The translations under genes were made by a program, and so were the position numbers. A DNA stretch of 64,000 nucleotides from Acanthococcus lagerstroemiae (lineage: Eukaryota > Arthropoda > Insecta > Hemiptera > Eriococcidae): positions 58,025,211-58,089,210 of the forward strand of contig CM063113.1 of NCBI GenBank assembly GCA_031841125.1, read 5' to 3'. The notes below the pieces were generated by a model. That model did not search any database. It saw only the letters and a list, made by a program, of their open reading frames with translations, and was not told the origin of the DNA. Each line of letters begins with the position of its first letter. Positions within the stretch are counted from its first letter, which is position 1. Shown one piece after another: positions 1 to 64,000 of this stretch.

Positions 1-1167
1 AGCTTTTAAAAATAAGCTTTTGTTCGCTAGCGTTAGTATTCTGGCCCCGAGCCGTTCAAAATGAAGTGCGTTCATTCATCGCTTTGCCCAAATGAACATT
101 GCACCATAGCATAATAGCTTGCTTTCTGTAAGAGGCTAATGTTATCTTCAATACTGACAATGTATAATTTTCTTATCTCACTTTTCTAGAACATCTCTCA
201 ACCTGAGTACTTGTACATGCTTCCAGTTTGATTGCACGAGCTCATTTATCGCTTTGCATTCAAATATATGAAATGAAATCAACCAATCTTCAATTATTGG
301 AGGTAGAGACGCTTCAGATTGGTTCAACCACAGCCAGTGTGCAAACAAATTTGTTACAGTTGTCTTTACTTGTGACTACCTGACTGATGTCAAGTAGGTC
401 TACACGTGTATTGAAATCTGACAGAGGTTCTCTTGAAGTCACGCTTTTTCAGAAGAAAGGTTATTGACACTTGGAAATTATATTTGTAAGGAATATAACT
501 TATATCGGTTGATTGAATATGGAAGTGAGTGTAACGATTATACTACTGGAGTATAATAATAAAAAAAAAAAAAAAACAGTAATAACTGTGTGACTGATTA
601 TAGATATTATGATTGAATTTGAAGCGTATGTAAGAATACTTGAATTCGATTTTCATTTCCCAGTGAGGGTCAACTTACTCAAGGATAAACTCATTCCGGT
701 CTTTGGAAGAGTCGGTCATATTTTCAGGAAGTGTCTACACAGTATCAGTATCAATATTACGTCATGTACCATCGGTTAGTAAGTCGATGGTAATATCTGA
801 CTATTGATTTGCCATTCCAATTCTTGCTCTTGTCATTTAGCCATTAGCCTTGAAGCCTGGATTGAGCTAATAACTGGTTAAACTGTTTTCAGTTGGCAAA
901 AGAACAAGGAAACATTGAAAATTGTGAGAAAAATGAGGAAAATGTTGTAATCAGAGGCGTCGCTGGAAAATTTTTTCGGGATAATTTTTTCAGTAGTGTT
1001 AATCTATATTCATCGGCGTTGGTGGATTTTCTTGGGGGAGGGGTGTAGTATATTGTATCGAAGTGTCTAACAGTAATTTATTTTCAGTCATGGTCATTTA
1101 AAAATTTAAGAAAGCAAATTATACCTTGAAAGAAAAAACAAAGAATTTAAAATTGGAAAATTCTATT
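1..1167. other. AT-rich non-coding stretch
   Basis: No open frame of useful length, no recognisable exon and no clear repeat is visible, apart from a poly-A run near 560-576. It may be intronic or upstream sequence of the ZIP gene further right, but nothing in it proves that. Confidence 0.5.
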
Positions 1168-1575
1168 ATAATGACCAGGGCTGCAATTCTTATGCGAATG
1201 CATATTTTTACCTATGGCGTATAGGTATAAATTTCAAAAGATCTTCACGAATCACAGAATTCTGAGTCAAATGAGCAGCACTTCATCCTGATGCATATTT
1301 CGCATATTTTGACATTTACCCCGCATCTTTTGCACCAATTCTGCTTATTTTCCAATTCCCCCCCCCCAACGTTATTTTTTTAGTTCTGAGAATGATGTCC
1401 GACTCAAAAAAATTGAGAAGATTTGATGGTTAATGAATTAAGTAGTAGAAAAGTTTTAGAAAAATACGTTCTTTTGCCCATGAGATTACCTTTCTCTTGC
1501 CCGCATCACATTCATCAATCATCAAGAAATTACGAATAGGTGCATTATCTCCTGGAAGCATATCCTATCAAAAGA

Positions 1576-1782
1576 AGATTGGACTCTTAAGGAGATACTT
1601 TGCTGGATCATTTTAAATATTATAAAAATTATCTCAGTGCATACAACTTCATTTTTCCTTCGAAATGATATACCCATATTTTATGTGCATATTTTCGACA
1701 TATTATTTAGAGTGAATTAAACGCATAAAATATGCGCATATTTCGCTTTTTTTTTTGCATAAAAATTGCAGCCCTGATAATG
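1576..1782. repeat. Direct repeat, copy 1 (right end of hAT-like element)
   Basis: About 207 bp closely matching 4455-4688. The match includes the element's right terminus plus the first six bases of its outer flank (ATAATG). The partner copy is longer mainly because of an (ATT)n tract at about 4632-4657. Confidence 0.85.
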
Positions 1783-4454
1783 CACTGCCTGGTCGTACGA
1801 GTCATTCACCGACAGAATGGCAGTATCGTCCGCGAACGTGGCTAGTTCTGTGACCGGGTTAACCGGAATGTCTGATGAGTACAGTAGGTAAAGCAGCGGG
1901 CCAAGAGTACTACCTTGTGGCACCCCCGCTTCTATTTCTCGCTGGTTTGATACCGCCTCGTTATACTGCACCTTGAAGTTGCGGTTGTATAAAAGTACGA
2001 TTTAAGGATTTCGCAGTAGTTACCTGGGAGTATTCTACTGATTTTGTGGAGAAGAGCCTCGTGCCAGACTCGATCGAAGGCTTTCTCCACATCTAGGAAC
2101 ACAGCGGCACAGAACTTTTTTCCCTCAAGCGCCCTTTTTATTATTTGGGTAACACGATGCACTTGATCGACGGTCGAGTGATAACTGCGAAACCCATACT
2201 GGTGATCTGGGATGGCTAGTTTTTGGTCGACTATCCGCTTCAGTCTTTTCAAGAACAGCTTCTCGAATATTTTCATCGGGATTGGCAGTAGAGAGATCGG
2301 TCGGTATGACGATAGCTCGCTTCGCGATTTGCCGGCTTTATAGATAAGTATAATTTTGGCTTGCTTCCATTGGTCTGGTACATGCTTCAGCCTTAACATC
2401 CCGTTGTATATATATACAAGAAGAACGACCGCTGTTTTTGGAAGCTCCTTTAGAATTTTGGCCGAGATACCGTCTATTCCCGGAGCTTTCTTTACATTCA
2501 GCTCGTCGATTTCCTTTGCGACCTCCTTTGGGGTAATGAATGCGATGGTTTCGGGGTTAGCATCCTGGATGTTGATTACCATATCCGACTCTATGTCGCT
2601 TGGCTGAAAAGTATTTTCCAGGAACGACGCGAAAGCTTTTGCTTTGTCGGAGTCGCTTCTAATCCAGTGGCCATTTGCATCACGAATGGGAGATTCGTTG
2701 ACTTGTGGGTATTTCAGTCTACGAGTCGCTTTCCACAACGAGTAGTCCGACTCTTTCTTTGGGGAGAGCTTGTGTAGCTAGTTTTCGAGAGATCGTTGGT
2801 TAATTTTCCCAATCGCCTAGGAAGTTTCTTTACTCAGCTTGTTGAGTAGAGTCTTGTCGACTGGCTTTCGAGTTCTCTGCCAATGTTTGCTGGCTGCTCG
2901 CCTTTTCCGTACTAAATTACGTATGTAGTCTGGGTATAGGATTTCGCGGTTTGCTACCTCTAGCTCCTTGGGAGTAGCTTCTCTGGCTGCTTCTGCGACC
3001 ACCGTTGAGAATACCTGGACTGCGTGGTCGAGCTCAGCTGGAGATTTAATCCTCAGTCGGATTTTAGGAAACTTCTCTCGCTGAGTGTCAAGATCACCGG
3101 CGAGTGATCAGATGATAGATCTTCGTAGTTTCTGGCATCGAGGTATCTTGTCGAGACATTACGTGTGATGAAGAAGTCGATCAGATCAGGGGTTTTTGCT
3201 GGGTCTGTGGGCCAGTATGTGGGCTGTGAGCCTGCGATGAACGAACCGTTGAGCTGGTTGACTGCTTTCAGAAGTTCGCGTCCTCTAGAGTTTGTGTACC
3301 GCGAACCCCACTGTTCGTATTTGGCGTTGTAGTCCCCAGCAAGCTATCCATTTGGACCCCAGTAAGGAGAACATTGCGTTGAGTTCTGCGTTTGTGACCT
3401 TCGAGTTGGGGGGGGGGGAGCAGTAAACAGCCGCTAGCCTCGTGATCGTGTCATGGAGTTGGATACTAACGCTCGTTACCTGTGCACAGTTGGATTTGTA
3501 GCTTTGCTCCTCTGTGAACCAAACTCCATCCTTGAGAATTACAGCACTGCCGCCTTGTGCTTTGCCGCTCGGGTGGTTACAGAAGAGTACCCAGGGTTGC
3601 CACTTTCTGGAAAACCGGGAAAACCGGGAAAAGTCAGGGAATTTGGTCAGTCAGGGACAAGTCAGGGAATTTTCATTTAAGTCAGGGAAATTTTCTAAAA
3701 ATAACAAATGAGTTCGTATTTTATCAGAGTAAACTTTTTTTATCTGTTGGAATGGACTCAACTTTCTTTGAGTATTTCTAATATTGAAAAATATTACATA
3801 AATTACATCTGTACCTTCTTCTTCTCGATAGCGATTTTTTAAAAATCTGTATTGTAAAAAATTTCTGTGACTCTCCTCCCTCTGGGCTTTCTCGGAATCC
3901 TGTAAAAAAGTCAGGGAAAATTGGAAAAGTTGGCCTGGAAAACCGGGAAAAGTCAGGGAAAACCAATCCTGAAAAAAAGTGGCAACCCTGGTAACTTATA
4001 ACCTTTCAGTCTCCTTATGAAGAATCTGCTTGTAAAATGCTTCTCGGTGACTTGTGCGATGTCGACGTTCTCTTGACTTAAAAAGGCTTCTAATTCCACT
4101 TTTTTGGGCAGAAGACCATTAGCGTTCCAGAGGAGAATTTTGATAGCATTATTCATTTTTGCTTCTGCGTTTTGCGTTTTGGCGAAGAACTAGAACTAAC
4201 TTCTAGGGCCTCGATCCTTTTGACAAGGTTATCGAGTTTATTACCGAGAGATGTAATAAGCTCGTGAATCCTGGATAAGGTGATCTGAGAAGATTCTGTC
4301 TGGTTCGGCACTCTAGTTGGCATCTCGGGCTTCTGGCTTGACTCTGGATTTACTTTACGGTTAGGATAGACTGCTGCTGCGAACGACTTTTCCGGCTTTG
4401 CTTTAGCATCTACTGACTTGGCTTCCGAGGGTGGGGCAGCTGGGAGTTTCAAGC
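1783..4454 (-). pseudogene. Truncated Jockey-like non-LTR retrotransposon (ORF1 tail, endonuclease start, RT)
   Basis: Read on the minus strand, the fragment holds the end of an ORF1-like frame (about 4153-4455), then an APE-type endonuclease start (4156 downwards, with the ILLWNANGL motif), then a reverse transcriptase. RT motifs seen include KAPGIDGISAKIL, SYRPISLLP, HQYGFR and FLDVEKAFDRVW in the frame 2738-1932, and GVPQGSTLGPLLY and FADDTAIL in the frame 1971-1717. The two RT frames overlap, so a frameshift lies near 1975-2005. RT also stops just after the FADD block at 1783, so the thumb region, 3' UTR and tail are missing, and the 5' end is cut inside ORF1. The endonuclease is split by a separate insertion at about 3591-3991. 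The element is dead. The clade assignment (Jockey/CR1-like) is by motif style only. Confidence 0.85.
3591..3991. mobile_element. Short inverted-repeat element inside the LINE
   Basis: The ends CCAGGGTTGCCACTTT (3591) and AAAGTGGCAACCCTGG (to 3991) are perfect inverted copies. The flanks belong to the LINE endonuclease frame. The sub-terminal parts on both sides contain GGAAAACCGGGAAAAGTCAGGGAA, so the inverted repeat extends inwards imperfectly. No coding capacity. The target duplication is unclear; TA is possible. Confidence 0.7.
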
Positions 4455-4688
4455 AGATTGGACTCTTAAGGAGATACTTTGCTGGATCATTTAAAAATAT
4501 GATAGAAATTATCTCAGTGTATACAACTTCATTTTTCCTTCGAAATGATATACCCATATTTTATGTGCATATTTTCGGCATATTATTTAGACTGAATTAA
4601 ACGCATAAAATATGTGCATATTTCGCTATTTTTATTATTATTATTATTATTATTATTTTTTTGCATAAAAATTGCAGCCCTGATAATG
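4455..4688. repeat. Direct repeat, copy 2 (right end of hAT-like element)
   Basis: Partner of 1576-1782. It adjoins the true outer target duplication ATAATGAC, so this is the original right end. It contains an (ATT)n microsatellite of about 26 bp. Confidence 0.85.
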
Positions 4689-4747
4689 ACGATAAATCGA
4701 AATATCAGCTTACAAGGCGATGAGTCGTGATCACCATGCGCGTGTTA

Positions 4748-5472
4748 AGGTAGGTGAGCTCAATAAGGCCCTAATTTAAGGTCTTGGCTCTCTAGACTTT
4801 CATGTAAGTGATTTCATGTTTTTCCTTTCTCGTGTTATAGTCGTTGACTGAAATATTTTAAAATTGGCTAACTTGGAATTTTTCTATATTGCTCCACGTT
4901 CCTCAGATCTTCTAGTAAAAATACCCTTTTTTCAAAACTTGATAAGGCCAGCGCACCAAAGAAGGCTAGGCCTATAACCTAATAAGACCCAACTTAATAC
5001 CTAATAAACCTGACCTGAAATTCGGTAAATAAAAACTGAAATGATAGTCAATTGATCTTACCAGGTTGGGCCATATTAGAGGTTATATAACACTATTTTT
5101 CGTCAGTATCGTATACCTCGGCTCCAAATTGCTCAAATTTCACTTCTCTGACGTCGATCGTTAACCAACTACCACTACAACAACTTTCCAATGTTTGATT
5201 TCTGGATAAATTCCATTTGACTAACATATTACTCGTAAATCCTCCAAATTACACAAAAAACATATCGGAGCACTTTTTACGTTATTGGAAAATCATCAAC
5301 CGGCATATCTCGCACCAGTGGACTTAATCTTGATAAAAACAATTGGACAGTGTTGTCATATCATGAAGGAACAACTTTGCTGTACGTTTTGATGCTGTCT
5401 AAAGCATAGTAGTTAAAATCAGTACATTAGGCCTTATATTGGAGATCCGGGCCTTATAGGGCTCATCTACCT
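4748..5472. mobile_element. 725-bp MITE with TA duplication
   Basis: The left end AGGTAGGTGAGCTCAATAAG (4748) and the right end GGGCTCATCTACCT (to 5472) are inverted copies. The match continues inwards through ATAAGGCC on both sides. Both ends are bordered by TA (4746-4747 and 5473-5474), as expected of Tc1/mariner-type transposition. No coding frame of note. Confidence 0.65.
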
Positions 5473-5721
5473 TATGCAATAAAATTAGTTTTATTCCCCA
5501 TAAAAATGTAGTATTATAGACGAAGAAGTATATTTAGCTTTAGTTTATTATTTTAGCGCATTCGTAGCAAGTGGGGGGGGGGGATGTCATTTATTTTTAG
5601 ATTACGATTTTGTTAGACACCTTGTGTATGTGTATTGCGAGTTAAGTGTATGGTACGTTACTACTAATAATTGCGGTATCACATGTCACTAATTCGTTTA
5701 CAAATTTTTTATAACTACAAG

Positions 5722-5885
5722 CAGGCCTTTTTTTGTCACTTCTTTTTTGGAGGCGCGCTAATTGATTTTGTATTTGGATAATCAAATTCTTTCATTTTTT
5801 CAGTTTTATGGCAATTTTTTGATATTTTCGAAATTTCCTTTGGGGGCACGCAGTGCCCTCACGTGCCCCCACAAAAAAAGCCCTG
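5722..5885. mobile_element. 164-bp hAT-type MITE
   Basis: The termini CAGGCCTTTTTTTGT and ACAAAAAAAGCCCTG are inverted copies with one mismatch. They are flanked by a perfect 8-bp duplication, ACTACAAG (5714-5721 and 5886-5893). The element is too short to code for anything. Confidence 0.85.
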
Positions 5886-5893
5886 ACTACAAG

Positions 5894-8000
5894 TATAAAT
5901 ATAACTATTGGCCTTTGAATTTGGGGGGGGGGAGGTATAAAGTAAACATTAGTTATCTTTAACCCCAGGGTTGACGCGTTGCGGTGGGAAGTATTCTCAT
6001 TGTGGAGGGGGGGGGGCGAACTTTCTATAAAAATCCAAATTAAAGTTTTGAAAATTTCAGTTAAAATGTAATTTCTCAAACCGTTCGTCGATATTTTTTG
6101 ACTTTTTAGTGAACTCTGACCGAATTCACCTACTATTTTAAAAGCAAGAAAGAAAGAATAAATAGAAAGGTTCTCGTTTTCTCAATTTCGCCGACTGGTT
6201 GTTAAAATTTCTCGGTCTTTCAATATAAATATCTCAAAGAGAGGATGTCCCACGCCTCAGTCCTATCGGCCTTATTTCAAGCTAAAGAAATGAAAGTATA
6301 CTGGGGCGAAAAATTGTCTTCATTGTGAAGAATATAAAGTTTCACTTATTATTATTGTTTATTTTATTCAATTGTTTATTTTTATTTAATTTTTTGTTTT
6401 TCATTGTAATTTTAAAGTCCTACCGCAAAGACAAGCAGTGGCTCAGTTGGGGTAGCTTACCAAAATAGTTTTGTTTAAATATAAAAATAATGAACTATGC
6501 AAGTACACGATAGGTATACCGAATATGACTTAAGCTCGCTAAATAATTAATATAATAAGGTTAATGTAAACAATCAATATCACAATTGTAAAGTGACTTA
6601 TATTTTTGCTGAATGGGTAAGGTTCGAGTGTTGTTCGAATCAATTTTGAAGCCAGAGATTGGCATAGGCGCAAATAGGGAAATCCTCATTGGGGAAAAAA
6701 CTGAAAAATTATACAAGCGAAATGATTATTAGCATTACTATTCTATGCATCAGCCCCTCTAACTCCCATGAATCCCCTCTTACTCGAGGTCAGCTATTAG
6801 CGTTTGTGGAAATTGGTACTTTTTTCCGACGGGCCTTTGAATCGTTTCATTGAGTTGATTCTGGACTTTAGCAGCATTAAATTTTTGGAATCGTCATTCC
6901 TCTGAAAGCAGAATCAGAATTGAGTTTTTATTTGAAATTTGCCCATCATCCCTGGGTCATTTGATTTGCTTTGGTTTAAAAGACATTAGAATAAAGCAAC
7001 AAACGCCATAAACAGCCGAAATTGAATTAATAGCAGAGAGCATTAGCTCAATAGATCCTAGGGTCAAATTGTACCATGACCATGGCTATCAACAGCGATT
7101 AGATAATATGTACACGATACCATTCTGCATGGTGAGAGGAATTAAACTTCGATCATATTTCGATTTCCTCAAAATCAATAATATTATGAAATTAACAAAT
7201 TCAAGCAGGAATGTATATTCTCGCTTGATAATCAGAGCCATATAACGAAGAAGATGCAAGTAGGGCATTGTCTTCCTTCCACCTGATTTACCCGTTTTAA
7301 AGAAACAGCAAATCTATTATTACTCCCTCAAATATCTCACTTGCTATCTAAAAATTTTGTTTTTCCCTCTTGATATAAGAAGCTGGTTACGACCTTGTGT
7401 TAACTGATTTGAAATTGAAAAGTTCTTGGTGTTATTTTGAAATTCCCGAGATCTCGAGACAACTGTGCCCTCAACGCCTCGCAATACTTTTTATTTGGTG
7501 AATATACTCGAAGTCCGGTCCCTCTCACAGGAAAGAATCTTCCATACTCAGTGCGGAATGCGATGATTTAAGTACCTTCCTACTTCTTGTATTTCACATT
7601 CTCACTTATAATTTTGAATTTTTTACGCGGGTGAAGAAAAATATCGCACGTGTGGTTTGGGAGGAAATTTTAAAATACGACTTATTGCAGCTCGTGTCGA
7701 AGTGGAGGGGTCGCGTTTTATTTCAATAGTTTTTCTCCCTAGTTGCATTACCTAAATCATTGCAGCATTTTACTAGCACAATTTTGTAACCTTATAAGAA
7801 CAAATCGATGTCCTTATTTTGGTCGTAGATCTTCTCACACGATGGCGTTTTTAAATATAATGTGTGAATATAAATCGTAATTCTGTAAACAGAGTTCATT
7901 TATTATTCCAAATTCACCTCCATTTTATAGCCTGCGAAAAGAAATTGCTTATTTCATTGCTGCAGAATGCTATTAAACTTTTACTTCCGCTTTATTGTAG
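5894..8000. other. Non-coding stretch upstream of the recognisable ZIP exons
   Basis: It contains poly-G runs near 5924 and 6007 and AT-rich DNA. I looked here for the N-terminal ZIP exons (transmembrane helices 1-3) and found no convincing one. Confidence 0.4.
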
Positions 8001-10899
8001 GCTTATGAATTGGGTAAAATGAAACAAAATTCCGATTACCTCTATGTGGCCGTATTTTCAATGATAGGCATGTGGCTCACTTGGCTGTTGCAAAGTATAG
8101 CAACTATCATCGGAAAAGAAGTAACAGAACCCGTCCGAGTTGCACAGGTATGTTAATATATTACTTTGTTTTCCCTAAAAAACTATTTTGCAAGAGGATA
8201 AGTTTCGGTTATCTACAAATTGAACTTGTACTAACTTCTAATGTTCCAGTTTTTTCTTCTTTTTTTTTTTCTATATAAGTACATATGTAGTCACTAGATT
8301 CTCTACGAGTATCGAAAAATAGTCCTTGAAAATTCTGAAATTATCTATAAATGGTGGAAAATAACGTGTTTCGCTCACGGAATATTTAATGATGTTTCAT
8401 GTTTTAGACAGATAATGAGTTGAAGAATATTAAAATGAAGTCAGCGAACAGTATTCCTGATAAAGCGAACAATGGTTGTTCAGTGTACACCTTTCCGGTG
8501 GGAACAGATAACGCAAAACACCCTGTAGCCGGTGAAGTTCATAAATTCAATGCTGACAATGATTTACCTGCCACGGTAAGCGTCCAAGTATCCAATATCC
8601 ATACATGTTTAACAACCTAAATGTTACTCGAACCCCATCTTTGAAGAATTGGAGTGCGCTGAAAAGTTACGGAGCAATTATTGAAGTGGCGCATGTAAAA
8701 ACCATTAGGCTAATAGCATCTCGAAGCGAATGAGAGCACTGTCCCTCTCAGCAGAAAGCCGAGACCTTTATTTCTTCTCTTTTCTTTTGCATGAAATTTG
8801 TAATTTTGTACCAAGTTATTCCCCTAGGAAAAGTGGTTTCCTCTCCTGAACAAGTGATTAGCTCATAGGTCTGCAGACCATGTGGCTCAGTTCTGCTAAT
8901 TCTGTTGATAATTTTGGGAGAAAAAAGAATAGACCTAGTTTCTACTTCTTTCTTTAGTTCGGCTGTGGAGCACTCGAGTTCCAGGTTAGTGCTGGGTGAG
9001 AGTTAACCTCGGTCAGTAGGGGTGCCATCGTGCCATGGTGGCTCTGAAAAGACGTGCGCGCCGGTAGTCGAAAGATGAAATGGGTGCTCGGGCTGGCCTC
9101 AAAGCGTCCATCTGGCCACTGATGCGATACTCGAAAGGATAGTTTCCAGGGTCGGGGGTCCAGTGTCTAGGGGGCATGCGTGCATCGCCATACGCTCCAC
9201 CAAACCATACTTATTCTTTCTTTAACTGTAGTCATTTTGCCTCCAACAGTTTTACCGTAATTACATACCTATCTTTTTGTAGTAAGTTATTGTACAACGT
9301 AAAATATAATAACGTGATAGTTGCAAAAAAGTTTTCATATTCGTGAATTTCTCTACAATCGTAGGTAGCTACGTCTTTTCTTCGAAATTGATAAGAAATA
9401 TATGTGTTCTTTTATACAGCTACTGTTAGATCATTTTTACTCGCTGATAAAGATTTTATAACATACATATGGCATGTTTGTAGATTGCCTTGAACTGATG
9501 AGCTTACAGAGTTGTTGAAATGTTTTTATAAAGACTAACAGTGTGACATCAGTGCAGGTATCAGATCCCGGTCGTTTCTTCGGTTGTAAGGCTCTAACGT
9601 TGAACAGCACTAAAATATTTATTAGTCTTGTGTGCTGTGAATGTACTTACCTGTAGGTAGTTACATGGATTTACTCGAGTTTAACTATCTATCGAATCGA
9701 TTATTTAGTGTTTGACCTGATAAAAATGTATTTACGTAATTTGAAGTTGAATGATTATTGTATTACGGGCAGGTGTTAGGGTGATTAAAATCGTATTCTC
9801 ATTCCTGATTGAAACAATACGTAACTTCTCTAATCTGAGCAAAAATCGAGAGTTTTTACTTCGTTCGAATTTGATAAGAAAATAATTTCAAAAATTTAAC
9901 TTTCTCATTGGAAAAAGAGATTTCGGCGTTATTCGGAGTGAGATTCACTCCCTCTATTTAATTTGCATATCACCGACACACCTCCACCGTAACATGAAAT
10001 TTCAACAAAAATATGCCATGTTAGCAGGTCCAGGGAAAGAGACTAAAAATTCGTGTACATCTTCGTCATTTTTTCTTGAAAATAACAGACCCATTCTTCC
10101 CGGTCTGACTCAAGTGTCACTGATCTATTTCAGGAATATATTTGCGACTAATATTTTACGCTTACAGATAATCCATCGCTCAAGTTTTACCAGTTACCCA
10201 AGCATTAAGAAAACAACTCCGAAGCTTTCGAAATTAGCTATTGTCATTTTGGCTGGTGATTGTATCAATAATTTTATGGATGGGATATCGATAGGAGCCG
10301 GATATTCGTATTACTTATCAACTGGTATTAAGCTAACAACCGCGATAGCGTTTGAAGAATACACTCATAAGCTGGGTATACGTTTCACCTTCCGATAAAG
10401 CTCGACTTTTCAATAACGGATCATTTAATCTAAATCTGTACTGTCTACGATATTTTCAGGTGATTTTGCAATCGTATTTCAGTCTGGAGTTCCTATGCGT
10501 CGTGTTTTGTTTTGGAATTACACTACATCATGTGCCTGTTTTCTGGGAGTAGCTATTGGAATAGCACTTGGAAACATGCATTGGTCTCAATATATTTTCT
10601 CTTTTGCCAGTGGTCTTTTTCTATTTATCTCCCTCTCAAATATGGTAGGTATATTTACCTGACTTTATTACCGATCATTAAGAACATTTTATAAATATTA
10701 CGTAATCAATTTGCATATTATAACTTTTTATATTTTGTTTTAGATACCTGAAATGCAAAATATGTTGGATGAGAGTTTAAATAAAAGTAGAGCATCTGGA
10801 TTCATCTCGCTTTTTGAACAACATGTAGGATTCGTCCTAGCGTTTGTTTTATTGATTGTCATTTCATTGATGTTGAATGTTTCCCATCAGCAGTTATAA
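8001..10899 (+). CDS. ZIP-family (SLC39, LIV-1 type) metal transporter, 3' part
   Basis: Five phase-compatible exons are seen: 8001-8147, 8408-8575, 10168-10375, 10460-10644 and 10744-10899 (stop TAA), giving 287 residues. Exon 1 carries a membrane segment (YLYVAVFSMIGMWLTWLLQS). Exon 2 is a hydrophilic loop. Exon 3 holds the transmembrane-4/5 core GDCINNFMDGISIGAG and EEYTHKLG, completed across the splice to HKLGDFA. Exon 4 reads VLFWNYTTSCACFLGVAIG and further membrane helices. Exon 5 ends in a last helix and VSHQQL. ZIPs move zinc or related divalent metals into the cytosol. The family's metal-binding HNxxD appears here as NNFMD. The HExPHE block appears as EEYTHK; ZIP8/14 also have Glu at its first position. 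The N-terminal exons (helices 1-3) were not found, so the start is unknown. An AATAAA lies 109 bp after the stop. Confidence 0.8.
9056..9212 (-). repeat. Interspersed repeat family R1, copy 1
   Basis: This stretch (ACTGATGCGATACTCGAAAG, GGCATGCGTGCATCGCCATAC) matches, in opposite orientation, the copies at 33808-33925 and 35218-35325, and in the same orientation the copy at 53690-53825. It lies in a ZIP intron. It looks SINE-like in size, but no clear polymerase III boxes were found. Confidence 0.6.
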
Positions 10900-13261
10900 G
10901 TTCACTAATAAGGTGAATGCCTTGTGACTGTGATGGCTGCTCATTTATGGTGTATTGGTCCTATGATTTTGTAACTTTTAATGTTACATTGATTTGAACT
11001 GAGGGAGAATAAACGTATAGCGTCTAGGTACATACATGTATAACCAGCGATGACATGTACTAATTATTGAGGTTGGCCCTGATAAATATTTATAAATACT
11101 AATCGCAGTTTTCCTCATTCATGGTCAGTTAAAGTATGAGTGCGTATTAGCGCTGATAAAAGGCTCGGATCTCTCTAATTTAGAAAGTATTCAAAAGTAT
11201 ACCACTCGCGGAGATAAAGATGCAAAATTTATTATGTTAAATTCCTGAACGTATAATATTATGACACAAACATATGACAGTGTTCCAAGTTTATCTACGA
11301 AAACCATATTGTGTATCTTCTTTTATAATATACCTTCACTTTTCTAAGGGATGTTTTCAATATTCGTACCCTTTTTGAGGTTATTTACTTTTTGACAAAA
11401 TTTTAATAACCAACTTCGTATGTTCTTGGAAAACCAATTTTGTAAGGGAGGAGCAGTGATAATAATGCAACTTGACCAAGTGTAGGTAGTTGTGGTGCTA
11501 TAATTTAGAGAAGAGCAAGTCGATTAAGCTATAATTTGTGGCTCAGTTTTCACCATTTCTGAACGCAATTTTTCTCTTTGTACTTTCTTCTTTATCTTAA
11601 GTATCGATCTAAAGTCATGTCCTTATTGTTACATTTTGTCGTTACCATTTAATTTATTAAACTTATTTGTAGTATTTGTTAGGAGTGGCTGTTTTCTAAA
11701 TTTTGAACGAATAAATTTCTTTTTCATCCGCGTGGTTAAATTTTCAAAACTGCTCATGAAACACTGTCGACGTGGACATCATTTTCCCCCCACTTATTTT
11801 GAGTTTCTGAATTCAGATACTTTTTTGGAACACGTTGTATCAAACCCAACCATATAAGAAAATATGACACTAACTTAATTTTATACCAAAATTATTCAGC
11901 CTAAACCACTTATCAAATAGATATGTCAATGCAAATGTCGACTGTACTACAATTAGGTCAACTTTTGTATACACTGATAATACAATGTTGATAGTAATGT
12001 CGATACGTATCGACTGTAGCGTCAACTAAAATGTCGACTACATGAAAATTTGTCGACGTCTACTGAACGCTCGTTTATTCGCTACATACTGCAGTATATA
12101 CTTGTTTTTTACAGTCTGAACATTCCTGCGTTTTTGAAATTTTTGAACTGAGTTTCTCAGTCATATTGATATGAATTTTGTGGGAAATAATAAGTTTGGT
12201 AGGTAGTACTTAAGTGTCTTAGGGACCGACTGCAACTACTAATAACAGTTGAAAAAATAACGGACATAGTCATCTGCATAGGAGGTAGAAAACTAGAGAA
12301 AATATAGAAAAATTTAATATAAAAAATAATAAAAAATTTCATAACTTGATACAAGTTTTGAGAAAATTACCTATTTTTCTTCTGAAAACGGGAAGAATCT
12401 TGATATGTGCTAGGAGATTTGAGTTTTAAGGACTGAGAAGAAGAGAGTAAAATTATGAAAGTCTAATATTAAAAAATCAGAATTTACTGATACGTGAGGC
12501 AATGGAAAGCACAATGAAATAATCCAATTTTGACTTAAAAATGGACATGAAAACAACACTGAATTTTTTCGATTTCTTGGAATAATCAGAAATGTTGAGA
12601 AAGTCGATTGCGCCAATAAAGAAAGAAAACTGCGCTAGAACATAATATATATACATTAATAGTACTCTACTTCCGTCTTTTATGCCGTAGGTATAGGTAT
12701 CTTCCAGGTACACAGACCTGTCCAACATATTATGCGTTTTCAAGACCAGTTTTGTTTTACCAAAATATCATAAGGGTGTCCCCATGGAAACCGCTTGTTT
12801 CATAAGATTATTTGTACAACGGCTGGTTGGCAGTCGCAATGCAACGTGCATCGCCAATGAAATATAGAGTCTCGTAACACGTACATACAAGTACAGAAAA
12901 TAATTTTACTTTCAAACACATTTTTGGTTTGTATGTATTCGACAATGAAACACTAAGTTGTGTATAATTGTATAATTCAGATATAACGTTGAATCATCAT
13001 CTTTTCAATATGCGCTGCGTGTACGAATTACATTTTCCTAAGGAAAACCATCCAGGCTTATTATAATTTAAAGGTAAGCTAAGGTAGGCTGAAGCGTGTA
13101 AGTATGTGAGTACATCAAACTTTTGAATAATTACCCACTTTAAAAACTTTTACGTTTATATTCAACGTTTCATTTGGCGTGTAGGTATATGTTGACATTA
13201 TCTAGTATCTCCAAGAATATTCATGCGGAATTCAAAGATTGTATTCAGTTGAAATCACTCG
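10900..13261. other. Intergenic region between the ZIP and coiled-coil genes
   Basis: It includes the ZIP 3' UTR and an unusual cluster of GTCGAC-like motifs at 11935-12055. The rest is AT-rich and I see no exon in it. Confidence 0.45.
11008..11013 (+). terminator. Polyadenylation signal AATAAA for the ZIP gene
   Basis: A canonical AATAAA hexamer 109 bp downstream of the ZIP stop codon, on the coding strand. Confidence 0.55.
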
Positions 13262-16200
13262 ATGTTACCGCTTAGACCTAATAAAAAACCTCAGTTGGTA
13301 AGACCATAATTAAGTATTCCTGTAAATGTTTGTAGAATGTAGATACGGATGTACATATGTATAACTTGCTGTAGCATAAAATGTCGAAACTTACATACTT
13401 TTCATTACCGCAAGCAAGCATATCCTTTGCACTTCTACGCGATTTTTAATGCTTCCCGTTTTCTTCAATTTCTGTCTGGAAAATTTTTAGCTTCCCATCA
13501 AGCAATTACTTTTGAAGCAGAAGGATGAAACCTCACGTGCCGAAGATGACCAGAATTTAAATACTGACGAGTATTTGTTATGGAAATCAGAAAATGAACC
13601 CAGTGGCAGAAAATCAGTATCATTTAGTACGCGGAAAAATGAAAGTCATCTGAGGAGTCAAGATACGGAATTCAATGAGTAAGTATGTTTCCTTTTAATA
13701 ATGATCACATTTTAGTCCATTGTGCGAGGGGTAGGATTGATAACCTGATTCTACCTTTGCATTTTTTTATCAACTATAGGTTACAGATATTGGAAAATAA
13801 TACTAAAATGAAGTAATGGTAGCTCTGAATCCATAGTCGTTCTCGATGTGTGAGGCTTGTTACAGGGTTCTTGAAATTGCCCCAATTTCACCTGGAAAGC
13901 AGCAGACAATTTTCGAGTGTTGTCCAATCTTCAGTGACTTAGCTATGTAACTACAGTAGAAGGTCATCTATAAAACATCCATATATTGGTTAAAGTACCT
14001 AATGCTCTTTTCTAATTGGGCTGTCAACCCAGCACGCTATCCACTCGGCCGACCAGTACAACATGCTGGAATATTTTGTCATATTCTGTGTTCTGATTGG
14101 TTGTTGGTAAAGGTGCTGGTTTTTTTTTGTGAGAAAAATGTTTCACCGTCAAAGTTTTTAGGCGTGTTTTTCAGTTTAGGTATCATTTTGTTTTGCCTTT
14201 ATTTTATGATCTCCATTATTTACTCTTGTAATTTCCTCCCCCTACAGTTGTGCTTATCAGTATTTTGAATTTATCTGTTATTATTTTGATCATCACTGAA
14301 TGTTTTCCAAAGAGTGATTTGTTGTTCTTATGGTAGATTAACATTCTAGTCGGTGACATGTCACGAACAAACGTTTAAATGTTGACGACATCTACGAATT
14401 TACATTCCTTTCCAACTTCGTCGCAGACCTGTCACAGACTTGTCGCGGACAACTTTTCCCCGAACCGACAAGCGCCGGTATGATCAGACAGTCGCCGACA
14501 CTTGTATCGATAAAACAGCGTCCGACGAAACCTGTTGGCCTAAAATTGCCGACTTGAATGTAAATCCACCATTAAGCTTTTGTGATCTCTCATATTTCTT
14601 CATTCTTGTTGTAAATTTTCGTCCTATTTCACCAATGCAAGTCAGGTTTTGCTTTCTTCACAGTTTAGTCTGTAGGCTACACAGTTGTAGTTGATCCTGT
14701 CTTTTCTTTCTATTTTGTCATTATACTTACTTACTATTTTGGTCATCGGTGGGCTATTCCTTATTCCAAGTTTTACGGTGTAGTGGTCAAATTAATAGTC
14801 TTCACTATATTTTGTTGTGTATTTTCCTATATAGGTACGTATATAGTGTTGCTCGTTTGTATTTGTATGTATGTCTTTTTCTCTGTTTGTTGTGTTGGTC
14901 ATTTTTCTGTTTGTTGTTTTGTTCACTATGAATCTTGTCAACAATTTCTGGCTGGTTTTTTAGATGATAATTTGTTTTATTATATATTATGTTTGTCACT
15001 TTTTTCTTGTAATTGTTGTCTTAGATAGGTGTCTGTATTGAGTTTTAGTTCAAGTTGTCTGTTCAAAATCCAGACAGAAGGGGGCACAATCATGCACCTG
15101 AAAATTTGACTCGCATCTCACATAATATTTGTAGATTTGATTCGTCGAATTACATGTAATAAGTTATAGCGTTGTATTACATTTTCAGTAACAGTGCATT
15201 CATTAGAAATCAGCGATCTCGAAATGAATTATTCGTAGAAGACACTTTATGGGATTCCGATGAACAGGATGACTCGCTGCGTGATCATTTGAATTCGTTG
15301 AATCGAATTAAAAGTTACAGCTTTGAAGACAGTCCTAAGCAGTTGGATAAACCTGGTAAATATGATTTGTTGATGTCATGAAATATAAAGATGTTCAGTT
15401 TCCTGATTTAAGTTTCTCATATTACGCTGTGAAATTTTTACTTTTATAAAAAGGTTTGTCGATGGAAGTATGATTTATGCACTAAGTATTTTAAATTATA
15501 GGATACAGGCTTAATGAGAATCCTGTTAAATTACGAAAGCAAAAAAATTCTGAAAGTTCAAGTCATTGGCGTAAAAATCATGATACGGTTAGTTGCTGAT
15601 CAGTAAAATATATTAAAAAGCATATTGGGTGATTCAGAAAGATGTACTAAGTTATCTGGTATATACAAATCGTTTTGAATCACCTTGTATAATTACTTCC
15701 GAAGGATCTTCTCCCTTTTCTTATAAATTTCCACTTGGTAGACTCGTTCTACAGTTATCATATCTACGTTTCAGAACAACAAAAAATTAATTGAAGCTGT
15801 AAGTCTGACCATTAAAGAAGCCATTGAGGACGCTGAGCAAAATTTATCTTCTCAACTCGAATTGAAGATAATTGATGAAATATCAAATTTGAAAAAGTTG
15901 TTCAAGTAAGTAGGTTTTATCGTTCACGAATTAAAAAAATATATTACACCATCAACTAGGGTAATATCGGTCATACCTTATATCTACTGTAGGAGTGTTA
16001 GTATTGTTATTAATAAACAAGTCATCTGGGCTTTCCAGCCAGCCAATAGCCGATAGCTGACGGTAGCCAATGGGTTCCAGCTGATAGCAGGTTGACCTGA
16101 GTTCATCAGCCAATTGCCAGTTATCAGCCAATCAAATTTTCGATTAGAGCGTTTAGGTCCTTTTTCTTAAGCCATGTCCCAAATTAATCAAAATATTCTA

Positions 16201-18017
16201 ACATTACCAGAAGTACAAGCATCTGCATCTCACGACGAGTTTTTTGAGGGGTCACACGGTTTTTGAAAAACTAAGGCCAATAGCTAGCCAATCAAATTTT
16301 GTCAGCTAATAGCTAGCTTTATTCCAGCCAATGAAAAAAATCAGTTCGAGCCGATAGTTAATAGCCAATAATGATTGGCTGGAAAACCTTGCAAGTCATG
16401 AGGGGCTGATATGACCACCGATGTCCGATATTGCTCCAGTTGACGGTCGGTACGGGCACGAGAGTCCCCGCTGATCGATGATAGAGGGGCGTATGGTGAT
16501 ATACGCATATCAAATTGGCCCCAGGACATCGCACCCCCTATCCCGAAAACGCCCCGAATGGGCCTGCGTCAGGATAGTAATAGTTATAATTTTGTAAGTA
16601 CCTGTATCATTTCAGATTTGATATTCTCCAAAACGAAGTAAATGGAAAATTTGAGAAAATTTCTCAGTCGCTTGGCAGTCTAAGAGAAAATTATCACAGC
16701 GAGTTGGAAAATTTACGATCGGATTTAACGCAGCGGATTGATAACATACCAACTAAATGTAAATCGGACGATGGTTTCAAAGAAGCGGGGGAAAAAATGC
16801 ATTCTATTTTTTTGGAAAGGTATATGCCTGCGAATGAAAATATTTTTACGTTTATAATCTCAGAAGAGTCAGCCTACCTACCTAGAATGTACGCTAATAC
16901 GAACCTATAACCATGTCTTGTAATCTTTTTAACAAAATTCATTAATAGTTTAACAGCTGCAGAAAAAAATTTCGAAAAAGCTGTGAAGGCTATTGATTTC
17001 AGCTGCCAAAAGGAAACAAATGAATCCTATGTCCAGCAGTATGATGCAATTTTTAATAAAAATCTGGTATGAATGAAAAATGTTAAGGTCAAGTATTAAT
17101 ACTTCTATCTGAGGTTTATCGAGCTTGTAGTGATAACCTCATTATAATAATTACATTAAAACAGATATTCGTCATTTGCTGGCACTATAAGTGAGTGCAA
17201 ATTATGCTCTTATTTTTCTATTACAGAAAAAAATGGAAGAATTGAATGAGAAAGTGGAGTCGCTGACACAAGCAACAAATAATGTGCTTCAACTGATCAC
17301 AGACTTGAAACAAGCTAGGTCAGAAACGTCATCGAATGAAACTTCGAGAAAAATTATCAGGACAGAGATTCCACTGCTGAATATTAACGGTTAGTCGTAT
17401 GCCCGTACATACTTGATGAAAATTGAAAATTTGTTACATAGGCACACCCCCCCCCCACCCACTGAAAAATGTCATTGCAGGGCTATTAGAGGTTCCACTG
17501 CCAGCACCACTCCTGATGTAGAGTTAGCCTGTATAAAATACGTGCAGGGGGTAGTTGATAAATTATTGGTGGCCGTAAATATGACAGTGGGCTACCAATG
17601 TTACTGTCAAAGGTATTTTGGTGGTTTTACAACCAACTCATTGCCAACTGAGCCGGCAGTGATGCCAGTGCTATTGCTACTTCACGCAGCACGCTCTGCC
17701 AGCTTGCCAATATTTAAGTCGGCAGTGCTGTCGCACAGAACACTGTCAACATCTCCCCGTGATTATGTACATTAAGTTTGTATTTATGTAAGACATGTGA
17801 ACTACTCATTTCAAATATGTTTACCGTGTCTTTCCAATCTCAACTTTTATTAATTTCAGATATTAAATCAGACGCGTTTTATATGAATATCGATGAAGAA
17901 CTAGACCGTTATCGACAAGCTTTCAACAAAAGCTGTAATAGCAATGGACATCAAGAGACTAAATCTGCATGGTTAGCAACCATCGATGAGAGATGGAGGA
18001 CACTCGGTGTACTGTAG
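13262..18017 (+). CDS. Coiled-coil protein, 416 aa, family not recognised
   Basis: Nine exons join in frame with GT-AG borders: 13262-13297 (ATG), 13491-13678, 15189-15355, 15502-15587, 15775-15905, 16616-16819, 16949-17066, 17227-17389 and 17860-18017 (TAG). They sum to 1,251 nt. The N-terminal third is polar and Ser/Asp-rich (SYSFEDSPKQ; TLWDSDEQDDS). From about residue 160 the protein is alpha-helical with repeated Leu/Ile spacing (LKKLFKFDILQNEVNGKFEK, LGSLRENYHSELENLRSDL, MEELNEKVESLTQATNNVL), typical of a coiled coil. The C-terminus is compact and acidic/aromatic (NIDEELDRYRQAF; ATIDERWRTLGVL). There is no signal peptide and no membrane segment. A structural or scaffold role is the natural guess, but I do not recognise the family. 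The nine exons keep phase without a stop, which strongly supports a real gene. Confidence 0.85.
14343..14545. repeat. Cluster of GTCGC/GTCGAC-like motifs in intron 2
   Basis: Within the 1.5-kb second intron, many short words built on GTCG(C/A) or its complement recur at irregular 10-20 bp spacing (GTCGCAGACCTGTCACAGAC, TTGTCGCGGACAAC, AGTCGCCGACAC). A similar cluster lies at 11935-12055. The role is unknown. Confidence 0.4.
15625..15687. mobile_element. 63-bp minimal MITE in an intron
   Basis: TTGGGTGATTCAGAAAG at the left and CGTTTTGAATCACCTTG at the right are inverted copies. Both are bordered by TA (15623-15624 and 15688-15689). The GGTGATTCA ends resemble common insect Tc1/mariner-derived MITEs. 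Confidence 0.6.
16026..16391. mobile_element. 366-bp hAT-type element built of TAGCCAAT-like repeats
   Basis: The ends CTGGGCTTTCCAGCC and GGCTGGAAAACCTTG are inverted copies with mismatches, flanked by an exact 8-bp duplication, CAAGTCAT (16018-16025 and 16392-16399). Inside, AGCCAAT/AGCTAGC words recur many times on both strands. It lies in the intron before exon 6 of the coiled-coil gene. Confidence 0.75.
16400..16575 (+). repeat. Interspersed repeat family R1, diverged copy 2
   Basis: GGGGCGTATGGTGATATACG followed by TTGGCCCCAGGACATCGCACC parallels the better-preserved copies at 33.8 and 35.2 kb, with many substitutions. GC content is much higher than in the surrounding intron. It abuts the hAT-type element just upstream. 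Confidence 0.45.
17390..17859. other. Intron 8 of the coiled-coil gene
   Basis: It carries a 120-codon open frame in an intron with no domain or conserved look, taken as chance. A C-rich run lies near 17446-17458. Confidence 0.5.
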
Positions 18018-18266
18018 CTATACTGTTTATTAGGAAACACCAAACTGTATAATTTTCTCACGTAATAGTTGAATAATTTTCCAAACCCAATCTCACATTT
18101 GTCTGTCTTCTTCATTGTGTCATAAGAGCGACGACGTCCTGCAAGACGAAAATAATTGTGGATCTCGTAGAATAATTCTCTAATTATACATTTAACGGCG
18201 GTGTAACGTTTACAAACATAACATAATTACATTAAGGTAATACATAATGTTTGCGCAATAGAAAGT

Positions 18267-18272
18267 TTTATT
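18267..18272 (-). terminator. Polyadenylation signal for the TMEM151 gene
   Basis: AATAAA on the minus strand, about 155 bp beyond the TMEM151 stop. The coiled-coil gene ends at 18017 on the other strand, so the two genes converge within about 250 bp. Confidence 0.5.
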
Positions 18273-18426
18273 TGATTTGTTCAACTTGCGACCCTCTTCG
18301 ATATTGCCAAATTAGTCGCCCTTACAGCACCTCGCTCGCTATTTCGAGTTTACTATCTGCATTCTCATTTAATACGTTCAGAAAAAATCAGTCAGCGAGC
18401 GTTAAGCCACACCATCTCCATCATCT

Positions 18427-21400
18427 TCATAAACTAGTCTCGATTGATAAAAATGTACGTGAATTCGGATTCGGCAGTCTTAGTTCATTTTGAAATTGAA
18501 TTTGCGATTGATTCATTATTTGAGCAGTACCGGCGGCAGTGGCGATAGTCGGCCTAACAGTATTCGTCTCCACGTTTGTGCTAGGCGGTCTGTGGTGTTC
18601 GACAACAGGAAACATCAACGCTTCTTCGTAGGTCGGCGGATCATCGACATCTCCGAAGGGATGTTCCTCGGCTCCGACTTCAGCGCTGGCAGTGGCGATG
18701 GCTCGACGCGCAGTGCGCAACAAGCTTAAACTGGAAGGAGACGTCTGCCGGCGACGAACACTCGCCGTCCTGGAGACTGGAGCCGGTGAGGGTACACAAA
18801 TATCCTTATCCAATCCTTCGACAGACGACGTATTCTGCACTAGCTGCGCATCGGTGTCCTCCATCGGAGAGCGACGGTCGTCCAAGAGTAACAACGCCTC
18901 CGAGTAACTCGGAACAAGAGCCGAAGCTATTTGATTGACGTCTCCTCTTGATTCACTCATTGTAGCTATGTCCAGCCACTCGGGTGTCTCGTCATTATCA
19001 CCGCTGTCCACACTATATGAACCGTATAACTGCAAAAGAGCTAGCTGTTGCGTCGAATCGGTTAAATTATTATAGTTTGTCCCGAAAAGTTTCGTGATCT
19101 GAAAAACCAAAGCGAATCGAGTTGTGACTAAAATTTGAAATACGCTAGCGTGTATATCTGTGGGTAGGTCGAATATCTAACCTTGAAATGAACATGAACA
19201 GTATTATATAGTAGGATCATACGAAACGGCCACGATAACAGACAACAAGAATACAGCCAATAGTAGAACGGATTAGCAAACCAAGGTCGTCTTCCAGACC
19301 TCGTATTTATGGCAACCACTTCTTCTTCAAAAGATGAGTAGTCGGTGAGATCTAAACCTTCGTGGATGTCCATATAATCGTCATAACGACGTAGCTCCCG
19401 GAAGAACATGGAACGCTGTTCCTCGAATTCTATTGCAGAGGCCATGTTGGCGAATGCGAAACCTGAAAAATACTGCGCAGTTAGAAAATACGGTGACTCG
19501 ACGGCAGCGCACGAATAACCGCCTAACTTATTATACCTTTGCTGAAACTGAATTTGACTATAGGTCCGCAGGATTCGTCTATTACTAAATTATTTGATAT
19601 GTCTGTTACCCCGCAGCACGCAAAATTGAAAGTCGAACTCGAAGTAAATGAATTCACTCTTTCTTGGTACACTTTCGTAGAAACAAAGTAAGTCCCTCTT
19701 CTGTACTGCGTCGTACGCCTTTTTCGACGAGCATAATGATAGCAAGTTGCTTTCCACCTGTAAATATTCGATTATAACATTGTAATGGCATCTAATTAGG
19801 AACCACTGTACACGGGGCGGGAATCACTGCCGATGCCGGATGTTGCGTATATACGGCGAACTGAGTATGCAATTTGCTTAACGTTTCGCGGTACTGCTGC
19901 TGGAGTGTGTGTATTATGAAGGAGGATGCAATGAGTAATAGCGAAGTAACTGACACTCTTTGGATTCTTATACAGATTATATTCCTTTTAGTCTTCGTGT
20001 CCTTACATCAGAATTCTGAGAAAATATGTAAGGATATGATTCTAAATGCCGGTCATCAACCGAAGTACATTTCAAGATATACTATGACTACGCACAATGA
20101 TAACATTCAATATTGATTGATGAGGTCACAAATTATGGCATTGCTATAGTCGGGCACCATGAAGACAAGATAGTATATTGCATATCTCCGAAAGTAGTTT
20201 GTTAATAGTGGAATTTGATGTATATGAACTTACATACCAGATAATTGGATCTGAATTCTTCATACGTTCAATTTTTTCTTTAATGGTTTCAATGTTTTCG
20301 GTGTTCCGATTGCATAATTGTATGTTGTCTGTGGCGTAACTGCACTCCATTAGATATAAGGAATACAGAACCACAGCGCAGAATATCAGCGTCCAACACA
20401 TATTTTTGTTTGAACCGTGCTCTTGGTTGATATTCACCTGTAACGCCGACAGGTAACAGAACTTCGGAATTTTTTCATAGGTTGCGGGATGACGATAAAA
20501 TAAATAATGAGAATTTTATGCTAACTTACTTGACTGGATAGTTGACGATGGCAATATAGGACGGATAAAAGGCAGGAACATATTAAACAAGTTAAAATTA
20601 CGCATTTCCAGTTTTGTTTCCAATGATTGACGGAACATATATTCAGTGCTTCGGGATATTGATCTTCCTGTTACAGTGTAAGCGTGGATGTTAGATATAC
20701 GGCAATATTAATCGAATGGGGTAAAACAAAAAGAGCCTCTATAAAAAAAATATTTGGTCCTCATTCTCTCGTGAAAACATTAGGTGGATAGGTGGAACCA
20801 TCGTTTGGATTGAAAATCACCTACAGAAAGCTAATCTATTGATTGTTGTTACTTAACATTGGAAGTCAGAAGAAGAAGGTAGGGAAGGGGTCTACTTATC
20901 TAGAAAACTAGAGGATAAGGCTAATACAATCCCAATTTTCCTTTTGAATGGCCATCTGATATTATAAAGCATTCCCGATGCGCTATATGCTACCAGTTAC
21001 CCGGGTAAATAAAGAGGAACAAGGGTAATCTGAGGGGAACAAATGGGTAACTTTTCCGCCACGGGTAATTAGAAGGTAACTAATTGCGTAGTATCCCGCC
21101 AGTCACCCGGGTAACTAAAGAGGAACCAGGGTTACAAACAGGTAACTTTTCCGCGGGTAACTGAGTAGCTAAAGGGTAACTAGGTAACTAGAGAGTATAA
21201 CTGGGTAACTAGAGGGTAACTGATCATTACCGGGAACGTATATGGAAATGACTTTGTTGGAGAGACGGTGAAAATCTAAGTTTTCTAACAACAAGATGAA
21301 GATTTCGTTAGATAGACAGCTAGAGACATTTTTTAAAGATCAAGCAAAGAAAGAAGTAATTTCTTCTCGCTTTTCAAATTTTGCTAACTGGGGATCCCAC

Positions 21401-23078
21401 TTAAACCAATTTTCCAAAGTCCACACCCCAAACAACAAGACGAAAACCTGTTTCCTAATCGTCGCTTACGTAATAGTGATAGTTGTTATAATAACCGGCA
21501 ATAAAAACGATGTTATGCATAGGGACATACTCGCAGGGTGAAAAGGACCCTGTATTCAGTTGACGTAGATCCCGAACATGGAAAAGTCCTTTAGTTATTG
21601 AATTGAGATCCTGAGCAAGGGTTGGTCATCTGATAGGGAATCTGAATGTTTTCCATCCATACTGTACGATTTCTGACTCAAAAACAAGGCTTAAATTGTA
21701 CGAGTATAAGAAATCAGTTTGAAAATGAGGAGTTATCTGTCAAAAGTGCCCCTGACGAATAGGAATCCTATTCGTCAGGGGCCCTCTTGACAGATAACTC
21801 CTAAAATGTTGATTTAGAGACAGGTCAGAGCAGAAAACTGCTTTTCCAGTTACATACTTTGATCTATCATTCTGTCCTTATGAGCTGGACGCTGTTAAGC
21901 AAAAAATGCTCAAGCGACAAAATCTGTTTTTTGAGAAAATGTAACATCCCGATGCGCAAAAACTCGCGGGTAACTGGCGGATTTTTGCGCATCGGGAGTA
22001 AAAGCCAATGAATAATACCGATTTGCAGATAGCGTTTACTGATAAGCTTTTTTCAACGTGGGTACACTTTTTTGAATCACTACTTTTTACGCTCCTTCCA
22101 ACGATAGGTACTATAATAACTCATTTTGTCAACAAATGTCGTTTGGGCATTTTTTGCTTAACAGTGTCCACTTGGACGCTGTTAAGCGTAAGGGAACCAA
22201 CCAACATTTGTAAACAAAATGAGTTATTGGTATCGTTGGAAAGAGCGTAAAAAGTAGACTTTTTCAAAATTGGGCCCCCGATTCAAAAATGTGTACTCAC
22301 ATTGAAAAGAGCTTATCAGTAAACGCTATGTCATATAGTTTCTACATGGCTCTTGAACCTCGAATCACGTGTTCTCAAAAAACAGACTTTGTTGGTTGGT
22401 TCCCTTACGGTTAACAGCCTCCACTTATGAATCATTAATACAAGAAACGGTGGCAGACTACGCTTACTGGAAAAGGCAAAAATAATGTTGCGTTGCTGTG
22501 TCTTGCACGGAGTTCTCCAGCAGTTTTGCCACCCCTCCAAAAATTTCAAGAGATTTCATGAATTTTTTTTAAATATCCTGAATTTATAGTATATTATTTA
22601 CAGTATAAGTTCTGAGGTAGCAGTTCTGAAATTTCCTCAACCTGGGTTGATAACATCGCTCTCCACCCTAACTGTATGTCAATGCTTATTAGCTGACAGC
22701 TTTGCTCTAAAATGGAAGACAAGTTCACGTATGTTGTACTGTAATATATTATGTATTACGGGGTTCCTTAAAATATCTAGACGCAATTTAAAAGGAAAAA
22801 GGAAAATCTTATCAAGATAAAGTAAGAATGGTTTCTTTATGCATTTTACATAAATATGAAAAATGGAAAACAGTCCCAATCGCCTGCAATGTCCTCAATT
22901 TTACTCGGGTAAGGCCAAATCCAGAAGGGGCAGGAGGGAGCAGGAGGCTCTATCGACTTTTACTCAACATAATTAGTACGCATAGCAATATCATCACAGG
23001 TTGCAGTTCCAATTTTTTGATGTTTTCACTTACTGACTGTATTTCTGAGAAATCTTCGGACATTAAGTGGCTACTCAT
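18427..23078 (-). CDS. TMEM151-family transmembrane protein (518 aa)
   Basis: Six exons join in frame: 23078-23034 (ATG, 15 codons), 20667-20530, 20437-20238, 19757-19537, 19462-19182 and 19098-18427 (TGA). The order matches vertebrate TMEM151. A short N-terminus leads to the first helix (NWKCVILTCLICSCLLSVLY). The second helix follows (WTLIFCAVVLYSLYLMEC), then the loop IWWKA/YHY/R-rich block (WKATCYHYARRKRR) and KVYQERVNSF. Next come YDDYMDIHEGLDL and RPWFANPFYYWLYSCCLLSW with a third hydrophobic segment, then TKLFG. The last exon is a 223-residue, Ser/Pro-rich cytoplasmic tail with a PPTYEEAL motif, a PPxY-type WW-domain ligand. The family is conserved in animals and its function is essentially unknown. 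The start exon is short; it is chosen because its phase and donor fit and the only preceding coding exon needed is supplied. Untranslated exons may lie near 23.8-24.0 kb. Confidence 0.9.
20966..21240. repeat. Degenerate tandem repeat rich in GGGTAACT
   Basis: The word GGGTAACT/AGTTACCC recurs about a dozen times. Two ~110-bp units can be seen: CCGATGCGC...AGTTACCCGGGTAA...AACTTTTCCGCC, and CCCGCCAGTCACCCGGGTAA...AACTTTTCCGC. It lies in intron 1 of the TMEM151 gene. Confidence 0.65.
21728..21812. repeat. Long near-perfect hairpin
   Basis: AGGAGTTATCTGTCAA...CCTGACGAATAGG pairs with CCTATTCGTCAGG...TTGACAGATAACTCCT. The arms are about 40 bases each with only a few unpaired bases between blocks and almost no loop. 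It lies in intron 1 of TMEM151, just left of the MITE pair. Confidence 0.85.
21886..22170 (+). mobile_element. MITE family M1, copy 1 (with an internal palindromic insert)
   Basis: The ends TGGACGCTGTTAAGC and GCTTAACAGTGTCCA are inverted copies. The internal body CTGATAAGCTTTTTTCAACGTG is shared with the copies at 37.3 and 45.7 kb. A 51-bp palindromic insert (21947-21997, TCCCGATGCGCAAAAA...TTTTTGCGCATCGGGA) replaces part of the body. Confidence 0.75.
22173..22423 (-). mobile_element. MITE family M1, copy 2, inverted
   Basis: TGGACGCTGTTAAGC at the left and a right end GGTTAACAGCCTCCA, with the family's body in reverse orientation relative to its neighbour. It begins two bases after copy 1 ends, so together they form a ~540-bp inverted repeat. 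Confidence 0.75.
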
Positions 23079-25581
23079 ATCACTTGGAATCTTCGCTATG
23101 TTTATGATCTACATTTTTACCTGAATGGAAACAAATTAAATTAATTAATATTTTTTGGATATTATTCTGGTTAGATCGGCCAGATCAGCGCTTTCATCTA
23201 CCTGAATTCGACTACGACTCTGTATCGAGTTCTTGAAACTATAATCTTGTAAAAGTGACTCACTAACTTGACCCTTCAATTTGTAACATCGTTAGTCATC
23301 AAAATTATCCCTCTCACTGCAAGCTTTATACGGTTCAAAATAGAAAATTATTTGAGTTGAATATAACTTCTAGATAAAGAAAAGGATCTCAGTCACAGAG
23401 ATATGCAAAAGTCCCTGTCATAATCAATACACTTCACGTATTATACCAAAGACAACTCTTATAAAGTTTTTCCTTCTTTTCTTTCAATTTTCTTTAATTT
23501 TCCCCCGTTTCAAAACATTTACTCAATATTATCAGAATATAGAACCTGACTTAACTCGAGGAAGATTGCCTTTGTTATCTAACCCCCCTCCACCAATTGC
23601 TAACAAGGCACCAAAACAAACACATTCAGCATTTTTTTAACCTACTCCACATTTTCTTTAGTAGAATAGTATACATAAATAAAAATAATACGTATGTATT
23701 CATCACAAAGAAATGGCACAGATCTCTATCATAAGAAGAAATGTACATAGGTAATGGATTAAGTCAATTGAAATGGGTTCACGCGCGTAGAAAAATTATG
23801 TCACGTCGAGAGTATTTACCTTCGTGCTGAGTGTTGTATAGCAAATAAGCACACAGACTGTCCACTACGAATAATGTCAAAAAATCGAAAGTAAACACCA
23901 ACGAGAAAAGCTAAATCATAAATATGAAATGTGTATTAACGAATTACATGAAGCCGAGTATTAGACTACTCAGCGCATTGAAATCTGTGTACATGTATTT
24001 GTTGAAACTTACCTGGCTGTGTATCGCAACATGATGGAAATATTTTGCACTTTTGGTTTTTCGTAAATATGAAAATCTAATGAAATAAACCGCGGACTAA
24101 TACACCGTACAGAAAATCGTGAGAAGGGTGTTCCCGAACTACTCTCGGGAACATTATACAGCCCTCACTTTTTCCTCGTTTTCCACTTACTCGTAAACTT
24201 GTGGGATCGCATGCCCGCATGCGTCAATCAGCCAGTATATTGTACAAACGCTAGACTTGAAACTCGCGCCGTGTCTCGTACTAGATGCAGTGAAAATGTT
24301 TAAGATTTTCACAGTTTCTCTATTGAAAATAACACAAGGGTGATAGATACCTACACTGCCCGAGTTTCTATGTGCATACAATCTTCACGATTGAGGTAAT
24401 TCTGTTCTCTGTCTCCCTCGCCTGATTATTATAAAAACGTGAACATCTTGTTTCTTTGTTTATGCATATCTTTGCATAGATCTATCAGTAATTTTCAGTA
24501 AAGTTTAATAAAAAATAATTTCCTATGTTCATGGCTCGTTCGGCGGTAAAACAATGGCACGGTACCTCAGGCTACATGAAAGAATTAAAATTCTGAGGAA
24601 CGTCGTCACATTTACCTACTACCTAATTTACAAAATGTCGGAAAAAATATGCGCATACTACAGGGATGTCATGCAGTTCATTGTATTTAGAGGCGCTGAC
24701 GCAGCAGATGGTCATTCAGTATCACGTTTTCATGAAAAGAGACACGCTGTGGATCACTCGATGTGAGTGGCAGTTTTCTCAAAACTCGTTTACTTCGAAT
24801 ACTTTGCAGGTACAATGGTAAAAGTCTTGAAACATCATTTTTAATGAAAACTTTTCCGGCACCTTAGGATTCAGCACTTCCGCTGTACTCCGTTAGACCC
24901 TATTCTTAATGCTGTCTCCCAGGATTTTCCGCATCAACGAAGGGAAGGAGACAGGTGAATTGGAATCCAAAATACCACTAGGAAAGTAGCATTGCGTCTG
25001 ACCCATTTTTCATTTTCATCACTTCTTCACTAGGTCTCCCTTAACACTGTGCTCTAAAGCCATTATATTGGCCAAACTAATGAACATATTGGCCCGATTC
25101 TCAAGGTAATGGGGCCGGTCCAACGAAAAACTTTCCCTAACGTAAATGGCCAATCTGACCTTTGGTTTCTTTTAACGTCTGGCAATATACCAAGTTCATA
25201 ATAGTTTCTTTAATTATTAGGTATTCTCACCCATAGAATCGAAGATGGTTCAAGTAAAATACATGTGTGGGGAAATCGTTCACGATCAGTTCGCTAGTTT
25301 TTGTTATGCTTCCAATCACAAATACATCGCATCATTTTGATTATCATTTAATCACACGGCCATACGTTATGACACAGTTCATATGTCAGTCTTAAATTCA
25401 AATTCGTACGTACAAATTTCTTCAATTGTTCATTAAGAATTATAGGAAAAACTTAAAATAAAATAAACGAAATAAAAAGGGGGAGAGTGAACAAATAAAT
25501 TAATGTGTACACACGAATAAACATCATTATAAACAATGACTTAATAAATTACAAGAAATAATTTATGAAAATTTATAATAA
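23079..25581. other. 5' side of TMEM151 and intergenic DNA up to Cut8
   Basis: Good splice donors on the minus strand at about 23817 (CACGAAG|GTAAAT) and 24011 (CAGCCAG|GTAAGT) could end untranslated first exons of the TMEM151 gene. A 70-codon plus-strand frame at 24554-24766 has no recognisable feature. I see no other gene here. Confidence 0.4.
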
Positions 25582-27998
25582 TCAGCAAGCAATCTCGGTG
25601 CTATCACTGAACAATCCCAGTAGTTTGTTCTCTAACTGACTCAAGATTAGCTTGATTTCGTCACTATCGGAAACAAAATTTCTTATTCTGAAATCAGAAG
25701 CAGTTTTGGGTTCACGACAAATTTCAGATATATTCTTCACATTATTACCGAAATTGTAAAATAAATCTAAGAGTATGACTACATCTCAACATTTGCTCTT
25801 TACATACGGTAACATGTAAACCAAAAACATCAGCTTTTTAGAAATTATGACTACATTGCAAGGACTACAATAGGTACTCAGAAAAAGAAAAAAATAAGCG
25901 AATCGGCTTTAAGGAGAAAAATGAATTGTGAAGGTATCACGTGATTCAGAGGCAAATGGCGGTGTGTACCGAATACATCGAAAGTTCTTTCAAAAAACTA
26001 ATGTAAAATAGGCATTCAGCATCTTAAAACTATTATAGTTCACAAGAAAGAAAACCACAGTTATTTTGTATGGACGATGGACGTATTCTGTTCTACTTAC
26101 TTTGACTGATAATAACCGAGCTGTTCTGAAGTGAATTCTCCGCATTTCAAAGCAGCTGAACATTGACTTGCTAAGAATTTAAAACACTGCCGTCGGGGCA
26201 CATTATGTGATGGATTATCAAACACCGGGATCATATGCACCAGCTTCCAAGCCATAATTACATAATCCATAACAACAGCCCACTGCTTACTCTCCGCAAA
26301 ACGACGACCATGATCGGTAACAGTTTTCTAAAAAAAAAAATCTCTGATGGAACTGGACTACGACACACATTCTTCATGAAGCTTGATTATTTCACGATAT
26401 ATGCTAAAGAAAAATAACCTTACCTTGAAACTAACAAGATGCGCAGCTGCACGATGATAAGCAATAGCGTCAGTCTTTGAGCATAACCGACTAACCGGCA
26501 AAGCTTTACTTATATTTCGTTTCAAGTAAGTCAAATGAACTTCTAATGGTCTTAAATCTGGCTTTGGTATAACATCTTTCAGTTCCTAAAATGAATCAGT
26601 CGTGTATTCTTACGAATAAAACGCATCCGAAATTGAACCGAGTAATTAGGAGACGAGAGGACAAACCTTTTCTAATTCAGGACGTTTCGATATAAGTTTC
26701 TCTATTATGCCTATCAACTGATTTGACGTACATGCTTTTAATGAATCAGCTATTTTACTATTAGCTGCATCCGTAGGACGATCTATTTTCATCTTCTTTG
26801 GACTTGTCTGCAAAATGTGAAACACACAACTTTACACAAAACGTACAGCTCATATTATGCTTTAAGCAGACAGTACTCAGCGGGTTGATTCAGAAAATAG
26901 AAGGAAAAAGTAAAAGTAACAAAATGACAAATAATGTTTCCTCTATCTCCTCAAATCATGGATTAAACACGTTTTCAGTAGGTCTCCGTTAGGATATAAG
27001 AAGCAGAAAATGGGGTAACGGAGTATTAAATATAGCGGTTGGTAAAACTACAACATAGACGTCGCATCTGAGGTCAAGGATCGACGACTTTGTTTTTGAC
27101 ATTCTTAACTCCACATCTGAAACCAAGTCAGAGGGAGAAAGTATATCACAAATCAATGACGTATACCTTCGGAGACTGATGAGTCTGTTCCGATGATAAA
27201 CTAGACTCAGCTGAATCTAATAGCAGTAATCGCTTTCTGGGTGTACTACGAAGTACAATGGAACTAGATGATCCCGGACTGGGAGGTTGCTTCACTGGTG
27301 TACGATCTTTAGGAACATTTGTACGGTTCTATAAACAGAAACATGTGAGGTTGAAGAAAATCTGAAAAACAAAAATTTATGCATTGACCATGAAATCAAG
27401 AATGTTTGTTATACTCGTTTCAATTCATCTATATCCGGGCTGAATGTCACAGGTATACGTCTACGTCCCCTCTGTCTAATTATCATTTCGTCTGGTGATG
27501 GCGAAGGGCTCAAAAAGCTCGTAGGAACATTCCCTTCGTTTATATTCACAGTGCCCGCAAAATGTGTGTTCTGAATATTGCTGAGAGAACGACGACCTGA
27601 AAAATAATTTACAAATTACTTCAATCAAATATACCCAGTGAATAGACTAAGCACGTAGTTTCTTATTTCAAAATTAATGCTGCATTACTTCTAATGGAAT
27701 GAAAAGAAAGAGCTCCCCAATATAAGTAATGAGCATCATATTCGTGGATCAGAAACAGAAAAATAATAATGAACCGTTTTCTCAGGAGTAAAACTTTTTG
27801 TATTGTACATGAAGCCCTCGCTATCGGCATGATACTGCCTACGGTACCTCAATTTAACTTCAATAAATGAATAACTTTCATAATCATTGCCAACTTACGT
27901 TCTTGATCCAAGACCGACAGCATACCAAGGTGTGTTGGTATCTCAACGAGAGCACTGCGAGTACTCCTACGCATTGTTTGTTCTTCGGGTGTTTGCAT
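25582..27998 (-). CDS. Cut8/STS1-family nuclear proteasome tether
   Basis: Six exons join cleanly: 27998-27899 (ATG), 27596-27415, 27328-27167, 26807-26667, 26585-26424 and 26327-26101, giving 324 residues. The N-terminal half is disordered and Ser/Pro/Arg-rich with basic patches (RRRIPVTFSP, STPRKRLLLLDS, SPKKMKID). The C-terminal half is the helical Cut8 domain: LIGIIEKLISKRPELEKEL, IPKPDLRPLEVHLTYLKRNI, DAIAYHRAAAHLVSFK, WAVVMDYVIMAWKLVHMIPV, NVPRRQCFKFLASQC. In fission yeast Cut8 anchors the 26S proteasome to the nucleus, and flies have one homologue. The tail is unresolved. A conserved-looking terminal frame (NISEICREPKTASDF...SDSTEIAC, stop at 25582) needs a phase-1 donor, whereas exon 6 ends in phase 2. 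Either a small exon is missed or the protein ends sooner. Upstream, an acceptor at 28019 implies an untranslated first exon. Confidence 0.85.
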
Positions 27999-29432
27999 TT
28001 TCTTTTAATTATAGTCCACTGAAAAATAAAAAGAACATGGTCACACAAAATAAATTTAATCCTGTTAGTGGTACTGAATTCAGTTGATACTCAGTATCCT
28101 GATATCGTTTATAATGTCTTGAGTACTACAGTTCATTTCAGACGACGGGTGAAAATATATACAACTCAGGCCCGTTTCTAAAGTAAACAGATATGTATTA
28201 CAGAAGCAGACTAAATTTAGACGAGGTATGTATTTGTAATTCAGACGTATCAGTTACAATATTTGTACAGAAATGACGTGAGTGTTGACACTCTGTTCAA
28301 CACAGGATACAGAACCCCAAAGCTGAAACCTGTTGCTTTATACAACACACAGGTTCAACAGTTGGTGAGTATACTTTAAAATGAGAATTCGCAGACATCC
28401 TCAAAAATAAAGTCTTGTTTACGAGACTGAAACACACCTATAGTCTATTTGTACAAAATCAAACCGGTGGCGTTCAACATTGAATTAGATTCTTAAATGG
28501 CAGTTCAAGTGACCGACACGTTACCATGAAGACAAAAGATTTCAGGTTGAAAACACAGATTGAAGCTGTTAATATTCAGAACGCGAATTCAGACAATTGA
28601 CATAAGAGTACCATAACAATTTTAGATACATCAAATCTTCCAAGAGGTAAAATCGAGCAAGGCAAGGCATGGAAGTACAGCTGACAATGTCCAAGCACAC
28701 TAAACAGTATTTTCATTTGTATACAAATAAAACTAGAATTTCTGTAACTCTAAGAAAGTTCAATTGGAAATACTTACAAATATTCATAAATGTTTAAATA
28801 TCCTCCGGGTACTTAGCAGAGGGCAAATTCGTCAAACGTAATAGAACTCAGAAATTAGAAACGAAACAGCCGAATTTCAAGATAGCAAAATGACTTCGAG
28901 AAACACGAAAAAACGCGGGACGGCCGTAAAATCAAAAGTAAACAACAATGACGACCGATCACAGATACAATATCCCGATCAAGACACAAGAAACAGGACA
29001 CAAAAAAAAAACCGTAATAAGTGGATTTTCGTACACTGAATTTAAAGTACTTTTTCTTACTTACAACGTACACATCCACAGTGCAGCCAGAGAAGTGTAC
29101 AAAAAAATTATTGAAAAAATCGTTCGCGGAAGTAGGAAAGTGTCGAACGTCGAACCTCGAACGTCGAACTGGGGATGCGATAATTTCGTTATCAACAAAA
29201 ATAGTTCACCACTTTTCTCCGTTCCTAGTCGTGCAATGTTATCTCTTGAAGAAGGTGCGCGTACACGTATTAGAATTTAGAATTTGCGAAATGTAATTGT
29301 CGGCCCTTGTGTTTATTTGTAAAAGTACTGCCGTATATTGCTTTCTATCGCCTACCGCGTAGAATTAATATTTGAGTTAGTCTTTCATACTCTGTTGAAT
29401 GGTAAAATGGTTTACTAGCTACTCTTGACTTG
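27999..29432. promoter_or_regulatory. Divergent promoter region between Cut8 and ACBD3
   Basis: The two genes diverge with 1.43 kb between their start codons. A splice acceptor 20 bp upstream of the Cut8 ATG shows that its transcript starts further right. A GC-richer patch with repeated CGAACGT/CGAACCT words lies at 29142-29174. Open frames here look accidental. That the promoter is shared is inference. Confidence 0.4.
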
Positions 29433-32400
29433 ATGATGGAAGACACCGATAAGGAGTACATATTTCGTTGGGGGCTGCCTCTCAACGATCTGTACAACGT
29501 TGCTCTGAAGTTCTATAAGGGTACGTCGTGAATTAAGATGTACCTATATTCCTTTTGTGATTCAGTGTCTCAGTAAATTTCACGTTGGTTTTGCCACTAC
29601 TGTCAGCGGCACCTGACCCCTCACATTTAATTTGAAGGAATTCCTAAATGGGTTTCAATTTATATTGTATATGTGCTGACGTTTTATATATGATTTCTGT
29701 ATTCTTTGCGTAGAGAAAGAAGGAAGTGCCATACAGTTCTCGTATGAAGAAAGGATACGGTTAATCGCATTTACTAAGCAAGTTGCCCATGGGAAGTACA
29801 ATGAAAGTGCACTGCCACCACTAGGAGTGTTGGATGTAATCGGGCGAGATCGAAGGTGAGACTTTAACTGGAACTAAAAGGTCAAAGAAATAACCATGTC
29901 GATTAAATACTCATAATTTACGAATTCGGTTTTAGGTTAGCTTGGCAGGCTTTAGGTGATATGTCAGCTAGAGATGCAATGGCCGGTTTCATTAACTTAA
30001 TCGACAAACGCTGCTTACATTTTAATGTGTTTATTCAAGCTCAGAAAGCAGAAATGGAAGAGCAGGCACGGAAGCTGTATGTATTGATTGTCATACTCAT
30101 AAGATTCAAGACTTGTTACCATTTGAAAATTATTTTGAAATTTTTCCTTATGCCATGACTTGATATTCGTACTACACGAATTTAGCTATCATTGTCTTAG
30201 CGAATTTATCTTGGATGAATTTCAATTCTCGTTAGCTTTTATGTGATAACGAACTGATATGTCTTGCAATTCATGTTATTACAGCGAAGAAAAAAGAAAA
30301 AAAGAACTAGAAGAAGCTAGGTTACAAGAACAAGCTGTCTTCAATAGTGAAAAGACCAAAATCAGAGAAGAAACGACAAGGTACATCCCGATCTTTTGGT
30401 TATTGACTATTTTCGTTTATTTTAAAGTCAGTTCCATTGTCCCCGGGTGAACAGACCTATATGTTGTGCTTTTATTGCGTCACACTGTCACACACACATA
30501 CAAAGCTTGATGATAGATGAATTCTGAACCCGTACGCCTGTTAACTGCATAACAGATTCGCGAAACTCACGTGTCATGTACGAGTATAGTACAATAGTCT
30601 TCATCGGAAAATCAAATGCAAGAGTGATTATGCAAATGGGTCAATAGGTTGACACGTTCTCGGAAACCAAAACAAAAAAAGGCGATAAGAGTATTGCGTA
30701 ATCTTGACATTCACGAACCTGTACGATTATTTGAAGCTCTGTTTTAGTTGAATTTTGACAGATCGAACAAAACCGAGATGTATAGGAAAACTTTGTTTTA
30801 TGAAAATTTTATTTTTTTGCAGGAGACAAATTCAAGACGCATTAAATCAGCAAACATACAGTCAATTTAAAGCTTATGCTGAACAGCAGTTTCCTGGCAA
30901 CCCTGAACAAGTTCGTAAATTTGTGAAGCTAACGATCTACTTGTTACGCGATATCGGTAGCATTCGTGCAAACTGTGAAACACCAACAGAAAATTCTCAG
31001 ATTTACACTTGATTTTTTGAACACCTGAAAATCATAGTTCTTTGATAGTTAAATTACTTCCCCCTACCTCGGGTGTATCATTTCCGATGATTATATGTTT
31101 TCCAAACAGCAAGCAGTGCTAGTTCGTCAGCTACAAGATCAACATTATCATCAGTACATGTTGCAACTACAACAGCAGCAACAGCAACCACAAAACTGTG
31201 GTTTTACTGATCAGCCAGATGGTTTTAAACATCAGGACGAGATTATCTTGGAAGGTGATGATGCCCGCACAATTTTAAACCCGGAGTCAGTTTCTCGTAT
31301 TATTAATGATGGCAATAGCGATACCGATGATAGCGAATGTAAGTCTTTGAGTAATAATTCGAATTAAAGTTGCTTTAATAGAACAAAAGGCACCTTGAAA
31401 ATAGCTTACTCAATTGTTAAGGGCTGTCACAATTCAAATTTCTAGAATACATAATTACTGTGAACGACACTACTTCTCGAACAAATTCAAACATTGAAGT
31501 TCTTATTGTGCATATTAACCTGTTGCTCGAGCGTGCTCAAATTTCACTTTGAGATATAATACAATGAAGCGTATTACTTATTGCTAACCGTAGCTGTTGT
31601 GTATATGTAAATTTTTCATGTTAGAAGACTGTCAACCCCCTTGTGCACCTTCTGTGTTTAGCATGAAAGAAGAGTTGTAAAAAATCCCATTTCTTAGTGG
31701 TTTTGCTTAATCTGTTGGCAGGCGATGCAGCGTTGGTTCATCCAGCCTCAATGTGGACGAGAAAGGATATACAAGAATTTAAAAATCAAGTGAGAAAAGA
31801 AGGTGCAGATACAATTATGAAAGTTGGACACGGGGAAACAGTTACTGTGAGTTTCCTTTTTTTGATAGCTGTATTCTATATCCTATACTTTTTTAACTAT
31901 CTATTTAACTAATGCCATTATCCTCCAGTCATTAGCTATTAAAAACTGTAGAAGACTTGGATTTGTGTGCGTGCTCTAAGCATTTATTTTATATTTCGAA
32001 GGTACGGGTGCCGACTCATGAAGGCGGTTCTTGTCTCTTCTGGGAATTCGCTACTGATAATTACGATATTGGCTTCGGAATTTATTTCGAATGGGAGAAA
32101 CCAGTAACCAAAGAAGTTTCTGTTCATATTTCTGAAACAGAAGATGAAGACAGTGATGATTTAATTGATGACGATCCGGGTAAGAAGTTCGGTCTGTCTA
32201 TAATGTATTACATAATATTATTTAATGAAACTTTTGAAGAGTAAGAGCTAGTTTATAGCCTCAAATGAATGCCGAATTGGTTGAATAACCTTATCTTACC
32301 AGTGAATTACATGTCTTTCGTTGCTATTAGCGTATTTTAGAAATTCCTGTGAACTAATAGCGTAGCTTCCGTCATCCTCCCATGCTGCAAAATGTTGGGC

Positions 32401-33329
32401 AGGTTGCTCTCTTGGAATTTGAGTGTTAGATTTGATACAAAATCCTCTCAGACAAAGAAATTGTCTGCCCGGTTTATAAGCCCGATAGATGACAGACAGA
32501 TTAGGGTGTGCCCACCTACAGTATCAGGACAACTTCAGGGGTAGTTCTGTTTCACCAGGATCCCGGAGCCAAAGAAACAGACAGTCACTCAATTATCATA
32601 TCAAGCAGCCAGTCGGGTAGATAGAAAGGAAGGTGGTCAGCCTCTTCTTTTTCGGAAAAACTGAACTTCAGATCCGAGAGCTGAGTAATGTATAGCCAAT
32701 TTGTTAATGTTTTTGTGTCAGACAGACGTAACCTCCTTCATCTTCACCGTCAAAAACTTTAGGGTCTAAGATAAAACAGGGAGAAAACACGGACAGACTG
32801 ACTGATATACTGGCCAATAACAGCGAAGCGAGTATCGGCGAAAGCTTTAAATCGAGAGAAGAAATCTCGTAATTTTATTAGAAAAGGATCTATCGTTGTG
32901 CAAAAAATTGTTCTTCGTTATATGAAATGTCTCATGCAATATCTTCAATATTTCTTCAGTGGCCCGGTAGACGGCTGGTAGTTCGTGGTTGCCCTTGTCG
33001 AGACAAACATTTTTCAAAATGCGTGTAATAAAAGTAACGCTAGGTCATTTAAATTACAATATTTAATTATTCAACCTCCGTTTTTCCTTTTAGAATGTAA
33101 CGATAGAGATATCGAACGGGCTCGTTCACCATCGCAAGGATCTCGACCTATTAATAATAAACCACCAGTGTCGGTAATAGTGCCGATTTACAGGAGAGAC
33201 TGTCATGAAGAAGTGTACGCTGGTAGTCATCCATATCCTGGCGAAGGAGTGTATCTGTTGAAGTTTGATAACTCGTATAGTTTGTGGAGATCAAAAACTC
33301 TGTATTACAGAATATACTATACGCGTTAG
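29433..33329 (+). CDS. ACBD3: Acyl-CoA-binding domain protein 3 (GCP60), 440 aa
   Basis: Nine exons join in frame: 29433-29520 (ATG), 29714-29855, 29936-30076, 30285-30380, 30823-30910, 31110-31338, 31722-31846, 32002-32179 and 33094-33329 (TAG). Residues 1-90 form an acyl-CoA-binding domain ([50 protein letters not shown]). A charged Glu/Lys/Arg helix follows ([16 protein letters not shown]), then a Gln-rich stretch ([27 protein letters not shown]). The C-terminal GOLD domain has the usual HP-W-RKDI-EFK opening, [28 protein letters not shown] and the final [20 protein letters not shown]. The vertebrate protein is a Golgi scaffold that binds giantin and recruits PI4KB. The donor after exon 5 is a weak GTTCGT. 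A tandem ATG ATG occurs at the start. The layout matches the family end to end. Confidence 0.93.
32180..33093. other. Last intron of ACBD3 (914 bp)
   Basis: It lies between exons 8 and 9 of ACBD3. I see no second gene or clear transposon in it. Confidence 0.5.
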
Positions 33330-33491
33330 TTAATCTGAACATGTACGAATACATGCGAAGTTCCTTCAGTATTCATTGTCAGTGCATTTTTCTTCTTGTA
33401 GTTTTTCGTCGTTATAATTATTACCTCTATTGCGGTTTATTAATAATATTATTTATTGCGTGTTTTTTCACGAATATATCAGTTCGTCGTT

Positions 33492-33497
33492 AATAAA
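33492..33497 (+). terminator. Polyadenylation signal AATAAA for ACBD3
   Basis: A canonical hexamer 163 bp after the ACBD3 stop codon. Confidence 0.55.
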
Positions 33498-33807
33498 AAC
33501 GTTTTGTTTTTCAGTATGGTATAATATTTTTCGTGAGCTAGCTGGTTTGGAGTAAAATTAATAATTAAATGAATCAAGTTAATCCTCTTTGGTAATCATC
33601 TCGGTATACTCGTACATCACCTAAAAATTTAATTCATCAATGTAAGTCCGCAGTAGGTTATTTGGGTATTACCAACAGAAATATAAATCTCCTTCCACGC
33701 TACCTGATTGTTTCTGAAGCCATATTATTACAGTCTGTTCGTATTGTAGTTGTTATTCTGCTTTGTGATCAAAGAATGTAATGCTGAATAAGCAGAACGT
33801 TTGCAAA

Positions 33808-33925
33808 TCTAAGTATTGGTGTTGTGGGACGTATGACGATGCACGCATGCCAAAGTGGCCCCTAAGACACCGCACCCCCGGCACCGGAAACTACCCTTTC
33901 GAGCATCGCATCAGTACCGAGGGGG
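33808..33925 (+). repeat. Interspersed repeat family R1, copy 3
   Basis: GTGGGACGTATGACGATGCA, then GCCAAAGTGGCCCCTAAGAC and CACCGGAAACTACCCTTTCG. It is highly similar to the copy at 35218-35325 and to the reverse complement of 53690-53825. Confidence 0.75.
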
Positions 33926-35217
33926 CAAATCTAAGAGTATATGCAATCATCTAATTCGGCAGCTTTGCAGCGCAATTTCATAACTTGTATCAAGGTTTCC
34001 TCTCCCGGCTTTTTGTTCTTGGCTTCTATTGCAACTGATTTCGTCATATATTTGGGGAGAGAAATAATTGTACAAGATCTAAACAAAGTTCATCTAGTTG
34101 AAATACTTTCCAACGGATTATGTCTTCTAATCGAAACATCAAGTTTCATTCACTCACTCATAAATTTCATATAATATCTATGTATTTTACTCGTACAATA
34201 TGAATGCAATAAACGTTACATCATTAAGTATATTATACCGCAGATATATTGATATTTCGACTTCTGTTAAGGCTACCTGAGCATGGCTGATGACTAATGA
34301 AGAATTCAGAATTTGCACTGAAGTAGAGAGAATACTGTGGAGTTTAATTTGAGCTAAGATATTCGGTTTTCAAAAAATGAGCACCAAATGCTGTTGCAAA
34401 AGAAAAAAAACATGGGTTAGTTGTTTTGATTGTTAATTGGTTCACCAGCCACGATCTCGACATAGCGCAGTAAAATGTATAACACATAGGTACTATTTAG
34501 TTGGTAACTTATATGGTAACAAAACACTATAGCTGATTATTATATATAAAAAGCTGAGAATATTTGGCGTAGATATATACGATATAGATGCTATAATCGT
34601 AACTTGCGAAGCATTTTTCTCCGCTTTCATTGAATTTAATGATTTGTTAATTTTGTCACTTTTTCGTTTTAGTATTTTCTTATTGAAGCAAACGTATAAC
34701 AATGGATGCAAAAATCGTTGCAAGGTATGTAGCATGCAGTACTAATGAGTTTTTGACATTCATTTTGCGCTGACAGTTGAGTATTAATCTTTGATCAGCG
34801 GTCCGTCAGTATTGAACCTCCACAAAATCCTTAATTTTTCGAGTTTCAAGCCAAACAAGGCTGAATGTATGATTCGAAAGTTGAATGGGTCTCTTGTGTT
34901 TATTTTTCTCTTTCATTTTTCTTTTATTACTATTATTTACAGCGAACAGAAATAATTAGGCAAGGATAAGTCGTGTCAATAGGTATACATGTATAATGCA
35001 TAAGTATATCAATAGATTTTAATTTTCTATTTATAGAGGTACTGTACAATAGTGAGTTTAATCAGTCGTACCTTCCATTCTGTTATTAATACTTTCGTGT
35101 CTTAATTGTTTACCAACTAATCAAGAACTAGCAATACCATACGTTGTAGTAGGTGTGCAAATTCCTAATCTAACCACGAAGTGAACACATATATACCTAC
35201 ATTTATACTTCTCAGTC

Positions 35218-35325
35218 ATGGTGTGGTGGGACGTATAGCGGTTGCAGGCATGCCAAAGTGGCCCCTGAGACACCGCACCCCCGGCCCCGGAAACTACCCT
35301 TTCGAGTATCGCATCAGTGGCCGGA
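35218..35325 (+). repeat. Interspersed repeat family R1, copy 4
   Basis: GTGGTGGGACGTATAGCGGT, GCCAAAGTGGCCCCTGAGAC and CCCCGGAAACTACCCTTTCG match copies 3 and 5 closely. It is GC-rich in an AT-rich neighbourhood. Confidence 0.75.
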
Positions 35326-36380
35326 GGGAAATTCTTCTTAGTCATAACCTACGTATTTTTGAAATACCATCGTCCCGAGTTCAAGAAAATTATCGAGGTT
35401 TTGAATGAAAATAATTGGGTATTTCGTACTTTTTCATACAAATTTAGATTTTTGAATGTTAGCATTCGCTGGTATTATGTTGTACATGAGACTGTCAATC
35501 TGTAAACTCTCAGTTCTAGTTCTCTTTAGCTTGTAATAAATGTTGCATAATTTCGCTCAAAAAGATCAATTAAGATGTTCTCCTTAGGATAAAATATTAT
35601 AAAAAATTGAAGCATTCAAATTTCCCCATAACAGACACCGGTGTGAATTATTCCGATCTTACACATTTATTAACGAATAAAAATAAGCGAGCGAGAGTAC
35701 TGAAAAAATCTTCTGTAAGTTACCTATATTTTAATAGTTACGTATGCAGTGAGATCTTCGTATGATATTAGAAGCGCACATTTCATTCGTTTTGCCGTTA
35801 AAATGTTTCCCTTTGTAGATCTTCCATCCAAAGAGTTACGAATAGTTTCTTATAAAAGTAGATGCCAATGTTAGGGTAAAAAAATTGAGACAAATAAGTA
35901 GGTACCTATTATAAACAGCACATCGTCAGGTTTTGAAAATGAAACCACCGAGTAGGTATACTTGAATATGAAATTCACACAGTTTACGTGGTTACCTTTG
36001 ATTTCCTTGCACACATAATAACCTACGGATGTGCTCGTAAACATTCTACTTTTCACTTACACTATATAATATGTAAGTTTAATATGACATTGACCAAGCC
36101 ATAAACAATAGTTCAATTCAAAAGGAAATCTTACAATAAAAAAAATATTGTCAAACTGGTAATGTATATAGTTAAATATTTTATATATTATTTACAATAC
36201 CTAACTTTTAAAGTAAGGAAGAATGCGACATCACTACATGAAGTCGCTTCATTCTGAGTATTTTAATAATGGAATATAATGAAAGCCAGCCTAGAAATAT
36301 GTAATACATACACTGGAGAAAAAAAAACAATAGTATAAGGAAAAATAGTCATTACATTGCTCATTTGGGTGCCAGATCTA

Positions 36381-39300
36381 TTATTCAGAATCACTATCAG
36401 AATCGGGAACTGGCTCTAGAGGTTGTTTAGTTGCCGATCGAGTCTCTGTGTTTGCTGCTGGTTTTATCATAGTTGCTGCGATGTAATCGCTCGTTCCTTC
36501 CGAATGCGTTTGCTCGATTTCAATTCTGCAAATTTCATAACACATTGCTCTTACAATTCCTCAAAAATGTTCATCAACTAATATGTATTGTAAATTAAAT
36601 AGAATATGATAGATAGCACTGTAATTTGTGAATAATGTGTATTCAGTGGGGTCAATCGGGGGTTTTTCAGCTATATATGTAGTTCACGCCTAATAAAAAT
36701 GAAATCATGAGATGGAGTGGTTCACATTGAGCTACCAGGGATTATATAAATCCTGAAATTATATTTTCTTATTTTCACGTGAATAATAATAAACAAGAAA
36801 GGTTGTTCATGCTTTCCAGAATAAGAATAAATTAGCGAGGACAAGATAACCAGAATTCTGAAATTGTTCTTGATTATTGCAGAAATAACAATTCGAGCAC
36901 TGCAAGAAATAAATTATGAAATCGATTTTTTGAAGTGACAGACTATTTTGACCAAAATTCGGCATGCCCTCATTCAGCATAGGCTGTCATTTCAAAAAAA
37001 TTGACTTCACGACTTCTGGCGTGCGTCTCTTCAAGTTGTGCATGAGTTATAGTTATACCTACTTCGTTTATATTGTCGCTCACAGTGGATTTAAAACCAC
37101 CATTACAGAAAACGAAACTAAATAAACGAAACATTCGATCATCCATTTCGGTTTCACATATGCGACCGTGTAAACTAATAATTACGTTTTGAACCCCTGA
37201 TTGTGATTCGAAATATTATATAGGTAACTAAAAAAATCAAATTTCTCCCGGTGGTCATCGTGCCTACTGATCATCTAGACGCTGTTATAAGCATAACAGA
37301 ACCAACCAACAACATCTTTTTTTGAGAACACGTGATTCGAAGTTCAAGAGCCATGTAGAAACCATATGACATAATGTTCACTGATAAGCTTTTTTCAACG
37401 TGAGTACACATTTTTGAATGGGGGGGGGGGCAATTTTTAAAGAATTCTACTTTTTACGCTCTTTTCAACGATACTAATAAGTAATAACTCATTTTGTCAA
37501 AAAATGTAGGTTGGTTCTGTTACGTTTAATAGTGTCCATCTGTGATTGTTGGAAATACGCAATTCAAAATTTACAGTTGGCCACCAGGTAGCAGCTTTGT
37601 CTTTGGAGAGTGGAAACTTGAATCTGTGCTGTAGCCGCCATTTTGAAAATGAACTGTATTATTCTGGTGATTTGCTTTTCTTTATCGTCGCACGTATAAC
37701 TCTGAAATTTAACTAAAAATTTTCATTTTCGAAGTACTCCGTGATATGTTTTTCTCGTTTGTCACAGAGAAATGATAAGTTGACCAAAAGATAGACTGTT
37801 CCGTTCGCTTGGTGATTTTCCATAAATTTTTATTTAAATCTGATCGCAGTAGACTCTCATTACAAATAGTGTGTTGATATAAATAGGTAGTTCATACTTT
37901 CAGTGTTTCAACAGAATTATTGTCTTACAACTGGAATTAAGGCAAGTAGCTAGTACCTATGTAAGTTATATTATTGAATAAAATCAACACCCTTGTCAGC
38001 CGACGAATATAAATACCTATGTTTATCTACTAATATTGCGATAAAAATTTGAGATTCAAATTTTTATTAATAATCGAGAATACAGTCCTGAATTACTGAA
38101 GATTAGAATGGCAAAACAACTTACTTGTATTCGTGTCTAGCTAAATGTCTAACATATTTTTCAGGAGGAGCATCACTGTCGCTGTTACAAATTGATACCG
38201 ATCTCACAGTAGTATGAGATACTTGCGTTATGGGCATCGTGAACTCGACGAAACAGTGCTTGGCTAATTCTTCTGGTACTTGATCATACGAAGTCAGTGC
38301 CAAGTGGCATACTAAGTTATGAGTTGTGTAAGCTCCTACAAACATGAAGAACTATGGTAAGTAGATACATACTCGCTCATTATATTATCTCATTACCGAG
38401 CTCATAATTGATAGGTGTAGTTGATAGGCCTCGGATTGGATTAATATTTCTTGATGTGGGTATCATTAAATCACTTCGTAATTTGGGTGACTATCAACTC
38501 GCCTAGTTATCACAAGAAGTAATAGTTAGGAAATAGTTGATTATTGATATTTTCAATTCAGAGTTTAACGGAAGAATAGGAATTAACTATATAGGTAGTC
38601 AATAAGGCATGTTGCCTGTGCTGTTGATAGTCAACTTTGTTTGATCTCTGTGTCGATTATGTTGATATCCGAGGTTTAGTGGTTGATACACCAACAGCCT
38701 AATGAGGTTTTGACTCACATTATTGATGAGTAGTAAAATCACCACTCAAAACTTCAAAATAATTTAGTGCGCTGTGTGGGTTTTGGATATATTCTGCAGA
38801 TACAAAAGTATAGCAATACTATATGTAGTATCCACATTTGGATTTTATTATTGGAAAATGCTTGATTTTGATCTGCCACATTTGGAATGTGGCTGTGTAG
38901 TTACTATACCTAGAGATAAGTACCTGCTGAGCATGATGATAGGTCGCATCGCGTTTTACTCTTACCTTGTCCTTCCTTCGGCAAACGAGACATCCGCCAA
39001 ACTATTGACCTGTGATGGTGTTCATATTTAGCGTGGCCGGATGTAACTTCTATTAAATGTGCTTCTAAGGTGTCTACAGCTCCCAAAAACCGCTCGATTC
39101 CTTTAATTTTACCCGTTCTGAAATACATTCGCATTCAGTTAGTACCTACCTCAAAATTTTCAACAGTAGTTTTAGCGATAATTACTCATGAGTATACAGC
39201 TGTAATATTGTAAGCACCTGCGATGAGCTGATTTGACTGATCCATATCTAAAATGCTTTTCTGTTCTGAACAAATATATCCAGCATTCTGGGATTGGTAT

Positions 39301-42300
39301 CCTCACAGCTACATCCTCACAAGGAATTTGACCTAGTTTTCTACTTGTAAACCCTGGGACTAGAATATCAGATAAAATATCCACCTGGAACACCATTTGT
39401 AGCACATAAGTTAGTAATCTATTCAGGATGCATAATATCCTCATATACAGGAAAGGGCCAACTCTGGGATAAAATAATATTTTTTTACCTTGTTTCCACA
39501 AATACGGAAAACAGTTTTCACCTGCAGCGGTAACTCTCTATTTTTTGGCGGCCGAACTCGAAATCTGAGCAGCTCTAAGTAACACGCATCTGGTGGCTTA
39601 AACCTGTAAAATCGAGATCGATATAATATAATAACGTTTATTTGAGAGTACATTGCTGGGTGTTTTGCCGACACGCCGTAATTTTTTATTTTATTTATAT
39701 ACCTATGCACGCTAGCGGTTATACCTTGAATGTACCCCCAGCCCATATCGGGCAAAGGTGTATCTCACCCTCTCCCATATTCCTTTCGTTCCTGAACAAT
39801 TTGTTGGAATTGTTTTGTTTTGTTTTTTTTTCTTTTTAGGAACAGATCGATCTAAAATCGGGATCGATATTGAAATCTAATTTTGAAAACATTGGGTACC
39901 TAAGCTTTTGATATAAACACATTCGGTGGTTATTTTTTCAGTTGGTAGGTAGTAAAAATGAAATGTGAGTACGGAGCTTCCCTTTTGTGATACTCACTTA
40001 ACTGTTTTAGTCTCTTCGTATACATCCTGTTGTATACACGAGTGAAATTCGGTATTTTCTAGCCGGATCCATTCTTCAGTTACTACAGGGATGATATCGT
40101 GTCTACCGACTACTTCTTTACCTTGTCTTCGTAAGTCATTAAGTCCAATCTCGATATCCGGCATGCCTATTTACAAAAACTTGGAAAAATAAGTATTTAT
40201 TTTTGATTCTCACAAATAGTAGTGAAATGAAGAATGAAATACAAACCTGTAAGGAATCCTAAAAAGAATAAGCGAACCCGAGCGATCTGTTTTGTGACAG
40301 AACCATTCATGTTCTGTTCAACGTACAGTTCGTCAACGGCGGTAATTTGCACTTCCTCCATTTTGTAGTTGATGTGTATGTTATCACGATGAGCGCCCAG
40401 TCTGAATAACGCATCTTCTACGCAGCTGCTGAACTGCTTCATATCTTCGTAATTGTGCGAACCTAATTTGCATATTAATGATATCTGAAACATTAAGAAC
40501 GTGGCTGGAAAACAAAGTGAATATTATGGCGAATTGGTATAAAGAATAAGGGTACAATTCATCATTCTGAGTTTCCAAATGTATGTTTTATATGATAAAA
40601 GATCGGATCTAATTCGATATAGTTATCCCATCTTCCCCTACAAAGTGATTTGGATTTAAGGGGCATACTCACTTGAGGGGAGTGTTCTACTGGTAATCCT
40701 AATTTTTTGAGATCGCTTCCGAATTCTTTTACGCCTTGGTAATCACCCTGAATGGCATAAGCTGCAAACTGGCTCAACTTGTTGGTTAATCGTTCTGCTT
40801 TTGTTACTTGTCCTGGCCTGACACCGGGTCTTTCCTTGTAAACCACGAACTGTATTTTGACTGTGAATATTTTCCCGTATTGATCATATTGCTGTGCACC
40901 TGCAAACAAGCGACAGTTAATGTATAATGCAGAGCCTGTAGTAAATTGGCATAATTTACCAGTTTAACTACATACAGCAAAAATAAATGATCCTCCCTCC
41001 CTCTAAGAAATTCAAGTTTACAGGCTGTTTAGTGCTTCAAAAGCTTGGGGATATAAGAACTATGTACATCTGCCACAGAAATAAAAATATGTTACCAATG
41101 TCGGAAATTGCATAGCAAGGTTGCAGAGGCCACTCATGGTGCAGCGTTTCTTTTCCATCATCCTTATTTACCAATTCGAGATGAGGCGTTTCGCCTTGAT
41201 ATACCAGTCTAACGAATACTTTCTTCCAAAATCTGAAGTTAAAGTCAAATAAGTCAACAGTTAGATACGATTAAAGAGTCATCCGATAGGTAAACTTTCG
41301 GAGAAAAAGCTTCCCTTCCTCTTGAAACTGAAAATTGGTTTTCAAGAACGTCCTAATATTATTGAAAATGGGTTCTTGGTTATTAGTGATGAACGTGGAA
41401 TTCTTGAGTGGTACACTTACTGGAATATACACATTTATCGAATATTAGACATAGAATTTATAATTTGTAATACCTTTGTCCCGTGAATTTCTTTCTGATC
41501 GGATACCGAATCTGCATGTCCCATCCAGGACCAGTGTAATTTGTCCTTGGAAATGGTTCCAATGGCTGGGAGACATCTTCGTCGAACAATGGCGTAGGAG
41601 GTGTTTCAGAGGAATCCGTTTTGGACATTCTCGGTGCTATGAAAATATTGACCGTATAGTTTTCTATTCTTTCATACACAGCCAGTCAGCCATAGGCAAT
41701 GATAATTAAGACTGCCGGGTCGCTTGAAAGCAGATTAGCTAGTTTGTCTTGGGCCGTGCAGGAGTAAGGGCCATCAAATAATATTTTTCAACGAATATTA
41801 CCATAAAATTTAACAATGTTCGCTCGCTAATGTAATTTTTGTTTTCATTTTTGTTATTTGTCCCGAGCCCCGCGAAAGCTCTGCTCTCTAAATCTGAATC
41901 AGCGGAATGCACTATGGTCTTCAGCTTTACGTAGGTATACAGATCATGGGATTGGTATACCTGGAGCTGAAAAACCAGCAAATTCTATTTATTCAAATTT
42001 AGATGGTGGCTGGCTCTGGGGAATATGGTCAAAATGGGGTTATATGTGAGGGTGAAAATGGACCAGTTGACCAAAAGTAAAATGTTACAGGAGAAGCGTT
42101 TAAAATTGAGTGTTTATTTTATTTTTTTTATTTTGTAATTACCGTTCTGTCACTTACCAACATTTCAATAGTGAAGGTCCTACACACTACTACACGCTTC
42201 CGTAGTCTCTTGTCCGTTTTTTTGGGAAAAAATTACTAACGTTTACCAAAGAATTTAAATGTTTGATGATCTTCGAAGAATTTCATCGAAAAACTTTGGG

Positions 42301-45300
42301 AAAATTTTCCAATGATTTTCAAGGAATTTCATTGGAAAAATTCCGATACTTTTCGGAGAATATTTTCGGACATCTTTGGAAAATATTTCCAATGTTTTCC
42401 ACAGAATTTAAAAGTTCAATAATCTCCGGAAAATTTCATCGAAAACTTGCGGGTAAAATCTCTGATGGTATAAAGGAATGTCATCGGACATTTTTGTGAA
42501 AAAATTCCGATAATTTCCGAAGAATCTTATCAGAAATCTTTAGAAAAAATTACCAATGTTTTCCAAAAAATCTCAACAAATTACTTGAGAAAATTTTCTG
42601 GTAAATTTTGAAGAATTTCATAGGAAATATTTGGGGGAGAATTCCGATGGTTTTGAAGCATTTAATAGACAATCGTCACAAAAATGTTCGATGAACTCCG
42701 AAGAATTTCATGGAAAATCTTTGGATCCGAGTCCCTTAAACGGTAAGAGTAGACAGGTATTCATGCAGCAGGATAAGTTGCCTACATTATAAATTGGAGG
42801 TTCCTAGCGGAGGAATGGGAGACTCCCCTGCAGCATGTACGTAGGCAACTCATCCTGACATCTCGCATTTAAAAGGGCAAGAAGAAAATATGTCCAGTAT
42901 TCATGGAAAATTGTTTTCGAACAATTTACTTTTACATAAGAACATGCAATTTCCTTTTTGCACTTTTTTTGAAACTTTTGGAATAATAAGTTTTGACTTG
43001 CCTCACTTAAAACTACAATATCTCGCTTAATTTTCAAGATAGCGGTCTGGGGTTGGTTTTATTCGAGTTCGAAAGGGTTTTTACATAAATTTAACCAGAA
43101 AAGTAAAAATCGAGAAATTGGTCAACTGGTCCCTTTTTGTATGCGCCCTCACATATGATATGTAATTGAAATTAAGTATATGTTTTTGGTTGATACCTGT
43201 GTTAAACATGTCATTCAACGAAGACGGTGGCACTGCTGGAGCCGCATGTGTAGGTTGACTAGGAAATACACCCCACCCAGCTGTGTCAGTGTTTCCATAG
43301 TCATTACTAGGCCAGGATTCTCCGCTAAAATCAAAAAATTATGTAAAGGTATCAAAATGCTAGGCAGTTATATAGAAATATTTTTAGCCCCTTCTGGAAA
43401 GGACATGGACGCCTTCCTCATTCCCATGTGTCCTAACACGAAAACTCACCAATAGATTACTTAATAAAAATACAAGTACCTCCCAACTAAAATTTGCTGG
43501 TAAATCTAAAAACTTACGCAAACTGTGTGCTGTCTATTGCTGCATCTCCAGTGGCTGGCTGAGGTTGAGTCATTGCCAGAAATTCATCGAATCCTCCTTC
43601 TGTTCCGAAGCCTTCCGCCGAGAAACCATCTATAAGACATCGTTATGTATGTATCTATCATCATAATAAGTCTTTATTGTGATATGTAATAAGGATCTGA
43701 GGAATCGGTCGTAATGATGTGATGCGTAATGGGGGTCTGAGGAATGTATCGCAATGATGTTGAAGAACTGAGGTCCTCATTCATTTCCATTTATCACAAA
43801 TTTGAATCGTTCAACGTGTGAATTGTTTAATAGAATGTATAATCAAGGTAAAAAATAATTGGTGGATGTATCTCAGGCCTATAGAACGCATTAGTCAATC
43901 AGAAATTCGAGGATTAGTCGTTTGGATTGTGAATATCTTGGGTGAAACTGAATGCTTGAAGCAGGGACGTACCGAAAAGTTTTTCCTGGGGGGGGGGGGG
44001 CAAAAATTGTAAAAGTCCCAACTGATTCAACTCAGAATTCCCAAGTATCAAAGCATCCAAGCAAGAAAGCAACCTTTTGACTTGTTGTTGAATTTTCCCG
44101 CTTTCTCAACTCAATTCCTGAGTGTCGAAGCCAGTAAAAAAAAACTTTTGTCTTGTTGGATTTTTCCAACTCCGACTGACTGAAATGGTAAATTTTCCCA
44201 ACTGCTGAGTGAAAAATTCCTGTGGAAGGGATAGTTTCCTCCCTAGCCCCCTATCCCCTATCGGTACGTTCCTGGCTTGATGGTTACAGATCATTCATCA
44301 TGTTTTCCATTTTCCAGTCAGTAGTAACATAGAACATAACAATGTGCTCTGCAGCCAGCGTCAAAACATTTAAGATTTTCTGTATTATTAACCCTGCAAT
44401 GGTACACTTAGTGAAAATCACTAAAATTCCTGTTCGCGGTTCTCGTAGCGCGGTATGGATTAAGGTATGTCAACGACTGATGGGGCGCTGAATACTACCT
44501 ACGATTAGGTCTTCGATAACCACCAGAATTATAGGGATGGGCGTATTACAGGGGTTCCAAAAAATTTTTTAATGCGAGGGTTGTATTTTTTTTAACGTAC
44601 GTAAGCGATCAAATTAATAAATTCCAAATTTTAAATGGTAATTTTTGAATTTTTTTTGTCGGCAACACTCATTTTTGATTATTGTAAATTTTCATTTTTA
44701 ATCAAAATATGTTTGTTTTAGCTCAAAATAATGATTTTACCATATTCACCATGTTTTTACTAAAGGTAGTTAGCGTTGAAAACCTATTAGTGAATTTCAC
44801 TAAGTGTTTACGTTATGGAATATGTGTACGACTGCAGGGTTAAATCAGTGAATCATCTATATGAAACTTTTTTTGTGAGGGGGAAAATCCAAGCTTTCAG
44901 TACAAGGACTGGCGTTTGTTTCCCGCCCACTACAAGAATATTTAAAGAATTTTAACACAATTTTAATCGAGAAATGTCATTACTTTTCAAAATAAGGCCT
45001 GAATCGCTCAATTTTTTTTTTTCAAGTTCGGAAAGAGCAAGTAGCTCTATTCTCGTTAATTTGGTCCTGTATACAGTCATTCAGTGGAATCGCCCCATTA
45101 ATAAATCAGATTATACTGGACAAATCCTCTAACCACCCACATCATTATACCAGTCAGAAAGCAATTTATCGATCGAATCATTCTACCAATCAAAGCATAT
45201 TCCATAAATAATTTTATTAAGGAAGACATTCTGTCAGTGAAAACCAGTGTTGTGAAACATAAGAAAATAAAGTGACAAAATGACGAAACGACAATTGAAT

Positions 45301-48300
45301 TTCCAAAATGTTGTCATGACAAAACCTTACATCGTTTTTTGTATGGATCGTTTCTCTAATAAAAAGAGATATTTCGTCAATGATTAAATGATAAACTATG
45401 CTAAATGACGTAATAATTGGCAATAGATTATGCTAAGTGACATTGCCATTACCTATATTAAGCGACATATGATAAAGCAGAAGACAAAATGATAAAATAA
45501 TTTTAATCAAGACATAACAAAACCAAATGACAAAACTCTGAATGATATAACAAAACAAAACAAAATAAAATGAAATAAAATGCTCCTCTGACATAATGGC
45601 GAAAAATTCTTTTGTCCAACAACACTGATGGAAACAGTCTACCAAACATATCTTTCATCAACAACCCAAGTATGGACGCTATTCAACGAAAGGGAACCTA
45701 CTACTAAAATCCGTTTTTTGAGAACATGTGATTCGAAGTTCAAGAGCCATGTAGAAACTATATGACATAGCGTTTACTGATAAGCTTTTTTCAACGTGAG
45801 TACACATTTTTGAATCGGCGGCCCAACTTTGAAAAATTCTACTTTTTACAATCTTTCCAACGATACTAATAACTCATTTTGTTTACAAATGTTGGTTGGT
45901 TCCCTTTTGTTGAATAGCGTCCATACTCCATATATTCTATCAATCAAATAACTCCATCAATTAAAACATTCCATTTAACAAATCTTTCACTACCAAAAAT
46001 ATTCAGCCAACGGAATCATTCTGCCAATTAGAATACTTTATTAACCTAATCATGTTGATGGAATGTAAGTATTGATAGAATGTTTCGACCCAAGATTACT
46101 AGAACTAGAACAGGTTAGTCCACTGAGCAAGGCGCAAATACTTCAATGACGTCACTGCGATGAAACTCATACAGGCCGCTTATGGGAATACAGCTTTTTT
46201 TTATCTTTACTCATAACTGATGTCCTCAACATATTTTTCTATTATCTTTTACATATACAGCATTCAATTGGCTGTCGTTAAAAAAAAAGAACTCTCTACG
46301 GCAAAAATTAAATTTTCTATTACTTTCTTATGAAGTGAATTTCGGCACGGGTAAGACGGGAAGAATTGTTGCGGATTGCATACCCGAGTGGACCAACCTG
46401 TTACAGTTCTAGTAATCTTGGTTTCGACCGGTAGAATGTTTTGATTGGTGGAGTTTGTTGTCAGAATACCGTCAACTGGGGTAATATCAAACATTGGTGA
46501 TAATTCGGACTAGGCAAACAATAACAATAACAACACCACCACCGGAACTAAACCTAACTGATAAGCAAACGGCGATTGCTACTTTGACTCCCATAAGAAA
46601 AACACACGGAGCAAAGATCATTATGTTACTACCTGAGAATAAGAAATTTCTTAGAAACCAAAGGTATAAATTTTTAATCCAGAAGGTTATTAGCATTTGC
46701 TAATAAACTTCAGGTTACTAACAAATTTCTCATTCTCAGATAGTAATATGATGATCTTTTGCTCCGAGTGTTTTTCTTATGGGAGTCAAAACGTTCGTTG
46801 GTCCAAAGTTGGGTATTTTTGCTCACAGTAGCCAAGAATTGTAACATAGTGTGTGAGGTGTGAAATCAAATCACCATTCACTTATCAAAAAATATCTATT
46901 CGACGCTAGCGCTTCTACAATTTGCACAGTTCTAATATTGAACACTGGGTACTAGATCACACGTGGGTGTATAATCAGACGCCATCTTGGTAGCAAAAAG
47001 AAGTAAATAGTAAACTAAGCAAGTGGGAGCGGCCTGTTGTTTGATGACCTGATAACAATACTATCGCCCCTACAGAAGATCTAAGGCACTGCCGATATTA
47101 CCCTCGCAGTCCAATATTACCCCACTTGACACTACTTAATGATTTGAAGAGATGCAGAAACCAGGCCTCAAGTCTAATCGCTTCCCGACTTTTGTATCCA
47201 AAAGTAATAATTGAGGATGTGATTGACTGCTGTCTAAGTGAAATTCAAACGATAATCAAATCAATCTCGATCACGGAACGAGACTTACCTTCGTGTTGAG
47301 CTGCCTGTCCTCCGCCATCGCCAAACGGATCGAATGGATCAGAGCTGGTAACTTTGTTCGCCTCACTTACACTTTCAAATTTGGCCTCGAACGCATCAAA
47401 GTCGTCCTTGGGTTGACTGGAAGCATTCATATCAGTGACGAAGAAATCGGAAGTGGCTGCGTTTGTAACCGCCGAGGAAGCGAATGGGTCTGGCGTGGAA
47501 GCCGGAAACGTATGTTGGGGGCTTGGGAAGGCATTATCAAAAGCTGGTGCTTTCTCGACGGCTTCGTCGAATATTAGACTCGGCTCTTTCTCGTTCACTT
47601 GTTCGTCGTACAGATTTTCGTTGGCGATGTTCTCATACGACATTATCGGCGTTGTGCTAATCACGGTCGGGAACTTGGGTGTCTCCAGTATGGGCGCGTT
47701 GTCGATACGATTGCTGGTGTCAACGGGACTGACATCTGGAACTGGCGGGAATACGCTAGAATACTGTTCTAGTTGCTCCTTTATGACTGTCGTATCGCCC
47801 ATGGTACCAGAATAGTCCAGAGAATACTTCTTTCGTGTCGGTATCATTTGTACCCGACTGGCGGTCATGTCGTGCGAGGCTTTTCTCATCGCGATGTAAT
47901 TGGTTTGCGGTTCTTTCTTATCGCCGCCAGGGTGGGCCGGTGCAAATATTAGTCGAGCTCCGTCGGCGGAATTTCGTGACTGAGTTTCCGCAGGCTCGGC
48001 TGGAGGTTCGAACACTGTCGGAGTAGATATTGGTACTGGTGGAGGAGGTAACGGCGGCGCCTCCCTGACAGCAACATGGTCGATGGAACTCCTTCTAGAA
48101 GTTTCCGAGACTAATGATGATTTACGAGATGTGTACGGGCTGTCTCTCGTTTCCATAGGCAAACGCGGGCTTTCGGGTTTACCAGCTGGGAATAAGTTGC
48201 TCAGATCGCTTTCGCATTGTATTGGAAGCTGCGGTGGCGGTGGTCTTGATGGAGGCGCCGGCGGAGTTGGCTCCGCTTTGGCTTCTTCGTCGCGGGATAA

Positions 48301-48996
48301 ATTTGCAATCGCGTCAAAAATGTTATAGGCTTCTTGTTGAATATCAGGTTGCCTGATACCATGAGTGAATTTGGGTACTTCGACGTCGTCGTCGCCTAGG
48401 AGGTCGTTCACCTCGATCATGGCAGTAGGACTGGGAGAGTTGAGTTCGCGCAGCGGAGTCGGGCTGGGTGTTCGGGTCGCCTGCAGTCTGTCGAGTAGAT
48501 CACTGGACGTGGCTTCCAGAGCACCGGTCACGCTGAGGATTAAGTCCTTAGTCTCTTTAGGTGGGCCCGGTCGCGGAGGTGGCGGTCGTCGCGGCGGACT
48601 TCGTCTCTCGGAATCACTTTCGCCGCCGGTGCTGCTTCTCCTCCTGCCTCGAGAAGGTTCTTGGTCGGTTAGCAACAAATCGGGCATGCCGCTTTCACGG
48701 CGACCCGGTTGAGGACTCGGATCTTCCGTCTGTTTGGATTCGGTAAAGAAGGTGCTTGTCGGAGCGGCTGCATCTCCCATCAGAAATTGGGCGAACGGGT
48801 TAGTGTATGTGCTGGATTGGGAAAACGCTTCAGTAGCATCGCCGCCAGACATGGAAAGGAACGGATTCGAGCTGGCCGCGCTGTCTTTCGCTTCTGGAAC
48901 AGCAAATGGGTTGAAAATCGGCTCGGCTCGGGGGGCCTCGAACGCGCCCATGAGGAACGGGTTTGTGCTTTGAGATTCGGTGCCGCCGGTGTTCAT
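36381..48996 (-). CDS. stnB: Stoned B (stonin-type endocytic adaptor), 1,212 aa
   Basis: Thirteen coding exons join in frame: 48996-47289 (ATG), 43629-43518, 43324-43197, 41636-41474, 41232-41096, 40899-40673, 40484-40247, 40166-39998, 39603-39522, 39384-39218, 39117-38966, 38335-38125 and 36525-36381 (TAA), 3,639 nt in all. The N-terminal third is disordered with four NPF motifs (TNPFLMG, FNPFAVP, SNPFLSM, TNPFAQF; EH-domain ligands), proline-rich runs and DPF motifs near residue 560. A stonin homology region follows (YPIRKKFTGQR, FWKKVFVRLVYQG). Next is the mu-homology domain (KIFTVKIQFVVYKERPGV, LELLRFRVRPPKNRELPLQ, EVTSGHAKYEHHHRSIVWR, EFTMPITQVSHTTVRSVS). In flies StnB is an AP-2-linked adaptor that retrieves synaptotagmin during synaptic vesicle endocytosis. 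The length is close to fly StnB. Its ATG lies 10 nt after the stnA stop on the same exon, which implies translation from a dicistronic mRNA. Confidence 0.95.
37276..37537 (+). mobile_element. MITE family M1, copy 3 (last stnB intron)
   Basis: The ends TAGACGCTGTTATAAGC and ACGTTTAATAGTGTCCA are inverted copies. The body ACTGATAAGCTTTTTTCAAC is shared with the copies at 22 and 45.7 kb. A G-run lies at about 37420-37429. Confidence 0.75.
42045..43153. mobile_element. 1.1-kb TA-flanked element containing a minisatellite
   Basis: The left end TGTGAGGGTG (to GGACCAGTTGACCAA at about 42060-42074) and the right end TTGGTCAACTGGTCC...CGCCCTCACA (to 43153) are inverted copies. TA borders both. The left half is filled by a degenerate repeat unit, AAATTTTCCAATGATTTTCA and variants (about 45 bp, 42280-42720). 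No transposase frame. It lies in a stnB intron. Confidence 0.7.
42280..42720. repeat. Degenerate ~45-bp minisatellite
   Basis: About ten units built on GAAGAATTTCATCGAAAAACTTTGG / GAAAATTTTCCAATGATTTTC, with many substitutions and small length changes. It lies entirely inside the TA-flanked element. Confidence 0.65.
43962..44274. mobile_element. 313-bp hAT-type MITE
   Basis: The ends CAGGGACGTACCGA and TCGGTACGTTCCTG are inverted copies with one mismatch. The flanking 8-mers GCTTGAAG and GCTTGATG match at 7 of 8 positions. A G-run of about 12 lies near the left end. It lies in stnB intron 1. Confidence 0.7.
45673..45923 (+). mobile_element. MITE family M1, copy 4 (best-preserved)
   Basis: 251 bp. 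The ends TGGACGCTATTCAAC and GTTGAATAGCGTCCA are perfect inverted copies, and the match continues through GGGAACC/GGTTCCC. It is bordered by TA at 45671-45672 and 45924-45925, as for Tc1/mariner-type MITEs. It has no coding capacity and lies in stnB intron 1. Confidence 0.85.
46469..47132. mobile_element. 664-bp MITE with a second inverted repeat inside
   Basis: The outer ends CCGTCAACTGGGGTAATATC and ATATTACCCCACTTGACAC are inverted copies bordered by TA (46467-46468 and 47133-47134). Inside, arms of about 75 bp (46583-46656 and 46727-46800, TTTGACTCCCATAAGAAAAA and complement) form a second long inverted repeat. It sits just beyond the first stnB exon. Confidence 0.75.
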
Positions 48997-49006
48997 GGTC
49001 TGGCTG
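48997..49006 (-). promoter_or_regulatory. 10-nt intercistronic spacer between stnA and stnB
   Basis: On the minus strand the stnA stop TAA is followed by CAGCCAGACC and then the stnB ATG. The base at -3 of the stnB ATG is A, a favourable initiation context. The spacer is far too short to hold a promoter, an intron or an IRES by itself. Confidence 0.9.
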
Positions 49007-50992
49007 TTAGTTGATCAGCTCGTTTTCGAGTAACTTCAACTCGGTTTTACCGGGTACAATGTGGTCGGCGATGGACGTATCGAACGGGTCTGCGTAGGCG
49101 TCGTCGATGTCGTCGAGGTCCGCGAACTTGTCAGGTTCCACCGGCGGGGGAATTTCCTCCGAGTCGATATCTCGCGTACTCGCGTCGCCGGTGAGAATAT
49201 CAACGTAAGCCGGTTCCGAGAGCGGCTCGATTTCACTTACTGAAACGTTGTATTTATTCAGAATTATATCGGTTATGGTGGGATTTGTGGCCGAGCTGGC
49301 GGACTGCTGGAAGCTTCTGGGATCAAATCTCTCGTCGTTGACGTCTGTCGCCTCTAATTCTTTCTCGATTAGTTTCAGTTCCAATTTGCCAGGCGCGCTG
49401 CTTATTTGCGACGTGTCAAACGGGTCGTAGTCTTCGGATACGGGGCTATTGGCTGCTGGCGTAAGTGGCTTTGTGGCGTGCGATTCTTCTCCGTGACTTT
49501 GCTCCAAAAAGTCAGTTCTGATCGGAGCCGGCGGAGTTTGGATGACACGTTCGGGTGGAGTGGCTGGGTCTCCGGCTCGCGGATCAAAATCGTCGTCCTC
49601 GAGTTGCGCTAACTGAACGCGGGTGTCGAGTAGTTCTCTCTCTAGCAATTTGATCTCGCTTTTGCCAGGCAGGAGGAGTTTGTCGGCAGCCGAGGTGTCG
49701 AAAGGGTCGGGCTCGCTGTCTTGCGGCGCGAGCGAACTGATTGGGGACAAGTGGGCAGCGCCGGGTGAGTCGGCGAGTGCTTGTGACAGCAAATCGATCG
49801 AAGTGGGCTGTTGAACTTCCACCGAAATAGACGTCTTCTTTGCTAACGATTCGGCGGCTAGTCTTTCGAATTCGTCGTCTACACTCTCGACAGAGTGTTG
49901 CTCGGTGAGCGGGGGTACAGAAGGAGTCGCAACGTTGATTTCGAATTCAGAGAGGTCTAATTTGGAGACGGGCTCGTTAACAGGGGCGGTGGGAGCGGGA
50001 AGAGGAGCGACAACTGGGGAAGGCGCCGGTGGTAGGAAAGTGGAGTCCGATTCGACGAATGTGGGATCGTCGTCTAGTAATGTCTTTACCGGTGATTCGA
50101 AGGTGTCAACTGTGTCGACAGCTTCGACGGGTCGGTCTACTCCTTCGTCGAAACTGGAGAGTAGGAGATCAGCAGGTCTGCCGCGACGTTTGGGCGTTCG
50201 TCTTTCGAGTGTGACTGGAGTCGCGCTTGAGGCGGTTTTGCCGGAGAGTACCTGGACTGCACAGCCTAGATTTAGATATCGTTTTTTCGGGTTCGACTCG
50301 ATAAATTTATCGGCTATGGATGTGTCGAAAGGGTCGAAGTCGTCTTCCTTTGTTGGACTGTCTGGGATGTAGGCGAGCTTGAGTTCGCCGCTAGCGACCG
50401 CGTCTACGTAGGATGTCTCGAATATACTATCGTCTACAAATTCCTCTTCTTCTTCTGGCTCTTCTTCGTCTTCTTCGTCCTCGTCGTCGTATTCGTTGTG
50501 CTCTTTATAATCTGTGTTTCGATCTCCTCGTACTTCACCAGCGTTTTCCTCCTTTCGAGAGTCTTGATCGCCGGTGTCCTGTTCGACTTTTTTACCTTTC
50601 TTCTTTTTTACTTTGTCCCCCTCGGCTGAATCAGTCTCTTCGGGTACTTTCTTCTCGTTCTCGGGTTGAGGAGGCGAGGCTGGGGCTTTTCGTTGGAAGA
50701 AACTTGTAGATTTGATACGATCGAGATCTTCTTGAGTCTTCTGTAGGATATTATCGACGCCCGCTGTTAACGCGTTAAATTTTTTCCATTCGTCACTCTT
50801 GTCTGTTGAGGAGGTGGAGGTGGTGGCGTTCTCTACCGACGATTGCTCTGCTGGATCAACTGCTGCACTCTGGTGCTGATGTTCCTTACGATATTTCTCT
50901 AGTTCTTCTTCGTTAAATAACTCGTCTTCCCCTTTGCGTTTGTGCTTTTTATCCTTCTTTTTTTTCTTTAAACCTTTTGGAATTTTCAACAT
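49007..50992 (-). CDS. stnA: Stoned A (stnA), 661 aa, first cistron of the stoned locus
   Basis: One uninterrupted frame. The N-terminus MLKIPKGLKKKKKDKK and the following ELFNEEELEKYRKE fit the fly StnA start as I remember it. A long acidic stretch (residues ~165-190) follows. The protein then carries four DPFDTS motifs, most followed by PGK-ELKLLE-EL: DPFDTSIADKF, DPFDTSAADKLLLPGKSEIK, DPFDTSQISSAPGKLELK and DPFDTSIADHIVPGKTELK. DPF motifs bind the AP-2 alpha ear, and StnA acts in presynaptic vesicle recycling in flies. There is no folded catalytic domain. It is shorter than fly StnA, which as I recall is about 850 residues. Oddly, it contains no methionine after the first, and its nucleotide sequence has only one further ATG in any frame. 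The acceptor at 51019-51020 places 26 nt of 5' UTR on the same exon. Confidence 0.93.
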   Translation of the reverse strand: MLKIPKGLKKKKKDKKHKRKGEDELFNEEELEKYRKEHQHQSAAVDPAEQSSVENATTSTSSTDKSDEWKKFNALTAGVDNILQKTQEDLDRIKSTSFFQRKAPASPPQPENEKKVPEETDSAEGDKVKKKKGKKVEQDTGDQDSRKEENAGEVRGDRNTDYKEHNEYDDEDEEDEEEPEEEEEFVDDSIFETSYVDAVASGELKLAYIPDSPTKEDDFDPFDTSIADKFIESNPKKRYLNLGCAVQVLSGKTASSATPVTLERRTPKRRGRPADLLLSSFDEGVDRPVEAVDTVDTFESPVKTLLDDDPTFVESDSTFLPPAPSPVVAPLPAPTAPVNEPVSKLDLSEFEINVATPSVPPLTEQHSVESVDDEFERLAAESLAKKTSISVEVQQPTSIDLLSQALADSPGAAHLSPISSLAPQDSEPDPFDTSAADKLLLPGKSEIKLLERELLDTRVQLAQLEDDDFDPRAGDPATPPERVIQTPPAPIRTDFLEQSHGEESHATKPLTPAANSPVSEDYDPFDTSQISSAPGKLELKLIEKELEATDVNDERFDPRSFQQSASSATNPTITDIILNKYNVSVSEIEPLSEPAYVDILTGDASTRDIDSEEIPPPVEPDKFADLDDIDDAYADPFDTSIADHIVPGKTELKLLENELIN

Positions 50993-51018
50993 GTTCTAGT
51001 CTAGTCTCGTTCGGGAAT
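50993..51018 (-). promoter_or_regulatory. 5' UTR segment of the stoned mRNA on the large exon
   Basis: Minus strand: a TTATTACAG acceptor, then 26 nt without ATG, then the stnA ATG in the context GAACATGT (A at -3). At least one upstream untranslated exon must exist. Confidence 0.7.
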
Positions 51019-51020
51019 CT

Positions 51021-53680
51021 GTAATAAATCACGTGCATTGTTAATATCAAATAATTGAATCATTGTATTAGTTTTGGGGGACGAGTTGAATACTTCCAAT
51101 TTGTTAATTTTTAATTGGCAACAGCTCTTGAGTAACCTCTCCTGATCCCTCGTCAGTAGGTCCCCGAGCTCACTAAGAACCGCCCTTAACGGTCCCTCGG
51201 CCTAAAATGACTTTAGGTAGCTAAGACCGACTTTCATGCTACATTTGTATGTGTATGTGGGTCAGACCTGGGTTTTATCTGTGAGTATCTGCAGATTTTC
51301 CAGATAAAATAAAAAAATTAGGGTATCTGATGTAGATAACGAAAATGTTCATCTGTAGGTTTCTCATTTAGATAATTTCGCCCGAGATTATATTCATCCA
51401 GAATTGACTGAAAATCTGACAAATATCTTTCTAAATTATCTTGCAGACTGTCATCTTCTTAATATTTTTATTTGATTAGTTTTTCATCACCGTACGTATT
51501 GCAATGGATAAAAATAGTCTAGTAGAAACTCGCCGGCTCACGACATGAAAAGAAATATCACATTCCTTGTATAGTCTGATATAAAGTCCTATTTGACAGG
51601 CAATCTAATGATGGTATTTAACGAATTTGTCCGGGAAATCTTAGATAATATTATCGAAATAATTTCTAGGCAGCTTCTGGAATTCTATCGATGATATCGG
51701 GTATATTGCCCTTCGTCTTATCTTCATAGTTACCTATCAAAAATATAGATTATCATTATCTTTAGATCACTTTCCTCATTGCCGTGTCCAAGTGTGATCT
51801 CTAGAGTTCAGAAGGGCTGGTGCTTACTACCATTGATAACAGGCTATGCTAGAAGATATAATTTTCTCAATCATAGTCTGTTATGGAACGAAATTGGACA
51901 TCGGCCATTCTCGACCCAAGGTACAGATATACATCTTGAATGATCGTAGGCACGCCTTTCCAAATTACGCAGTATATTCTCCAATCACGATGAAATAAGT
52001 ATGCACTACGTACCAGTGACATACTGACAAGGAAACCTTATTTCGTACATTTTTCCCAAATTTAAAAAAGAAATCACTTGTTTCCTTCGCCAATACCCTG
52101 TTTTCATATAGTTTCATGCTTAACCCCCGCCCTTTTATAGAAAATTTCTGTGTACGTCACTACTACACCCGCTTTCCATTGATAAAAATATTCATCACCT
52201 CTCAGATTTTTTTTGCCTATATCGTAACGGGGTGGGGTGAATATGGGCATTGCCTTCCTCCTCCTAGCAGAAAAGCCAAGGCTTTTATTTTTTTCCCGTT
52301 TTATTTTTATTTTAATTTTATTTTTTGTTTTCCTTGGCGTGAAATTTTCAAATTTCCTCAAGTTGTTTCCCTGGAAAAATGGTTACACTACAGGTTTGAC
52401 TGGGTGTCCGTATTATTTTGAGTAAAATGCTGTCACTACTGATCTCATATTCCTCAATCGATATTTCAGAGTTTGAAGAAAGAAATTTAACTAATTATTT
52501 TAATTTCGAAACACATAAGGCGACTACGGTTCAAAGGCATCATATATTTCTCCGACAAGTTAGTTGTTATAACTAAGCAAGTCTAAGAACTCATAAGTTG
52601 TTCACGTTTTCTTTAGTCTGTCACAGCTGAGGGCAGGGGAGGACTGGCCATATGAATAGCCAGGAAACTTCCGGGCGGAACGGCCTAATTCATAAGATCA
52701 TTGATGGTTCATTTGGAAATCTTCAGTCGCTGTAATGACTGGGCGAGAGAAAAGAAGAAAATGAGACATAGTACAAGGACTATGGGTTATAAATAATAAA
52801 AAATTGGGCCGATGATACAATAGTAATTTTTTTGATAGCTTTTGGATCATAGTCTGTCTTCAGCTGTAAGTGAGCTGAATATTTTGTTTTTGCATATGGA
52901 AAATCTGTCACACAAAAAAAAAAATCCTTTAATATTAATTTTATTATAAGAAGGAACCCCTTTAATATAAATCTGAAAAATCGAATACTTTTGATTCAGC
53001 TGCCATTTTTCTGGATGATTTATAAAAGTTCATAAATTCCTTGATTGATCTGATGTTAATCATGCACTCTCAATCTCTCTCAGAAATTGCACAGAAACAT
53101 GTCTTAGTTAATTTTTTTCCCGCTGTTTTATAACTAATCCAACAAGTGCTCGACATTTAATCTGTATTAATGGCTACTGAACCTCAACAGAAAATGGTAT
53201 TACTAAGTTTGAGACTGTACACAAAACAAGGTATGAAATCGATCGGAGAATTCCTAATTTTAAATTTTATGCCTTAATTTTCTTAGATTTTTCCCTTGGA
53301 TTTGTCAGTAGGTACAAGAGAATAGTGAAACTTAAGTTCTAATCCCCTAACAATTTAACCCGAGATCGATGTGAAAACTGCTCCGTTTCTATATCTCTTT
53401 TCCATGTAAGATTAGAAATCTGTCTCCTCCAACCACTTCTCGAAAAACACTGAGCTGGAAGTCGAGATCACTTTATGTTGTATCTAAGCAAAGAAAAGGA
53501 ATTTAGAGATTGCTCTATAATGCTGAAAAGACGTTCCCTCCCCTCCCCGAAAAAAGTGATTCGAGATTTAAGTACCACTTTCTGTCTTTCCCTTTATTCT
53601 GTCTGCAGCTACAACACGATGGAAACTTTGCAAATCCCTTTTCTGTCAACATGAAAAATAGAACAGGAACTAACATCCCG
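51021..53680. other. Probable 5' intron of stoned, left part
   Basis: No coding exon is recognised. AT-rich DNA with a repeat-like GGACTGGCC...GGGCGGAACGGCC patch at about 52637-52686. Confidence 0.4.
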
Positions 53681-53689
53681 GAGCCGGGG

Positions 53690-53825
53690 GGCTCGGGCCC
53701 GGCCCCAAAGCGTTCCCCTCGGTACTGATGTGATGCCCGAAAGGGTAGTTTCCGGTGCCGGGGATGTGGCGTCTCAGGGGCCACTTTGGCATGCGTGCAT
53801 CGCCATACGTCCCACCACACCAACA
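53690..53825 (-). repeat. Interspersed repeat family R1, copy 5
   Basis: CGAAAGGGTAGTTTCCGGTG, GGCGTCTCAGGGGCCACTTT and GCATCGCCATACGTCCCACC are the reverse complement of the copies at 33.8 and 35.2 kb. The repeat continues to the left as a GC-rich arm (GGAGCCGGGGGGCTCGGGCC), so the full unit may be over 150 bp. Confidence 0.75.
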
Positions 53826-56380
53826 TCCCGGGGCCGAAAGCCAAGATATCTTTCTGTTTCTTTACTTTGTGTTCAAAATCGAAAAGGAGTATTTTCGAAA
53901 AATACATATCCCATGGCGTATGAGAAAGTCATGAATCAATCATGTCCATTTACGAAAAACTTGGGTTCGTTCCCCTCACCCTTCGAAAAATTTCAAACAT
54001 AAATGCAATTAGCCGACCTGGAGTGTAGAGCTCATGAGAGTGGGAGGGGGGGCATATCAAAATAATACTAAAAATTCTTTCGCTTATATAATTTTTCAGG
54101 TGTGTCTGTGGAGCCCAAGGTCTTTTCCTATTTGCGCCTAAGCTTCCAAACGAGCGGTCGAAACTTGTTTTCTCCAATTGAGGATTGATAACTTTTATCT
54201 TATCTTCAAAAAAATACGAAATAGTCGTAATTATTATCTATTGAGCTATTAAGTGCATGGGAGGCATCGTCGTCTAGTCGCTTGGCAGTAGCTTAGACAC
54301 TTCGTTTTCTGTTTGTATCTATCTGTATATGTTTGCTTGTACACCTGCCTGCTTGCCTGGCTACCTGCCTGTCTACTTGACTGTCACTTTTTTTTTTTTT
54401 AATAGAGAGAAGGAAGGCAGCTACTGTTTGTCTGTCTTGTGGACTAGCTGTTTCTTGAGATTACAGATTTGCCCTTGTAGTGCTTCAGATTTTTCTGGTA
54501 GGCAATCCACCCGTCTTCTTTTCAAGAAGGGAGGTGGAGGCGGCAGTTGCAGTATGTGCAGAACTTTGTCATCTGGCTGCGAAAACAGTTTAAAATGATG
54601 AGGTCACAGACTTTTAAAGAAGACAATGAATTCCTTTTTTGTCCTGTATCCTAGTTACAGCCTGATGTTCAAATACATTGAAAAATTATTGACCATGTAT
54701 TGACGACGTGTCATTGCGATAAGCACCAAAAATTACCTAAAAAGTTAAGTGTAATTGCAATATTCGCAGGGAATCCAATCTGCCTCTTCCAGCATAATTT
54801 TGTCATTTCGCCCCAAGAGAATCACTGAAATGTTTCTCATCAATACACTGATATTTGCCCCTTTTCCCCTTTGCCCCTCCTGATACAAGAAGTTGGTGAA
54901 GGCTCAGAATCTCTGTCGTCTGCGTATCATTTGTCCACTCTTTTCAGTCCTTACGAAGAGTGCAGTGCTTGAAATCGCTTGTAAATTTAAATTAAAAATA
55001 ATTCAAAAATCGTGGTCCAGTGCGAAAGTTTCAAACGAAATAGCGAATTGTAAACGCGTCTCGAAAAACCTCAACACAGGTCTAGTACTCTTATCTTCTC
55101 TTAAATAAGTTTCCAAGAATTATAAACGAGCCACGGAAGGTTATGAAATGTCTTAGCCAGTTCCAAAAAGTCTGAATTAAATGTGGGAAAGTCTTAAAGA
55201 GTCTTAGCAAATGTAAAACAAACTTGGTGGAGACCTACCCAGGCTTACACAAGCCCTTAAGAGAGTCTTTAAGAGTGATAAAAAATATTAATCAAATATG
55301 GCAGAATCGTAAAGAATCTCAAGCAAGTGATGAAAATTCATAAAGAGCTTAAAGATTTTTGAATGTTCCTAGCGAGTCTCAAACAACTATTTATAGGAGC
55401 CCTACGGATTTTAAAACCAGTATTGAAGATCCCTAACCTGAGGCGGCCACCCCCCCCCCAAAAAAAAAGAAATAATTGAATAATATTGTAATAAATGTTC
55501 ACATTTATCTTCAATCGCAAATCTAGTGAGTTGAAAAAAATGTAATAACATGTTTGGAAGGTGTTTTCATTTTTAACATCAGTATAAGAAAAATCACCTC
55601 AAGTATTTCTCGCTCTTTTTCTCACTTGAGCACTATCTCGAGGGTCAAACACCCAGAGGATGGGGCAGATAACTATTCAATTCTTACGTATTCTGAATTG
55701 CCTCTCACGGAATTACTCATTGGATCTGCCACGGCCTCATGAATATTTGAAGCATACTTTACCCAAGCAGGGAGATTATTAGCTGTGAGACACTTGAATT
55801 AAGTCTGGAGTGTAGCTCAAGTTTAGAAGTGTGTAGGTAGTAGAAGTACTGAATCCAACCAATTCATATATGAAACTATTAGTTAGTTGGAAATGCATCT
55901 GTAACTGTTTAGCAATTATTAACCCTCAGTAAAGGTAATCTAATCACTGATAGCCCTCATTTAATTTAACGAACAGAAGATAGTGTATCAAACTTACATA
56001 TATGCGTTCTTTACCCGTACACGGCATAACCTTAGCCCTTCACTTAGTTCGCCGTTATTTTTGTGTAAGCTGGTTCTAAACATTCGAACTGTAAAACTAC
56101 TGATCTAGATACACATTAAAAGTGTTTACTCGACATGAAGCAGCCAAACCTTTTCAGTGTTATGTAGAGCATAATTAAGTACCTTTAGCTTAAGGAACCC
56201 GTAGGTACGATATAAAAGAGGTGAAAATCATTTTCATTTTAAATTGGTCAACAAATGTACTTTCAGATAGTTGCACACTATTTCATCACCATCGAGTAAA
56301 CATTTTCGAGCACGTTTTTCTCAGTTTAAACGTGCAGCCTTAGGAAAGACATTTCTCAAAACAAACAATAACAACTCACT
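53826..56380. other. Non-coding DNA, probably stoned 5' intron
   Basis: It includes a CTGCCTG-type low-complexity stretch (about 54335-54385) and a degenerate AAGAGTCTTA-type repeat (about 55150-55400). I see no exon. Confidence 0.4.
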
Positions 56381-56383
56381 TAC

Positions 56384-56540
56384 CTTTCTACTGACATTTG
56401 TCGCCCTCAAATTTATCTGATTTACGCAAAACGATCCGAACAAACTGTCATGAAAATTGGTAAATTTAACGGAGCACGAGACAATACCGACGTTAGGTAA
56501 ACTATGTACGCCAGTGATATTGATATGTTTACAGTTCAAT
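56384..56540 (-). promoter_or_regulatory. Candidate untranslated first exon of stoned
   Basis: Minus strand: a strong donor, GTAGAAAG|GTAAGTGAG, ends at 56384. Splicing it to the acceptor at 51019 would give a 5.4-kb first intron. The upstream extent is unknown. This is placement by splice consensus only. Confidence 0.3.
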
Positions 56541-57059
56541 TAAACTAAGCACGTACCACAATTTATCGCCCAGCGGATATAACACCTCGAGAAATTTTTT
56601 CTTACAAAAAAATATACTGTGCTAATGTGAAAAAGGACGCAAATTTCTCGTAATTGTCCTTATTATCGAAACATTTAGAGCGCACCACGGTCAGGAATTA
56701 AAAAGATGGGAGTGTATCAGCCCGCTTATTGATTTTATGAGCTGCGCGCGAGCCAAACGTACTTCTGGCTTTCAGATCCTCAAAAAGTTACGTCCGTAAA
56801 GGATGACGTAAACTTGTGTAGGTCTGCGATGTGCCCTGCTCGCTGCTTCTTTTTCTACCGTCGCAGGTAAACTTTTCGCGTCCGCCCTGCGCCCTGTCAG
56901 CTTTTTCAACGCAACTTTCGCATCGACGACGTGTACACTCGTCTGATAAGAATAGGAAATCGATAGAGAATGTACTGTGGGAGCGAGAGTTCGAATTTCT
57001 CATAGCCTAACCGTGTGAAGTAGGCAGATGTAGCCTATTTTAGCTCCTAGCATCTTCGA

Positions 57060-57556
57060 GGGAATAAAGGGTCCGGTGTAACCTATTGGTCGCAATTCGA
57101 CCTCAAAATAGTCTACCAATAAAATACGGCTGCAGAATTAAGTAAAGAAAACTTTTTGGCTCACTTAGGAGAACCGAGGATGGACGTGTCTGGAATTTAT
57201 ATCGAGAAACGTCGATGAAAACAGAGTCATCAGGTGCCCGAGCTCGAATGTTTCCGAAATTTCATGGCTAGACTTCTGAAGTACCGATTGTGGCTCATCG
57301 CCGCTTTTCAGTCTCAACATTGGTTTCTCTCTCTCTTTTCTAATTTTACTCTCAACCCAAGCGCTGGAATCCGCCCTTCCGAGCATTACCTCAGAGACGT
57401 CGGGAGGCTGTTAGGACTGTCTTAGCCCTCCTCTCTTCTGGTCGAAAAACCGGGCTAGGTCGAAATGTAGCGAATTGCTACGTGGGCTCGAACCGGAGAC
57501 CTCCGAATTCCGAGACCGGAGCGCTATTCACTCGGTTATCAAGAGCCCAAGATTTC
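57060..57556 (-). repeat. tRNA-derived SINE-like element
   Basis: Read on the minus strand from about 57550, a box A-like TAACCGAGTGAATAGCG is followed at normal spacing by a box B-like GGTTCGAGCCC. The acceptor and T stems do not pair properly, so this is a tRNA-derived head rather than a functional tRNA gene. The lower boundary is a guess. Confidence 0.45.
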
Positions 57557-57769
57557 GTTTACCCTCAGGTTGTATAAACCAGAATTCGCTCTCTGCTGTA
57601 AACCTGTTTTCCTTTGCTGTTCTCAGTTGTGGTTCACTTCTGTACAACTTTAATCCGTTCGGCGCCATTTTTGCATTTTGCATTTGTAAACCCCGGTACA
57701 GAAAGCAGATCACAACTCCAGTAATCCACTTGTGGTAGGTAATTCAGGCTACCGAATGATTAAATTTGT

Positions 57770-60200
57770 GGACTGGAAATGAATCAGAACCTGATTACTT
57801 GAACATTCCACTTTTGGTACAATTATTTCTGTTAAAAAAAAAAAAAAAAAAACACACGATTAAACTGAAATATTCTAAAAATAGTGGATCAAGGCCTTGG
57901 TAATCCACTTTTTGTGTTCTTTATGCCGATCAAAACCAAAATGATTCGCTTTCGATACTTTGTGAAGATCAAGGAACTCTTGAAACTAGCTCTCAAAATG
58001 ATTAAATTGAAAAATAGACCGAAAGTGACTTAATATACCAATTCACATAAGTGATCCACATTCGGTTTACTTCTGTTTGAAAGGTACTACAGCTCTATAG
58101 TTATACTCGTACACGCAGGTATAAAATCGTTTTGCCAGTTTGATTGCAGACTCAAGAATTTCCAACACTTTTTTGGCATTTTCGTTGTAGTTTTGGCAAT
58201 TATGCTTCAAACATGCGCCCTAGAATCATACCTATGTGGCAATCATTAGGTATATTTTATCCATTTTGATCGTTCACACGAAATATTTTCTACAAAACAT
58301 GCAACTTGCAAACAGAAAACCTTAAGAAAATTCAAATACATTGTTACCTATCAATTGATTTCGCATTCTAGGGTAGATTTGGAACCTAAAATTCAAAACT
58401 TCGACCAAAGTTTCGAAAAATTTAAGTTTTTAAGATACATCGGTTTCTGAATTGACTTTTTGCAATCAAATAGCGGATGGACTGTACCCACATGTGTAAC
58501 CATAGAGCCCAGAGGGGACACTCAGACTCAAAGTTCCAAATCGAAAGAGTTTCGGGAAAATACTGAAAATGGATGAAGGTTTTTTGGTGATCTAATTTTA
58601 ATGTTCATCATTATATGGATCAAAACAAATATGATTCACTTTCAGTATTTTTTATTCATTGATTCCTAAAACGAGCTCTGAAAACGAATACCACTGAAAA
58701 ATTCTCCAGAAGTGAATCAAAACCAGCTTTGCTATTCGCTTTTTATACTTTTTATATCAATCAAGAAACTCCTGGAGCAAGCTTTCAAAATAATTAAATT
58801 GAAAAATATACCCACTGAAAATGAATCAACACCCAGCTTACTTGCATGACCCACATAATGTTCAGTTATTTTTGAAAAACACCCTGACCATATTTTTCAA
58901 AGCAAATAAACCGTGAAAATACACTAAAAATAAATCAAAACCGGTGATCCAATTCCGGTGTTTGTATGCGGATCAAAAACCAAGATGATGTACTTTCAAT
59001 ACATTATCTATTGACAAACTCCTGGAACAAGCCCTCAAAATGAGTCGATTGAATAAGACACCAAATGTGAATCTTAACCAGCTTTTCCTGAGTGATCCAC
59101 GTTTAGTTCAGTTATTTTTGTAGAACATCCTGACCTGGTCCAAAATTAAAATTGATCTTGAACTCTGTAAAAGTACCAAAAACCGATCAAAACCGAGGTA
59201 CCTAATCCAAATTTGGTATTTCTGTATGTGTATCAAACGCGAATGAAATTGATTTTTGATAAAACTTTTAAGACAAATTCTCAGTACGGTTAAATTGAAG
59301 AGGTAGGTACCAAAAGTGAACTAAAACCAGATTACCTGGTGAGTAATTTTAGTTTTTGATCATTTTTAGGAAATACCTACATGAATAATAAAAACGATTT
59401 AAAACTTTGAAAGAGTACTGAAAATGGATTAACACTGATGTGATCCGAATTCGGTACTTTTTATGAAGAATAAAACTTATGAAATTCACCCAACTTTTAG
59501 AAGAATTTTCAATTTATGATTAAATAGAAGAAGGTACCAAAAGTGAATCAAAACTAGCTTACCTAAGTGATCCACTCCAGTTATTTTTAGGATGACATCC
59601 TGACCAAGTACCAAAGCGAATAGACTTTGAAAAAATAGTAAAAATAGGTCGAAACAGAACTGATCCAAATTTTTATGCGGATGGTTGAAATCAGAGAGAT
59701 TTAATTTTGATAACTTTTAAACCATACTCTCTAAATAATTAAACTGAAAAAGGAACCAACTGTGAATCAAAACCAGCTTACCTGCGTGATTTATTTATTT
59801 ACTTCGGTTTAATTATTTTTTTTTTTTGGAAGACACCTAAATCATGTTTAAAAGCCATTACAAACTTAAAAAAAAAAAAGAAAAAAAAGTTTAAATTGAG
59901 TTGATCTGAGTTCTGCATTTTTTTGTGGATCAACACCCACTTCCAATACACCTTCTTACGTCAAAAGATTCCTCGCTTCAGCTCTCGATGATAGCTTGTA
60001 AAAGAGGTAGCGAAAAAGGAAACAAAATCTACTCATGAATAACCTCATTATTTTAATCTCATTATTTTGGTGCTTTGAAATTTTTTCGAACGACAGTGCG
60101 ATCTAGTTTCTATAATTCCGAAGTAAGGTACCAAAAGCTAATCTGAACCTTAGGGGGGGGGGGCTCTCTGTTTGGATGGCATGTTCAGAATGCTTTTAAA
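57770..60200. repeat. Degenerate tandem array, unit about 220-250 bp
   Basis: The phrase GTGAATCAAAACCAGCTTACCT and variants recur near 58712, 58810, 59060, 59310, 59538 and 59758. Most are followed by AGTGATCCAC...CAGTTATTTTT, CACCCTGACCA and a GGATCAAAACC block, with AAAATGATTAAATTGAAAAA in between. Spacing is 220-250 bp. No coding frame spans it. Confidence 0.75.
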
Positions 60201-62380
60201 GTGGCTCAACTTTTAACTAAACTCGCCCGAGTAATGGATTATAATATCTGTGATACTTCTATATATTTAATGAGACCCGCGTCAAGCTTCCAAAAGAATT
60301 ACATTAACTTGAGAAAATACCGAAAGTGGATCAAAACTTTGATAATTTGTAAGGATCATAATATCAAGAGTAGGTATTCAGGAAACACTGGGAAACCAAG
60401 GTTGGATTCAACTTTTCTGGACTACTTAATTCATATTAGACGTCTATGCATATTGCATACCCTGTACTTAAAATGTGAACTTTTCTTTACAGTCTGGCCT
60501 ATTATTACAAGTTTTATTGTCATTATTGTGCTTTACAGCTTACATAAAAAAATCTCATTTTCATTTGAGAGGAGGGATAACGAAAAGGGAACTTGGTTTT
60601 CTGAGTTGACAGCCCCTCTGGGGTTAACTACCAGAGTGAATACTTTTCTTTTTGTGCTTAGGTTCAAATAAAATTTGAAGCCATCCACGAATTGCTCTCC
60701 CCCTAAACGGTCATTCTGTGCATTTTCGAAGAAGGTAATGCTTCTTATTTTATTTCTACAAGGCGCTTTACATTTTTAAGCCCGACTCTTTTGGCAGAAT
60801 TTCCTCCTAAACCTAATCCAAATTTTTGCTGACTGCTTCGAGTTGAAGTGGTGGAAAACACTTCAGAATGCCAGGTACTCGAATAATTGGCCTTAAATGC
60901 ATCTTCTTCTTAATTTTCTTCAGGCGCCGTATTCGATACCGGACATTGAGGTCACGATTACTGACGGGTGACTCTCCTGGGCAGGTCAGTCGGGGTGGTT
61001 CGCCGTTGCTTACCCCAAGGTTTTGTTACGTTATGTTTTCCTTCCCTATATCGAATAGTGTGCAACCGCAGTTCGCTTAGCCAGTGCTTCACGACGTTGA
61101 ATAAGCTGTCCACGACGTGCACACGCACAGCACCAAGCTTTCTAATCTGGTGGTAACACGGCCTGCGATTGTAATGTTTTGTTCGTGTGAACTGGCGAGG
61201 GTTACTGGACCCGCTACGTTTCCACGTTGATTGATATGTAGTCGCTGTATTCGCCAGAATGTTAGTGGGTGTCAGGACCGTATTTACGTATAGGCAACAT
61301 AGGCACATGCCTAGGGCAGCAGATTTCGGGGGCCGGCAAAGTTTTGGCATATGTTTGTAATCTATGTAGGTACTTATTAAAAAAACAAAAGAACAACAAA
61401 AAAAGAACAGAAATCTGAGGGGGCGACGATTTCCATTCGGCCTAGAATACTCTATGGGGGGGGGGCGAATGCCCCCTCCCCAAGACACCTGAAATTGAAT
61501 GCAAAATATGCAAAAATGAGCAATGTTTCTCCTTTAAATCGTTTTTTCGAAATTTTCTTGTTCGAGCAGTAATTTTACCTTCATTTTCATACAATAGTCC
61601 TCTAATATCGGCAATTTTTAAAAAATATCTCAATTTTCGACCTTCTTCTCTTGAAAATTTTACATTGTCCCCCCCCCCTCCCTTGGGAAAATCCTTTGGC
61701 TATGCCACTGGGTGTGTGTATGAAAACTTGGTAATTTGAGTGATTTTGTCCAGCTTACTTTCGGCGAGGGTAGAAAATTCTGTTACTGTCAGGGTTCAAA
61801 AGACAGATGCTATCTTTGAAAATGTTGCAACGAAGATGTGTTCTTTGAATCTTAATTCTGCGTATATTATGCATTCTTCTTGTAGCAGAGGACTTGAGGG
61901 GGAAAGTAGGTAGGCCATTTCCAAATAGCATCTTTGAAACGTAATTCAGATTTCAGATCACTAACCTAATGAGTAGTGTTAAAAGTAATCGTATACTATT
62001 GCGACAGCCGTCCAACCGACACGACAAGCAACCGGTTCGAACAGATGCAAACGCAACCAATCTTACCGAAGTCGAACCAATCATGTTCTTTCGAGAAATT
62101 AGCCAGCTTTGTCGAATGTGATTGGTTCAGTTCCTGTAAGAATGACTTTGCTTGTAACTGCTCTAGAATGCTGTTTACCAACTCGGTCGGTTTTCGTTGT
62201 ATTACGAGTAGATGATCTCTTTCAAGAACATTCAAAAAAGTAAAGTACCTACAAATTACTTCACAAATCAGGATTGGCGATTGGGTACGATAAACTAAAG
62301 TCAATCGAAACGCTATGAGAGAACGTTTTCCCATAGACTTCTTCCACTGGTAAAAATAAAAGGACGAAATTAAAAAATTC
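60201..62380. other. Non-coding repeat-rich stretch
   Basis: It holds old transposon-like remnants (GACCGTATTTACGTATAGGC...CCTAGGGCAGCAGATTTCGG at about 61278-61330; poly-G/poly-C runs at 61456 and 61669) and a GC-richer exon-like island at 60925-61026. Open frames of 128-176 codons show no recognisable domains. Confidence 0.4.
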
Positions 62381-64000
62381 AAGCGATTCTTTATTGTTTT
62401 TCATGTATATATGTATATATTTCAAAACCTATAACGAAAAGGTAATATTGCTGCCAGTAAATATTAAAATATTGCCGGAATTAACGTTTACGTTTAATTT
62501 CTATGTTCGAATGTTACAGGAGGTATTCTATATACACACGTTATCCATAATGCATACATTTTACAAACATATAAATATATACGCGTAAAATTTACCTTCA
62601 ATCATATAAAAACTGTTGTCTAGTAGCACGAATTCGCCGTATTTTTCAAATAAAAAGATGTAATTAATAAACTGTAAACACACCCGATATGAAGCGAGTA
62701 TAATCGGGGTTCGATAAACAGGTAGAAATAAATAATGGAACATGGACGAGATTAAAATATCCGCATGAGTTACGATCGACCAGAATTTCACTGTTTCATT
62801 ATTGAGAAAATTAAAAAACAATATTACTGACGAATGTTAATACAAGTGAAATACATGCATTTAAAAGTACCGTTCCTCTGATACAGAAAAAGGGAAGAAA
62901 TTATCGGCCTAGATTTTGCTATTAGTATATCTGTTGAAAAACTAAAGTAATTACCGCATAGCTACTTGGGCACAAATCTAGATACTCGGAAACTATTACT
63001 TTCGTATCGAATGTTTCGAACAGGTTTTTCAAATTATGCATTTCATTGACTTTAATTGACGAGTAAACGTTTCTGCGAACTAAGAACAAAAAAAAAAGAA
63101 AAAAGAAAAAAGAAAAAAAAAAAGAAAAAAGAAAAGACAAAATAAACAAAAAGCTTTCATTGATGCACCACACATATACAATGCCGCGAGTTTCAAAACG
63201 GATCACAGGAGAAGCGCGACAAGGTTTTTCCTTACATCAAATGTATTCTTCTTCGTATGTTAAGAGATAACTCTTTATACAAAGTTTTACGGGGGAAAAA
63301 AAAAATACAAGTACATATTTTTAAAATATTCGCCAGAAGGCGACAGACAAAACTTAACGATGAGAAGGTACTTCTTGTCAAACTATATAATTATTACGAG
63401 ATACATGTATACACGTGTATAATATTATAAACTTTTATGATACAAAAATAAAAATCTTAAAGATAAAGAGGAAATAATCGAATTAAAACATAAAACAAAT
63501 GAATCATTCTTACTGAACATAGCTACAGATAAACTTAGACTTACTGTTCAATTTATTACAAGATCAATTACAGTATTAATATGCGTCAATTCATAACCGA
63601 ACCATACAGAACAAGACAAAAAAATCCGAAATAAGATTTGGTACATACATAAATAACAATAATTAAAACTAATACATAACTACACGAATTGTTTAAAAAT
63701 CTATTGTCTCATCGAGTACTTCTCTCCTAAAATAAGAGAAAATAGGTGATTACTTGAAATTGCATACCAATAGCACCCACAAGCTACACTGACAAACGAT
63801 ATATAAAGACTCGAAACTTCAAAATGAGACGAATGAAAATACGAGTTCATGATACGTTTACATAATTCGCATCCGATGCAACCAAATTACTAGAGCGAGG
63901 GCACTCGAAACGAACATCCGAACATGACCCATTATTGCAGAAGCGAATGACGTTCTAAGATGTGAGAATTGAACTAGAGCAATGATTTCGTAATTCCATT
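62381..64000. other. AT-rich tail, possibly a 3' UTR on the minus strand
   Basis: Long unique-looking AT-rich DNA without inverted-repeat elements. A minus-strand AATAAA sits at its left edge (about 62390-62396). This would fit a long 3' UTR of a gene lying beyond 64000, but no coding exon is present to prove it. A purine microsatellite (A/G) lies at 63090-63135. Confidence 0.25.

Follow-up and report, generated by a model that had tools for sequence, protein, structure and literature searches.

The stoned locus and its two reading frames

The window analysed here, the whole stretch of 64,000 nt taken from the genome of the hemipteran Acanthococcus lagerstroemiae (658 Mb in 438 contigs), carries on its reverse strand two long reading frames that we assign to the stoned genes stnA and stnB. 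The two lie on contiguous DNA, stnB opening at 48996 after a spacer of 10 nt, and the parts of the locus are as follows, in window coordinates.

50993..51018, reverse strand: 5' leader in the same exon, 26 nt, without ATG, bounded by a putative splice acceptor
49007..50992, reverse strand: stnA coding sequence, 661 codons and TAA, ATG start at 50992, two ATGs in 1,986 nt
50775..50789, reverse strand: the only non-start ATG of stnA, out of frame, opening a 4-codon frame followed by TAA
48997..49006, reverse strand: intercistronic spacer, 10 nt, CAGCCAGACC, without ATG
47289..48996, reverse strand: first coding exon of stnB, 1,708 nt, four NPF motifs, GTAAGT donor directly after
41461..41685, reverse strand: open stretch, probably with a later stnB exon, stonin-like sequence in its translation
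40565..40963, reverse strand: open stretch from the list of reading frames, probably with a later stnB exon
38913..39134, reverse strand: probable part of the mu-homology-domain exon of stnB (PF00928, E 0.013)

The outer limits of the exon are putative: the acceptor AG at 51019-51020, upstream of stnA, was placed by eye, and the end at 47289 was assigned from the GTAAGT donor.

In a protein search, the first reading frame matches proteins that their sources name stoned-A; the best match shows 93% identity across 97% of the query, and that of Kerria lacca, a scale insect (Hemiptera, Coccoidea), 43% across 68%. The protein encoded here starts with MLKIPKGLKKKKK, has a lysine-rich N-terminus and carries four DPFDTS motifs; the available part of PMC3373503 describes fly StnA as having a lysine-rich N-terminus and four repeats containing DPF. 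In the accessible portions of PMC3393740 and PMC3373503, StnA is reported from insects only. For the first exon of StnB, with its four NPF motifs, 83 homologous proteins were found. A paper on insect synapse proteins (PMC2374702) names both StnA and StnB and contains neither of the words dicistronic and methionine, and the available section of a paper on POLG (PMC10742948) is only loosely relevant.

Downstream of this exon, where the C-terminal mu-homology domain of StnB would be encoded, the PF00928 match at 38913-39134 scores 15.3 bits (E 0.013), under the cut-off of 31.6 bits, and is suggestive only; a PF00928 search across the whole genome listed no match inside the window. The open stretches at 41461-41685 and 40565-40963 presumably belong to stnB, which they resemble, and a family search with their translations returned no family match. 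By eye, a long inverted repeat with a foldback or MITE-like look is seen at about 46790-46590 (reverse strand), within the intron that follows the first exon of stnB. Elsewhere on the reverse strand, positions 1720-3650 contain pieces of reading frame that we take to resemble the endonuclease and reverse transcriptase of non-LTR retrotransposons, and 18430-19589 contains two reading frames, one of them GC-richer and with the string PPTYEEAL.

AUG triplets and synonymous sites of stnA

Only two ATGs, the start codon and one out of frame, occur on the coding strand of stnA, and the count stays at these two over the 2,022 nt between 51018, the putative first base of the exon, and the stnB ATG. 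The near-absence of ATG in all three frames of the 1,986 nt, from which the original prediction had set out, is thus confirmed; its position for the lone exception (50789-50787) is exact, as are its count and its 4-codon reading frame. This triplet opens the frame ATG GAA AAA ATT TAA and overlaps the single tryptophan codon of stnA (GAA-TGG), and since it is out of frame, the 661-residue StnA does indeed have no internal methionine. The first exon of stnB has the 13 in-frame ATGs that had been claimed for it, the start included, and 11 out of frame. The figure of about 31 ATGs expected by chance in stnA was too high: the expectation is 24.5 from base composition and 12.1 under a dinucleotide model.

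Two shuffles separated the mRNA from the protein. When synonymous codons were exchanged among positions of the same amino acid with the protein fixed, 20,000 runs gave a mean of 11.7 out-of-frame ATGs in stnA (sd 2.3, minimum 3), and none reached the single one observed; the stnB exon has 11, against 12.7 expected. Dinucleotide counts were additionally fixed in a soft-penalty chain from which only states with exact counts were sampled (645 and 382 samples for the two frames). Under this constraint the mean for stnA is 7.1 (sd 1.8, minimum 2), with the observed count reached in 0 of 645 samples, and that for stnB is 10.9, against 11 observed. Shuffles keeping codon and dinucleotide use were the control by which the original prediction proposed to be judged, and with 1 ATG versus 7.1 they do not refute it. 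A first dinucleotide-preserving swap test, with means of 0.56 (stnA) and 10.7 (stnB) and with none of 1,500 samples exceeding the observed count in either frame, was rejected because a single count-keeping swap cannot create or remove a NAT-G junction.

The source of out-of-frame ATGs in stnA is almost only a T-ending Asn, Asp, His or Tyr codon before G, and it is here that the avoidance is found. All 40 such codons before G end in C (NAT in 0 of 40), whereas NAT is used in 30 of 71 before other bases (one-sided Fisher P 8e-8); in stnB, on the same exon, NAT makes up 10 of 27 before G and 24 of 50 before non-G. By frame, 10.9 ATGs are expected at xAT-Gxx with the protein fixed and none is seen, and 0.8 is expected at xxA-TGx under the codon shuffle and one is seen. 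The other C- or T-ending codons of stnA comprise 32 T and 75 C before G, and 50 T and 76 C before non-G; a general T|G bias in stnA is mild. The 40 avoided sites are distributed over successive sixths of the reading frame as 5, 12, 3, 4, 7 and 9, all NAC, and the frames that they would open have a median length of 18 codons (range 1-64), so that selection seems to act against diversions even of this brevity, except at nucleotide 204. The AUG depletion on the path to stnB exceeds the effects of composition and protein. The claims that selection acts on the mRNA beyond the protein alone, and that frames which are not translated are depleted beyond what protein constraint explains, are therefore supported by the contrast at NAT codons and by the empty xAT-Gxx frame, respectively, the synonymous signature being that of one species, the one whose genome was analysed.

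ATG has the lowest out-of-frame z of the 64 triplets in stnA (-4.65), followed by CCC (-2.84) and TGA (-2.83); low TGA may in part follow from the avoidance of NAT-GA. Near-cognate starts were considered as a further target. CTG (z 0.13), GTG (-1.2), TTG (-1.3) and ACG (+4.1) are not depleted and thus give no evidence that near-cognate starts matter, and AGG is mildly low (-1.91). The excess of ACG is as expected when NAC-G replaces NAT-G.

For comparison, we assembled 14 stop-to-stop reading frames of at least 300 codons from the same genome, which came from searches for HSP70, BTB and adaptin and may include some non-coding ends; the 58 loci found were reduced to 14 by leaving out frames below 300 codons, those with N, shorter overlapping ones and duplicates. 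Their out-of-frame ATG z has a mean of -0.29 (sd 1.27, minimum -2.85), against -4.75 for stnA, and the pooled NAT counts are 218 of 445 before G versus 461 of 906 before non-G. The minimum belongs to an HSP70-like frame (L010, 1438-3894, forward strand), with 9 out-of-frame ATGs against 17.2 expected and with NAT in 7 of 47 codons before G versus 23 of 68 before non-G. A shorter frame, L029, has one out-of-frame ATG against 3.3 expected (z -1.67). Low counts can also occur in other reading frames of this genome, which is a point against the reading of stnA proposed below.

Methionine in StnA homologues of other insects

Homologues were collected with both proteins as queries, each search scoring the candidates that shared most words with the query (7,989 and 7,985) and were 0.55-1.75 times its length; all figures for StnA refer to the best 120 of 549 matches. 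The named matches belong to Hemiptera, Orthoptera, Coleoptera, Hymenoptera, Thysanoptera, stick insects, termites and a caddisfly, and no flies are among the named matches of these 120. Outside the protein searches, none of 278 and none of 184 pattern matches in viral, bacterial and archaeal contig collections was confirmed as stnA DNA.

After residue 1, the 120 listed StnA homologues contain 46 methionines in 97,712 residues: none in 75 proteins, one in 44 and two in a single protein. As many as 42 of the 46 fall within the final three positions of the protein, another three are true starts of over-extended predictions (P0047, P0059 and P0065), and the sole internal one is at position 868 of 905 in P0083. 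The StnB homologues have 800 methionines in 41,102 residues (1.9%), with at least five in each of 83 of 83 proteins, many of these matches aligning over part of the query and some seeming to begin at a later methionine; at this rate about 1,900 would be expected in the 120 StnA proteins, against the 46 found.

Every one of the 42 terminal methionines directly follows the tail SEL, and the residue after the ESEL/F tail in the listed homologues is Ile in 51, Met in 42, Phe in 17, Leu in 5 and Val in 2; P0024, P0038, P0039 and P0044, which are without the usual ESEL-like tail, were kept in all counts of 120. Because methionine is tolerated after the SEL tail, where the reading frame that it opens ends within three codons, the in-frame constraint on the mRNA becomes separable from constraint on the protein. 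Across the insect orders represented by the 120 listed homologues, StnA is nearly methionine-free, and what relaxation there is falls almost exclusively at its final codons. The C-terminal methionine itself (in 42 of the 120 listed, ants, bees and caddisflies among them, for example P0021, P0050, P0056, P0085 and P0098) would form a minimal start-stop before stnB and is a possible hand-over element.

The second residue differs between the two proteins. At the true start of StnA it is Leu in 71 and His in 49 of the 120 listed, so that base +4 is C or U in all 120. For StnB, 70 of 83 proteins have Asp, Ala or Glu at this position, as do 67 of the 78 whose first 20 residues include NPF, which places G at +4. 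In addition, when the lengths of the longest contigs were compared for 118 of the 120 StnA and 82 of the 83 StnB proteins, at least 25 pairs of stnA and stnB matches agreed exactly, a single near miss that differed by no more than 5 serving as a guide to chance; these pairs indicate that the linkage of the two genes is probably conserved.

Probable leaky scanning to stnB and its alternatives

Our data favour a model whereby stnA and stnB, separated by 10 nt, would share a single exon of the stoned mRNA, and some scanning 40S subunits would miss the stnA AUG, cross about 2 kb of stnA and start at the stnB AUG. An AUG in any frame on this path would catch the 40S subunit, and AUGs would therefore be removed by selection: in frame by the loss of methionine codons, and out of frame by the choice of the C-ending synonym at NAT-before-G junctions. 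We consider it highly probable that leaky scanning to stnB, with removal of AUG in all frames by selection on the mRNA, is the best reading of this locus. Leaky scanning had been put forward in the original prediction, and it emerges as the mechanism best supported by an avoidance that extends over the whole 2 kb, by the sparing of CTG, GTG, TTG and ACG and by the terminal methionines of the homologues.

The source of the leak is a separate matter. The stnA start reads AAC-AUG-U, with A at -3 and U at +4; the AAC ahead of the AUG nearly matches the fly consensus, and only the U at +4 is poor. This context is not clearly poor, and the stnB start (ACC-AUG-A, with A at -3 and +4) is not clearly stronger; both points weigh against the leaky-scanning reading. 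A short leader or other effects are possible sources of the leak at stnA.

Reinitiation, in which ribosomes would translate all of stnA, terminate, resume scanning and restart at stnB 10 nt further on, accords with the very short spacer, and the reading frame of one to three codons that the C-terminal methionine forms at the stnA stop in 42 of the 120 listed homologues could aid such a restart. However, it would need AUG avoidance near the stop only, and the avoidance spans the whole cistron. Restart after a reading frame as long as the 661 codons of stnA is, on general knowledge, also expected to be poor. We regard reinitiation as improbable here, although the available part of PMC4528330 cites Wall 2005 for renewed ribosomal scanning. 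It is very improbable that stnB comes from a separate transcript, through a promoter of its own or through splicing that skips stnA, and that the loss of AUG is a relic of a dicistronic ancestor: an avoidance with 0 exceptions among 40 sites would be expected to erode where selection is no longer current, and the linkage of stnA and stnB is kept in at least 25 match pairs. A GTAAGT donor hexamer does lie inside stnA, at 49240-49235 on the reverse strand, which makes splicing within the cistron conceivable in principle, though the window contains many such hexamers (45, where 33 are expected).

Internal entry near the junction, whether through an IRES, which the accessible text of PMC4528330 suggests to be common in fly dicistronic pairs, or by another route, is an extremely unlikely driver of stnB, as a search of 48500-51300 for Rfam families yielded none with E of 1 or less, folding at the junction is ordinary in two 144-nt stretches (z 0.27 and -0.76), and such entry would leave the loss of AUG over 2 kb unexplained. 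Finally, it is hardly credible that protein constraint and composition are all there is, with an acidic, probably disordered StnA from which Met, Cys and Trp are missing by chance and with ATG scarcity as a by-product: the near-absence of Cys and Trp (one each) does explain why the xxA-TGx frame is almost empty, and the plain dinucleotide model expects just 12 ATGs, but this explanation is contradicted for the out-of-frame part by both shuffles, leaves the xAT-Gxx frame unaccounted for at fixed protein, and meets both an undepleted stnB and a methionine accepted after the ESEL/F tail in 42 listed homologues.

Leaky scanning past stnA also has precedents. The core mechanism is already published for flies, as papers citing that work relate: the part of PMC11892635 available to us credits Wall, Phillips and Kelly (2005) with leaky scanning and missing in-frame AUGs for Drosophila stoned and Snapin, and that of PMC3372440, citing Wall 2005, states that in-frame AUGs attenuate the second reading frame in both. 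The locus described here shares with Drosophila stoned the same gene pair, the same order and a first cistron poor in internal AUG, and in Drosophila stoned and Snapin output of the second cistron is reported to rely on leaky scanning, with in-frame AUGs attenuating it; unlike the Drosophila work as conveyed by its citing papers, the present analysis quantifies out-of-frame avoidance at synonymous sites, in a hemipteran and with controls. In bicistronic loci of Chlamydomonas and Auxenochlorella, ORF 1 contains fewer AUG 3-mers than expected, ORF 2 output falls when an out-of-frame AUG is placed between the ORFs, and leaky scanning is favoured (PMC11892635, accessible portion); ORF 1 is relatively small there and the expectation was derived from length and GC, whereas stnA covers 1,986 nt and was tested with protein and codon use fixed. 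For ORFs I-II of rice tungro bacilliform virus and badnaviruses, leaky scanning covers about 900 nt without internal AUG, and rice tungro bacilliform virus tolerates a short uORF (PMC5902531, available text), but it is a plant pararetrovirus with a shorter path and a non-AUG first start. The bicistronic mRNA of Drosophila sloth1/sloth2, for which leaky scanning is backed by reporter tests (PMC9681215, part available), has a small ORF as its first cistron, without a long AUG-free path. Among the titles and abstract openings searched, which included few subscription papers, we found no report that insect stoned avoids AUG in all frames or at synonymous sites. As far as this search went, what is new is the test of all frames at synonymous sites in a single non-fly insect, together with the nearly methionine-free StnA of 120 listed homologues from several orders.

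The stnA cistron would provide a clean natural record of how strictly start codons must go for the scanning of about 2 kb of coding RNA, and one in which codon synonyms separate selection at the level of the mRNA from that at the level of the protein. The in-frame constraint is suggested to be common to distant insect orders, and the maximum length and the strictness of leaky scanning become testable by comparative genomics. We tentatively speculate, at somewhat less than even chances, that stnA, with about 1.8-3.3 kb, is kept AUG-free in every frame across winged insects by synonymous purifying selection, and that its lone relaxation, the methionine among the final one to three codons, serves as a start-stop hand-over to stnB. 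If this is true, stnA would rank among the longest leaky-scanning paths of animal nuclear mRNA.
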